NCBI RefSeq assembly: GCF_949628265.1
Contig: NC_088787.1
Coordinates: 36,940,844 to 37,004,843 of the forward strand
DNA from: Cloeon dipterum
Taxonomy: Eukaryota; Arthropoda; Insecta; Ephemeroptera; Baetidae
Direction of reading: 5' to 3'
DNA: 64,000 nt
Below, piece by piece: positions 1 through 64,000 of the stretch (position 1 is the first letter of the stretch; each line of letters opens with the position of its first letter). Below the pieces are notes generated by a model, which saw only the letters and a list, made by a program, of their open reading frames with translations, was not told the DNA's origin and ran no database searches. Both the position numbers and the translations under genes were made by a program.

Positions 1-255
1 CATTGGTCATTATAACAAGTGTTCTTATTAGGCAATCGTAATTTTAATATGGTCAATTATTTTTATTCGTTATAATCCACATGAAGGTAACAAATTTATA
101 GCTATAAATTGCCACACTCCGTTCGCTACCTTTCTACGTTAACACGACATGATTAAATATCTTGCCTCCAATTCGAACGCAATTGGAAGAACATATCCAT
201 CGTAATTTATCAATTAGCATTTAATAAATTTTACAACTTCCAATTATTATTCTTT

Positions 256-980
256 TTGTTTTCCATCGTGTTTACTACATTTCATTATTTCACTCCGATA
301 CCACCTGACACTGCTTCAATACCTGACGTACCACCAAATACGGCCGCTGTTGAACTCCCAACAGAGGAGTTAAATTCATCAATCGAAACTTCTCATCTGT
401 CAGAGGACAACATTTCAGCACCTAAACGTCCCTTACGAATTGGTTCGAAGCAAAAACGTATGAACAAAACCAAGCACTTGCACAAGAAACCTGACAGGTA
501 TGTTATTAAATTCAATATGCACGGCACTGGAACATACGGGTCAATGTATGATTGTGAACGGCCTATAGAACATTTTCAGTGAGTCACCGCTAACTCCACA
601 ACCAATCGATCAACTTGGACCATCTACATCCTCGCTCCAGCCCACAGCTACAGAACAGCCAGAATCCGAGTACCCTCAGGCAGAGGAAACCACCCCTGTC
701 ATGAAACGACCAACACGCATCGAGCCAAAGCAAAAACGCATCAACAAAACAAAACTATTGCACAAGAAATCTGAGAGGTTTGATATTATAATTAATTTGT
801 TGAACGAAATAAAAATATTAAATATTTCTCGATGCCTCAAACCACCAGTTTCGCAGTTTTGCCAGTAAGAACTTGACCACTTACGTCAACTCATGCTTGA
901 GAAAGATTTTAACCGACGAATTAGCCACAAAATACAATGCTTAAGGTATCATCTCAAAGGACGGGACAAGAGTAAAATAA
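256..980 (+). pseudogene. DUF4806-like gene fragment with a tandemly duplicated exon
   Basis: Two consecutive exon-like segments end alike, the first at 497 (donor GTATG) and the second spanning 580-777 (acceptor TTTTCAG, donor GTTTG). Both encode an acidic/Ser-Thr-rich stretch followed by a basic block with the shared pattern KRPxRIxxKQKR then NKTKxLHKK. Both end with two bases of a split codon, so the second exon can be skipped or included without changing frame. A third exon (from 857) continues in the same phase and encodes about 28 residues (LTTYVNSCLRKILTDELATKY) resembling the helical core of DUF4806 proteins, then meets a TAA at 942-944. DUF4806 proteins are often the second protein of animal CACTA-like transposons. 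I infer a decayed transposon or domesticated copy; no start codon or promoter is visible. Confidence 0.5.
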
Positions 981-1089
981 GAATACCTTTTTAAAAACTT
1001 CATTTCGTTGGTGATGAGTAAGCTTTGTTAACACATCTGCACAATCAAACGACCTATATTATCTTTTTCCCAAAAATTTTAATTTTTGA

Positions 1090-2160
1090 TTAAAAAACTA
1101 AATTGCGTTGCAGAAAAAATGGTATTTGGCAATATTGGTCAAAGGAGTTCAAAAAGGTTTTTTTAATGAAATAGTAGGCAAAAATTTTTTTTATTAATTT
1201 ATAACGATATGTGGTATATTTAATAATGTTTGTGATTCCCATATCCCCTGTCCCTATATTTTTTTTTAATAAATCGCGCCGGGTGAACAATGAGTGCAAA
1301 ACAGTGCGTGCAGAGTGCAGTGAGTGCAACAAGAAGAAGATTCCCACACTTGAGCTGCGCGCAAAATGGGTCTGCCACGAGGGGAAAGGTTGTGACCTCT
1401 CGCACGAAAGTCAGTCAGTCGCCCAATAACCTCTGTCCGCCGACCTTCTTGATGGTTTCAACAGAGGGTTTCGGCAAAGGTTTCGTCCGTAGACAGGACG
1501 GATTAAATAGAAGCTCGTTCACGAGTGAAGAAAGTTAAAAGCTTATTCAATTCATATTTTGGGCGACTTATAAATTGAGAAACTTTCTGTATGATCATTT
1601 TGACTTTTATTTGGCGCGACTGACGGTAGACTTTTTGCGTTGTTTCCCTTAGGTAGCCCTGGTGGGCTCCTTCGTTACCCCTGGTACAGCCCCGTCTTTT
1701 GGTGATCCAGTTTAGACGTTTAGGCTGGACCAACCCATCCTGAACTCTTGAAGTGGTCGTGATAAACTCGGTAAACAAAACTGCGGCACAAGTGACGCTG
1801 GCATCCGCTGCTCGGCCTTTTGTGCCTGGCCCAAAAAAACCACACCTCTTGTGGTTTGCCAGCAGATAAACTAAGCAGATCAAACTGCTCCGGCTCTTCT
1901 CCAGGTGAGCAGTGGATGCAACATAGCAATTGCATCCGCTGCTCCACCTTTTGTGCCTGGCCGTGGCCGTGGCCGAGGCCTAGCCCAACCCCCAAAAAAC
2001 CACCAAGTAAATTCCTGTACTGATTTGTGTTTAAGTCGGCAGGCCGGATTCGGACAGCGTGAATCAGACAAGGTTGGAGATTACTTTTGGAGGGCTCGTG
2101 GGCAACGCCGAGGACATTCCGTCGCAGGGTCATGCCAGGAATCTCTAGTTATTTGATTTT
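1090..2160. other. No convincing gene; GC-rich repeat with Arg-Gly-coding stretch
   Basis: Several short frames are open on both strands but none shows a recognisable domain. An imperfect direct repeat of about 33 bp (GCATCCGCTGCTC...TTTTGTGCCTGGCC) occurs at 1801-1833 and 1932-1964. After the second copy a GGCCGTGGCCGTGGCC tract would encode an RG-repeat on the plus strand. This could be debris of an RGG-type LTR-element ORF like the one at 29874, but the similarity is limited to composition. Confidence 0.3.
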
Positions 2161-4068
2161 ACAGTTGTCAAAATTGGCCGTCATTCAGGATTTCCTTTCA
2201 ATAGTATTGTGTAGTTATTTTAACAAAACACTTTAGATATTCATCTAATGCTTTTGGTACAGGAACAACAAATAACGGAGAAAGCAAAACTTGTAGTAGT
2301 CTGCTACAATGAACAGAATCAAAACGATATTGCGCGATATTGGCTACCGCTGTGAACCTGTAAAAGAATTGAATACTAAAACCTATTGTGTGTTATTAAA
2401 TGATATTATATGTAGAGTGAAGGAGAGTAAATTAATAAATAAATAAAGTACAAAAAATGCTGCCTTTACGGCTATACGGGGTTTTCGTTTTCAGACACAA
2501 AACTACCTATACATCTGGGAAAGGCATCACTTGCTAATATAATATATATTATGTGTGTGTATATTTGCATGACGACAAATAAATTACAAATTCCATAGTC
2601 GTAAAAAACTGCATAATCACTTCTCTGTGAGAACAATAACAATTGCGATCGATGATCATATGCTTCACAATTTCACCGACATGTTATCTCCAGGTAATGC
2701 AGATTGAGTGCATATTGATCGAAAACGGTGGAATTTGTGGTGCTCACCGCTCGATGGCGCGCGCGTCTGATTCCGCGAACTTCCCCCACATTGACTTCCG
2801 TTCGCGGCGTTCGCCAGCCATTACTCGAGCGAACGCAAAACAAAGCTCATGCTCGTAATTCGACTCGGTGCCAGCAAATAACCCTTCAATCAAGGGGTAA
2901 GTGACCTGTTCTTATCCCAAAACATTCTACACAATGTAAACTATCTTTCCTGCGTTGAATGTGTTTAAACCCATGTTTAATTAACTTGATGATTGCAGTT
3001 CAAGCTCCCAACTAAATTCTCGTGTTCTCTCCTGTTTCTTTTTTCATCGCAAGAGCCGAGCTCTTCTCTTATGTTGAAGTTAATTCTCATGTAAAATAAA
3101 AATCCTGCTCATCTAAACTTGACACAACCACGAAACAATACAAAACTTCACTTTTGTAATTTATTGTATATTTGATTTCCAGTTCTGTATGTGCACCAAA
3201 CGTGAATATACGAGTACTTCAGACACGCCGTGTTTTTCTTCCCAACATCAATCCCTCTTCATTTTAAATCATTCGAGCTTAATAGGAGTAAGGCTCCTAT
3301 AAATTCATATGAATTTCCCGAATTTCCCTTTTTTTACTGAATCTGAGCCTCATCCGTTCATATTCTTTCTTGGCAGTCTTGAACGAGCAATTTGTGACTT
3401 CTCACTTCTCATTGTCAGCTGTGTTTACAGACATGCGCAGACATGAAACATTGCAACATTCAAACAATAGGGCGAGTTCGCGCGCTGCCTAAAATCACAC
3501 ATGTCGTCCTAAGACACTCCTGCTAATACCCTCCTTATTTAAAAATATCAATTTTACTGTGTTTAATATTGCTTTGTGTACAGTAGTTGTGGCAACTACT
3601 ATGTTTCTTTTTGAATGAATGTTACTTCTTGATTGATTTTTTTTGCATTTGGATGTGTGTAATTCGGTACAATTTATTGTGATGAGTTATGTGCATGCGA
3701 AAAGTCAAATAAAGATTGTTATTATTATAATGGAACTTGTTTGCCCATGAAAATTAATAAGTATTGAATTTGAATCCTACCTCTTTTTCTCCTTTTTCAT
3801 TTGGACTATGGCTAAAATCGGTGTCCTTGCGTTCGTAGCGTTCTGGAAAATCAATCATAATTGTGCTGAATGCGTGTTGCGCGGATATTCATTGGCTTTG
3901 CTGGTTTCGCCAGATACCTCAAGCAAAACAATTTACCATCGGTTTTATGGATTTATATAAATTTAAATTCCGTTATTTTGAGTGTGAAAATTGAGTTATT
4001 TAACGGTTAGACGGGTTTTTAGCATTTTTTAGCTAGGTTATACCGAGCATTTTTTAAGCGAAAGACGC
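2161..4068. other. Repeat-derived intergenic DNA, LINE-like 3' tail near 3740
   Basis: No gene is supported. The segment 2900-3310 matches, in inverted orientation, 47110-47490 (listed separately). Around 3710-3740 the sequence AAATAAAGATTG followed by TTATTATTAT looks like the end of a non-LTR retrotransposon: a poly(A)-signal-like motif followed by a short simple repeat. The rest is AT-rich and featureless to the eye. Confidence 0.35.
2900..3310 (+). repeat. Dispersed repeat, copy 1
   Basis: About 400 bp that aligns along its length, with small indels, to the reverse complement of 47110-47490. Shared landmarks include CAATCTTTCCTGCG, GAGCTCTTCTCTYATGTT, AACGTGAATATACGAGT and CACGCCGTGTTTTTCTT. 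The second copy abuts LINE coding sequence, so this is probably a piece of a LINE or an LTR. Confidence 0.55.
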
Positions 4069-4450
4069 TCAATTTATAAAAGAAGGTACTATTTTAAACG
4101 GAAATCTTACTTTCATCGCGCAAAATACTCCTTCTTGATCTGTCTTATGCCACCACCAGAACTTCTTGGTTGGCTGTTGAAATTTGTTTTTCCTCATCAA
4201 ATTCCACCCTCTTGCAGTGAGCAATTTCTTTAAAGATGAATTTGAGTTAATTAAACATAGACACAATTCCAAAAGTTAAAGAAGTTAGCCAAAATGCATT
4301 GCATTTTGAAAATAAAAATTTACTCACTTCCAATCGCAATCACAACGCCTGGGTACAATTTCCCATCAGTCCATGTAAATGTTGATTTGTCTCCTTCTTT
4401 CAACACCGAATTTTTTTGGCGTTGAACTTGCAAAATCTGGTCCTCATATT
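4069..4450 (-). pseudogene. SH3-like 'W-DG-YPG' exon plus degenerate FLYWCH-like exon
   Basis: An exon on the minus strand, ending at 4328 before the donor GTGAGT, encodes a segment with GDKSTFTWTDGKLYPGVV. It is clearly paralogous to the plus-strand exon at 5077-5278 (GDKSVFPWLDGRSYPGVV). Downstream on the minus strand (4272-4069) a 67-codon frame contains GWNLMRKNK, then FWWWHKTDQEGVFCAMKV, which resembles a FLYWCH zinc finger with the first zinc ligand missing. FLYWCH domains are common in arthropod genes and in MULE-like transposons. Start and full exon structure are not visible, so this may be a gene remnant. Confidence 0.35.
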
Positions 4451-5076
4451 GTTTATTTGTTTATTCACACGCTTGGAAAAAAAATACATTCATGTTATTT
4501 GATATATCTGATTAAAATGAATCCCATTTTCCTGATCAGCCTTACCCTAGCTTTTATTTCAATCCAAAAAAATTCATATGGCATATTTGCGGAGAAATTT
4601 TCATTTAAAAGGAACCAAGAGCATTAGAGGATAATAATTATATTCTATGCGCCGTGGTAAAATTCGTTGGCTACAGAAGCCTGTAAGGGCCACATACATG
4701 GCCATAACGATATATTTTCGCCTAAAATGATCTCATAAAAAATCTTTGGTGCAACATTATTTTCAGGTATTTTATGTTCTGATAAATTTAAATTCATTTT
4801 GTTTGTGCAAATAGGTAATTTTTTTCCACAAAGTGGGTTTAGTCAATATTGTTCAAAAGCCGCAATTTCTTTCAACGTTTGTATCACTGGTTTCAAAATA
4901 TTCGGTGAGACTCCTTGCAGTGAAATGGTGAAACCCCCTCCTCCAACGCCCCTCGCCATCGCACTGTTTTTGCCATTTAACTTCAACATTTTATTGTCGC
5001 TATTTAATCAGGCATCTGAACAAAATTTGACACTAGAGCTTAAAAATTAATGACCATTTTCAATTGCAGACATGTA

Positions 5077-6264
5077 ATGGCAGCATCAAAGATCAAAAGA
5101 GAAAAGCCGGACGAAGGCGGAGCGTCGTCATTTATTAGATCGCATATCCTGGTTAAGTTTGACGATGATGAAATACTCCACGTCACCAAACCGACAGTAA
5201 ATTTTGCGGTCGGTGACAAGTCCGTTTTTCCTTGGCTAGACGGCCGAAGCTACCCGGGAGTTGTTCCCGCAGTGGGCTGTGAGTATTTTTCTTAATCATT
5301 TCGGTTTTTGTGGTATAAATTTTCCAATTATGTATACGTATAAAGCTTGCATATAATGTTGACATGCTTTAATAATTTTACTTAATTAATTTTATGTGAT
5401 AATTCTCAGCAAATGCCCTCTGCAAGAAAAGATAGATTGCGGAGCTTCAGGAGTCTGGAGAAACAAACACACCGCAGTCCGATAGATCGAAAAGAAGTGC
5501 AAAGCATGAGGAATTATTGTTTTACATATTAAATTTTCTAAAATTTCATGAGGTTCAATTTATAATTAAATTTTAAAGGTGCTGTTGGAACTTACGCCCT
5601 GGTGGAGCGGAAAGACGACTCCTTAATGGTACACAAAGCCAAATCACTGGGAAGCCCGACGAAAGAGAAAATCAGCGAAGGATCGCCGGTCAAAATAACT
5701 TCAAAGACTGTTGATGGTGAAAAATCCGAAAGTGAAGGACTGGTTTTCCATTTGGGGGTATATTTAAAAATTATTTTTCTTCTTTTATTTTTATGTCAAT
5801 TTTGCTTCACTATTTTAAAGGCAAAAAAGCGTTAATGAGGAATAAGAAAAATATGAGAAACGAGAATAAAGAAGGTTTACCAGAGAAATCCACTAATCTT
5901 CCCGTCATTCTCAACGAAGGCGTAAGTGATTTTTTATGCTAGCTTAACCCCATTATGTTTTCATCATTAAATTTTAGCATTTGGAGCAGCCCCTCTCACC
6001 CACAACTGTAGCAAAAATACTATTGGAAGTGGAAGGCTTGCAGAACGAGAGTAACACACAGTCTGAGAGCTCTCCATCAGCTTTTGATGACGACAGTGCT
6101 GAAACTGATGAAGAAACTGAGCCCTGTGGTGATGACACTGCTCAAAACCCTAGCGAAAAGGACGAGGACACTGATTCTTCATTGGATGATGCAGAAACTG
6201 ACCCATCCCCCTCATGTTCTGATGAATCTGTGGTGGATTCCGATGATGGTCAAGCCGACACTGG
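5077..6264 (+). CDS. Spliced gene of unknown function with SH3/Tudor-like motif and acidic tail
   Basis: The first exon (ATG 5077, donor at 5279) encodes about 67 residues, ending in a motif VGDKSVFPWLDGRSYPGVV that resembles the small SH3/Tudor-like folds found before BEN domains in arthropod nuclear proteins. Later exon-like segments are 5405-5500, 5579-5757 (TYALVERKDDSLMVHKAK then a basic-acidic stretch, donor GTATAT), 5821-5920, and 5979-6264. The last is very acidic (repeated DD, DE and SD residues, about 85 residues) and ends at GGTAATTC, a plausible donor. The second segment contains a TAG in the frame that would join it to exon 1, so the gene may be damaged or spliced differently. 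No BEN domain is seen; the sequence downstream is a LINE fragment that may have separated it. A nuclear role is inference only. Confidence 0.45.
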
Positions 6265-6476
6265 TAATTCGATTTCGACTGATTTCTTCCCTTTAATAAT
6301 TTGGGAATTGTTGATTAGGGTCCAATTCCATAACTTACTAAAAATTTTCAGCGTAAACTATGCGGTTTACTGAAATCTTGAACGCGTTCAAATACTTGAA
6401 TTTGTTAAAGAACACTGCCTCACTATTTTTCACTCCCCTGTAACTTTCGCCTCATTTGAAAAATTAATTTGATTTA

Positions 6477-7240
6477 TCAATTTTGCAATCGTGGAGGCGT
6501 CGTCAACAAGCAACAAGGACTACATTGTAAACTGTTACGCCACAAATTTACAAGACGCGTCAAAAAACAATCATCTAAAATCTTGGAGAACGTTGGCAGT
6601 ACAGAAATGGGCCTATAATTTTTAAAATCATGCTTGTCGTTTTTCTTATACAACGGAGTTATCACAGCTTTCTTCTTTAACGCAGGGTACACACCAGTCG
6701 AGAAAGAGCAATTAATTATGTCAGCAAGAGGGGCAGCAATTAAATCTGAAACGCGCTTGACAAGAAATATCGGAATATCATCGCAACCAGCTGATTTCTT
6801 AGGCGGCAATCGTTTAATGTATTATATAATCTCCCGCACGCACACGGGTGGTAGAAACATTGTCACCGGCAACGGTTTCATCTTGTCCTGAGGCATTCGA
6901 AAATCAGAAGGATTGGGCGTAACAAAACCCTGATTCAGAGCGTTTGCTATTCGCATTAAGTCGGTCTCAATAACACCATTAACTCGCATCTCTCTTATTC
7001 GCGGCTTTTCCTTAACTGCACCTGTCATTTTTTTAATGACTGTCCATGCTGCTTTTGACTTATTTTCGGCCGCCTCAACGAACGCATCATTTGCCGCACA
7101 AATTTCTTTTCGCAAACTTTTGGTAAAATCGAACTTTCTGCGTTTAATAAATTACGTGTCGCTCCGCTCATTAAAAAAAAATTGAGGCACATACAATCTG
7201 TAAAGTTGGCAGCATCGAAGTTGGCCGTGTTCGTATTCAT
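6477..7240 (-). pseudogene. LINE ORF2 fragment (linker and start of reverse transcriptase)
   Basis: The minus strand encodes residues that match the LINE ORF2 at 53666: KAAWTVIKKMTG in the endonuclease-RT linker, then KKSAGCDDIPIFLVKRVSD, and VITPLYKKND followed by NYRPISVLPTFSKIL, the first RT block of Jockey/CR1-group LINEs. The reading frame is broken into at least three pieces and the catalytic YADD region is absent. This is a 5'- and 3'-truncated dead copy. Confidence 0.8.
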
Positions 7241-7299
7241 CGCATATCGTTCAGCTGTTCCGTAACTTCGACATCTAGCAGCATAATCGACCGGTCATC

Positions 7300-7806
7300 A
7301 TGGCGACAACTAGCGAAGCAAGTCCGCGTCGACCGACGAGGGTCGCGACCCTCAAGCAGTACGTTTTAATCGTCGTAATATTATGCCATTATCAAATTAA
7401 ATATATTTTATTCAGGTGGGCGGAGTCGTTCAGCGGCAAATTCTCGTGAAGTGCCTTCTTGCAGAACATCCATGCTAAGTTTTTCAGGTATTATGACGCT
7501 TCGAACGACGAGGACGAGAAGGCGGCGTTAGTTGAGATCATGGCCGAGTTGCTGTCGCGCAGCCTGCAACCGATGACGAGCCAGATGATGTCTTCGGACA
7601 CGGCGGCGAGGTGTCTCAACGCTATGACCAGGAGCGCGATTTGGCCGATCGGCATCGACGTTCCCACTTTACTCCTGGTAACTTTTTGTTATTTATTCGA
7701 TCCGTGTTCGTAAATGGTTCATTTTTCATTTCATTGGAGTCCATGCTAAGGAACAACGCCGTGCCCGAGGTTGCGCGCAATCAACAAAAGTTCTTGAATT
7801 CTCATT
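7300..7806 (+). pseudogene. Small three-exon gene of unknown function, interrupted by TGA
   Basis: Exon 1 (7300-7358) encodes MATTSEASPRRPTRVATLK and ends at a GT donor. Exon 2 (7416-7677) follows in phase and is GC-rich and acidic (YYDASNDEDEKAALVEIMAE), but has a TGA at 7446-7448. Exon 3 (from about 7741) ends in FLNSH and a TAA that overlaps an AATAAA signal. Splice phases agree across all three exons, which argues for a real gene of about 128 residues. The TGA makes this copy non-functional unless it is a sequencing or allelic difference. I do not recognise the family. Confidence 0.4.
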
Positions 7807-7809
7807 AAA

Positions 7810-8601
7810 TAAACGGTTCAAAAACACTTACTGCTGTTTCATTTTAAAAATCGTACACCTTTTCCACTCTTGCAAGAAATTCGTGATGCATTAAAAATAT
7901 TTACGGTCAATCGCACGATCGTTTGATTTATTAAAATACGGCAAACGCGGTTGATATCCATCGTTCATATAATTATAATCGAACAATAGCCGAAAGAGCT
8001 TGAGCTATTTTGCAATCCGCGTAGCACCAGAAAAACTCATTTTTCGATTCTATTTTATATTTGTTCGAGAAACATCCACCAACGTGACCGTTTGGCGCAT
8101 GAGCGCCAACGCGCGGCCGCTTTGGTTGACGGCTGAAAGCGCGCTGTGCTAGCAGACTGCAGACTCGAGTGTTTCTAGCTCACATGCTTTCGACGGTCTC
8201 TTTCGTGTCGCGCTGTGTTGAACTCTCAAGATGAACGACGTCGCAATGTGAGTAATTTTTCCGCATTTGATATTCTTTTTCGCAACTCAATAATATTCCA
8301 TGCTTGGTTTCAATTTTGTTTTTTGGCTCTCTTTCTAAGCGGGATCGTGGTTTTACCATCTTCCAGATCGCAGAATACATCGGTACTGGCATGAAATTGT
8401 CCCGAAATCTGAACCAGGTGTAAGGGTTCGATGACAAATTGCATGAGTGCGTCATCCGCTGTCTCCAGCCATTCGAGGACGCCCGGATCGAGAGCTTCCT
8501 CGCCGTACCAGCGTTGATGGCCCTCGTCGGCGGCGAGTTCACACCGAATCGCTTCCCCGGCGGCTTTGCACATCATCACGTATGATTTATAAGTTTGATG
8601 A
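7810..8601. other. No convincing gene; GC-rich ORF debris next to the transposon
   Basis: 8390-8580 is GC-rich and open in more than one frame on both strands, but codons, splice sites and motifs do not agree on one gene. A short frame at 8231 (MNDVA, then a GTGAGT donor) leads to an exon with a stop. This may be a broken host gene at the insertion site of the 19-kb transposon. Confidence 0.3.
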
Positions 8602-8990
8602 CCCGCCCAGAAATTTTTCGCCCAAGAATATTCCTGGAATATATCAACTTCCTCTGGGAATATTCTTCAGGAATAACTTTGTTTTAAATAGAAGTCACGC
8701 CTTTATTTCGCCCAGGCACATTCCTGGGAATATTCCGTTAGGAATATTTTGGGAATGATTCTGGAATATTCTTGGAGGGGTTTGGAAAAGAGCTCATCGC
8801 TTCTCCGTAGGAATATTCCAGGAACATTCTCAAATTATTCCAGACGGAATATTCCCAGGATTGTGCCAGGGCGAAATAAAGGCGTGACTTCAGGAACATT
8901 CAGGTATATTTAAATGTTTATCCGTAGAATGATATATCGTTGATCTTGGAATATTTTTGAAATTATCCCAAATATCAATTTTAATTTTTC
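8602..8990. repeat. Left subterminal GGAATATTC repeat array
   Basis: GGAATATTC and close variants (GAATATTCC, GGAACATTC, GGAATATTTT) recur at least ten times in both orientations. In known CACTA transposons such subterminal motifs are binding sites for the element's TNPA-type protein. The matching array at the other end lies at 27750-28051. Confidence 0.65.
8690..8891. repeat. 46-bp inverted repeat (hairpin) within the left subterminal region
   Basis: The arm GAAGTCACGCCTTTATTTCG at 8690 and its inverted complement ending at 8891 match over about 46 bp with only a few mismatches, enclosing about 110 bp. It could be a MITE inserted in the array or part of the subterminal structure; no clear target duplication is visible. 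Confidence 0.6.
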
Positions 8991-9168
8991 TAGGAAATAA
9001 AAATGAATGAAGTAGAATGTACTAATTATTTTGTTACACGTTTCAATTCAAGTTTATTTTTGAACTACACAATACTTGCATAGAAAATTTAACATATTTT
9101 ACATCAGGGGTGTACACATCGTAGATATCTCTCATAAGTTAAAATTTTACACAAAATATACACGCATA

Positions 9169-11031
9169 CTACATTGTGTGAAGAATAGGTTGAGAAACAA
9201 AGGTATTAGTTTCATGTAGAGGTAAGACGAGCATTTTACATTTCACATCTTTCAACTTGATGTTGACAAAGCGCTCAGAGAGTTTGACTACAGAAACATT
9301 AAGGTCAACTGACATTTCTCCTAAAATATTTTTGTCAGTCATGTCAAAAACTTGGCACTTGAGAATTGTATTTACGCCATCAGGTTCACTGAACAAAGAT
9401 GTAATTTTAAGGACTTTCCCGCACGCATAAACATGGCATTCAGCTAATGAGGGAAAATGAACTTCAATCCTTTTAAACCAAATTGACACTTTCTTACGCC
9501 GTACCACTAGCTTCGGCTTTGAGAATTCTAACAATTTGCATCTATAGCTAGTTTTCATTTGCAACACTCTTGTGATGATTTGTTTAGCTACCAAATTGCC
9601 ACCTTTGACAAATTTAAGGAGCTCTCTCATAAAGCTTTCCAATCTGTAGCAAGATAACCAGTCTAACGGCAGCTTGAGCTTCTCAACTTGGGGTACAAGG
9701 TGAATAAGGGAATGAATTAAGAAAACTCTATGGCTTTCGCCAAAATAAACATGGTAGTCATTGACATATTCTGCCAAAAGCGTTTGCGCTTTGTTAAGCC
9801 AAGACTGATTACAAATTTTCGAACTATCTCTCAAAATTTTAGTTGCACAAGTCAGTTTCATAATATGGTTAAATAAACCATGGTCAAGCTTTCCTCTCCA
9901 CATGACAGGAGCAGCGTATGTGACGTAGAAACGGAACTGTGTTGCTTTCCAATTGGATAAATATTTGAATTTTGTCATCTTTCTTGCAAACTCTCTTGGC
10001 ATGTATTTTGCGATTTGAGGAATGTGTTCGTTAACAGATTTCGCAATCGCATCTGAAAGTCGGGCTATACCTTTCTTTTCAGTGAGTAGGTGTTTCAATT
10101 GCCTTTTGGCAGCCCCCTCATCGAGGGTGTGCATGCTGTCGATAACTACTTGATGAATGAAATCAAATTGTGGAATTTTAACAAACTCAGAAACACCCTT
10201 GTGGTGCTCAAGGTCTACTTGGTCTCTGAAACTTTCATTTGTTCTAAGTTTCAATGAATTTAAAGGAATGGCTGGAAAATGACAGCGCGAAAGGTGCCCC
10301 TTTCCCTGTTTTAGGAGACACATTTCACATGCACTCTTAGCGTTGTGCGAAGTGGTCATTTTTATAAAGGCTCTTGCCGGTGTGTCTGCGATTAAAAAAA
10401 GTAACTTGAAATCGACACACAGCTTGGAAGAGAGCTCAACTTTACTTCCAATCAGAGACTTCAGTTCAAAGCAAAAATCTCCAAAGAACTGTTTATGATC
10501 TGGTTTACTTGGCCCGAAAAACGCACCTACTAAAAAAGGTTAGAATTCAAGTTTGTCGCTGTAGATAATTCCGACAATTGGCCACATTGTCAAGTTTAGA
10601 TTAGAGTTGTTGAACACTTGAGCACCGTCAGTTCCAAAGATTAACTCAATTTTTCCTTCACTGGCCAAATAGGCATCAAGTTCCGCACATGCACTGACAT
10701 ATTTAATTAGTGAGTTGATAATCCCGAAATAAAAAAAAGTGCCAGCACTATCACCACCGTGCGTTGGAATGGTTTGTGTGTCCACAAATGATGAATTGTC
10801 ACGCTTTAAAAATGTCTTTGCAGATTTGGGTAGGTCTGGCAAGATTTTACGGGCAGCAACTAATAAGTCGTCTAAACAAGAATATGAAAGTGCATGTTTT
10901 TGAAAAATGGTTTTTAAGTCAGCGGCGTAAATTTCAGAAGGGGGTTTTGATTTCGAATTTCCGTTGTCACTGGCATCGTCCATTTCAGATTCGGAACATG
11001 GTAATGAATTAGCATTTTCATTACTAATACT
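9169..11031 (-). pseudogene. Outer CACTA transposase, C-terminal two-thirds
   Basis: Reading leftward from 11031, the frame starts at the ACT duplication and runs to a stop at 9169. It is uninterrupted except for one TAA at 10542-10540. Family motifs in order are LPKSAKTFLK, FGTDGAQVFNNSNLNLTMWP, VGAFFGPSKPD, a DTPARAFIK segment with cysteines after it, IDSMHTLDEGAAKRQL, and SLIHLVPQVEKLKLPLDW with YRLESFMRELLKFVKGG. This order matches EnSpm/CACTA-type transposases, the last block being DUF4218-like. The sequence around the TAA reads on in frame, so I take it as a nonsense mutation rather than an intron. The N-terminal part lies beyond the nested element at 18702-19043. A reverse-strand AATAAA near 9056 could end the transcript. 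Confidence 0.75.
11029..11031. repeat. Left target-site duplication (ACT) of the nested element
   Basis: ACT directly precedes the ACACTC terminus and is repeated directly after the other terminus at 18702-18704. Removing the element and one ACT restores a continuous reading frame in the outer transposase, which confirms the boundary. Confidence 0.85.
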
Positions 11032-12069
11032 ACACTCAAAAAAAAAATACTTATTTGATCACCAAAAATTGATGCTCTGTGTGATCACCGCCTTAAAACT
11101 GATCATTTGAGCGCGAGCGTTGCTTCTGCTCAAGTGATCACGAAAAGCTCGCCTCTGCTCAACTGATCACGAAAATCTTACCGTGCTCTCCGACTTGCAG
11201 TGGCCGCCGGCTGGACAATGCGAGAGCTCGCAAATGCAGATATTTTGCCTTCCCATTTAATTTTCCTAATGATTTTGGTCCCCGCCATGATGATTGAAGT
11301 ATATAAACAAAACAAACACGCGTGAATGCAGTGCTTGGATTCTTTGCAGATTACGTTTTAAACACTCCGATCAAATATCACAGGTATTTTATTTTGAATT
11401 TATTTGCGTCGGACATCGTTTCAACTTATCTGAGTTTACTTCGAAAAAATGTGCTGGAGGCTTGGAACGCGTGTAATTGTCTAATTAAGTTTAAGTTTCA
11501 GTTCACTCCGTTTCTCACACCTACAAAGACATCTCCGGAACACCTACTTGACCAGCTGTTATGACCAGTTGTTGACGTTTTGTGTGTGCAAACTTAATAA
11601 TTGTTCGTCGGTCGGTTCTTTCCTGAATTTGGATTCATCGAAGGAAATTTTGGACAGGCACGTAATGGACGTTTTGTTGGAGGGAAGAGCAAAAATCGAA
11701 TCAGATAAGTTGATGGCCCTTTATTAAAATATTGAAAGTAAAATGCACTGTGCATATGAATTTATTGGATAGCTGAAAGCTTGACAATTTTATTTAAAAT
11801 TATGACGATGCTTTGTGATCTTTTAATGTGTTTCAGGGCATCGTTTTTCCTGAGAGTGAGAGTGCTGAATTTTCTTCTTGCAGGGTTCTCTTCGAGTCTT
11901 TCCGTTCGCATCATCCAGCTTCTCAGGAATATAATTTAATTTATGCATCCTGTATCCTGTACTGCAATGTATGAATTTAAATGTGAAGAAATTATATTAA
12001 ACACTTTCTGTTTTTGAGGAAAATTATAAATTTAAAACACAAGGCTGTTCAGTTAAAGTAGTTTATTAT
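11032..12069 (+). repeat. Left terminal inverted repeat of the nested element
   Basis: Matches the inverted complement of 17663-18701 essentially throughout, including an identical 80-codon frame read outward-in from each end. Near the tip are several TGATCA palindromes (TTTGATCACC, GTGTGATCACCG, CTGATCATTTGAGC, AAGTGATCACG, AACTGATCACG), probable transposase or accessory-protein sites. Homology ends at GTTTATTAT. Confidence 0.9.
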
Positions 12070-12072
12070 ACT

Positions 12073-12078
12073 TTTATT
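12073..12078 (-). terminator. Poly(A) signal for the nested accessory gene
   Basis: TTTTATTTT on the plus strand gives AAAATAAAA on the transcribed strand, about 300 bases after the stop of the leftward gene and right at the inner border of the left inverted repeat. The rightward transposase has its signal at the mirror-image position. Confidence 0.5.
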
Positions 12079-12378
12079 TTCCTCCAAAATGCGCAGTTCT
12101 ACAATAAAATTGTAGCATTACACTACAGTTTTGTCTCTCATTTATACTGCAAATTTGTCAGTCTCTGCAGCTTGAAATAAATTATTCAGGGAATTTAAGC
12201 AATTTGTTTCTCACGCCCGCACCAGAAACAAACAGCAAAGTAACATTCTGTGTCTAACAAAATAAATATCCATTATATATATATCAGTACTTCTCGCCCA
12301 TGGCTTTGAAAATGAAAAGTTATCCCTGTGCGTTACGTAATTAGTTTAAATGAACTTGACTTGCATCTGATTTTATAA

Positions 12379-14791
12379 TTAACAGATATTTTTGAAGTTT
12401 GTGTTCAAAAATTGTTTTACCTTTGGAGAAATGTTAGGCACATTATTTTTGAGTACTACACGCTCCAGGAAGTGGTAGATATTCTTGGATTCATTTGGGT
12501 ACTCGCAACCAAATGCGTAGTATGAGCCCAGCAGCAGACCAAAGACTTGGAATGCTGAAGGATCATCAAAACAGCAGATGACCTTCCTCTCGGCAATAAG
12601 GTAAGTCTTGGTAACTTCGTCTTTAGAACTGATGTAAGTTGCGGAGATGGGTGCGCCAGCCATAATTTTGTTTGGCTTTGACGGCTTTTTTCCGTCGCCC
12701 AGCTATAAAAGTTTAAAAGTTGAAGACAATTTCAGGGACTGAAATTAAATTTCTTACCTCTTGAATGAGGAAAGCCGAGGGATGCTTTAAGGTGTAGCTT
12801 GGCTCGAGTTCCAGCTCGAGCTTGTGCAGGAGTCTTAGTTTTGTTGCTTCTGAGTCAATTTCTGCACCATAGTACTGTCCCAGATGCTCAATTAGGATAT
12901 CAAACTCTATTTTCAAGTCGTCCATAGTTTTCTTCAGACACAGTTCAAACTCCTTTATGATCTGAAAAAAATGTTACAAATAAAGGTTTAACCACAATAA
13001 GTGCGTATTTTACCACATTGGCGTCGTTTGTAAAGTTTGGCCAAGCAGCGACGATTTCCTTCACAGATTGAAATCCATTCAATTTATCCCTGCGAGAGTC
13101 AAAGAACGTGGGCAAGTGCAGAATGATGTCTTCCGGAGAAGCTTTTCTCTTGCTCAGAATGGAGCAGGGATCATCTGTTATAAACCCAAAAGAGATTTGG
13201 CCAAATAATAAAAGTGTTAATGCGACTACTATTTAATTCCAAACCTGGATCCAGAGCTTCTAAAGCTTTTCTCTTTTTCCCAGCACCTTGAGCTGCAACA
13301 TTTGAGCTGCTCGTTGAATTAATCCCAGTTGATGCATCATCGGAGCTGCTAATAATTAATAAGATGACTAATAATTCAATTATTTTGCAATTCACCTGGT
13401 GCTTGCTGGCCTACTTAAGTAGTACTCAATAGAACCCTTTTTTATTTTTGTTTCTGTTTCTGGTGTTTGCTGGTTTGCTTCTCGGCGCCTTCTCGTATTT
13501 CTCACGTAGTTTGTAATCATAATTTGAAGGATATCCTATAATCAGCAATCGAATACAATACACATCATATAAAAGGGGACGTCAGTTATTGGTAAGCTTA
13601 TAATAACCATTTTTAAAACAACATAATATCATATATAAATTTAAAAAAAATACTCACACCAATTTTCTTCTGAGGATCAGTATTTCCAGTTGAGACTTTT
13701 TCTAGCTCTGGAAAGTGGTTCAACAAGAACAAGACAAACAGTTCAATGTCCTTCTTTACAGGGTGGGCCTAAAGAGAAAGCAGGTGGTCACCGACTTCAT
13801 GGATGAATGGCATGGTATCTTCCTGGACTTTCCCATTCTTGATCATGTTGGAGACTCTTTGGCTGAATACAGGAAGAGGAATATCTTCGTATCTAATGGA
13901 AGACGGTCCTGACTTTGGCTTGGTGATTTTTTTGGGCTTAAGCAGAGACTGCTCCTGATCGTCTAGAGTCATCCAATAAGTAGCATTTTTTGATGCGTCA
14001 TAATCCTGCTCCTGCTGGATAGATAATTAGCTATGCTATAAAACATGTATATTTATTGCATAAAAAATATTTCGCAATGTAATAAAAATCAAATTATTTG
14101 TAATAACTCAAAATTTGATTGAACCAAAAAGACATATTTTATAGGTGAGAAGAGGGAATACCTCGTTCACGTCCTCTGTTATTTCAGCAGGGTTGATGAA
14201 TTCAACGACGATGCTTCCAGCAGCAAGTTCTGCAGATCCAGCAGTTTCCCCAGTGGTCTAAAAATATAATTTTTGGTAATAAAAATTTAATTGCTATGAA
14301 TTTTTTCACACGTAATTTATTCTGTCTGCGTAATACAAATATAATCTGTATATTAAGCAACGAAATCTTACCTGGATATTGTTAGCTTCAGGAGGCTCCT
14401 TGATAGGAGAGTTTTTAGCGACAAATTGAAGCTCCAAAGTGCAGTTGTTTGGCAAAACTACTTTGGGTGTCAATTGGGCCAGTCCCCCCAAATCTGTCTC
14501 GTGGTAAAAGAAAACTGGGAAATGTGTGTCCAATTTGGATTTCAAATTAGGGTCGATCAGTGACACTTCTTGAAATGCTGCAACCGCTTCTTCATAATCA
14601 CTTTTCATTGATTGATCACTCGTAAAAACTGGAAGGCTACGTGGCACTTTTCCTGGCACTTTGATCCAAAATTTCTTCATTTTGCCTGTTCCTTGCCCTT
14701 TGAAAGGAAAAGTGAGGAAAATTTCATGTTTTTCTCCACAGTCAACAAAGTACACACGCTTGCGCATACCAGATATCAGGTGCACAAACAA
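12379..14791 (-). pseudogene. CACTA accessory protein, eight exons, one internal stop
   Basis: Eight exons with GT-AG borders and matching phases can be read leftward: 14791-14372, 14257-14162, 14014-13658, 13535-13396, 13348-13245, 13174-13014, 12961-12758 and 12702-12379, about 600 residues. The fourth part is rich in Arg/Lys and Ser. The C-terminal third has helical segments and ends with VICCFDDPSAFQVFGLLLGS, YYAFGCEYPNESKNIYHFLE, a pattern I associate with 'SAMD3-like' proteins that accompany EnSpm-type elements in animals. No SAM domain is obvious. A TAG at 13771-13769 interrupts exon 3 although the frame continues sensibly after it, so this copy is probably inactive. Its role, possibly binding the element's ends, is inferred from context. 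Confidence 0.65.
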
Positions 14792-15370
14792 AATTAATTA
14801 AAGCGAAACTAAATTTTTAAACAATGTATGCTGATTTAAATATATTTTATTACACGTTTTCCACTATTTACATATTAAGTTTTGCAATTTTTGGTATAGT
14901 GAGAAATATTTTCTTTCTTATAGAATAGGTTTAAAAATTAATTTCAATTAAAAGGGTTTGTTCACTTCACGTTGGCACATGAATTATTATTTGTTGTTTT
15001 ATTTTTGTTGGCACCACATGACTAAAATAATCGTAAATAATACGGTTCTTTGCATAAAAAACTGGCATATGATGTTTCGATAACACAATAATAATTAATA
15101 TCATTCACACACGCTCTTTTCTTCCATAAGAGGTAAATCCACCGAAAATTCGCTTTTCTAATTTAATTTAAAACTTCGAATTTAATACCCAACAAGCAAT
15201 TTGAAAATGTCAGTAAAATTAATTAAATGACGAGCACCTTAGCTTTTCATTATTATATAATTGGCGTTTCAGAAACACAACTTTTAGGATTTTTTTTACA
15301 AATGTATTCAATATAAAATGATTTTTATGTCAGTAACAAAATTTTCCTTTAAACTTTTAGGAAGTAAACA
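14792..15370. promoter_or_regulatory. Shared intergenic region between divergent nested-element genes
   Basis: About 580 AT-rich bases separate the two start codons, which point away from each other, so both promoters must lie here or in 5' non-coding exons. An acceptor-like TTTTAG at 15355-15360, just before the transposase ATG, suggests that gene has a non-coding first exon. No clear TATA or initiator motif stands out. Confidence 0.4.
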
Positions 15371-17629
15371 ATGGACGAAGACGGAAAAAGTCAATTTCTG
15401 GTCAAGAAAAAATTTGTAAAGATGATATTGGAGCTCAAAGAAAATCACCACATGAATGAAAGTGGAACTAGCTTGATTAGCAGCACGCTAATGGAAATTC
15501 TAGAATGGTTTCTGGAGGAGTTGGAGGTTGTTTGATTAATTAATTTTTTAATTTGGTTCGAAAATTGACTTTATTTTTATGTTTAGGCTAAGCTTGTCCA
15601 AGAGTCGTCTGATATCCATGCTGAAGCCTTTAGCTTAGTGAAGCAGCAAGGCAGAAAACTCATCATGAACAGCCCTCTTCTAGAAGTTAATACCGAGCAC
15701 AAAATCAAGAAATATCTGCTGGATAAATGTGGACTCGTCAAGCCACAAGAGATTGTTTTGGGAAGTGAGTACAACGTCGAAGTGCAAAGCGATTCTGAAA
15801 CTATTTCTGAAGCAGAAGAAAAGGCAATGATTGTCCCAATGGTTGAACAGTTAACCCAGCTCTTTACCAATCGCGAAATTTACAATTATACATTCACGGC
15901 GCCTGTAAATCAAAGCTCAGACAACGTCATCAGAAATGCCAAAGACGGTTCAGTCTACAAAAACCACCGAATCTGCCAATTATATCCAGATGCCTTGCTC
16001 ATTCAACTTTACATTGATGACGTTGAAATGGTGAACCCTTTGGGATCCCACACGAAGAAAAACAAAATCACCGTCTTCTATTGGAACTTACTCAATCTAC
16101 CCAATCATATGAGATCTTCGCTCAAAGCAATTAACCTGTATGGTTTTGCCCTTTCAACCAGCATTAAAAAATTCGGGTACCAAGAGATGCTCAGAAATTT
16201 CCTTCAGACGATTCAGCAGTTAGAGACACCAGATGGGCTATTGATCAGACTGGGAAATGAGCCAGTAATTCTGCACGGAACATTGATTTCAGTTTCGGGT
16301 GATGGATTGGCATTGAACGAAATTGGTGGCTTCAAAAGTATTGGATCATTGACCTTTAAATTCTGCCGCAACTGTGACTTGGATCGAAATGAAATTTTCA
16401 AATCCTTTGTTGAAAGGAATATTCGTGCTTTCCCCCAACACAAAGAACGAGTCAAAAAGATCCAGGCAGAGCCAACAAAGATTGTTCGAGATGAAATGTG
16501 CAAAACATATGGCATTAACGGGGAATCAATCTTCAGCACTCTCCAGAACTTTGACATCACCAAGGGCCTCCCGCAGGACCTGATGCACAACCTCTTGGAA
16601 GGAGTTCAAGAGGTTGAAATCAGGGCCTTGCTGTTCCGGCTAATAGAAGATTTCAAAGTTTTGACCTACCAAAATTTAAACCATCTCCTGAAATCATTTC
16701 CGTACCCAGAAAGTCTAAAATCTAGTAAACCATCCCCAATTGACCGAGCTCATGTTGTGTCAGGAAAGCTCCGTCAAAGTGCAAGTCAAATGATTAGTCT
16801 TCTCTGCGTCATGCCTTTCCTTTTGGAACCATACCATGATGACCAAACAGCAAGTTTCATAGACAACTTCATATTGCTGGCAAAAATCAGCAACATTTTG
16901 CTTTCATTTGAAGTGGACAGGCCAACCCTTGACCTTTCTAGGTATATGATCGAAAAGCACCATTCGCGTTACCAAACGCTGTACCCTGAATTTCCCATGA
17001 CACCCAAATTTCATCTTATGATCCACGCGCCGTCGGTAATCGAACAGTTCGGTCCCGTTCGGGAAACCTGGACGATGAGATTTGAAGGCCTTAATGCTAT
17101 CGTTTCAAAAATCGGAGAGGAAACGAGAAATTTTCAGCATGTGACGAAAACACTAGCCAATAGATTTCAGTCCAAAAAGTGCCTTGATTTAGATTTTGGA
17201 AACCCAAATTTCCGATCTTTGGGAGACAAAACGTTTTGTCCAGCAGTTACTCACAAAGTAGAATTGAAAACACAACTGATGGGTGTTGAAATTTCAAGGC
17301 AATTGAAGAACGCCACAGAAGTGTCACAAACCAATAAAATCTTCATTCAAAACAACGACTTACGTGAGGATTCAATTTTACTGGTACAGGATGGCACTGA
17401 TACATTGCCTGTATTTGGCCGAGTGAGAAACATTTTTGTTTCAAATGACGAATGTGCCTTTCTGATGCAGGCGTTTGAAACAATTTGCTTCAATTACCTG
17501 ACAAATTCTTATGAAGTTTTAGAGACTGACAAATTTGCTGTAATCAATCAAACCAAATTACCGTACTTGCACCCACTTCCATGTATAAAAATGAGGGGCA
17601 AAACAAGTGTCATGTTACAATACTATTGA
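15371..17629 (+). CDS. CACTA/EnSpm-like transposase of the nested element
   Basis: Exon 1 (15371-15526, 52 codons) joins exon 2 (15587-17629) in phase across a 60-bp GT-AG intron, giving about 732 residues with no stops. Family motifs in order are ITVFYWNLLNLPNHMRSSLK, ISVSGDGLALNEIGGF, cysteines at FCRNCDLD, FDITKGLPQDLMHNLLEGVQ, and PKFHLMIHAPSVIEQFGPVR, then TWTMRFEGLNAIVSKI and NFQHVTKTLANRFQ. These blocks are typical of animal EnSpm-type transposases; the Asp/His/Glu in the DLMH...EG block and the Asp in SGDG are candidate catalytic residues. It should cut and reinsert the element at its inverted ends. The neighbouring accessory gene is divergent. This is the only intact transposase in the window. 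It belongs to a different subfamily from the outer one. Confidence 0.8.
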
Positions 17630-17651
17630 AGAACTGAGTATGTTGGAGAAT

Positions 17652-17670
17652 GAAAATAAAAGATAATAAA
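17652..17670 (+). terminator. Poly(A) signals after the nested transposase
   Basis: GAAAATAAAAG followed by ATAATAAAC gives two AATAAA-type signals about 25-40 bases after the stop codon, at the inner edge of the right inverted repeat. Transcripts from both genes therefore end at the repeat borders. Confidence 0.6.
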
Positions 17671-18701
17671 CTACTTTAACTGAACAGCCTTGTGTTTTAA
17701 ATTTATAATTTTCCTCAAAAACAGAAAGTGTTTAATATAATTTCTTCACATTTAAATTCATACATTGCAGTACAGGATACAGGATGCATAAATTAAATTA
17801 TATTCCTGAGAAGCTGGATGATGCGAACGGAAAGACTCGAAGAGAACCCTGCAAGAAGAAAATTCAGCACTCTCACTCTCAGGAAAAACGATGCCCTGAA
17901 ACACATTAAAAGATCACAAAGCATCGTCATAATTTTAAATAAAATTGTCAAGCTTTCAGCTATCCAATAAATTCATATGCACAGTGCATTTTACTTTCAA
18001 TATTTTAATAAAGGGCCATCAACTTATCTGATTCGATTTTTGCTCTTCCCTCCAACAAAACGTCCATTACGTGCCTGTCCAAAATTTCCTTCGATGAATC
18101 CAAATTCAGGAAAGAACCGACCGACGAACAATTATTAAGTTTGCACACACAAAACGTCAACAACTGGTCATAACAGCTGGTCAAGTAGGTGTTCCGGAGA
18201 TGTCTTTGTAGGTGTGAGAAACGGAGTGAACTGAAACTTAAACTTAATTAGACAATTACACGCGTTCCAAGCCTCCAGCACATTTTTTCGAAGTAAACTC
18301 AGATAAGTTGAAACGATGTCCGACGCAAATAAATTCAAAATAAAATACCTGTGATATTTGATCGGAGTGTTTAAAACGTAATCTGCAAAGAATCCAAGCA
18401 CTGCATTCACGCGTGTTTGTTTTGTTTATATACTTCAATCATCATGGCGGGGACCAAAATCATTAGGAAAATTAAATGGGAAGGCAAAATATCTGCATTT
18501 GCGAGCTCTCGCATTGTCCAGCCGGCGGCCACTGCAAGTCGGAGAGCACGGTAAGATTTTCGTGATCAGTTGAGCAGAGGCGAGCTTTTCGTGATCACTT
18601 GAGCAGAAGCAACGCTCGCGCTCAAATGATCAGTTTTAAGGCGGTGATCACACAGAGCATCAATTTTTGGTGATCAAATAAGTATTTTTTTTTTTGAGTG
18701 T
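17663..18701 (-). repeat. Right terminal inverted repeat of the nested element
   Basis: Inverted counterpart of 11032-12069, about 1,039 bp, differing mainly by one base in the terminal A-run. It is followed directly by the ACT target duplication. Confidence 0.9.
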
Positions 18702-19043
18702 ACTTTCACTCATCTGTGAAACTGACAATTCAAACTCATGTTCAAGTCTGTTCGATTCTGTGCAACACTCTTTAATTGATTCTGAAACTCCTGCCATTGG
18801 CATAGAATCGAAGAGACTTGAATTTGAGTTTGAATTGTCAGAGTCTGCATTGCAAGAGGATAAATCATTAGATCTAAGGCCGATTTCACAGTCATGTTCG
18901 TTTGCAATTTCTTCAGCAGATTCGCTCTTCTCATCAGAACTTTTTGTATCTGTGTTAGATAAAGAGGACTTACAAATAATTTGGTTCAGCAACCTTTTCC
19001 TCTCTCTTCGTCTTGCTGCTCTCACAGCGTCGGTGCCCAACAT
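18702..19043 (-). pseudogene. Outer CACTA transposase, N-terminal part
   Basis: ATG at 19043 opens a frame starting MLGTDAVRAARRRERKRLLN and continuing through a Ser/Asp/Glu-rich stretch to FELSVSQMSES. The AGT codon for the last Ser is exactly the duplicated ACT in reverse. Across the nested element the frame continues at 11031 with SISNENANSLPCSESE. The basic start followed by an acidic linker is usual for these transposases. The ATG lies 10 nt after the stop of the upstream gene (19056-19054), so the two proteins must come from alternative splicing, reinitiation or separate transcripts. Confidence 0.7.
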
Positions 19044-19053
19044 GTTTGTTATA

Positions 19054-22000
19054 CTATTCAGAATCGAAGGACGAGTCGTGAGTGTTCTGTGCGGTGGCCT
19101 GCTTGTACATCATATCAACGTCTTCACCACTGTCGATTGCCTCTTGGTACTGGGCGATTGGATGAGCACTCCGAGCTGAGAGCTCACCAACTTGAACTGA
19201 CTGCTGCTGCTGCACATTGTTTGATTCATCTGAAAAATAAAAATTTAAAACATAAGTTTATGTTGCGGCGAATATACTCAATCACATTGCAATAATAATA
19301 GCGAGAGTCAACTGGAATATTCCCTATGAGCTATAAATTTTTTAAATATTGCTTTTTTAATAATATTTTAATTTAATACAGTAATATTTAAAAAAAATAA
19401 CATAGAAAACTAAATATTTTAAATATTTAGCAATTTTTTTATTATTTCTTTTGCTAAATATTATAAATAATATTTGACATTGTTTGTTTAATATTTATAT
19501 AGCGAATATTTATAAAACCATTTGCAAATATTGGTGAAACTAAAAAAAATGAATTTTGGCTAATTGTTCTCTATTCTGAACACATTCACATAATGATTTT
19601 TATAATAGGGCACATGAAGGTTTAAAGAGAAAATGAGATAAAAAAACAAATTCTTCTACCCAAAATTATTTTTGTATTCATGAACAAAACCAAAATTATA
19701 GTGCTGGCGGTGCAATATTTTTTTCAGAAAAAGCAAGTCGAAATATATTTTGACCATCGGTATAATATTCCTCATTTTTTAAATCCAAATTGATTATGAA
19801 ACAACAAAAACACTTTTTGGTCATAACATGACACGGCAATAATTGATATAAAAGTAATATCATACTGGTTTCCTGTTCGGATTCACTGTCTTCTACTGCC
19901 AAGGCTGCGGAACCTTCTTTGGTCAGCCTGTAGCTGAAACCCTGGTCGACGCACTTCGGAGTGCATGTGATGGAGTTGGAAGTGCAATATGACAGGACCG
20001 CGTCTGTAAATAACGTATATTATTAAATAGTGTGAGATATATTAACACGTTTTTCTATATCACGAGTGATCATTGTTTTTAAAGACGGTTTTTTTTTAGT
20101 TTTCCTAATTCCGCATAATGGTATACATTAATAAAAATATCATTTTCAATCAGCTTCTTATGTAGAAATAAGAAATAATGAGGAAAGATATCTTAAATTA
20201 AGTCAGTCAATAATACAAATCTAAATCTTACCCCTCAGAGTTTCGTAGACTTTGAATGCTTTGAACACGGTTTTCACCACTGTGTTCTTCCTCTTATTTT
20301 TCTTCTTGTGCTTCAGCACCAATCTGGACATCAACCCCTCCTTCAAACACTCTCTTAAGGCAGCTGTGCACACCTGCCTAACAGTGGAACCGCTGAGATT
20401 CCTAAGAACATACTCAGCCTAGAAAAGCATGACAAATTAGATAATGCTGGTTAAATGAATGTAAATTAATTCTAACCAGAAGTTTTTCCGCAGTTTTGTC
20501 CAACTCGAGCTTGTCAGAGAGTTCGTGCAGGCCGTTTAAATCCACAAGCGGTAGATTAATCCCGGCTTCAGCAAGATCAGCTCTTTTGATGAACACTGTA
20601 GGATTTCCTTGCATGATTTTTGCCAATATTTGAATAATTTTATCCGAGCAGCGTTGCAAGGAACGGGTAGCGACATTCTTGTCAGCAGAGTCTTTCACCA
20701 TCACATCAAGGGTCACACCTATGTTTAAAAAGAAAAATTCAATATAACATTAACTTGCAAAAATTTATCATTCTTACTTTGAGACCGGAGGAGCTCTTCA
20801 ACTTTGTTTAGTTTTCTACAGATCACCTCGTAATTGGTAAGTTTTTGGGGCAATTTTTTAAATCCAGCTGTTAGTAAAACGAACACATTTTAAAAATGGC
20901 ATGAATACTGACCCCCAACATCTGCATTTGATCCGGAGGTTTGACTTATGACCTCAAAGTCTGCTGTTCCATGACCTGCTTCAAGTTGTGCGCCACTTGC
21001 AGTTGGCAATGGGGACTCAGTGCGAAGTATTGAGGTGGGAGATTCAGCAGACTCTAGAAAAATTAGTTAATTTAAATTCCATTTAATCTTTAGTTCTCAG
21101 ATATTATTACCTTCCCCTAGTAACCACTCAATGGTGATTCAAATTTGAATCAAGGCTGACATTCAAGGGCGTCAAACCTGATTCAAGGTTGACGTCAAGA
21201 TTGATTCAATATCTGGAATGGTCCTTTTTTTCTTTGATCCGGACTTCAATCAATCTTGAATTTCAAAGGTGGCCAAAAATTCCCCTTGCGGGTATTACAC
21301 TGTTTTCGCATTGTTTTTCGGTAAATCGCTTTTCTAACCAAAGTTTGTTTTCCTTGACGTCAAGACAAAATCAAAAAAGTATCAAGGCTGAATTTCAAAA
21401 TTAAAACAGATGGTTTAAATCTTTCAAAATTCAATTAATATTTTATTCATTTCATATCATAACATACATTTTAACTATTAATATACATTGTTGTTATCCA
21501 CTGACCAGTTGTAATAACCCTTAGTGTTCGAAGCCGCCAACAGATGGCGAAACCATTAAGACTTAAACATTAGGCAACTCCGCTGCGTTTTCAGACTCAA
21601 TCTAGTTACCGTGCGATCTTAATTAAATATGATTTCTTTTGACGTGCTCAAAACGAAAATTGATTTAGCCAATCACCGTAGAAACGTGAAAAACTTATTT
21701 GAAATAAAAAATTTTTTCCAACGTTTCTACGGCGAATGGCTAGACTGATTTTAGTTTTGAGCACATCAAAAGTGAGCATAATGAATTAAGAATGCATGGT
21801 AGCTAGATTGAGTCTGTAAACGCAGTAGAAGTGCAATAAAACTGAATTTTTAAGAAATTTTATGGTTGCGCCATCTGATGGTGGCTTCGAACACCGGGTT
21901 TATACAACTAGTCAATAGAGATCTGCCAATTAAATTTAAGTATATATAGTTACAATACTTTACATCAAACCAAGTAAGCGTAATTTGCCTCAAAATGTTG

Positions 22001-24682
22001 CCTACGAATTTATCAGTTGCGAAAGTCTCTAACAATTTGGTTTTCAAGCTGTAAATATGAGGCGCCAACAGTTAATTTACATTTGAAAAAACTGAATAGA
22101 ATTATTCCTGCTATCATACATACTGCTAATTAAATTTCTTTGGATGCATGCTAAAAGCAAATTCAGCCCAGCCTATTGCCGCATTCGAATTGCCGGGAAA
22201 GATTTTTTCATAACTAAAATATGTTTCTCGCGATCCTGTGGCGATTGTCTGGACTTATCATGAGTTTCAACGCTTAAAAATAAATCATTTTAAGTGCAGA
22301 ATGCATTAGCAGCAGGATTGAGCCTTAAATATCGAAAGAATACGGTTTTATACAGTGGCGCCATCCGTTTGCGGGTTCAATCACTTAACCTTTCGCAATT
22401 GGTTAATTCATTAACATTAATTCACAGCACAACAAAAATAAATACACACTGAGATTCAATCGAAAATGAGGAAAGCTGAATGGCTCTATTGTGTGGGAAA
22501 CTAATTCTGGATTATCATCTTGTAGTGAGAATAATACAGGAATAAAAATTGATTTTTTCATAGAGTGCAGCAGCTTTTTCGGCCTCGCAAACTTCATCAA
22601 TATGGTACTGCGTGTATTTGAATTATTTGTTGAAGTTAGAGGTGAAGTATACCTAGCTGTTGAGAAGATCTGCGGGGCTAAATCTGCTGCCGCACATTAC
22701 GAGAAAACATAAGTCTTTCCTCACTCTATAGCTATACAATTTGCATTATATATTCCTTAAATTTTAATTGACCAATTTGACGAAATTGGAAAGCGAAAAT
22801 TCACCATGTGCGAAAGCCCTTGGTATTCAAAGCCACCAGAGGATCGCACCAGCGTGTTTTTTTAATATTTAAATGCATTATTTATGCTTCGACTTGAGAC
22901 TTTTTAGTCCTACTACAGTGCATTGTCCTACTGGCGGCTTAGAACATCAAGGGCTTTCATAACTGGTGAATGTACTTTCTTTTGCTCTTCCTAGCCGTGC
23001 TTCCGAGTTCTTGTTCGGTAGACGAGCAGACCGCGCAGCAACATCTTTATATTGGCTTTGGCTGCTACTCGTAGTGCCCTTATTACTCAGCATGCTCTTG
23101 GTACTGTGGAAATAAAACATTTTAACCATCTAAATTCTATTTTAATCTTAAAATTGCAAAATTATTACAATTTTCTTTCAAATTATTCTTTTCATCACAC
23201 TAATACATATGTGGGATAAAGGCATGATAAAGGAAAAACTCCTTTATAATAAAGTTAAATTTCTAAATATATTATGCGGAAGTGCAGGAAACTAGTTGAA
23301 ATGCTGGCACCTTACATGAAATATTTTATGTAGAAAAGACAATGTTTGCAGATTTTTTTAAAAAAAAATACTTCAAAAGCAATTATTTGATAAAAATTTA
23401 TAATTTTTATTAATTAATTTGAGAAAACTTTAACTCATATTTATTGGTATAGAATATTGATGTTCATATTTGTACGTTTATATAATTAAATATTAACTCC
23501 AAGATATGTTACAATAAACATTATAAATTTGCAATGATTCTATTTTTAAATTTCGAGTTCACTTTCAAAAAAAAAATTAAAAACATAATAACTAATTTTA
23601 TGAACCTGTCTTTTTTATGTCTTCAGGAAAGATGTTCAATTTATAGTCCAGGCTCCAGACTGTGGACAAGTTGGTGTTTTCTCAAGAGCGATTTTTAAGT
23701 CTAATTTTAGTCTGTCATTATTTAAAACCATAATGAAAATAATTAAATATAATTTAATTCAATCAGAAATTTTTCGAAATAATAGGAATGAAAAATTCAA
23801 ATTCAAATATAATGCTGATCGACCGATGAGAAGATTTCCCAACATCAATTAATATTTTATATAAAATAATCAACATTTTTTACAGTGTGAAATGGTGTAA
23901 AACCTGTCACTTAAGTAGAGGAAAAATTTAAATATTTTTTCTAATTGGTAACATAATTTTCAAATTTGTTTGTGAGGTATTAAAGAAATAAAACTTAACT
24001 TCAGTCAGTTAGCCAAACATGCAGCATCAAATTAGTATAGAATATCTATAATAATTCATGCACTCAATTCTCTCAATTTTCAATTATCTGTGACACTCAA
24101 GTACGTTTCGAAAGTGCTGATTTTTAAATTAGTTTCCAGCAAGCCAGTTTTATCCAGATTTTTACCGGCTAATTGGCAAAACAATATCGGCTATAGTGAG
24201 AAACTTCAGTACTAAAATTCTGGTACAGTAAAAAGTTTCACATTTAATTTTAAAAATTAAGGGAAATTCTCCATTTATTATGAAAATTTAAAATTGAGCA
24301 TATTATACAAACGATAAAATCAAACACTGTTTTTTTCAGGAAATTATCTATCATAGCCATAAATATTCCATCCAACTTAGAAAGGCCGAAAATTTAAGCT
24401 AGCAAAATATCTGGTTTTAACTTTTAGAAACACATCAAGAACTGGCTGGTCAACCAGTGTCCAAAGTTCCAAATTTTAATTAAAATCCGGAACTCTGGGA
24501 ACTGGCTGATGTTCGCTGTTAAGGAAAATTAATTTCAATATTAAATATATTACCTTGTTGAAGGCTGCACAGCAAAAATTTTCTTTCCAACCGTCCATCT
24601 GGGTGCCCGGAAACAGATCAAAGCTGAGATATGCAAACAGCAATAAAGGATTCTTCTCTTTTCCTCTTGAAAATGGCTCCTC
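19054..24682 (-). CDS. TNPA-like/DUF4806 protein of the outer CACTA element
   Basis: Eight exons with GT-AG borders join leftward in consistent phase without a stop: 24682-24554, 23103-22964, 21053-20913, 20867-20778, 20718-20477, 20418-20232, 20003-19866 and 19229-19054. The fourth encodes a short coiled coil (TNYEVICRKLNKVEELLRSQ). The fifth and sixth encode the DUF4806-like core: INLPLVDLNGLHELSDKLE, then AEYVLRNLSGSTVRQ with a Lys-rich block KHKKKNKRKN and FKAFKVYETLR. The last exons are acidic/Gln-rich. DUF4806 proteins commonly accompany animal CACTA transposases; binding to the GGAATATTC subterminal arrays is inference. The first exon with the start codon is not settled; a frame at 27087-26945 with a GTATGT donor is one candidate. 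The two 5'-most exons lie within a possible separate element (21117-25908). Confidence 0.6.
19280..19560. other. AT-rich intron with dense AATATT palindromes
   Basis: This intron stretch of the TNPA-like gene contains many AATATT/AAATATTT motifs in both orientations. It may be simple AT-richness or an old MITE; nothing else is recognisable. Confidence 0.3.
21503..21918. mobile_element. MITE with ~50-bp inverted ends
   Basis: The ends CTGACCAGTTGTA...GTGTTCGAAGCC and the inverted complement of 21865-21918 match over about 50 bp with scattered differences. Shared core motifs are GTGTTCGAAGCCRCCA and CAGATGGCG. No coding capacity. It lies in an intron of the TNPA-like gene. Confidence 0.65.
22811..22964. 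mobile_element. Short MITE ending at a splice donor
   Basis: GAAAGCCCTTG...AAGCC at the left end is repeated in inverted form at the right end (GGCTTAGAACATCAAGGGCTTTC), enclosing about 150 bp. The right terminus CCAGTTATG, read on the minus strand, provides the CCA|GTTATG donor of exon 23103-22964. Its termini resemble those of the 21503 MITE (AAGCC-CCA core). Confidence 0.55.
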
Positions 24683-25908
24683 CTAAAACGATAAAACAAT
24701 AACAACAAATTATATCTTGCATGTATATATTTTACAAAAATTCATGATGAATAAATTACCGATAAAAATAAGACTACATACAAACATTATGTACGTGTCT
24801 TAAAAATGAACTCTTCAGCCAAAATTATGGACAAAAACTAATTTTTGAGACTTGATGCAACACCAGAACGAATGATATTGGAAAATTGCATCGCCTATTT
24901 AATGTTTAAGTTGATAACAACGGCAAAAACACGCAGAAATTCAAATTTTTGAGCTTGTGTTTTTTGGTACAAAACCAAAACAAACCAAACTCTGCGCGTA
25001 ATACCCGTAAAAACTCCCGCGACCATATTAATGTAAAATCAAAAATCCTTACCTTGTACGACATAGCCATCATCCGATTAAGGGTCCATTATGCAGTTGA
25101 TCTGTCACAAAAACCACTTAAAACAAAGGAGATAAACATCCGCGGCCGCCAGACATGAAGATGATGCAATCCAAACCAGCTGTTGCGTTGGCTGGCAGCG
25201 CGAGCGACAGTGGCGACAGTGCGACGAGCGCGCGAGGCAATAAGCGAGAGCGCGCGCTGGCGCTAAGTCCACACACACTCAAGGGAGAAATAATTACAAG
25301 TCCACGGAAAAATTAAATTCACCTCGAATTAAATGAAAATGTGTTTTTATTTGATTTGTTGACACGCAAACAGATTATTTAAATCGCTAAAATAATTCAA
25401 GACTGATTCAACGCTAAAGCAGATCTGAATCAGACTTGAATAAGTTCAGCTATTGGCGTAGCAAATTCCCCTCCCCCCAATTTTCGATTTGGGCCATTTC
25501 AACTTTTTTAAGAAATTTTCTGGAAATTCATTTTTCTTCAAATTTAATTCAACCTTGATCAAATTTGATTCGGTCTTGACATGTCAAGAGTGCTAGTATC
25601 AGCAAAGCACTTCACTTAACTGAGTTAATGATGATTAATTCGGCCATTTTGAAGCTCATTAAATAAATTCCAAACATGAGTTTTTTCAAAAATGCCGTAT
25701 TTGATCATTGTTGAAATTCAAGACTAATTCAAGAATGCTTCAAAATCGCACTTGCCGTTACCTGACCAAAACAAAAATTGTCAAATTTGGTAGCCATGAA
25801 CGTGATCTTAAATTCCCAAAAAGAATTTCATCAAAATGAGCAACTTTTACCCTTCTTGAATTTCAACAGCAAATCAAATGACTCTTGATCAACCTTGATG
25901 GTTACTAG

Positions 25909-27749
25909 GGATCCATATATTAATTAAACATCACGATTTCGTCAATTTGGCGCAAATACCATTGTGCGCCCTGCCTGGAGTGGATTACCCCCAAAAATCA
26001 TTGGGTTATCTTATATAGGGGAGATTGAGAAGACAAGTCAAACAGTTATATATTTTTGCAAATCGTCTTGTTGGAGTAAAAATTGCGCATAGCTCAACAA
26101 GCACCTTAATTATTAGTGTCAAATTGATTGTTGCTCTTTTCTTGCAACAAGGAAAATCGCGTTTGGTTGTTGAGCTATGCGCAATTTTTACGACACCAAG
26201 ACGAAATGGTTCATACCCGAGATTTGCTGATGCGTTTTATTAGATAACAGAGGTTGCAGCACACGCAATTTATCAATGCTTGGATAACGCACGAAAAACA
26301 TGCCTTTTTAAAATTAAGTTGTCAACAAATAATGCCGAAACCTAAAATTAAAACCACTATTTTGATTCAAGAGGTGTAGAAAAGACGCATTCCAATCCAA
26401 AAGACGTGAAAAAGGAGTGGAATCAATTTGTTCCAGAGTCGTGTGAAAACGGATACAATATAGGTTCATTTCAGTGCTTGAGATTCAAAAAGCAAAGAGA
26501 TAAGTGCGGGATTTGTATTGAAGTTGACATGTTGACAAAACACTTGGAAAAATACTAAAAAACGTGTATTTAAAATTAAATAATTCTCATGTACATATGT
26601 ATGTATTTCCGAAAGAAAATTCTAAACAATTTCCGATTTTTTGTGTACTTTACACAATTACATACATCACTCTTAGGACAATTCTTTATTTCAATTGTTT
26701 AACTATATGCATGCACTTAATGGCTACGCTTAATTAAAAAGAGTTTCATCTATACGCTTAACACTAAATAATATAATAATGTATTCTCGGCAGTTTTGTT
26801 ACAAGCAACATACATTTAATACATCAAAGTATGCACTTACATAGATACAAAATAATGTTTAAGTGGCGAAAACTTGTATGATAGCAAAAATATGCCATTC
26901 CCACATTATTTAAATTAAAATTTTCAAAATTGTACATACCTGAACTGATCTTGGAATCGCGGCCATAGTTCTTGCAGTTAAGATTGGGATGTAAATGCGA
27001 ATTATGATCTATTAATGAGGACGGAACAGAAGCTTCTGCGGACAGTGCGGACTGCGGAATTTGGTAGAGTACCGGATTTGCTTTCACAGTGGAGCAGACT
27101 TAAGTCAGCATGCAGATCCATGCAGATCCATGCATTCTTTGCGGTGCTCATGCTTGCCCGCCTGCTCCCTCCCCCTCCCAAGTGCTGCATTCTGTTTGCG
27201 TCTGCTGTACAGCTGTATCAAAAAATGCATGATACAGGAGAGCAGCAGAGCGGCCCGCTAAAGTATGCTTCCCCACCTTTGCATTCCATTTATTTTATTT
27301 TTCCACTTTCCCACGCTACTGTGAGTTTTCAAAATGGAAATTTAATTGAACATTAAAGGTATTTCAGTTAAAAGTATTTTTGTCTGTTCACACGTAAAAG
27401 CAACATTTTTTGCGTCACAAATAAATTTTGTTGACAAAATTTAATTGAAAATTTTTAATCGATACAAACAATAACAATACACGCACGCGGGCAGAATTTT
27501 ATGCAAGACAAAATTTCTGAACAGCATGCAAATAAATTATAAACACCTTAACAAATCCAGATAATATTCCGTAAATATATAAACTATGGAGCATTTTTAT
27601 GATTTTTATCTGAACAAAATTATTTCTTACCCAATGCAAATATTATCCTCTTAATAATTGCGATACTTACTTCATAGAAAATTTATGACCATGGTAAAAT
27701 TTTGTGTTTTTGTTATTTTTTAAAAAAAATGTAAGTCCACTTTTACTTT
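25909..27749. other. 5' region of the outer element, no firm gene
   Basis: Apart from a 37-bp inverted repeat at 26060-26203 the region is mostly AT-rich. A GC-richer patch at 26950-27260 has a minus-strand frame (27087-26945, ending at GTATGT) that could be a first exon of the TNPA-like gene, and a short direct repeat CATGCAGATC around 27109-27130. The promoter for the leftward genes should lie near here but no motif stands out. Confidence 0.3.
26060..26203. repeat. 37-bp inverted repeat
   Basis: CGTCTTG...GTAAAAATTGCGCATAGCTCAACAA at the left is repeated in inverted form at the right with three to four mismatches, enclosing about 65 bases. A hairpin or small MITE. Confidence 0.6.
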
Positions 27750-28051
27750 TGGGAGATTCTTGGTACATTCTTTTGGAAGATTATAAGAATCATTACAAAA
27801 TTTATTCTTAGGAATGTTCTTGAAATATGCTAGGCACAATTGACAAAAATTTAAAACTTTATCCAATTTGAATTATTCCAAGAATATTCCCAGGATATTC
27901 CAAAAGTTCATTCTTTAAGTATGTTCAAAGAATATTTATGTGTTATTCTTGGAATACTCTTAGAATAATTTTAATGGCTGATCTTTTCGAATGTGCTTAG
28001 AATATTCCGGAATAATCTCGAATAAATTGGGGTGAAATATTTCTGGGCGGG
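27750..28051. repeat. Right subterminal GGAATATTC repeat array and terminus
   Basis: Variants of GGAATATTC and AGAATATTC recur about ten times up to the inverted terminus GGGTGAAATATTTCTGGGC. The array mirrors that at 8602-8990, supporting these as the two ends of one CACTA-like element. Confidence 0.65.
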
Positions 28052-28096
28052 GAAATATTCGAGCCGTATTTTTTGCGGTTTTGATTGATGCGTTTT

Positions 28097-28968
28097 AAAA
28101 TTCATATAAGTAGGCGGGGTATTTTTTAACAAATTTACATGCCTCGAACAAATAAATTGAAAACACTGGAAGCAGGTTGTACCGCTCAAAAAGTGGTCTC
28201 GCAGAACACAGCGGCGTCAACCCCTTCCAGTACCTCTCGCCCGCCAGGGCACGAATCAGCCGCTTCTGGGCCACGAAAACAGTCCGCAGCGCCCCATCGC
28301 TTGCTCCCCAGAGCACAATACCATATGACATTATCGAATTCGCATGAGCATAATAAACATTTAACAAACTTTTTTCATCAACATTCCCCTTCAGGCTATT
28401 TAACATCGTCACCGTTGTGTGCAGGCGGCCACTAACGTACTGCGCGTGGTCATCCCACTTGCAGTCTTGTCGCACGTGAAGCCCCAAAAATTTGGCTTGT
28501 TCTGCACACGGAATTATTTTGCCGGCGAGGTCTATTTGAGGGGATTCATTATGTTTCTGTCCCCGGAACTGCACGAGAACCGACTTTGACGGGTTGAGTG
28601 TTAAATAATTTGCTTCACAGAAATCTTGAAGCATATCAGCAGACAACCGGGCGTTTTGGTACAACTGTTCGTTAGTAGGGGCGGAAAGCAAAGAGGAAGT
28701 GTCGTCGGCATAATTCACGGTGAAGCCTATCAGAACGTACAGCAGCATGTCGCAGACTCCGCCAACAAATAGTGACGGAGACAATACTCCACCCTGCGGA
28801 GTTCCACGCACAACCGAAACCTCCGACGAAAACACTGTCCTCTCCCACTTGCCGACCCTTTGGGTCATTTTGTCCACTTGCGTGCGCCCGGTGAGCGACG
28901 ATCTCAACCAATCAAGCGCAACGCCGCGGACGCCATTCAGCTCAAATTTACGCAGCAAAACCAATCAA
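28097..28968 (-). pseudogene. LINE reverse transcriptase fragment (C-terminal half)
   Basis: An open frame of 289 codons contains LLRKFELNGVRGVALDWLRS, RGTPQGGVLSPSLF, the catalytic VNYADDT, and the thumb/connection NVYYAHANSIMSYGIVLWG, then FVAQKRLIRALAGERYW. It is of the same LINE clade as ORF2 at 53666 and closest to the fragment at 48205. It stops shortly before the outer CACTA terminus and begins abruptly next to the Gypsy integrase remnant. The first RT motifs are missing, so it is dead. Confidence 0.8.
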
Positions 28969-29417
28969 CAAAATTCACACCTAATGCACTCCATCTGGGC
29001 CGCGAGTTAGAAAACCCATTTACTCCCAAAGATCTGGTACAAGTACAACACATCTCACCCGCCCTTTATGCTTCAAAGCTAGTACAACGGATGAGAGATG
29101 CGCAAAAATATACATGCGAAAGCATAACTAAAAGCAAACTGGCCATGGCAAAACAATACAATAAAACCCGCACAACTCATCCTTTTCAATTAGGCAACTT
29201 GGTTATCTATGATATTCATCCATTGTCCAACGCGGCAGCAAAGTTCTCAGCTGGTTTGGCAGCCAAACGGTCCGACACGGTCTATCAGATAATTCAGCAA
29301 ATTGGCGAAAACAGTTTTAAACTGAAGCCTGTTGGCGAAAAGAGTAATGTTAAAATCATACTCGCAAACGCGGACCAAATAACGCTCTATACGAGTCGCG
29401 CGTTGCACCTGCTGTAA
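28968..29417 (+). pseudogene. Gypsy-type integrase C-terminal fragment
   Basis: Begins with a NQSTKFTPNALHLGRELENP block, the end of the integrase core, and continues through LVQRMRDAQKY, FQLGNLVIYDIHPLSNAA to a stop at 29417. The catalytic DDE residues lie upstream and are missing; the 5' junction meets the LINE fragment at about 28968. A related integrase with the same NQSTKFTPN segment occurs on the minus strand at 47775-48180. Confidence 0.75.
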
Positions 29418-29873
29418 AACATTTTGACATGACATAACGGCGGAATCGAGAAACAGTTATTAAATTTAATGAAACTCACATTTAATAAAAAAATTTCAAG
29501 CATTGAAAAGCGAAACACTAAACTTATATGTAAACACAAGTCAGCTGAAAAAAAACAAACAACTACGCCCCCGGCGCTGATTGGCTGTTTTGAACACCAC
29601 TAAAATAATACAAGCGGCAATCATAACCACGTGACTGCAGTGCAGAGTGCAGTGCACGCAGCCAAGCACACCTAACAGCGAATTCTTGGAAAAATTCCTT
29701 CTGTCAGTGAATTCCCGAACGGCGTCACTTGCGGAATAATTCTCTAAGTACCAAGCGGTGAACAAATTCGGCTTTTTTTCTGCATCTATTTTGTGAGTTT
29801 TAAATTTGGATAACATAGAAATTTCATCTTTATTAGACCAAACATTTTTTTTCTTATAGTCATATTTACCGCC

Positions 29874-30232
29874 ATGAACCCAACCGGTTACAACCCATGG
29901 GTGACGCAAGGCTACTTCACCCCTAATTACACTCCTCCAGTGGTACCTTTTCCCCACCGGGGTGGCTTCAGGGGCGGCCGTGGACACAACCGCGGCCGGC
30001 GCAACGAGAAGAAGCCATACTCTGGCCACAAACAAGCACGCGATACCCAAGTCCAGCCAGCTGCGTCAACTACGCAGCGTCATCCCCATCGCCCGTTCTT
30101 TTCCACTCTTCAGCCCTGGGAAAAACTTGCAGGAGTCCCAGACAAACTGGACCGCAAGGCATATGATGGCCCAACCCCGACACCACCAGACTCCCTTTGG
30201 ATCTCGGTGCCCCCCAACTTGAAAAGCTGAAC
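29874..30232 (+). CDS. RGG-box ORF of an LTR-type retroelement
   Basis: About 118 codons starting MNPTGYNPWVTQGYFTPNY, followed by an RGG/RG box (RGGFRGGRGHNRGRRNEKK) and a basic Gln/Pro-rich tail. RGG boxes bind RNA, so a nucleocapsid-like or RNA-chaperone role is plausible. It lies 3' of the integrase remnant, where LTR elements carry env-like or accessory ORFs. The next ORF overlaps in another frame at 30197. A short exon at 51755 (MHSIPFFTHVQPAYANDYF) has a similar Tyr/Pro-rich start. Confidence 0.45.
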
Positions 30233-30580
30233 CCATATGCACTGTATGGATTATACAAATCCCTGGGTAAAGCCACGGACGAAGATGAACAAAAGCTCGC
30301 AATCAAGAAGGGCTTGGCCACCTTCGCCGTCCAGGCCCTGCGCACCAAGCGGCTTGCGGACCTGGATGACGAGTCGACTAAGCTCTACGAGACTGTGATG
30401 CGCGGGGATAGCACCAAAGAGGAAGAGATGCTTCTCCATATCAAGCACACCAGCCGCAAGATTCAGCGACCTGATACCCTGCCAGGCGCTGACACTGAGA
30501 TGCTCGATGAGGATGATGAAACTACCACACAGCTGTGCACCATATTAAAATCCCTGTTGTCAAAGTTAAAAGAATATTAG
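30197..30580 (+). CDS. Helical accessory ORF of an LTR-type retroelement
   Basis: 127 codons, predicted mostly helical, with LNPYALYGLYKSLGKATDED and an acidic tail EMLDEDDETTTQLCTILKSL. It overlaps the RGG ORF by 36 bases in another frame; a frameshift may have split one ORF into two. The tail is paralogous to the ORF end at 49920-50086 (DMIDPDEKATDQLCQILQGL), so it is a conserved component of this retroelement family. Function unknown. Confidence 0.5.
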   Translation: MDLGAPQLEKLNPYALYGLYKSLGKATDEDEQKLAIKKGLATFAVQALRTKRLADLDDESTKLYETVMRGDSTKEEEMLLHIKHTSRKIQRPDTLPGADTEMLDEDDETTTQLCTILKSLLSKLKEY

Positions 30581-30589
30581 CACGGTAAA

Positions 30590-31223
30590 ATGAGTTTTTT
30601 CTCCTAACCTTTTCCTCTGTTTCGCGAAATTAAAATTTATAATCCGTCACGAATCCCCTAATGCATAAAAAAACCCAGTGAACTGCACAATTTTGTTTTG
30701 TTTTGTTGTTGTTCATAACTTTAACTGTACATTGTCATTCCAGAAGTTTAACTACACCTTCTTAGCTGTTTTTCTCCCCGTACCTGTCCTACCATCACCG
30801 CCACAACATGACCTCAACACCCAGCCACCGGACATCATCAATTCCTGTTTTCTCCACAACGTCAACCCTGCGATACCACCGACCCACAAACCTGAGATCT
30901 TCCGCCATCACCTGAGTAAGACCTTCGACAACTACACCACCCTTTTTCCTGCCTTATACCAACCATCAGTGACGAGCCACCGTCACACCGCTGCTGCTGC
31001 TCTCCGCGAGTCGTCTAAGTGCAAAGAACTTTTTACGACGCTAGTGATTTTTTTTTCTCTCTCCCCAAATTCCCAATATTAGTGCAATTTCTTGCCAAAC
31101 ACATTAATTATTTTGTAAAAAAAAATAAATTTTGTTACCCACACAAATCTATTTTTTTTTACAATTTTTGTTTTTTTAATGAGGGCAAATGCAGCGACTA
31201 CCTTTTGCTCCCACTTCATCACC
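30590..31223 (+). other. 3' part of the retroelement before its LTR-like repeat
   Basis: A Pro/His/Ser-rich frame (30678-31082) is open but has no recognisable domain. T-rich runs precede the LTR-like repeat. No coiled-coil ORF is seen at the position where the second element (56949) has one. Confidence 0.3.
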
Positions 31224-31674
31224 TGTATAAGGCGACCCCTCTGTGCGCTAGCGAGCGGGGAGGAGGTCAATGTAAGCTAGGCCGTCGCGGGCGGCGGTCG
31301 TGGTTTCGGATAATAAAGCTCAAGTGCTCAAATGATAAGAGGAGTTGTTTAATTGCTTGAGATCACCTGAAGAAGAGTAAGTTAACTTAAAGCAATTCAT
31401 TGAAATAACGTAAATCTCCATATTTGTGCACTGTCCGTCTGACAGTGACGGAGTTCGAGGACACCGCCTGTCGATCACGAGATCGACCAAGGCGAGTGCC
31501 CGGCTCTGGATGCCGATGACCGGCCGAAAGAGTCCGAATTCAGTTTAATCGCGGGAACTCCCACGAGAGAGTTTCCGCAGCCCAAAAGCAGAACAGGCTA
31601 GATCTGGGCGCCGGCTCTTAAAGCCGCGCCAGATAGTTACGCGTAGCGCTTTTCCCCTAGACACGCGCGTTACA
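31224..31674 (+). repeat. LTR-like repeat, copy 1 (451 bp)
   Basis: Starts TGTATAAGGCGACCCC and ends CGCGCGTTACA, so it has TG...CA borders. It matches 57347-57805 over its whole length with few changes; the second copy has 8 extra bases in an AAGTGCTC repeat. It contains a TATAAGG motif at its start and AATAAAGC, as expected of promoter and poly(A) signals in an LTR. Weaker similarity extends about 25 bases further upstream, so the 5' border is uncertain. Confidence 0.65.
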
Positions 31675-31679
31675 TATTT

Positions 31680-32185
31680 CTCGATATTTTTCCTTTTCCC
31701 AAGAAGTCTAGTAATTTTGTAATGGAATTTTCCAGAAAATTGTAAGGTGGAGGAAAAAATTTTCCTCATGAAGAAGATTGCAAATTTGATCAGCTCTCAG
31801 AATCTGTGCCTTTTTTTGCTCTCAGACCCATAGGTGTAGAGTTGCAATGCCAAACACAGACCCTTAATGTAAAAGGACAATTTTGGTCTGATTTTCAAAA
31901 ACCAAAATTTTTCCTGCTCAGCACCTTTATTTTGTACTCTCAAACTGAATTTCACGTTTTTGTGTCGAGATCAATGACGTTCGACCGCCTATTCGAAATG
32001 CGTTCCTCGGTTGGTAACGAAAAGACGGGTTTTGGTAGATTTTTCTTAACAATCTAAAAAACTACGAATAATTTCAAGTTTTCAACCTTAAATTTGGACT
32101 TTGCGGAAAATTTCACCCTGAAAACATGTGCGACACGACACTTTTTGTCGACTTTGACGTCGACCGTCATCCCCTGTCAGCCCCG
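31680..32185. other. No gene seen
   Basis: Short frames only, with no motif, splice structure or repeat that I can support. Confidence 0.5.
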
Positions 32186-32790
32186 CAACCCTACACCCTA
32201 AAAAAACGCCCCTTTTCAGCGACGATTTTAAACCCTGGACTGAAACTTTATCTCCACAGGTCGCGCAACCTTATGACGGTTTCTACGCGGTTTTTCCGGC
32301 ATCATCAATTACTTTTTCCACTTTCAGTGGCGGCGCGGTGCGGATTGCGCGGTGTGGCGGTGCGAGGGGTGGAGGCGTGTTTTTGGCGGAGCGTGGGATG
32401 GCGGCTCCAGAGAAACGCAGGACTTTGGCGCCGCTCTTCTTTGTGAAGCACGACGGCGGCGCTCGATTTGGAACCACAAAATCGTGCCTTTTGCAACCGA
32501 ACCCCGCAACGCCACAACGCGCTCTTCAAAATCGTTCGATGCCGACTGCAATTTGAAAAATTACACTCCGCTATAACGAGCGTCGCCGCCATCCCGCGCT
32601 CCGCTTAAAAGAGCGCCTCCGCACCGCGCCGCCACCGAAAGTGGAAAAAGTAATTGATGGATGCCAGAAAAACTGCGTAGGAACAATCATAAAGTCGCGC
32701 GACCTGTGGAGATTAGGTTACAGTCCAGGGTTTAAAAACGTCAAGCAAAAGGGGTGTTTTTTAAAGGTATAGCGTTGTGTTATGCGTAGC
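32186..32790. repeat. Foldback (large inverted repeat) element
   Basis: Two arms of about 150 bp (32186-32343 and 32617-32790) are inverted copies sharing TTTAAACCCTGGACTG, CTCCACAGGTCGCGC, TCAATTACTTTTTCCACTTT and GTGGCGGCGCGGTGCGG. The enclosed 270 bases are GC-rich and partly self-complementary too (GGAGCGYGGGATGGCGGC). Overlapping ORFs on both strands here reflect the symmetry rather than genes. Confidence 0.75.
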
Positions 32791-33520
32791 GCTGTCCCCT
32801 TCATGCGTAACGCCCTCCCCGCTCTGCGTAACGCCCGTCGCGTTATTCATGACGCGTAACGCCTTCCCCGTTATGCGTAACGCCCTACCCATTATTTTGG
32901 ACGCGTGACGCCCTCCCGGTCATGCGTTACGCCCTCTCCGTTATGCGTAACACTCTCCCCGTTTTGCGTAATGGCCTTCTCGATATGCGTAACGCCATCC
33001 CCGTTCTGCGTAACACCCTACCCGTTATTCTTTACGCGTTACGCCTTACCCGTTCATCGTGGCGCGTACCGCCCACACTGTTATGCGTAACGCCCTACCC
33101 ATTATTAGTGACGCGTAACGCCCTCCCCGTTATGCGTAACGCCCTCCCCGTTATGCATCACGCCCTCCCCGTTATGCGTAACACCCTCCCCGTTATGCGT
33201 AACACCCTCCCCGTTATGAGTAACACTCTACCCGTTATTCTTTAAGCGTGACGCCCTCCCTAAGAGGTGTCGCCCTTCCCGTTATGCGTAACGACCTCCC
33301 CGTTATGCGTCACGCCCAACCCATTATTTGTGACGCGTGTTGCTCTCCCCGTTATGCATTACGCCATCCCCGTTATGCGTACCGCCCTCCCTGTTATGCG
33401 TAACACCATATCCGTTATGCGTAACGCCATCCCCGTTCTGCGTTACGCCCTACCCGTTATTTGTGATGCGTGACGCCCTGCCCGTTTTGCGTGACATTCT
33501 CCCCGTTACGCGTAACGGGG
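32790..33520 (+). repeat. Minisatellite with 21-bp and 28-bp units
   Basis: About 30 tandem units of the type ATGCGTAACGCCCTCCCC plus GTT. Most are 21 bp; roughly every fourth to sixth unit is 28 bp because of an added GACGCGT-containing 7 bp. As both sizes are multiples of seven and three, frames stay open (peptide repeat of the form RNTLPVM) but this is not evidence of a gene. Confidence 0.85.
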
Positions 33521-34162
33521 AGGATTTCAGATTTTTAAAAGAGGTCTGTGATTGGCTTCATAAAAATTCACCAGTTCATAGTAACGTACAAAACTGCCTA
33601 AATTCAGAAAGCTGATTAAATTTCCAGTTTTTCCCCACTCAGCAAAGTTTTCTCAAATTTACCATTTTTGAAAAAAAGAATTGTCTGAAAATTTCTGCTG
33701 ACCGTTAAAAACGTTTAAAATATTTATGGGAAAAATCAAAATACCCAAAGTTATGTTTATATATTCAAGAATCATCTCAGAAAAAATGTTTTTTTCATTT
33801 TAATATTTTAAATGATTTTCAGAGTCGAACTTGGACCTTTTTGGCTATCAGAGATTGCGTATAATAAAAATAAAATATTGTATTGGTTTTCAAGGACAGA
33901 TTCATTGGCCACCATGTGAGAAAATTTCAAATTTTTCTGATAATGAAAACGTAATTAAAATGATAATTGAGTTGCGCGCAGGCCACCTTCTGTAATGCAA
34001 CCAGAAGCGACGGCGTAAAACGACCACCTTTGTTGGCCAGCTGCGCTGGGTGCTGACCAATCAGATTGTTTTGGCAAATTTTCTCCGAAATTTACAATGC
34101 TGCACAATGTTTTCTCACATGATTTCGAATCCTGATCAAAATTTCATAAAACGAAACTTTCA
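33521..34162. other. No gene seen
   Basis: AT-rich with no supported coding sequence. The N-terminal exon of the THAP domain that follows should lie here or further left but I could not find its first cysteines. Confidence 0.45.
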
Positions 34163-35700
34163 GACTCCAAGATTGGCAACAGTCATGCAACATGAATTTT
34201 GTGCCAGGAATTCATACGCATATCTGTAATAATCATTTTCATCCGAGTTCTTTTGATGACCAGAAGGCAAAAGGAAATAATTTACAGAGACGGCTAAAAC
34301 TGAAACCTGGTGCTCGACCAATGCCTTATTACAGCAAAAACAGTCTTCAGGTTAGATTCTATAATATCATATTTCAATCAGGCGTTTCAATATATAAAAA
34401 ACATAAAAATTGATGTTGCGCAAATAGAGACAAGGAACGAAGGAACGTTTAGATGTGAGATTTCCATATAGATCATACTTGGGTTTGCTCAGGGATTTTT
34501 TAAAATTTGTGTTAAAAATCCATATAAAAAAAGAAAAATGATTTTTTTTCTCAATGGAATATATGCATAAAGCCCAGACACATTCTGCTATACAAACAGA
34601 CAGTTTAAAAAATGAAAAAATAGTGAAAAAATGGTTTCTATGGTAAATACGTATTTTTAATTTCAAATTTGGTTAGCTCAACCAGTTCCATCAACAAGTG
34701 CACTACCACAGCAAACAACACTGCCTTCTATCCTCCAAAAGAGATCAAAAAGCCAAACACCATTAGCAGCAACTACAGATGATTTTGCACATTCAACTCC
34801 AAAGAAAGCAAAAGTTCCTTGTAGAATTGAAGAAATACTTTCACCTATAAAATCAGGCCAAACTGAGCAAGATTCAGTTATGGAAATTATCTCATCCCCT
34901 GGTGGGCCGCCAAATACACCTGATTATGAACCAAGAAACCAATCAGATTCCTCAGATGAAAATTTCGAGCCATCACTCTCGTCCTTGGCAACTTCAATGA
35001 ATTTCACGGAAGAGCAGATAACCGAAGGCGAGGAAGAAGTCAAGATGAAAAAACCCGAATACGCTTTTGTTGAATTGGCGCAAATTGAGATTTTGTTGCA
35101 ATTTTGCAAAGATTGCAAAGAAACAAAAACAATTGAAAGAATTCAAAATGCTGCTGCCTTCACATATCATTGCGTTTGCCCTAACGGGCATAAAATGAGC
35201 ACCTGCACTCGCGTCAAAAGACAACCAGTTGCATCTGTCAAGATTGTGGCTGCAACATTTTGTTCTGGCTTGGGATTCACAGTCTTCAATAAATTTGCTG
35301 AGCCAATGAAACTTGCTTTCATGAGTGAAAGTACTTACTACAACCACCTTGCTAATTATGTGTCCCCCGTAATTTTCAATGACTGGGTGAAGATGAGGAG
35401 AGCCATCATACAGCAATTGATTTCCTCTGGAGAAAAGTTGGTCATCAGCGGCGACGCGCGCTTTGATAGCCCAGGACATTGCGCGAAGTATTATCTCTAC
35501 ACATTGATGTCCAATGAAACAGGACAAGTTGTTGATTTTACGCTATGGCAGCTGGGCATCGAAAAGGGCGAAATGGAATCGAAAGCACTTAATAAAAATA
35601 GTATTTATGCATTTTGGAAATTTAATTTGTTTCGAACAGCTTCTGTAAATGTAACACTATTAATCAATTGTTATCATCATGTTACATATTATTTATAAAC
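34163..35700 (+). CDS. THAP-domain transposon-type gene, partial
   Basis: An exon from 34163 encodes the second half of a THAP zinc finger: DWQQSCN, then HTHICNNHFHPSSF and a PGARPMPYY segment, ending near the donor at 34351. A second exon (about 34680-35580) carries a Ser/Pro-rich linker, then IEILLQFCKDCKETKTI, CPNGHKMSTC and SGDARFDSPGHCAKY. The last motif marks a family of THAP-bearing, probably DDE-type, transposon proteins in animals; its Asp may be catalytic. The family normally continues well beyond MES, but here the frame runs into intron-like sequence and stops at 35698. The two exons are not in matching phase with the nearest donor and acceptor, so the gene is partial or damaged. 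A worse copy lies at 49220-49760. Confidence 0.55.
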
Positions 35701-36006
35701 GAAATATGAAAACGTATATAATAATGTTAAATATTTATCCAAATATATGTATAAATTACGTTTGTAAAATATTGCACTAAATATTTGCATACTCATATAA
35801 AAGCATTACACATGATTCAAGTTATATTTAACATTTATTTTTATGGTAGATTTAAAACGATTTTCTTTTTTCATGATTTTTGTTCACATGACCTAAAAGT
35901 TTAAATGATAATTTAAACAGCTTGCTTTATAAACAAAAAAAAACATTGCAAAAGAAAAATAAATAAATATCAATTATTGAAAGTAATTAATTCAATTTTT
36001 TAGATT

Positions 36007-37913
36007 CGGTGTTGGATTGGCGTCCGTACATAACGTCAACTGCTATCCTGCAAAGTGAGAAAGCTGGCTGTCTCTTTTTCCAAGCTACTGACAAGATTGA
36101 TGGTGTGAGCATTGAGCATCCATATGGCTCATTGAAAATGTTCACGGTAATATTTTTTAAAGCTTATATTTATTGAAAATATTAATTAATCTCTGTTTAG
36201 AATGAGCTCATGCTGAACAAACTAGTGATTAGTGTGGGTGTCTCCGTGCTGAACGTTATCCAGCGTTAGCCCGACAACGACAACCCAATCATCGTCTTCA
36301 GAGCTCTCTACAACTGCCAAAATGGTATTTTACTTGATTAAAAAATTTACTGATTTTAATCTTGGTCTTTTTCTTTTTAGATATCCCACTGTCCAACAAA
36401 GGAAAGAAAACTGGCTGCCAGAACATCACACACAGCACTTGGAAATCAACCCCTAGTTTTTGATTCAAATGTGCTCTTAACGTTTTAAACTTTCAATTTT
36501 TATTTTCAGCTTATGCCTGCTACTTGTGTTTAATTCACAGTTGCACTTGTCGACCCTGCCAGAACGTCGGTAAACACGAGTCTAGCGAGAAAGCAAATCA
36601 CACCATTTCTCAACACACCCCAAACCAAACCACTCCCTCCCTTTCAGCCGACCCGACAGAGAATCAACCCCCAGAAACCCCACTGAATTTCTTCGAGCAT
36701 ACAGATTGTAAACTTTCCCCTCCCCACACACCCCTAAGAACCTTGGACTACAACCCCTTTAGTCATGTCAACAGCATCTACCATTCCAGCATCAACTCAT
36801 AGCACGACCTCGCACACTGAAGACAACAATGTCAACATTGCTACTGGTAAAATTTGAATGAATTTTTTGTGATTAAATAAAAGTCTGAAAAATAAATTTT
36901 TAAAGGTTTAGGAGTGTTTGCACTGCTCGTGTGTGCCGGCTATGCCTGCATTCTGTGCGCATGCAAACATCTACGCAAAATGCGAGGTGCCAGAGTCCAC
37001 AATGGTGATTGGGACTAACACACAGGACACGAGCAGATACAACTAGCACGTCTACCAGAACCCTTGCCTGCATCTCAACCCCGACCAGAACCGCAACCCC
37101 TGCCAGCGATTGATGAAGAAACAGAGCCGACAGTGGGTGTTGATCCTCCATCTGCCAACACTTGTTCTCCGTACGTGCTAACCTTTGTCGAAGAAGAACA
37201 AGGTAAAAAATTTACAGATCTGAACCTTGGTAAATTAAATGTTTTTTGGTGATGGTTTTTAATGTGAATATTTTTTTGATGACGTTCTTAAATGTGAAAT
37301 TTTTCTAACTTCATTGAAAAGGACTTAAGCAGATACCACAACCCCTGCTGGCAATGCAACCCATCCCAGAACCACCACCCTTTCCAGAACCGCAACCCCT
37401 GTCTGAACAACAACCCACGTCAGAACCGCAACCCCTGTCTGATCAACAACCCATTGCAGAACCACAACCCTTGCCAGAACAACAACCCATTGCAGAACCC
37501 CAACCCTTGCCTGAACCACTACCCCCGCCAGCTGTTGAGAGTGAAGACGAGACAGTGCCAAAAGTGCTAGCTGATCCACCATCAGCTAATATTCACTCTC
37601 CGTACGTCCTTAACTTTGACGTAGAAGGACAAGGTAAAAAAAAGACGAAAAATTTTCAGAGCTGACACTCGGTAACTTTTTTTTGGTTTTTTGGCGACGG
37701 TCTTTAATGTGCATTTTCTTACTTGATTGGCAACTTTTTACTTATCATAACTAGATTAAGTTTTTTGTGGTGGATCACTTTCTCACTGAAATGATTGATT
37801 TGACCACCAATTTTTTTAGATTATTAATGCATAATTCTTAGAGGAAGAACCAAACCCGCCTTTTGTTCCACGACACAGCATGAGACTGAAGGCAAAGAAA
37901 ACTCTTCCAAAAT
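36007..37913 (+). CDS. Single-pass membrane protein with duplicated Pro/Gln-rich tail exons
   Basis: Exon-like segments at 36007-36148, 36201-36320 and 36382-36460 precede a Ser/Thr/Pro-rich, probably glycosylated, region (36510-36847). An exon from 36906 encodes a membrane span (GVFALLVCAGYACILCAC) followed by a basic KHLRKMRG stop-transfer. The cytoplasmic tail has exon 37025-37201 and exon 37329-37632, which are paralogous: both end in DPPSAN, SPYVL and an acidic EQG/GQG before a GTAAAA donor. The second contains a 12-residue repeat EPQPLPEQQPIA. A final exon encodes EEEPNPPFVPRHSMRLKAKK and a stop at 37913. In-frame stops (36269 and the TAA after the membrane exon) suggest damage. I do not recognise the ectodomain; an env-like or host surface protein are both possible. 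Confidence 0.45.
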
Positions 37914-38622
37914 AGTTATTTTTTGTTCACTCACCAAAACAACTTCGGGAAGACGGTTCTCTTCTGCGTTAGTGTTGCGGACCTCGAATTCTCTCATGGT
38001 GAAAACCTCACGGACACTTCGACTGACCACACCGTCACAGATTCAATACGCGCAAAGATATTGTGCATTAGACTGATATGGGTTAGGAAAGTCAGAGACT
38101 TTATACCATTTTGAAAGGTCCCCACCTCGCTATTTTTGCCGTCTTCTCGAACCTTCCTGATTTCTTTTTTTTTTACTGAGATGAACTAATACGCTCTTTG
38201 CAGCTTAATATAATCATAATTTTATAAAATAGAAAATTTAGTTTTCAGATTGTCAGCACTGTACCATTGATTTGAATGCTAGTATTTACAATAAATAAAT
38301 ATTAATTGATATAGAAAATGCATTTTATTTAAATTATTAACACTGTTTGTATTTAAGTGTGTGCTTTGTTTTTCTTATTTTATTGAATTAGATGAATATG
38401 AATAAAATATGTTTTTTTAAATTTTGACCCTTAAATCGACTTGGTGTGTACTTTTACAACTATTTCATATTTTATTAAATTAAACAACTATGAATAAATA
38501 AAAATCTCTGTTTTTAATTTTAATCACTACCTTTTGAATGAAACCTCAGGAATTTTCTAAAACAGTTTTTAGACTAAGGTATATCAATTATCTCATAATA
38601 ATTTTTATTTTGATACTGTTTA

Positions 38623-39142
38623 ATTTTTAAGACAGGAATATGGTTGAATGAACTGAAACCACGACTCTTTCGCCACTGCATTCATCATCAGATTTTCAGA
38701 CGTCCAAGCCATTTCAACATCGTCCTTGTAATCACCCATTTCTGAACAACCAAAACAGAAGATGGAATTGAACTTGCTTTTGACTGAAAACTTACCGCTA
38801 GACATACGCGAACTGGAGTAGGCCTTCAAATCTACGTCAGTGTGCAAGATGCTGCTCAAACGCCAGGTGGACAATGAGATCTAAGCAAGAAATTATCAAT
38901 TTGAAAATATAATTAATGTAGTAAACGAACCTGTCCGATTGCAGTGCTCCTGACAGCAACGGATGATGGCACAAAGTCGAGTCTTTCATCTCTCCCTATG
39001 ACAACGCAACCTGTCATCCCTTGAGTTTTGTAAAACTCAAGCGATGACACAGTCCCTAAACCACACAAAATGCTCAAAACAATGAAACTCATCTTGAAAA
39101 CACCATGCCAACTATGGCGAGTAAACTCAGGTAAAAAGTGTG
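38623..39142 (-). CDS. Small secreted protein, three exons
   Basis: Starting at ATG near 39094, MSFIVLSILCGLGTVSS is a good signal peptide, followed by LEFYKTQGMTGCVVIGRDER. Exon 1 ends at a GT donor (38932), exon 2 (38883-38800) encodes ISLSTWRLSSILHTDVDLKA, and exon 3 (from about 38743) ends QPYSCLKN and a TAA at 38620-38622. The mature protein would be about 110 residues with few cysteines. An 'xGCxx...DxxxDxV' pattern is faintly shared with the first exon of the opposed gene at 36007, so the two may be relatives. No family recognised. Confidence 0.45.
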
Positions 39143-39329
39143 GAGTTGGAAAAGGAGTGTAGACACATGCTATAGCGTGCAATGCTTTAGATTTAGATGC
39201 GACGAACCTTGTCTCCTTTCCGTACACACCATAAGCGTTGTCGCGCCAGATTGGAATTAAATTATATAAGCGACAGGCATGACCAGCTGCGAGCGAAGCG
39301 CTACTGCGGGCAAAAAGCAAAAGCAATAG

Positions 39330-40182
39330 TCGTAGTGATCGATTCGCACAGCAGATGACTCAGCAATCATGTCTACCACAGAAATGAAATACGTCTCCAA
39401 ACGATGATAATTTGAAGTAATTAAATTGAACAAATTAAAAATATTTAAACTCGTAAAAATAATAGTAGGGAATATAGGAAAAAATCAAGCAACACGAAAT
39501 TTAGCTATTCAACGCATTTTTTTTTCTCTTAAGACACGAGACAATTTATTATTATTCTTGTTTATTCTCTTCATGTCATAATACAAATACAGTACAAATA
39601 TTGAACATCATGTCAAAGTCAAAAATTATCGTTGACTAAAAGGCAACAATGCTAGCGGAAAACTGATTTAACAGACCGAAGTCATCGCAGTGCGCCCGTG
39701 GGAAAAATCACAAACATTTAAAGCACACGTTCACAGACATTTTAAAACTCTTGCCACATGTGCTTCTTGAGGAGAGCGAGGAATTGCGTGGCGTGATGGT
39801 GGGACCAGCATGGCACAACTCCGGCACAGAAAAACGTCATCCATGAACCAGCCGTCGGTGGTCACCGGAGAGCAGGACAGGAGCAGCAGAGAACTTCAGA
39901 CCTTCAAAACACAAATTAAAATTTAATCAGAACATTCCTGACTGGATGGGAAAAGGAAAAAGCACGAGTTTTTATTGCCAGAATTTTTATTAAATATTTT
40001 AACGGTAAACAATCAAACCACTAGCCCATCCAGAAATTTCCAGCAATTAAACACATAATATTTCTTTCATTTAAACTCTTAAAAATCCAATTTATTTTTC
40101 GCTGAGGCCAAACGTAAATTTACTTATTAAAATCTGACAAGAAGTGATTAACTTTGTGCCCTGCCTGGCTTACCACGCCCCC
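39330..40182. other. Intergenic, end of an old LINE at 40120-40182
   Basis: Mostly AT-rich with no gene. The last 60 bases read on the minus strand as the C-terminus (QAGHKVNHFLSDFNK, then stop) that continues the LINE ORF interrupted by the Gypsy element; the N-terminal side of the break is at 46617. Confidence 0.45.
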
Positions 40183-41430
40183 CCTCCCACTCACCCTCAC
40201 CTTACTCAGGGCTTTCCCTGAGTAGCGGAGGGTCGCCACTGAGGGAGAACCCACCCTCCATTCTCCCAGCAGCGACCGAAGGAGGGGCAGCCTAATAAAA
40301 GAACAGGCAGCGCACGACTCGGGGCAGAAAGCGAGCTGTCTATCATAGACCTCAGAGCTACCTTGCCCCAAGGAAGAGGACACCCACCTAATCCTTGACT
40401 TGGCATAGGACACTTCCTGATCGCCAGGCCAAGCTGTCTCCAAGTCCAGACCAGGTAAGGTAGATATACGGGTAGCCGGCAGTTCTCGTCTCACTCTGCG
40501 TCTTTTCCAGGAAACTCTGGAGACTACGAACCCCCTCGCAGCAGGCCATCTTGGTCAGGAGGCCAGCAGGCGCCTACCAGGAGCTCGCGGCTGTGGGAGA
40601 GGATTCGCAACTTCAGTCGAGGAGGGACAACTACTGTGCCAAGTCTTACCTGTAGGGAAATCCCTTCTCCGGAATCCAAGAAAAGGACTGATCCCCCTTC
40701 TTCTTTGTTCGCAGGAGGCGCTCGGGTAGACCGGATACGGCGCAGCCTACACCCTAAGAAGACCAGAAAAAACAAGCAGTAGACTAGGTAGAGATATTCT
40801 ATTTTTAGGCCAGTGTGACTTGCCTTTTAAATAGACTAAACTCACCTAAAACGTGCTCTTCCGCTAATTCACTCCCATTCCTCCTGTTCTAGGGACCGCG
40901 GCCTTCGAGCAGGTAGAGTTGGAGACCTGCCGTCCAGAAGCCCCTGATCCGCAAGCATCTTATGGCAGCGGCGTCGATACACACAACACGCTGCAGAACA
41001 TAGACAACACAAATACAATCTGAATCAACACAATTTCTACACTTGTCAGACGGAGATAAATAAATTTTCCAGACGGCTTATTAGCGAAACAGTGCGTTTT
41101 CATATGTCTTCCCTTTTGCCGAGACCTTTTTCTGAGAGGAAACCCGGCCCAAAAGGGGCCCTACACTGAGAATAATTCGCAGCGGAAGCTTGTTGACATC
41201 GCTGCAGCTGAGCAGAGTTAAGCACGCCGGCGAGAGTAGTGTGCACAAAGGAGCTAAGAACTTCATCCTGCTATTGGTGGAATAAGTACTCCCCTTAGCA
41301 GCAACCCAGCTCGCTTCTCAACGCTCCTTGCACTTTTCACCGGAGGGGCGGCCCAGCTCTGCGATTGGCTGAATTTGACTTGCTCGCCTATCTTCCAGCG
41401 GTCGGCGCGAAAGCCACGAGGCGACAAGCA
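40183..41430 (+). repeat. 5' LTR of the Gypsy element
   Basis: Homologous to 45380-46616. It differs by single bases and by 13 bases (TGTCTCCAAGTCC near 40433) that the 3' copy lacks. It ends GGCGACAAGCA. Contains CCTAATAAAAG near its start. Confidence 0.85.
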
Positions 41431-41450
41431 ATTTTGGTGCCGTGACCAGG
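41431..41450 (+). promoter_or_regulatory. Primer-binding site, probably tRNA-His
   Basis: Directly after the LTR the sequence ATTTTGGTGCCGTGACC contains TGGTGCCGTGAC, complementary to the CCA end and acceptor stem of animal tRNA-His as I remember it. It would prime minus-strand synthesis. Confidence 0.55.
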
Positions 41451-41517
41451 ATAGCTGGAGCTCCCGGCCATATCTCCTACACACAACGCAAACATCACAG
41501 ACTCCCTGAATTTAGCG

Positions 41518-42873
41518 ATGTCGCTTCACAGGACTCCCGACCGGGAGCAACCAGGACCGTCTAGCGCCGGGGCCGATCACCCGGAAACGGTGCAGCTCGG
41601 ATCAAGTCAAGTACCTAGCCCTGGTAATGACAGGGGCAACATCTCCGGCCCGACTCGTTATGTGGACCGAGCCGGAGAAGGCCTTCACACTGCTGGAAGT
41701 TTCCAAAGGCGCGGAAATGAGAACTCGGACCTTCTGGACCCACAAGGAATCCCGATTGTCACATTAGGGGCCTACGACCAAGCCCAGGGAGGGAAAGAGA
41801 ATGCTTCTCACCCACCAGAAAGGCCTTCCTCAGCATCCCCCTCAATGGATCGGAACACCCTCCAGGGGGCTGGTACTGCGCGGTCAGCCCGATCGATCCA
41901 TCATCCGCTAGGCAGTCTGCACCCAGATGACCAAGTATACTCGCCTCAACCAGTGAACATGGGACATTACCCTGGGATGTATTTCGACCTGACGAACATC
42001 CCCGTGTTCTCGGGCCGCGAGGAGGACGCCACATTAGAGGATTTCCTAACTGGTGTGGAAAGTTTGATCCTCCTCCAACCGAACTTGACTCCGGCTGGTT
42101 TAAGGATTGCCATGGCTACTAGGAATAGACACCGAGCACGAGAATTCTTGCAGAAGTTGGACTCATGGAAGCTCACTTACTACATGGATCTCAAGCGAGC
42201 CTTTAAGGCTGAGTTCGAAACACCACATGAGCGGCACCAACTGGAGCGTGAGTTTAGCGAGTGCAAGCAACGAGGCTCTGACTCAGTATCCAGATTCTAT
42301 GAGAACCTGATGAGCAAGATGCGGAAGTTAAGGTCCGCCTCCACCCAAGACCACATTCATGCACATTTCGAGGATGATCACTGGGACCACCGCGGAATGG
42401 CACAGTTCATACAGGGGCTGAAGCCTGCCATCAAGATCCGAGTTGAGATGTGGAATCCAAAAATACTCTCCGAAACTAAACGGATGGCGCTAAGAGCGGA
42501 ACACATGGTGGAGGCTTATCAGACAGAGGAAGACATGCGAGCAGCGCAAGCATCCATTTACTCCACTCATACGCTCGCCGCACCTCCACATCGGCAAGTG
42601 CGCTTCAATACCCCACAGCTCACCGCAGATAGCACCAGCGAGCCACGCATCATTCTGAACGCACAGGCACTCCAGGAGCTAGCTGCAAGTCCAGGCGGTT
42701 CGTACCGAGGACGTTCGCCAAGGGGGCAAGACAGCGATCGACCCAGATTCAGCTGTTTCCTGTGCAACCGCACTGGCCACCGGCTCCAAGACTGTGAATA
42801 CTTGTACTGTGGGATCTGCAAAAGGCAGGGACACTGCCCGTCCGAATGTCTCGACAAGCCAAAAAACGAGTAG
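41518..42873 (+). CDS. gag: Gypsy Gag polyprotein
   Basis: 451 codons. A Ser/Pro/Gln-rich N-terminus is followed by a capsid-like helical region (FDLTNIPVFSGREEDATLED to about residue 350, including a retrotransposon-gag type HERHQLEREFSECKQRGSDS segment). Two zinc knuckles lie near the C-terminus: CFLCNRTGHRLQDC and CGICKRQGHCPSEC. The ORF is intact. Pol overlaps its end by 80 bases in the +1 frame, so pol would need ribosomal frameshifting. It packages the element's RNA into particles in the cytoplasm. Confidence 0.85.
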   Translation: MSLHRTPDREQPGPSSAGADHPETVQLGSSQVPSPGNDRGNISGPTRYVDRAGEGLHTAGSFQRRGNENSDLLDPQGIPIVTLGAYDQAQGGKENASHPPERPSSASPSMDRNTLQGAGTARSARSIHHPLGSLHPDDQVYSPQPVNMGHYPGMYFDLTNIPVFSGREEDATLEDFLTGVESLILLQPNLTPAGLRIAMATRNRHRAREFLQKLDSWKLTYYMDLKRAFKAEFETPHERHQLEREFSECKQRGSDSVSRFYENLMSKMRKLRSASTQDHIHAHFEDDHWDHRGMAQFIQGLKPAIKIRVEMWNPKILSETKRMALRAEHMVEAYQTEEDMRAAQASIYSTHTLAAPPHRQVRFNTPQLTADSTSEPRIILNAQALQELAASPGGSYRGRSPRGQDSDRPRFSCFLCNRTGHRLQDCEYLYCGICKRQGHCPSECLDKPKNE

Positions 42874-45422
42874 AGCGCGGCGTGCTGGCTTTAGTCCGAC
42901 ACGACCGCGGAACTCTGAAATCGAGACCGACTCCCCGCCGGACTTCAATCCCAATGACGTAACCTTATTAGCAGTGACCGCCTACCCCACCTACGTCCTT
43001 TTGGGGCGAGTCCAACACCTAGAAATACCATACATCATTGACTCAGGAGCGAACGTTAGCTTGATTAGCGCAATACTAGCTTCCGCGCTCGAACTAGAGC
43101 TTACTCCATTCGATAGCCAAGTCAATGGAGTTTCAGGTACGAACGTGCCTCTACTCGGACAAGCTGAAGTTATGATCGAGCTATGCGAAGGAGTGGCGAT
43201 AAAACAACCAGTCGTAGTGGTCATGTTAAACCCGGGATACTCAGCACTGCTTGGTCAAGATTTCCTGATGAAACACCAAGCCGATCTCAGGAACACCACA
43301 GGATGTCTAGAGTTTATATGGGGTCGGATGCGGTTGGACTACTACCGCCATCAACGGCCTCGGAACGTCGGCGCTGTTCACCAGAAGTGGAGTCACGAGT
43401 TTAGTACGACCGAACCAATAGACCACAGCGCCGAGCCCGTGGGAATCCAAATAATCGCAACGAACACGCCAGCCCCACTCCCTGCGCTTGACCCACGACA
43501 GAGTGCCATCTTCCCAGTCCGAGTCACAGCCCCGGTGGGTACCGAGTTAATGCTTCAAGGCATTGACCTAGGAGGACGCGGCAAAATACCCATGACGTAC
43601 GGAGTAGTTGATTCTGGAGGGATAGTTAACGTCTGGTGCACCAACACCTCGGATGAAAACCTGCAAGTGAAAGGACGCCACTTACAAAAGATCCAGCTGG
43701 AGGTGGTAGAACCAGAGACGCCCGTAGTTCGACTACGAGATCTTCCGACCGAACAACTGCCGGAGATCTGTTTTGATTGCGAGACTCGTCCTGTGGACGA
43801 TGAAGAGTACATGCTATGTGGAGGCTGCCTCACTAAGCATAAACCGCCGGGGTACAGGGAACCGGAGGTGTGGCCGAGTCCACCTGGTTCGGAACTACCA
43901 AACCAAGAGTTTCTACAGCTGTTCAACTTCGAACATCTGGACAATCCAGCAGAAGTCCGAGTACTGAAAGGCGTCCTGGTAGAAGTCCGAGCGGCCTTTG
44001 CATGTGGATCCCGGACATTGGGCCGATATGAAGCAGCAGAAGTGGAAATAGACACCCGAGATGCGGAGCCAATTCAACGCAGACCATACAAGGTGCCCCA
44101 TCACCAGAAGAAAGTCATTGAAGACACCATCCAGGACATGTTAGGAATGGGAGTTATAGTGCCATCGGACAGTGAATGGTCAGCGCCCTTACCACTAGTA
44201 ACAAAGAAGAGCACGGACGGTACTCTGAAGTGGCGTCCTTGCGTGGATTTCCGCGCACTAAACCAGGTCACTAAAACTCTAATTCGCCCATACCCTCACG
44301 TTCAAGAGGTATTGGACCGCTTTGGCGGGAGTAAATTCTTCACAGTGCTTGACCTCACGAATGGATTCTGGCAGTTGCCCTTAAAGAAGGAGAGCCAGGA
44401 TAAGACGGCATTTGCCTGCCACGTAGGACAATTCCAGTTCACACGATTACCCTACGGAGTGTAGAACGGACCACCTTCTTTCAGCCACTGGATCCAAAAG
44501 GGATTCCATGACATGATCGGGAAGGGAGTTGAGATCTTCGTGGACGATTTCTGTATCCATGCCCCTGACTTCGCATCAATGAAGACCCTGATAACCGGAG
44601 TTCTCAAGAGAGCTATCAAGCTGGGAATCGTGTTCAGCCCGCAAAAGTGTCAGTTGGTGAAGAAGGAAGCACAATTCTTAGGATTCATGATTAGCGGAGA
44701 AGGCGTACGCCCTAACCCTGATAAATTGGAAGCTATACGGAAGATGCCAACTCCCACCAACATCAGAGAAGTCAAGGGACTGGTAGCCACCTGTATCTTC
44801 TATAGAAGGCACGCTCAAGGCTTTAGTGAAGTGGTGCTACTCTTAACTGAGATGCTGAAAGGGAAGAAGCCTAAGTTCGAGTGGGGGCGAAAAACACCAG
44901 GCGGCTTTTGACAAAATCGTGGACCTCAAGGACACCGCCTTGGCTTTTCCCGATCTGGACAAGGAATTTCATCTCACCACCGATGCCAGCGCAAAATCCG
45001 TCGCAGGAGTGCTAGAACAAGAAGAAGCTCCTGGAGTCAACCGACCAGTTGCATTCTACAGTGCCAAGTTGGCTGGTACACAGACCAGGTACTCCGCGTG
45101 CCAACTGGAGTGCCTGGCCGTAGTAATGGCAGTCGAGCACTTCCGTATTTACCTTGAAGGCCGGCTTTTCCATTTATACACCGACCACAGTTCGTTAAAA
45201 TGGCTGCTGGCATCGGCATCTCTGAAAACACTGCTCGCCAGGATAGTATTACAGCTCCAGCAATATCAGTTTTTGGTTCATCATGTGCCTGGAAAAACCA
45301 TTCCACTCGTGGATTTTCTGTCCAGACCAGCGGATGAAATCATCATTCCAGAAAACAACATCCAAATCTTGTTCCTCGGCCTCCCACTCACCCTCACCTC
45401 ACTCAGGGCTTTCCCTCAGTAG
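42794..45422 (+). pseudogene. pol: Gypsy Pol: protease, reverse transcriptase, RNase H; integrase lost
   Basis: Protease is marked by IIDSGANVSLIS and LLGQDFL. The RT has FFTVLDLTNGFWQLPL, FTRLPYGV and IFVDDF, the last in place of the usual Y(L/V)DD. RNase H has LTTDASAKSVAGVLEQ, the active-site region YSACQLECLAVVMAVEHF and LYTDHSSLKWLL. A TAG at 44462-44464 sits right after LPYGV, and an extra base in the G-run near 44882 shifts the frame before RNase H. After LSRPADEIIIPE the sequence turns straight into the 3' LTR, so integrase was deleted. The copy cannot move on its own. Confidence 0.85.
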
Positions 45423-46616
45423 GGGAGGGTCGCCACTGAGGGAGAACCCACCCTCCATTCTCCCAGCAGCGACCGAAGGAGGGGCAGCCTAATATAAGCG
45501 CAGGCAGCGCACGACTCGGGGCAGAAAGCGAGCTGTCTATCATAGACCTCAGAGCTACCTTGCCCCAAGGAAGAGGACACCCACCTAATCCTTGACTTGG
45601 CATAGGGCACTTCCTGATCGCCAGGCCAAGCAGACCAGGTAAGGTAGATATACGGGTAGCCGGCAGTTCTTGTCTCACTCTGCGTCTTTTCCAGGAAACT
45701 CTGGAGACTACGAACCCCCTCGCAGCAGGCCATCTTGGTCAGGAGGCCAGCAGGCGCCTACCAGGAGCTCGCGGCTGTGGGAGAGGATTCGCAACTTCAG
45801 TCGAGGAGGGACAACTACTGTGCCAAGTCTTACCTGTAGGGAAATCCCTTCTCCGGAATCCAAGAAAAGGACTGATCCCCCTTCTTCTTTGTTCGCAGGA
45901 GGCGCTCGGGTAGACCGGATACGGCGCAGCCTACACCCTAAGAAGACCAGAAAAAACAAGCAGTAGACTAGGTAGAGATATTCTATTTTTAGGCCAGTGT
46001 GACTTGCCTTTTAAATAGACTAAACTCACCTAAAACGTGCTCTTCCGCTAATTCACTCCCATTCCTCCTGTTCTAGGGACCGCGGCCTTCGAGCAGGTAG
46101 AGTTGGAGACCTGCCGTCCAGAAGCCCCTGATCCGCAAGCATCTTATGGCAGCGGCGTCGACACACACAACACGCTGCAGAACATAGACAACACAAATAC
46201 AATCTGAATCAACACAATTTCTACACTTGTCAGACGGAGATAAATAAATTTGCCAGACGGCTTATTAGCGAAACAGTGCGTTTTCATATGTCTTCCCTTT
46301 TGCCGAGACATTTTTTTCTGAGAGGAAACCCGGCCCAAAAGGGGCCCTACACTGAGAATAATTCGCAGCGGAAGCTTGTTGACATCGCTGCAGCTGAGCA
46401 GAGTTAAGCACGCCGGCGAGAGTAGTGTGCACAAAGGAGCTAAGAACTTCATCCTGCTATTGGTGGAATAAGTACTCCCCTTAGCAGCAACCCAGCTCGC
46501 TTCTCAACGCTCCTTGCACTTTTCACCGCAGGGGCGGCCCAGCTCTGCGATTGGCTGAATTTGACTTGCTCGCCTATCTTCCAGCGGTCGGCGCGAAAGC
46601 CACGAGGCGACAAGCA
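45380..46616 (+). repeat. 3' LTR of the Gypsy element
   Basis: Homologous to 40183-41430. It is preceded not by a purine tract but by CTTGTTCCTCGG, consistent with an internal deletion that reached the LTR border. It ends GGCGACAAGCA and is followed by the minus-strand LINE. Confidence 0.85.
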
Positions 46617-47145
46617 GGCGTTGCAGTCTTTGAGTGCCGGAGGCAAATCGTTCCATGGCTTGATTACCCTGAAGGAGAACTCGCGCTGGCCAAAAACACT
46701 GCGGGTCGGAGGCGGCTGGAGGCGGGGTCACTGGCCACTATCACCTCTCAATACACGACCCTCAATTATTCTCGCACGCGCGTTAAAATCGGTCTCACCA
46801 CACTCATACTTTTTGAAAAAGATTAAGTCATTGTATCTTACAATCAGCAGCATTGGAAGGGCTTGATTTTTTGCTCATTGGCCGGCGGCGGATTGCGGCC
46901 ATAGATGAATTGCACCGCCCTCTTTTGTACCCTCTCCAGCCTGTTAACGTTGTCTTGTGTTGTCTGGTGACAGGCTGGGAGGCCGAAAGTCATCACCGGT
47001 CTTACAAGAGTCAGGTATGCCACCCTCTTAACGCGGACAGTGCACCCTTGCAGGTTACGCGCCGCGAACCCGAGGTTTCGTGCTGCCTTCGCACGCACGA
47101 TGTCCGAGCATACTATAGGAGCCCAAGTCCTATGATGCTCGAGTA
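46617..47145 (-). pseudogene. LINE ORF2 C-terminal fragment interrupted by the Gypsy element
   Basis: The minus strand encodes HHRTWAPIVCSDIVRAKAAR, LGFAARNLQG, YLTLVRPVMTFGLPACHQ, NRLERVQKRAVQFIYG, then GQREFSFRVIKPWNDLPPAL. This is the thumb/connection and C-terminus of a Jockey/CR1-type LINE of a different subfamily from 53666. One stop codon interrupts it. The frame would continue on the far side of the Gypsy element at 40182, so Gypsy inserted into this LINE. Confidence 0.75.
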
Positions 47146-47490
47146 ATTTTGGTTGCAGAGAGATTGATGTTAGAAAAGAAAAACACGGCGTGTTTGTAGA
47201 ACTCGTATATTCACGTTTAGCGCGTACACACAGAACTGGATATTAAATATAATAAATCACATAAGTGAATTGAAGAATTGTATGGTGGTTTTGAGTTTAT
47301 ATTTGTTGAGTTGAGCAAGTTTTATTTACATGCGAATTAAACTTAACATGAGAGAAGAGCTTGGCTCTTAAGATGGAAAAGAATCAGCGGAGAGAAAACG
47401 ATAATTTAGTTAGGAATTATTACTACAACTATTGAGTTATTTACAGTTGGGTTCAAACATATTTATCGCAGGAAAGATTGTTTACATAAT
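47110..47490 (-). repeat. Dispersed repeat, copy 2
   Basis: Inverted counterpart of 2900-3310. It partly overlaps the LINE coding sequence, so the shared segment may include the upstream part of that LINE. Confidence 0.5.
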
Positions 47491-47579
47491 GAGGAATGGT
47501 TTGTGTGGTTTTTGGCCTGGTTGTCTCTCAAAAATGGTCTCGACTCAAGGTAAGACACATAAAAAAGAGCACGCTTTTT

Positions 47580-47765
47580 AGGTGAGTTTTATTCAAGACC
47601 AGTCACGCTGGTCGAGAATAAAATATTTTTACCTGGGTCTAATGCTTGTGTCCTCTGTGGTCTTCTATGGCATAGGCTGTGCCGTTGACGGTCTACCTGA
47701 GCACCTACTGCAAACAAAGAAAAGGGGGATCAGTCCCTTTCTAAAAATCCGGAGAAAGGTTTTTC
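47580..47765 (-). repeat. Fragment related to the Gypsy LTR/leader
   Basis: The reverse complement is clearly similar, at about 75-80% by eye, to 40675-40800 of the Gypsy 5' LTR: shared blocks include GACTGATCCCCCTT, TTTGTTYGCAG and GTAGACCG. It joins directly to an integrase fragment, so it marks the 3' side of an older, related Gypsy copy. Confidence 0.55.
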
Positions 47766-47774
47766 CTTAGTCAT

Positions 47775-48180
47775 TAGGTGTGAATTTTGTCGATTGGTTA
47801 TATTGGATCTCAGGCAAAACCCGAACATTTCTAAAGACACGTCCCAGTCTTTGTGTGAATGCTTTTATCCTTAGTTTGATATGTCTGTTCGTCCTTTCAA
47901 CTACATGCTTTGTGGCCGGTATGGCGCATTTAGTTTGTGTTTAATGCCAAGATGAGTAAATACAAAATTCCAAATTTTATTGACAAAAGTCCTAGCATTG
48001 TCTGAGCGGATGTTTGTTGGAAAACCGTTCCGTACTATGTACGAGAGAAATTTTTCAAATTACACGCGTGATGTTGTCGCGTGAACTGCATAGATTTCTA
48101 TCCACCTGGAGAAATTAGCTTGAATCACTAGAGCATAAGAATTTCCTTTAGAACTTCTTGGCAACTTGCCAATAAAAAAA
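47775..48180 (-). pseudogene. Gypsy-type integrase catalytic-core fragment
   Basis: Minus strand encodes FIGKLPRSSKGNSYALVIQ, FSRWIEIYAVHATTS, FLSYIVRNGFPTNIRSDNA and LGIKHKLNAPYRP, then NQSTKFTPN. The SDNA Asp and neighbouring motifs identify the DDE integrase core. At least two stop codons and one frameshift interrupt it. Confidence 0.75.
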
Positions 48181-48204
48181 GAGATAAAAAGAGAAAAGTG
48201 AGAG

Positions 48205-49176
48205 GCAGGTTTATTCGGACGAGCTGCCGGTGGTCCGAGGAACTCCGCAATGGGGTGTGTTATATCCTTCGCTTTTTGTGAGTTATTTCTGACATGCTCA
48301 AGTATGTGTTGGTGGGCTTCACGATCAATTATGCAGATGATACGACCATCTTAATTTCTGCTCGTAAGATCCAACAGTTGTTCAGTGAGGCACGTATGTT
48401 GGCAAATATGTTGAATAATTATTGCGCAGAAAATTATTTAACTTTAAATGCTGCTAAATCAGTGATATTGCAATTTAGCGATCCAACGGCTCGCAAATGT
48501 TCTGTGTCACCTCTTGTTAGCTTGAATGGCCAATCTATACCATACCTTGAGCAGACGAAATTTCTCGGTCTCTACGTCCAAGACACCTGCTGCTGGGATG
48601 TTCATGCTGATTATGTTGTTGGACGGTTGCATATGACGGTGACAATGATTAATAATTTTTGAGGTTTTGTTCACTTACATGATTTTATGAATGTATACTA
48701 CGCTCATGATTACTCGATCATCTCGTATGCGATTGTTTTTTGGGCAGGCAGTAATTCCGCTCTTTTGTCTGCGTTCGTTGCTCAAAAGAGAGTGGTTAGG
48801 GCGTTAGCAGGTGAGCGATAATGGATAGGGCCAACTCCACTTTCCTCAGCTCAGCCCCTCTTTGATAGATTCGATTTGATTTCTGTGTTTTCGATATACT
48901 TGTTTGAGGAATGGAAGTTTGTGAAAAAGTTTCCTAAATACTTTGAAAGAACTATGCATGGTTATAACACTCGTTCCAAACCTGAATTAGTTGTGCCAGC
49001 GCAGAAAAGTATGATTTCCAGACAAAGCCCTTAAATTGCTATTGCGACTTTGTACAACGCGTTACCAGTGGCGCTTCAGCTTTATCCCCGGTACCCTATG
49101 TTGATAAAGACGTTGCATAATTTTGTCAATCAAAAGTTCTATGATGTCGATGCATATTTACTGAATGCGAATTGAG
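48205..49176 (+). pseudogene. LINE reverse transcriptase fragment
   Basis: Starts at RGTPQWGVL (one base change from PQGGVL), then after a frameshift VLVGFTINYADDTTIL, YLTLNAAKSV, NVYYAHDYSIISYAIVFW and FVAQKRVVRALAGER. Several stops interrupt it. It is the same subfamily as the fragment at 28097-28968 and includes the C-terminus missing there (LYNALPVALQ, NFVNQKFYDVDAYL). Confidence 0.8.
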
Positions 49177-49219
49177 TGTGATTTGTGAAAATAAGCGATG
49201 TAATGGCCGACCACCCTCT

Positions 49220-49800
49220 GCAGTCTGTCACATTTCGCGTCTTGAAAACTTTGAAAACTTTCCCCCACTCGAGGTGCACGCGGCACCTCTTGATGGCCAA
49301 ATTGAGATTCTTTTGAATAACGACAAGCAGTGTGGTTCCGAAAATTCTATAGAAAGGAGACGCATTGGTGCTGTCATTAAAAATGAGACAACATGTATGA
49401 AGAATAGTCACAATTTCAAGTGGAGCACCACTGCCAAGACGTCAAAGAAACCTATCTTTAACGTGATTCTTGCATCTGTGGCATTGGATACTCGACCTTT
49501 GCCAAGCTCTCTGACGCTTTTTGTCACGCCTCGCACTCGTGCTTCTACAACCATGTCAGAGAATGCGTTGCTCCAGTCATCAGGCATTCTTGGATCTAAA
49601 TGAGGAATACAAACATTGAAGAGATGCGTGGTCTAGAAGACTTATGCCTTAGTGGCGACGCACGCTACGATTTGCCTGGTTATAGTGCAAAGTACTGTTT
49701 GAAATCCTTGATGTGCAACAACACATACAAGATCAAGGCAGAAAGGTTTCATGCCATGGGAAATGGAAGTGAAGTCCTGCTTGTTTGTTCTGCAGAGGTT
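49220..49800 (+). pseudogene. Degenerate copy of the THAP-type transposon gene
   Basis: Frame pieces align in order with the protein at 34880: GQIEILLNNDKQCGSENSIE (there AQIEILLQFCKDCKETKTIE), then after a frameshift FAKLSDAFCHASHSCFYNHV, and LSGDARYDLPGYSAKYC (there ISGDARFDSPGHCAKYY). No THAP finger is visible. It has at least one frameshift and one stop. Confidence 0.65.
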
Positions 49801-49919
49801 TATTCACACAATTGGCAAGGGAAAACTTAAATTTTTCTCCAAAATGATGTTAGTAAGAATATTTGTAAAGCTCTAAATGTTAAATTTGCAGATCATTAAA
49901 ATTACAGGTTTGGCATCTT

Positions 49920-50086
49920 GCTTTGTCTGTCAGAAAAGCACAAAATAGCAGAAGAGTGCCTAAACCAAATTCAGCTCCGGATAACTTAGATATGATTGAC
50001 CCAGATGAAAAAGCCACTGATCAGCTGTGCCAAATCCTGCAGGGTCTAATGTCCACCTCAAAGGCCTATTGAGCAAGTATTTAATT
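49920..50086 (+). CDS. C-terminal piece of the helical retroelement ORF
   Basis: Encodes SVRKAQNSRRVPKPN followed by the acidic tail DMIDPDEKATDQLCQILQGL and a TGA. It is the counterpart of the ORF end at 30480-30580 in the other copy of this LTR-type element family. The N-terminal part is missing. Confidence 0.5.
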
Positions 50087-50584
50087 AACTCGCCCTTAAA
50101 TTATTGTCTGCAGCAATGTTTTTTCCCGTCATAAAAAAAACAAACCACAGACACTGTTTCCTTGCAACAAGCATGTATAGCAGTGAAATCAAGCATTAAA
50201 ATGAATAAATAATTTAATTTCACCCTATGAAATCATTATAATTCTATGAAAAATTTTGCTCTACAAAACCGCTCCTACTAATTATTTTATCACAACAATA
50301 TTACCAACACCACTGCCATCACTTGTAGTGAAATGCCAACAGAAGAAGACAATAATTTTTAAAGTCCAGATATTTTTGGTCCGGATTTCTCATTCTCATT
50401 TTGTTTCTCAGTACCTGTATCCCGCTACGCTGTATATCAGCATCCAACTTTGCCGCCCACCACGAGTCAGCACCTTAACCAGCTACTTCAGCTTCCCAAC
50501 ATCTTCGACGACTGTAATTTTTCCCGATTAAAATTCAAATCTGCTTTACAGTACAAATTCTTACATGCACTGGAATGATTGAAA

Positions 50585-51016
50585 CCCGCCAAGTTCGCCA
50601 AAGGCCTCGGCCTTCGAAGAGCCGAGTGAGGATGACTGCATCAAGCACTTCCAGGGAGGCTCCGCTGTTGCCAGTAAGTTAATTTCAATTTTGTCTCGTG
50701 CAGCCTTTCATTCTCTAACCGTTGCAGATTCGCTCATTAGGTCAGAGGCTGCGCTGGACAAGCTCTATGTGCGCCACAATGATTTGAAGATTGAATTTAA
50801 GGACGCGCAGGCTGTCCTGCGTGAAAACAGCCTGAAGACCCACCAGCTACAGAAAGCCCGCAACACGGTAAGCTTGAGAATCGAGTGACTCGTGAAGATA
50901 CGTCAGAAGATAGAGCAACGAGTCAAGGACGCATCCGAGGCCATTGTCAAGTACGAGCAACGCCTCACCGAGTTTTCCAACACTGCTCAAAACCTCTTTT
51001 CCATTAAAAAATTATA
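50585..51016 (+). CDS. Coiled-coil 3' ORF of the LTR-type element, copy 1
   Basis: An exon with KASAFEEPSEDDCIKHFQGG ends at a GTAAGT donor (50674) and joins in phase, across a short intron, to an exon at about 50728 encoding SLIRSEAALDKLYVRHNDLK and a long heptad-rich helix. A TGA at 50886-50888 interrupts it; the downstream frame is again helical (KIRQKIEQRVKDASEAIVKY) to a stop near 51016. It is paralogous to the ORF at 56949, with an intron in the same place. Confidence 0.45.
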
Positions 51017-51419
51017 GCCAAAATGTTTGATACCTTTTTTGCGGTTTATGAAAATTCACGGGATGCAATGTGTATATTTGGTACGGATGCATTCTCTCAG
51101 CCATATAAGGCATCACCTTTACATTGTGCACATTTCAATCTCATTAATTTTACTTTCGGTAACTACAATTTTTCGATTGCAACCCAACCTTTGTATGTAT
51201 CATTATAATTTTGAAATTAAATGTTCACATTTACAAATTAATTACCTGATGCCAATTAATTTCAAACTACCAATTGTAAACTACTAGAATATTTACTGCA
51301 AACATACATTTTATTCCATTTATAATTCTTCCTAAAACATAATAAATTACACTCATTTAACTCTTACAAGCATTCATATAAGACGCTATTAACAATAAAA
51401 TTGTCTGGTTTTTCCCATA

Positions 51420-51640
51420 TCTGAGCCTCCTTATTTGTCACAAAGAGACTCGTGAGTCTCTTGGTGACAGTTTTTGTATCCGTGAGTCCCTGCACAGCAC
51501 AGAGCAGTACCACTTACTATTCAGCCGTGGGGAAACGGGGAAACGCACTCGCGCACAACATCCACTGAACTGAATCACGTGAATCATTAATAAATCAAAG
51601 TAAGTTAATCTCATGATATCCTTCCTTCATCAACTACATA
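51420..51640. other. Hairpin and possible LTR of a related element
   Basis: TCACAAAGAGACTCGTGAG and CTCACGAGTCTCTTGGTGA-like arms form a perfect-looking short hairpin (51437-51470). It is followed by AATAAATCAAAGTAAGTTAA, which resembles the AATAAA...AAGAGTAAGTTAAC stretch of the LTR-like repeats. The assignment is tentative. Confidence 0.3.
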
Positions 51641-51754
51641 CTGCCACCACGAATGTTTTTCTCTACATATGTGTTTCCTTTCCGGCTCTTTCCATAAATT
51701 TCATATTTGATCTTATGACTTTCTCTCTTAATTACGTGTTTCAATCATCTCCAC

Positions 51755-51850
51755 ATGCATAGCATACCATTCTTTACACATGTTCAACCAGCTTATGCAA
51801 ATGATTACTTTCAGCCCGCACAAGCATATAATAGCCCCCCTCCTAACTCA
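51755..51850 (+). other. Tyr/Pro-rich first-exon-like segment
   Basis: MHSIPFFTHVQPAYANDYFQ then PAQAYNSPPPNSG ends at a GTGAGA donor. It resembles in composition the start of the RGG ORF at 29874. The LINE that follows probably inserted downstream of this exon and split the element. Confidence 0.3.
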
Positions 51851-52205
51851 GGTGAGATCACACTGCCACTACAGCTGCTCCCGTATATTTTCGTATTTTT
51901 GTATTTATTATGCAACAATCGCGAATTAATTTTTGCGGAAAGTGTTTGCGAACCATTAAACCTCAAACTCAACATATTGGTTCGTGTTTAACAACACTTT
52001 GGTTGCTGAAATCTGCGAAAATACGATTGCTTTGCGTGTGCACACGCCATCTTAGTGAAGTGACTCACGGCCGCTTCGGTTTCTTTCGAGATTGTTCCAG
52101 AACAAGTAAGGCAAGGGCCTCAGAAGCTACTCCGCTGATCTTTTTGGGGTAGTTCCGCCCTTCGCTGACCACTTACAAAGTGAAAGTTAACATAAAACCG
52201 AGGCA

Positions 52206-53678
52206 ATGGACAACGAAGGAATATCAGCTGATTTTTGGCGGGCTTTCCAGGTTAGCCAGAAACAGCTGTTTGACGAAATGACGTCCCGGATCCTTGCTGC
52301 CTTACCATCCAAGGAGATAATGGGTCAGATCGTGTCTCTCTTGGAGACAACCAGAGACGTACAGGTTCAACAACTTTCGCTTATGGAGGCAATTAACACG
52401 TCGAGGCGTGTTAATAGTCGGGCAAAAAACACGCCTGTTCTCACGTCCACCTTGCCTACGGGCCTCTCTGTTGCGGCAAAAAATACCTGGACTGGAAGGT
52501 GGTCAGCAGAGGACAAAGCTATGCTTCGTGAGTACAAGTCCATAATATCCAGACGTAAATTTCCAGAGTATGAGGGACAAGCAAAATTTGAATATAAACG
52601 TGCTGATATTGCTGATGCCGATGAGATAGTGATTGCTCACTTGGTGGGAGCCAATCTTGACAATGCCCGTGGCGCTGCCGCGTCACTGAAGGATAAATTT
52701 GGACTCTCCAAACCTGACTTCGAACTGAGAATTGGCGACATCCACACTCAATACACTGAAGATGGACGTCAGATCTGGCACCTTGTGAGTAAAAATAGAT
52801 CCGGGGACAAAAAGCATGCAAACCCTGGATGTTTCTTCGCCAATACGGTCTCTGCTCTGGAGAGCTATGCCAGGAGAGTCAAGGAGACAGGAGTTAAGAG
52901 AGTCGCAATGACCCGACTCGGCGCCAGCCTGGATGGCATCAACTGGCGTTTCACCGAATACATTCTCAAAAGCCTTTTTGCAGAGGTGGAGGTTACTTTT
53001 GTTATTTACTCACTGCCTGCTAGAACAGTTTCAGATACCACAAACATTAGCGCAACCGCAGGCTCTTCCCAACGGATGCCAGCAGAGCAAACAAAGGTGG
53101 TTGCGCAGGGCGCGGCTGGGGGTTGTTCTAAGCAACAACTCCCAGGGAAAGTGGTGTCTGGAAATACATTTCCCCCCCAGCCCGCCACCAGCACAGTGGT
53201 AAGACCAAGTAAGCACTATGCAAAGGCTGTGATCTCAAACACCGTTATTGCTCGAGCTCAAAATCAGCCAAGAGATGTTGACTGGAGAGACATACCTGGT
53301 CCCAGCGGAATCAGAAATGTGGAAATGAGACGAAAAGCACACGAACCAAACAGCGTTACTTCAGGCTCTGCCGGTGGGGGTAGCCTGCCCTTGCTGCCCC
53401 CATCCAAAACTCAACGTCTCCCACCCCACCGGCAACCTGCCTTCAGGCAGGTAAGGTCCGCCGAATCAATACGGGATAAGAGCTCACCCTCTCCTGATTC
53501 CGAGCCTGCAGAAAATAACTTATCATTCCAAGCACTGATCAACCAATTAGATGAAATGAGGGAGCAAGTCAGAAAGATGACGCCATTGAAAGAGCAAGCA
53601 GCCTCAGGTTTGGTTCCTCCAACGGTCACTGAAAGGAAAAAAAACGTGACAGCCAGGAAGACCTCATGGAAAACATAA
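52206..53678 (+). CDS. LINE ORF1 protein containing a macro domain
   Basis: 490 intact codons. Residues 1-100 have a possible helical/coiled segment (about 35-65). Residues about 126-272 read as a macro domain: EIVIAHLVGANLDNARGAAA with SLKDKFG (the AHxxSaD...GiA..fK.KFG block), IGDIHTQY, IWHLVSKNRSGDKKHANP, VKRVAMTRLGASLDGINWRF and a closing EVEVTFVIYSL strand. This order matches TARG1/OARD1-type and ALC1-type macro domains, which bind ADP-ribose and can remove it from proteins. K196 and D243 fall at the positions of the catalytic Lys and Asp of TARG1. Residues 275-490 are Pro/Ser/Gln-rich and basic, probably disordered and RNA-binding. I see no CCHC knuckle or RRM. The stop TAA overlaps the ORF2 start (ATGGAAAACATAA). 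A role in countering host ADP-ribosylation or in RNP assembly is inference. Confidence 0.75.
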   Translation: MDNEGISADFWRAFQVSQKQLFDEMTSRILAALPSKEIMGQIVSLLETTRDVQVQQLSLMEAINTSRRVNSRAKNTPVLTSTLPTGLSVAAKNTWTGRWSAEDKAMLREYKSIISRRKFPEYEGQAKFEYKRADIADADEIVIAHLVGANLDNARGAAASLKDKFGLSKPDFELRIGDIHTQYTEDGRQIWHLVSKNRSGDKKHANPGCFFANTVSALESYARRVKETGVKRVAMTRLGASLDGINWRFTEYILKSLFAEVEVTFVIYSLPARTVSDTTNISATAGSSQRMPAEQTKVVAQGAAGGCSKQQLPGKVVSGNTFPPQPATSTVVRPSKHYAKAVISNTVIARAQNQPRDVDWRDIPGPSGIRNVEMRRKAHEPNSVTSGSAGGGSLPLLPPSKTQRLPPHRQPAFRQVRSAESIRDKSSPSPDSEPAENNLSFQALINQLDEMREQVRKMTPLKEQAASGLVPPTVTERKKNVTARKTSWKT

Positions 53679-56607
53679 AGAAGAGTGGTTGTGACCAGCA
53701 GACTGAGCAGCAAAAGTTTTTTCATTCTAAATATTTTGGTGTTTTAACATTGAACTGTCAAGGTTTAGCCTCTACTAATAATCTTCAACTTCTTAAGGAT
53801 CATGTTCGAGAACTAAACAGTGAAAAAACTCCCAAAGTACTCATACAAACAGAAACCTGGCTCTCAAAAGGAGAAGTTAACAAACTCTGTATTTTAAACT
53901 TTAGAACTCTGTCAGCTTATGGACGTGAGAATATGCAGCGTGGAGGAGTCGCAATTTTGGCACAACAAAATATTGAACATGAGGCTTTAGATGTTGTTTC
54001 CTTTGAAGGGCGGTTGGAGCTGGCTGCTGCCAAATTGAAGTATGGAGAGAAGAAGTTGCTGATTGTTGGCCTATACAGACCATCCAACCCACTAAACAAT
54101 GCTAATTTTGATTTTTTCTTTGAAAAACTTTTTGAGTCCCTGTCAACTCTGGGCAAACTCATGAAACGTCGAAAAATGCAGTATATGTTAGTAGCAGGTG
54201 ACTTCAACATAAACGTATTGGTGAATAGCTCGACAACAAGGCGGCTGCTCAACCTCATGCAGCAATTCGACCTAAAACTACTCAACGATGGTATGGTCAC
54301 TCGCTTTAATCAAAACGGAGGTACAGGCATTGACTTTTTGTTTGGTGGTCCCACTCACACTGAATATTTTTGCCACACCATGTCTAACATATTGTCTGAT
54401 CATGAGTCAGTATTTTGCAATTTCAACATCTCGGAGATCCTGGCCGAAGACGTAATTAAAATGGAAAGAAGCTTTGCGGATTCCAGAATGCTGCAGTTTG
54501 AAGACTACCTTTCGCTCCAAGATTGGAACTTTTCACTTGCTCCTAATAATGTAAACATCCTTTATGAGATGTTTATAAAAATATTTAAAATAGGCTTTGA
54601 TGTTTGTTTTCCCTACTCTAAAAAGATTTACAGGGCAAACCAGAGGGGAAAAATAAAACTGTCAGATAAAGTAAAGAATCAGCGAGCGGAACTACGAGAT
54701 CAGCGCTACCTAATTAAGACTGTGCAAGATCCTATCACCAAACAAAGCATGAAGGGAGAGCTGAAAAAGATGAAGTACAACTACCTGAAGGTGCTGCATG
54801 AAGAGATCCGAACGTCCAACAGCAGGTTCATAAATAACGCAACAAATCGTTCAAAAGCTGCGTGGCAGATAGTTAATGATATGCTAGGGAATTTCAGATC
54901 TGATAGCACCATAAAAAAGTTGAAATGTGGTGATGGGACTGAGACTGATAGTTTTAAAATCGCAAACACCCTGAATAAAAAATTCATTGTGCCACCTGGA
55001 GATGCCGGAGATTTTTCGACGTCACTCCTATCACCCGCAGTTGCCAGAGGCTTCTTTTTGTCACCCGTTGTCGAGCAGGAGGTGCTGCTTTGGTTACGCA
55101 GACTCCCAAACAAGCGTTCCAGAGGCACCGACGAAATTCCAATTTTCCTCATTAAAAGAGTCGCAAATCTAATTGCTGCACCTCTTACTTATATTATAAA
55201 CAGGTCATTCGAGCAAGGCGTCTACCCAGACCTAATGAAGAGAGCAATCGTCGTCCCCATCTATAAAAAAGGTGATAAGCTGGATGCCGCCAACTACAGA
55301 CCAATCTCTAACCTGCCCTCTTTCTCGAAAGTTTTTGAACAGTGCTTTTTATTCCGCTTATATGAACACTTTCTCGCAAATAATTTGTTGCCGCTAACCC
55401 AGCATGGTTTTTTAAAAGGGCGGTCTACTCAAACGGCTTTTACGAATTCATCATGGAACTGACGCAGAGTCTGGAGCAGAAGAAGAAGACGATTGGAATC
55501 TTCTTTGACTTTTCTAATGCATTTGGAACTATCTGTCCCTCTATTTTATTAAGGAAGCTTGAGCTACACGGAGTACGAGGTGAGCCGTTGAATTGGATCA
55601 AATCAGCTTTAGAAGAGCGTCAGCAATGTGTAAAAATAACTGCAAAAGAAGGTAAAGTCCACCGAGAGATATATTCAAACTTCCTTAGTTACGAGAGAGG
55701 AACGCCACAAGGAGGAATTATGTCGCCCTTCCTCTTTGATGTTGCAATTTATGATCTAGCCCTGAAAGTGTGCGGCCACAAGCTAATTAATTATGCTGAT
55801 GATGCAACTGCAATTGTTACGGCGAAGAAATACGATGACGTTGAAGCAGAATCCAGCCTGGTTGCAGCACGGATGGGATTGTACTGCGTAGAAAATCATT
55901 TGCAGGCAAACGCAACAAAATCAGCGCTTCTAGTGTTTAGAAACCCACATGCCCAAAGATCCCCATATGAGTTTCATGTCGCCATGTCTGATGCAAATAT
56001 TCCCAACGTTTCAGACACCAAACTTCTTGGTTTGAGATTTACAGATAATATGTCGTGGAGCAAACAAAGCAGCCACGTAGTCGACAAATTACACTCAGCA
56101 GTCTTTATGGTCACCACCCTTAGGAAGAGTGTTGATTTCCAGCAGATCTTAAATGTGTATTATGCCTATGCCTATTCACAGATCCAATATGAAATAATTT
56201 TCTGGGGAACTTAGGCGATAGACGAGGTTTTTGTCGCACAAAAAATGCTGATGAGAGCCATGGCCGGAGTCCAATATAAGAGATCAAACATACCACTTCA
56301 GTCTGCCCGCCCATATTTTGCTAAGTTTGAAATTTTGCCAATTTACTCCGTTTATTTGTTAGAAAGCTGTAAATTTGTCAGGAAACACCCGCAGTACTTC
56401 CAGGAAATTGTTGAGGATCACAACCCAACCGCAGCAATTTATAAATTCAACCCAAAAAAATGTATGACAAAACTATACAATTCTCTTCCAGATGCTGTGA
56501 AAGGAGAATTGCAGTTCAAAAAGTATGAGAAAGCTTTAAAAAAATTCATCAATTCTAACAAATTCTATAATGAGCAGGAGTTCCTATCTTTCAGACCGAC
56601 ATTGTAG
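53666..56607 (+). pseudogene. LINE ORF2: AP endonuclease and reverse transcriptase, frameshifted
   Basis: Endonuclease motifs are in order: GVLTLNCQGL, IQTETWLS, RGGVAIL, VGLYRP, VAGDFNINV and SDHESV. RT follows: RGTDEIPIFLIKRVANL, VPIYKKGDKLDAANYRPIS, QHGFLKGRSTQTA, IFFDFSNAFG, RGTPQGGIMSPFLF, NYADDATAI. A one-base loss near 55440 shifts the frame between finger and palm, and a TAG at 56212-56214 (after FWGT) precedes the last 130 codons (FVAQKMLMRAMAGVQ to the end). All catalytic residues are otherwise present, so the copy is young. No RNase H or zinc knuckle is seen. Confidence 0.85.
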
Positions 56608-56880
56608 CAAAACACAAACACAAACTGACACCACAAACATACATATGTGTGAACACTTTTTAATGTAATATTTAAATGTATATTTTTGACGACATTGTAA
56701 ATACGCATATTGCAAAAGGCTATTTGCTTCGATGCTGTAATGCTGTATAAACACAATAAACATCATTTCAAATTTCAAATAATTAAAAGCCAGAACAAAA
56801 TACACACAAACTGTATCTATTTACTATTTTTCATTACCCACCATTCATATTTATCCCACCTTTGCAGCCAACTCATTTTA

Positions 56881-57301
56881 TTCCGGATGTCTACCATCAA
56901 ACGTGTGTCCTCTAACGACAACTTCCAACACAAGGGAATCCTACTAACATGGAGCATTGCCAAAACACGGAAGATAACTTCACAGCTTCTGATCAACAGC
57001 AATTGCCAGCCCGGTGCTCTTCAGCTAAAGGTAAATGTTCTTTATTTAAAGTATTGTCGCCATTTAATTACATGTCCATTACAGCATCAATTGCAACTTG
57101 TGAGAGGGCAATTAAAACATTCTACCTCAGACTTGACAACATTACAGCTGACCTGTTCAACAAACACGTTGACTACGCCGGAAAGTTCCGTGAAATTGAT
57201 CAAGTACAAAGAGAGATCAACGCCATGTACAGGAAACAGCGCGAGCTCAGGGATGAGCTGGTTGGGCTTGATGCCCGTGTAAAATTGCACCAGGTTCAAT
57301 G
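56881..57301 (+). CDS. Coiled-coil 3' ORF of the LTR-type element, copy 2
   Basis: From ATG 56949 the frame encodes a Gln/Ser-rich start (MEHCQNTEDNFTASDQQQLP), then after a possible 54-bp intron (57031-57084, GTAAAT...TTACAG) a long helix ATCERAIKTFYLRLDNITAD to RKQRELRDELVGLDARVKLH, ending at 57301. The intron is also open in frame, so splicing is optional. It is paralogous to 50585-51016 and lies just upstream of the LTR-like repeat. The helix looks like a multimerising coiled coil; function unknown. Confidence 0.45.
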
Positions 57302-57346
57302 AGACACTTTGAGAGTGTAGGAGCCACCTTTTCCCCCACTAGCACC

Positions 57347-57805
57347 TGTATAAGGCGACCCCTCTGTGCGCTAGCGAGCGGGGAGGAGGTCAATGTAAGC
57401 TAGGCCGTCGCGGGCGGCGGTCGTCGTTTCGGATAATAAAGCTCAAGTGCTCAAGTGCTCAAATGATAAGAGGAGTTGTTTAATTGCTTGAGATCACCTG
57501 AAGAAGAGTAAGTTAACTTGAAGCAATTCATTGAAATAACGTAAATCTCCACATTTGTGCACTGTCCGTCTGACAGTGACGGAGTTCGAGGACACCGCCT
57601 GTCGATCACGAGATCGACCAAGGCGAGTGCCCGGCTCTGGGTGCCGATGACCGGCCGAAAGAGTCAAAATTCAGTTTAATCGCGGGAACTCCCACGAGAG
57701 AGTTCCCGCAGCCCAAAAGCAGAACAGGCTAGATCTGGGCGCTGGCTCTTCAAGCCGCGCCAGATAGTAACGCGTAGCGCATTTCCCCTAGACACGCGCG
57801 TTACA
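57347..57805 (+). repeat. LTR-like repeat, copy 2 (459 bp)
   Basis: Nearly identical to 31224-31674, with TGTATAAGG start, AATAAAGC signal and CGTTACA end. One 8-bp duplication (AAGTGCTC) and a few base changes distinguish it. What follows each copy differs, so each is the outer end of a separate insertion. Confidence 0.65.
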
Positions 57806-58574
57806 AGAGGCAGATGAGCTCAAATGGAGGCGCATGTCGAGGTGCATCCTTGAAATAATAGTGCACTCATTTTGTTACAAAATTTTTGATAAATTTTCTT
57901 CTCGGTATGAAACTAATTATTACCATACGTGATGTTTCTGATTTACACAAGTGTAAAGGCTTATAGGCAATTGTATCACACACTTTCTTATCAATTTAAA
58001 AGTCTTTGTAGCTCTTTTCATCGGAATGCAACCCGGGTAGTGTACCACCATTTAATTCAATAAAACAAATTGTTTTTCAAAATATTACTTCCCTGCTCTC
58101 ATTTAATGTATGCCACCAATTCCAATTTTATATATAGAACCTGCAAAAACCCACTCGAAAAAATAACTCCAAGACTAAAGCATCCAACTACAAAAGGCAT
58201 TGTCACCACTAGCCGACAATTTACAATACAAATGATCAAAAAACTATTCCTGCATTACAAAGCAAATCACTCTCCTTACAAGAAGTATCACCCCGTCTAT
58301 TATTTGAAGATCGGTCTCCTTCTGTTTGGAACTGGGCGTCTTGAACATGCAGCCAATGTTGCCAACTCTAACCATAACGATAATTCATATATCAGTCTCA
58401 CTAAACAATTTCATAATTGCTTTTTATTACTGCCAGTACTCCACAAGAATTTGCAGTGATTGCCGAACTGCAATATATGGGAGCTCGGGCACACTTCCTG
58501 GAAGATGATCCTCTGTTTCACGGAAAATAATAATTTTCAATAACATAAATTTTCAAAGCAACGTCAATACATAC
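57806..58574. other. No firm gene
   Basis: A plus-strand frame of 129 codons (58070-58459) has no domain or codon bias that I can recognise. On the minus strand 58535-58450 could be the second exon of the acidic ORF at 58774. Confidence 0.35.
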
Positions 58575-58774
58575 CTGCTGCCAACTGGCATTGTCTGTTC
58601 CTTCGGGCTGTCATGCTCTAAAAAGATGTCCTGGTCAGAGTCCGAATCTTCGCTGCTTGGGTCGTCCGTCAATTTGGAATCAAAATCCGAACTTTGTTGT
58701 TTGGCTTCAGTCGGCTTCTCCAACGCGCACTTTTCCGCAGCATTAGTGTCTTCCATCTCCCCACTGAGTGTCAT
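58575..58774 (-). CDS. Acidic first exon of an unknown gene
   Basis: MTLSGEMEDTNAAEKCALEK is followed by a Ser/Asp/Glu-rich stretch (PSSEDSDSDQDIFLEHDSP), ending at a GTATGT donor at 58574. A candidate next exon starts at 58534 in matching phase. Acidic N-termini like this occur in the pogo-like elements further right (EGSEEESEDDYE at 63660), but no direct link is shown. Confidence 0.3.
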
Positions 58775-59019
58775 AATTTCAATATTTTGATAACTTCACT
58801 CATTTGGCCACAAAAACACAATGAAAACATTCAAACATATTTCTGTCTCCGTGACTACTCACAACACACAATGAGGCTTCGGCTGCGTAGTCTCATCAAC
58901 TATGATTGTAACTCTTGGCACGGGAGACACAACTATCACCAGCTGCAATTTTGTCCATCACAGCACCAACACATTTATCTAGCACAACCCGCACACGATT
59001 TGTCTCAAAATTTCTCAGG

Positions 59020-59302
59020 TGCGAAATGAGGCTCAGCTTCCAGAGTTCGAGAAGTTGTTGATAGTATTTGTTTATACTAACAAATTCAACAGCTTAGATG
59101 AATTTCTTAATTTCGGAACAATAATGTGGCGAAACAATAACACTTTGTCGCCTCGCAGAAGATTAAATGTATACACTTATGTTTCACATTTCTTTGTGTG
59201 TTTTAATTTGCCTGACTTGTTTATAATCAGATGGTGTTAAAGGAATTTTATAACTGTACTGATGTATAAATGCAAATAAATAATCTAATCTAATCTAATC
59301 TA
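59020..59302 (+). mobile_element. LINE 3' end with (TAATC)n tail
   Basis: A short frame resembling a LINE C-terminus (NKFNSLDEFLNFGTIMWRNN) ends at TGGTGTTAA. A 3' region with GCAAATAAATAATC follows, then four TAATC units (59278-59300). A short simple repeat after a poly(A)-signal-like motif is the usual end of CR1/Jockey-group LINEs. The upstream part is not recognisable. Confidence 0.45.
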
Positions 59303-60755
59303 TTCGAAACTTCTCGACGAGGTCGCGTCTCGCAGTAAGCACGGGTTAAAAATTGAATTATTTTTCGTCGTGGAAGCGGATGAATCGCTCTCTTGTGACT
59401 ATAAGTGTGCGTAGCGATGCGCTGTGGTCTGGTGGGGGAGGCACCACATAATCTTGTGTTTACTATTGGTTTGAAAGTAATTAGTTGCGTTTTCCAGCTG
59501 AGTGGCAAGTATGTACACATTAATATTTATTATAATTTTCAATGCATAGTTGATTGTCTGTAGCGTATTGTTTTCGCAAACCTTTGGAAGGCTCGGAAAG
59601 ACGGTGAAAAGAAAATTAATAATGCATCACATCACGTTTCACTTCCATTGGAGTAATTAGTATTTATTTTTTGTCCCCGAACTTTTACCTTTGCCCGTAA
59701 ATATTTTTTATTATTTTTTTTTTTGCTCATTTTATCCCTGTCCGAGGACCGGAGGACCGGGAAGGGCGCGCACTGCACTAGCACGAATGCTGAAACCCGG
59801 GTCCCAATAACACCGCGAACGGATAACATGGGCGCACCAGGCCGCACAGGGACCCAGCCCACTCAAGGGCGTTTGCCTCCGCACCGAGGACTGCATTGAA
59901 ACGCTAGACATTCGTCCCGTGAAGCCAAATCACGCATGCTGGAAAGGTGCAAACCAGCAAGTAGCGAGTCGGCGCCGGTGCGCCTCCCAGCCCGTTGAGC
60001 AATTTGAGCAATTCGAGTCACTAAACTAACCACTTTTTGCCATTTCTGACATTGGGTAGCCAGTATTAGATCTCCGAACTGCTCAAATACCTCACATTGC
60101 TTTGACACTCCTGAGAGTGCCTTAACAATGCGAGCCAACGGGCTACGTTTTTCAAAAGCGCTGAAGGTTGTCAAACAGACTGACGAACCCGACATGACGC
60201 CACAACAGGACAGGCCCACCCGCACCTGCGCCCCCCGCACCAAGCATCCTCCCGCAGAGAGGCTCGCAGACGAGCAGCCACCTGGCCAACTCCGGTTCTA
60301 CCGAAGGCTCGACCAACTCCTTCGAAGACCCTAAATTTTACAACAATCAACTTTTCATAAAAATCAAACGCAAAAAATATAATTCTGACTATTCACGGAG
60401 AATTTTTATAATTTTTTTGGGGGATTTTTACAGTTCTTTTACTGGGGCTCGCAGACGAGCAGCCACGGGGCCAACTCCGGTTTTTTATTATTTATTGTCT
60501 AACGTTCATAATTTTCTTATTTGCATGTCATTCAAATTATGTACACGCTCTGCAATTATTTTTGTTTTGATCAATGTATTATTAAAAATTAATTTTTAAA
60601 TAGTACACAAAATCCGCAAAAAGTAAACATTATTTAATAGGAGATAAAAATAAATTAAGTTACTGTGTAATTACACGCTTTGCAAGTCTTGGCGTTGATA
60701 GTTCACTCATTGTACTCTTTGGACAGGTGAAAATCTTTGATTGCATGTTCGAGGC
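59303..60755. other. No firm gene; GC-rich patch with a 40-bp direct repeat
   Basis: 59740-60330 is GC-rich with frames open on both strands but no domain. GGCTCGCAGACGAGCAGCCA followed by GGCCAACTCCGGTT occurs at about 60262-60299 and again at 60445-60480. The second copy lies in AT-rich DNA, so it is probably a partial duplication. Confidence 0.4.
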
Positions 60756-60759
60756 AGAG

Positions 60760-62063
60760 CAGTTTCTTACTCCAGGAACATTTCAGAAATTTTTTCTTCC
60801 GCACATTGCGAACCCGCCAGGCTTCAGGGAAAAGATGTATGTATGGGGACACTCGTATTTTTCGAGTCGCGATGTTACGTAGCCTGGCTTGAATCAAGCG
60901 TACTGCACCATGCTTCGAAATCGTGGTGAAATGAGCTGGTGGTAGGAGAATGAGATGAGCGATATCAGATTGTTCCTCGTCTGAATTTGAAATTCAATTG
61001 TATTCAAAATGATTTCATATTCGATGTTTCTCATGATCTTCTTCAAGGGCCCATTCACGTTAACGTCCAATGGCTGGAACCTTCCTGTTGAGCCCTCTGG
61101 GATGTACAGAACATCAAGCTCAACTCCATTGTCCCTGAACAGAGCCTTGAGCTTTACTCAGCGTTTGGTCCACCCACTCCATTTGTCGATGGTGATGAGC
61201 GATCGCATTCCTGGCAGAGTGTGGGGCAGCGCGCACTTTTGTAAGAGGTCCAGAACTTGACCACCATGCATCATGCAACTGTTGGTGCAAGTCACGACCA
61301 GGTTTTCTGGTCGTAGGACTTGCACTGCAGGGCCAAAATGTCAATTCTCCTCGGCCAGGATCAAATAGGCTGGTTCGAGGAGGTCACCTGCTGCACTGCA
61401 GGCTGGTACCAAGGTCACAGTCCGTTGTCGCGTTCACGCTTTGTTCGATCTTCTCAACCTTTTTTTGCCTCTAAACTTGAGGCTCCTGCCAGCGTGAAAC
61501 TCCTAGTTGAACCCGGTGTGGTCGAGGTTGAACAAGTGTTTGGCTTGCACTTCTCCGCTTTCAAGCTGCCCTTTCACTCTCTTGACAAAGTCTTTAGCTG
61601 GAGCTTCAATCAGCGCCTCGTCTCGAGCATTCTTTCTGCTGATAAACTTTCCCACCTTCCTGTCGACAATGTTATGCCTCTTTTTGAACAAGTCTAGCCA
61701 CGCATTTGAGGCTTTGAAATCTTCGAACTACAGAGAATGCTTCTCGGCAATTTCTAAAGCCCAGCTTCTAATTTGACGCCCTTTAATAACCGACAGGTCT
61801 TCTTCCCGAAATTTTTGGATCAGCTCTTGTTCGACAGCAAGCAACTTTGAAGCCCTTGTGGATGAAACATTCTTGATTGTGAAAAAGCTGCGTTTGTCCT
61901 TCCTTCGGTTCGTACCACCCTCTGGGCTGTCAGCATAGCGCCAGAAGTCGACCACTTCCTTTTTGACTTGATATTTGATCAAATTTCTGCGTAGCTTCGT
62001 ATTTTCTCCTTCGTCTTCTACGAAAGCCAGTTGAAATTCACCATCGCTGTTGTCATCAGATGC
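60760..62063 (-). pseudogene. pogo/Tigger-like transposase, decayed
   Basis: From an acceptor at 62064 the minus strand encodes an acidic start (SDDNSDGEFQLAFVEDEGE), then a helix-turn-helix region (KKEVVDFWRYADSPEGGTNR to IRSWALEIAEKHSL). A CENP-B-type region (WLDLFKKRHNIVDRKVGKF) and the DDE domain follow. FNLDHTGFN stands for the usual N-DETG, and LITIDKWSGW for the second Asp. IPEGSTGRFQPLDVNVNGPL contains the last Asp. Stops after EKHSL (61730), after TGFN and later, together with the D-E to D-H change, make it inactive. The family moves by cut-and-paste at TA sites; its termini were not found. Confidence 0.7.
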
Positions 62064-62069
62064 TGACAG

Positions 62070-63640
62070 AAAAAAAGTTAATAAAGGTAAATAACTTCGT
62101 GCAAGCGAATTTACTATCGGAAGCCAACCGATTATTTTAAAAAAGGCGATCGGGTTGAAATCGAATACTGTGATATGCCGTTGTCTCTACTCAAGCTACT
62201 TATACAATTTTGGCTGATTTCCGAGGATATGTTTAAGGTGCTGCTTTGTTAAATTGTGCACAAAATTACCTGTTTGTTCATAATCGGAATTTAAACGTTT
62301 AAACCTTGAACATTCTAATGCGCAGCAAATTAATCGCAATTGTTAAATTGCGTCCATCTCAAATATCCTGTTTGACCATAAATGGAAATAAAGCATACAA
62401 ACTTTGTGCGAATCTGATGTACACTAAAAATTGACTGTACTGACCTCGATATTTAACAATTATCCTTCTTGAAGAATGAAGTGAGATAAATTTTCAAATT
62501 TGAGAGAACTTGAATATTCGAACACAATAATATCTCAAAAATGTATTCCCATCATGTGTTGGCAATGTAGACTGAATTCAATAAAGATTATCGGCACATG
62601 TCCATGCCATTCATCTTTACTTCTGTCTTAAATTTTAAACAGTTTCAAATTAAAAAATTTTTTGTCTTTTAATGAGATGATTTTATATAAAATGGTTTAA
62701 GAACTGTTTTATATATTTAATGTCTTGTCATCTTGTGCTGTGCCTGAAAAATATTTTCTTACCCTGCTGGTTTTGTAGGAAAAAGCCTGCTCACATGATT
62801 CCTCTCAGCATTTCCTGTCTTGGAATACACTCCGTCAATCATCATAAAAATCTGACAATTAATCCTTTGTGAGGTAAATATTTGACAAAAATTACACAAA
62901 TCATTCACAAGGCAGTGATTAACATTTAAACATAATGTTTTTTATTAAAGCCATGTTTTATTCATTCATATTCACCAAATTTAATAAAATAAGAAAAACA
63001 AAGCTTACACATAAATTCAAACAGGGTTATTAATTTTTTAAAAATGCATTATTTTCTATTTTTATTCATATTTGTTCATTGTAAAAAACTAGATTTCAAT
63101 CTGTAGTACAGTGATTATAGTTTCAAAACTATGTTTTCTATTTAAGAAAACTAGGAATTTATATATGATTTAGCTGCAAAGAGAGCTTCATTAGATGATC
63201 TAACCCAGAGATCAAAAAAAGAAAGGAGGAAGTTTCGAGAAGATGCCAAAAAATAACTAACAAGGAGTGTCCACTTCTATAGTTTTTTGGCCGGATTGAA
63301 ACTTGCCGCTAAAATATGTATAGTATTCAACCTCCTATAAACTGTACACCAATCGAAAATTCTCAACGAGGTCATTTACGGCACTAATTGGCTGCCGAAA
63401 AATGCAACAATTTTCTTGCGCGGATATGACATCACAGAATATGCTGTTAGGCTAGGCGCACTATCTGCACACCGCGCGAACGTCGCGGACGTGTGCCGTA
63501 GCATCCGATTGGATGATCGCGCCGTGTTCATGTTGTTGTTGCCTCTGGCACAAGCTCCGCACGCTAACCACATATTTCGTGTTGTGATTATAATTAAACG
63601 CATGTCGGTCTCTGGAAATTTGGATTTTGGTATCGATTCA
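62070..63640. other. AT-rich intergenic DNA, no gene seen
   Basis: No supported ORF, splice pattern or repeat. 63370-63600 is GC-richer with a long minus-strand frame that has no recognisable domain and overlaps the start of the next pogo-like fragment; I treat it as chance. Confidence 0.45.
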
Positions 63641-63947
63641 TAATTTTTGTGATGAAGGTTCGGAAGAAGAGTCCGAAGATGATTACGAACTCTAAGCTGA
63701 TTGTGAAGCCATCGAAGAACCCCAGCAAAAATCAGACCGCAGGGTAGTCTCTTACACTGAAAAGGTCGCTGCAGTGGATTTTTGGCTCTACAATGATAAC
63801 CCAGATGGTGGGCCAAATCGCAGAAAACCGAAAAGGGCATTCACGTCAGTGAAAAACATCAGCCTTATGTCTACTCTATAGACCAGTTGCGCCAGTGGCA
63901 ACGCCAAATTGAAGACAGGGAGTCATTGAGGAGAAGGTAAGGAGGTA
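63640..63947 (+). pseudogene. Second pogo-like transposase fragment, N-terminal
   Basis: The plus strand encodes an acidic start (CDEGSEEESEDDYE), a stop, then YTEKVAAVDFWLYNDNPDGG, PNRRKPKRAFTSVKNI. This aligns with KKEVVDFWRYADSPEGGTNR, RKDKRSFFTIKNV in the copy at 61990. After a frameshift a charged helix (DQLRQWQRQIEDRESLRR) reaches a GTAAGG donor at 63947. The two copies point toward each other and are clearly diverged. Confidence 0.55.
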
Positions 63948-64000
63948 AGCTAGCATCGAGTGTGCAGGCAAAGAATCTGTCTCTGCTGTATTCCTGCCTC

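Follow-up and report, generated by a model that had tools for sequence, protein, structure and literature searches.

Organization of the element

The window (the whole stretch of 64,000 nucleotides of Cloeon dipterum DNA analyzed here) contains an APE-type LINE, or non-LTR retrotransposon, whose ORF1 is intact and whose ORF2 is broken twice. ORF1 (52206..53678, + strand) runs from ATG to stop and encodes a 490-aa protein (ORF1p) with a pI of 9.9; ORF calling gave limits and length identical to those of an earlier, sequence-only reading of this DNA. The ATG of ORF2 is located at 53666, creating a 13-nt overlap with the end of ORF1. ORF2, on the same strand, is now divided into three open pieces. 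Part 1 (53666..55462) encodes the endonuclease, recognized by Pfam models PF14529 (E 1.1e-7) and PF03372 (E 1.6e-5), and the start of the reverse transcriptase (RT), part 2 (55453..56214) continues the RT in another frame (PF00078, E 2.9e-15), and part 3 (56245..56607) is an open frame corresponding to a C-terminal piece. The first lesion is near 55455 and the second between 56214 and 56245, which confirmed the two lesions noticed earlier. Endonuclease matches in Pfam were also obtained for relatives L022 and L061, and the RT of two relatives (both tested) matched LINE-1 and R2 RT chains in the PDB. The window copy is L001 in our locus numbering.

Within ORF1, all on the + strand, an N-terminal part without Pfam family match (residues 1-123, 52206..52574) precedes a TARG1-related macro domain (residues 124-272, 52575..53021) and a C-terminal tail (53022..53675), basic in sequence with a pI of 10.6. 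RRM, CCHC, L1-like transposase_22, PHD and esterase domains had no Pfam match in the window ORF1; likewise, the domains of ORF1 types I-IV had none in eight family ORF1s or in the eight of 17 database proteins that were scanned.

The window also harbors two tandem arrays, one GC-rich with a period of 21 (GCGTAACGCCCTCCCCGTTAT, ~28 copies) at 32805-33507 and one with a period of 36/18 (4.7 copies of 36) at 37356-37524.

Evidence for a TARG1-related macro domain in ORF1

Macro-type domains in other proteins read or remove the ADP-ribose signal. Comparison of the window ORF1 with all PDB sequences returned six matches, the first five being human TARG1/C6orf130 (E 2.5e-7 to 4.8e-7) and covering residues 124-270, in good agreement with the macro domain proposed earlier at about residues 126-272. 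A profile of the window ORF1 and eight relatives from groups A, B and C only (groups are defined below) matched TARG1 at E 5.8e-24, and a profile of eight ORF1s including group D at E 4.7e-32. TARG1 was the best PDB sequence match of each ORF1 tested, the window ORF1 included, the window domain being 22-23% identical to it. Structure prediction, suggested earlier for comparison with TARG1, yielded a macro fold for the window domain, with low model confidence at the catalytic loop. TARG1 kinship rests on PDB searches, with ALC1 and MacroD compared only through the matches that those searches listed; in the label 'TARG1/ALC1-type' given previously, the TARG1 part was right.

The other check that had been suggested, a search with Pfam Macro (PF01661), would have missed the domain, since the window ORF1 gave no match even at E 10. 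PF01661 matched 2/8 family members up to E 1, and missed L028, which nevertheless matches TARG1 at 2.3e-23. We conclude that the Pfam model is too narrow for this branch and, because the homology to TARG1 is clear, we did not count the negative Pfam result as a refutation. A chance resemblance to TARG1 is excluded. Sequence, profile and predicted fold all support the view that this LINE ORF1 is organized around a macro domain related to TARG1, in which K196 and D243 occupy the catalytic positions.

Two other known macro domains gave weaker matches to the profile of groups A-C. The DarG macrodomain of the DarT/DarG toxin-antitoxin pair, which is bacterial and has no LINE context, was matched at E 7.8e-5 (5m3i), and macro domains of positive-strand RNA viruses, which are not retrotransposons, at E 9.3e-4, compared with 5.8e-24 for TARG1.

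Conservation of the catalytic pair and drift of the phosphate loop

In the alignment with TARG1, K196 (codon 52791..52793, + strand) falls on the lysine of LITK, index 78 of chain 4j5q, and D243 (codon 52932..52934, + strand) on the aspartate of GLDRLQW. Index 78 presumably corresponds to TARG1 K84, assuming an offset of +6. The alignment therefore agrees with the earlier assignment of both residues to the places of the TARG1 catalytic pair, K84 and D125. In the available part of the TARG1 literature, K84 is the nucleophile and D125 serves hydrolysis of the lysyl-ADP-ribose intermediate (PMC6397177).

Conservation was assessed on 52 sequences: 30 LINE rows from the genome, 17 database proteins and five non-LINE genes. 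The LINE rows include L060-L062, three of the 13 matches to the window ORF1 that came without a locus. They leave out L005 (same copy as L003), L006 (ORF1 tail only), the near-copies L009, L010, L014 and L023, and the other ten of the 13 matches without a locus, L036 and L037 among them. Based on domain sequence, we distinguished group A (the window copy and L002-L004), group B (L007-L021), group C (L022, L024 and L059-L062) and group D (L025-L030, L034 and L053, together with the database proteins).

The catalytic lysine was present in 30/30 LINE rows, 5/5 non-LINE genes and 16/17 database proteins, P0007 having a gap. The aspartate was found in 28/30 LINE rows (E in L021 and L059) and in all database proteins (17/17) and non-LINE genes (5/5). 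The full published signature of TARG1, TKx(30,35)Px[IL]GxGxD in the accessible passages of PMC6397177, is less widespread: it occurs in 16/17 database proteins, 1/5 non-LINE genes and 6/30 LINE rows, these six belonging to the eight of group D. All rows of groups A-C lack it. The window copy (SK, TRLGASLD) departs from it by T to S before K, P to T, and GxG to GxS. We therefore term the window domain TARG1-related rather than a TARG1 member. The aligned residues indicate that the predicted nucleophile is retained while the phosphate loop drifts. TARG1 itself (C6orf130, OARD1), a terminal ADP-ribose glycohydrolase, has the fold and the Lys/Asp pair in common with the ORF1 domain; it differs in that the mayfly domain sits in a 490-aa transposon protein and in that the published signature is missing from groups A-C.

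These columns bear on the possibility that the macro fold is an RNA-binding or assembly scaffold which replaces an RRM or coiled coil and has no ADP-ribose function. Absence of RRM, CCHC, PHD and esterase matches from the ORF1s scanned is in keeping with such a role, and one viral macro domain in the PDB was solved together with RNA (3gpq). However, of the 20 highest-scoring columns (out of 156) across 27 representatives, five are invariant, the lysine column being one of them, and the conserved columns also include the D/E position and the histidine of the AHCV loop (24/27 H, 3 Q). The basic tail would moreover be the likelier RNA binder. We consider a pure scaffold improbable.

Copies in the Cloeon dipterum genome

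The genome (190 Mb, 10 contigs) contains 43 matches to the window ORF1, and other queries gave further ones. Merging by hand resulted in 67 macro loci. In 35 of them an endonuclease/ORF2 match on the same strand follows downstream, no more than 3.2 kb away; among the remaining 32 are non-LINE genes, fragments and a minimum of five near-copies of linked elements. The ORF1-ORF2 linkage that was to be looked for in other copies is thus found in 35/67 loci, and confinement of the domain to the window copy, the outcome named earlier as refuting, is excluded, divergent LINE families of the same genome carrying it. Both ORFs are open in L002, L020, L022 and L030, among others. L022 (C4) and L023 (C5) differ at 4/4399 positions (99.9% identity) and have different flanks. 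In L023 a duplication, 11 nt identical or 14 with one mismatch, surrounds a 3' end of TTCATTCA; no convincing duplication was found in L022. Near-identity of L022 and L023 on different chromosomes and the L023 duplication argue that the domain-bearing LINE moves as a unit. No related loci were detected in viral contigs.

TARG1-like genes, some of them clustered, occur without LINE ORF2 in the stretches read (C5:23157486-23987027, C3:35106528-36021713, L035, L057, L056, L058 and L032). These genes could possibly derive from a host TARG1 expansion or be domesticated ORF1 domains.

Macro LINEs of lineage X (defined below by the endonuclease) are crowded near one end of chromosomes, at C2 36.2-37.2 Mb, C5 0.4-1.6 Mb and C1 0.8-0.9 Mb. 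On C1-C5, 23/24 X-type macro loci lie within 1.7 Mb of a chromosome end, compared with 3/14 Y-type loci, the ends representing 9% of these chromosomes; the counts come from a hand-made list of copies that are related and clustered, so a binomial probability computed from them should not be read literally. Three LINE loci are of neither type, two X and several Y loci were typed by similarity to a linked copy, and C6-C8 loci were excluded. As to a telomeric element, no TTAGG array was present in the 3 kb at each of the C2 and C5 ends nearest the clusters. These ends contain AT-rich repeats of ~50 bp, from which pericentromeric and subtelomeric locations are indistinguishable.

Exchange and loss of the domain

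The endonuclease tree comprises two lineages, X (12 rows) and Y (7 rows), split by a branch with 100/100 support. Mean endonuclease identity is 35% within X and 41% within Y, versus 19% (14-26%) between them. L001 and L002 share 71% identity in the domain and 25% in the endonuclease. Accordingly, L001 groups with L011 and L020 in the endonuclease tree (95/96) and L002 with L004, L026 and L034 (98/95), whereas L001, L002 and L004 group together in the domain tree (100/99). Similarly, group D forms one clade of the domain tree (99/99) yet occurs on both X (L026, L034) and Y (L028, L030). The domain tree has long branches, and its deep split is weak (74/64), compatible with a single capture of the domain as well as with several. 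The conflict between ORF1 and ORF2 trees led us to conclude that ORF1 was exchanged between ORF2 lineages. L006 repeats the L001 combination, with an ORF1 tail 80% identical and an endonuclease stretch that is, by eye, nearly that of L001; the window copy is therefore not an assembly accident. For other ORF1 types, exchange is also stated in the title of PMC4120745.

Five ORF2 relatives of L002 without match to the window ORF1 were inspected upstream. L053 has a broken macro domain (HMM E 1.3e-35), only the ORF1 tail was visible in L054, and no ORF1 was recognizable in the stretch read for L052 and L055. L051 (C2:37243000-37245300) has an open ORF1 of 549 aa (L051:534-2180) with four tail hairpin repeats, which gave no macro match at full sensitivity; its N-terminal stretch resembles, by eye, that of P0006, and a second copy of its ORF2 is at C1:390824. 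The L051 ORF1 without macro domain indicates that the domain can be lost.

Selection on the domain

Nei-Gojobori dN/dS was calculated for 19 pairs, eight of which were saturated in the domain and five had dS < 0.1, leaving six usable pairs. In these, dN/dS among copies, another check suggested at the outset, was well below 1 for the domain (0.12, 0.14, 0.09, 0.08, 0.17 and 0.17), three of the pairs having dS > 1; the corresponding tail values, in the same order, were 0.60, 0.68, 0.56, 0.40, 0.69 and 0.54. In several pairs dS is lower in the tail than in the domain, which disqualifies the tail as a neutral yardstick. The close pair L007/L012 counts against constraint, with a domain dN/dS of 0.51 from five synonymous and nine other changes. 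Paired with L002 or L004, the window copy shows saturation of synonymous sites in the domain; for L001/L002, dN is 0.18 in the domain and 0.44 in the tail. The earlier suggestion of selection until recently consequently holds for the group (domain dN/dS 0.08-0.17 in usable pairs) and less for the window copy, where saturation intervenes. We conclude that the macro domain is the best-conserved part of ORF1p, under purifying selection together with its catalytic lysine and acidic residue.

A host TARG1-like exon, captured by chance and carried as a passenger, would find its source in the TARG1-like genes without adjacent LINE ORF2 (L035/L057, L056/L058, L032), and the tree places L035/L057 beside group D, though only weakly (81/32). 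The domain is nevertheless common to families saturated at synonymous sites, has a dN/dS well below 1 in usable pairs and is present on two separate ORF2 lineages. We regard a chance passenger as very improbable indeed.

The tails of L012 and L019 are near-identical (dS 0.085), and their N-terminal and macro parts are far apart, as in chimeric elements.

Hairpin units in ORF1 tails

Two RNA hairpin units were located in the tail of the window ORF1, both on the + strand. Unit 1 (53097..53203) ends with GGTAAG at 53198-53203 and has a fold z-score of -1.8, weak on its own; unit 2 (53369..53455), with a main stem at 53369-53434 and GGTAAG at 53450-53455, has a z-score of -3.2. Across seven hairpin units, z-scores ranged from -0.7 to -5.7, not every unit being significant alone. 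The ORF1 tails of 17 elements, 11.3 kb in total, contain 24 GGTRAG on the sense strand and 2 on the antisense strand; the remainder of ORF1 (14.3 kb) has 4 and the sequence following ORF1 (34.8 kb) has 3. Since the elements are related, the counts are not independent. Each of the 12 tails from groups A, B and D contains between one and three GGTRAG, L051 contains four, and the five group C tails lack the word. For the 100 nt preceding each of the 24 sites, the mean folding energy is -44.8 kcal/mol versus -26.5 (sd 8.7) at random positions, this control being drawn from 15 tails, three of them from group C. Hairpin pairs changed on both sides number 3/27 in a five-sequence alignment and 2/27 in a four-sequence one, and one pair shows four pair types among five sequences. 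Hairpins with GGTRAG are found in the tails of the window copy, L002, L004, L011, L012, L017, L019, L020, L026, L028, L030, L034, L051 and L054. No match of the units reached the Rfam gathering score.

GGTRAG is similar in sequence to a 5' splice donor. Among NCBI gene models, P0004 exits the ORF at the GGTGAG of a unit and P0002 at GGTGAT, a variant in the following unit (by eye), which suggests that these exits were modeled as splice donors.

Relatives outside Cloeon and known ORF1 types

A protein search led by group D recovered 17 proteins: four from C. dipterum, 12 from JGI metagenomes and one, P0005 (620 aa), from another mayfly, Neocloeon triangulifer. Ten of the metagenome proteins have the length of an ORF1 (471-544 aa). 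The domain may be linked to LINEs outside Cloeon as well. The window ORF1 alone, and groups A-C, retrieved no protein at E 0.001 among ~7,990 candidates scored. Some database records carry automatic names such as 'Macro domain-containing protein'.

ORF1 types I-V of the Jockey superfamily (Khazina and Weichenrieder; Metcalfe and Casane 2014, PMC4120745) have, in the available portions of these descriptions, the same order of ORF1 and endonuclease-RT ORF2, modular ORF1s and reticulate evolution. The types described there carry RRM, CCHC, L1-like CC/RRM/CTD, PHD or esterase domains; a macro-domain ORF1 would fall into type V, unclassified. The word 'macro' is absent from the main text of that survey, as is 'macro domain' from the C. 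dipterum genome paper (PMC7250882). In literature on macro domains with retrotransposons, on ORF1 types and on mayfly elements, we found no description of a macro domain in a LINE ORF1; this search covered titles and the starts of abstracts, with subscription papers and repeat libraries outside its scope. Papers containing both kinds of terms dealt, in the parts available, with irrelevant subjects, namely genes with L1 insertions (PMC5434184), bacterial conflict genes (PMC8195603) and macroH2A (PMC9145170). Within open titles, abstract starts and some passages, the novelty claimed in the sequence-only reading therefore stands.

A candidate eraser of ADP-ribose at the target site

LINEs nick their target and prime reverse transcription there. 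TARG1 acts on Asp/Glu and on DNA. We favor, with moderate confidence, the view that ORF1p of diverse endonuclease-bearing mayfly LINEs contains a TARG1-related, exchangeable module acting as an ADP-ribose eraser in the RNP at the nick. ORF1p would bind element RNA via its basic tail, and the macro domain would act in the RNP on ADP-ribose added by host PARPs when the element nicks its target. Hydrolysis, most likely of ADP-ribose on ORF1p/ORF2p, on chromatin or on nicked DNA ends, would leave target-primed reverse transcription neither blocked nor flagged. In group A, which includes the window copy, and in group B, where the phosphate loop is changed, the same pocket may mainly bind.

Several papers, in their accessible parts, bear on PARPs, TARG1 and mobile elements. 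In humans, PARP1 and PARP2 assemble at the LINE-1 break and their loss lowers retrotransposition (review, PMC8535693). DNA-ADPr made by PARP1 on telomeric single-stranded DNA is removed by TARG1 (PMC11102865). Of the eight mobile elements significantly misregulated in Drosophila without PARP-1, five go up and three down, the LINE ivk being among the latter (PMC7712786). PARP domains are also encoded in the mayfly genome, in line with the proposed eraser.

The strongest competing explanation, particularly for groups A and B, is a reader rather than an eraser: the domain would bind ADP-ribose or poly-ADP-ribose and, without hydrolyzing it, anchor the RNP at PARylated nicks or chromatin. The altered loops of groups A and B and low model confidence at the catalytic loop point in this direction, as does the recruitment of RPA by activated PARP2 at the LINE-1 integration site, which helps insertion according to the same review in its available part (PMC8535693). 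Against it, the nucleophilic lysine, needless for a pure reader, is present in 30/30 LINE rows, and 6/8 group D rows have the complete TARG1 signature. Non-hydrolytic tethering appears rather unlikely to us.

If the eraser interpretation is true, these elements would be the first transposons known to encode an eraser of ADP-ribosylation. Judged by sequence, the findings suggest that these jumping genes deal directly with the host ADP-ribose signaling and DNA-repair system, and they extend a parallel, both transposons and RNA viruses carrying macro domains. More tentatively, the elements could represent a LINE class, on at least two ORF2 lineages and probably in several animals, with a TARG1-type hydrolase as the core of an ORF1p that evades or exploits PARPs, and with the tail hairpins as a second layer of control; we hold this wider reading to be possible rather than probable. 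ORF1 is the less understood half of LINEs, and PARPs are already known at LINE-1 insertion sites. With an ADP-ribose enzyme fold as the conserved core of ORF1p, the connection of ADP-ribosylation with retrotransposition would become open to direct test, and evolution provides variants to compare: most group D members with the full signature, groups A-C with altered loops, and L051 without the domain.

Finally, the host genome contains 24 matches to the PARP domain PF00644 (best E 5e-72), and the mayfly ADP-ribosyltransferase set may be expanded. Five PARP-domain matches lie within 20 kb, at C3:7544902-7563320.
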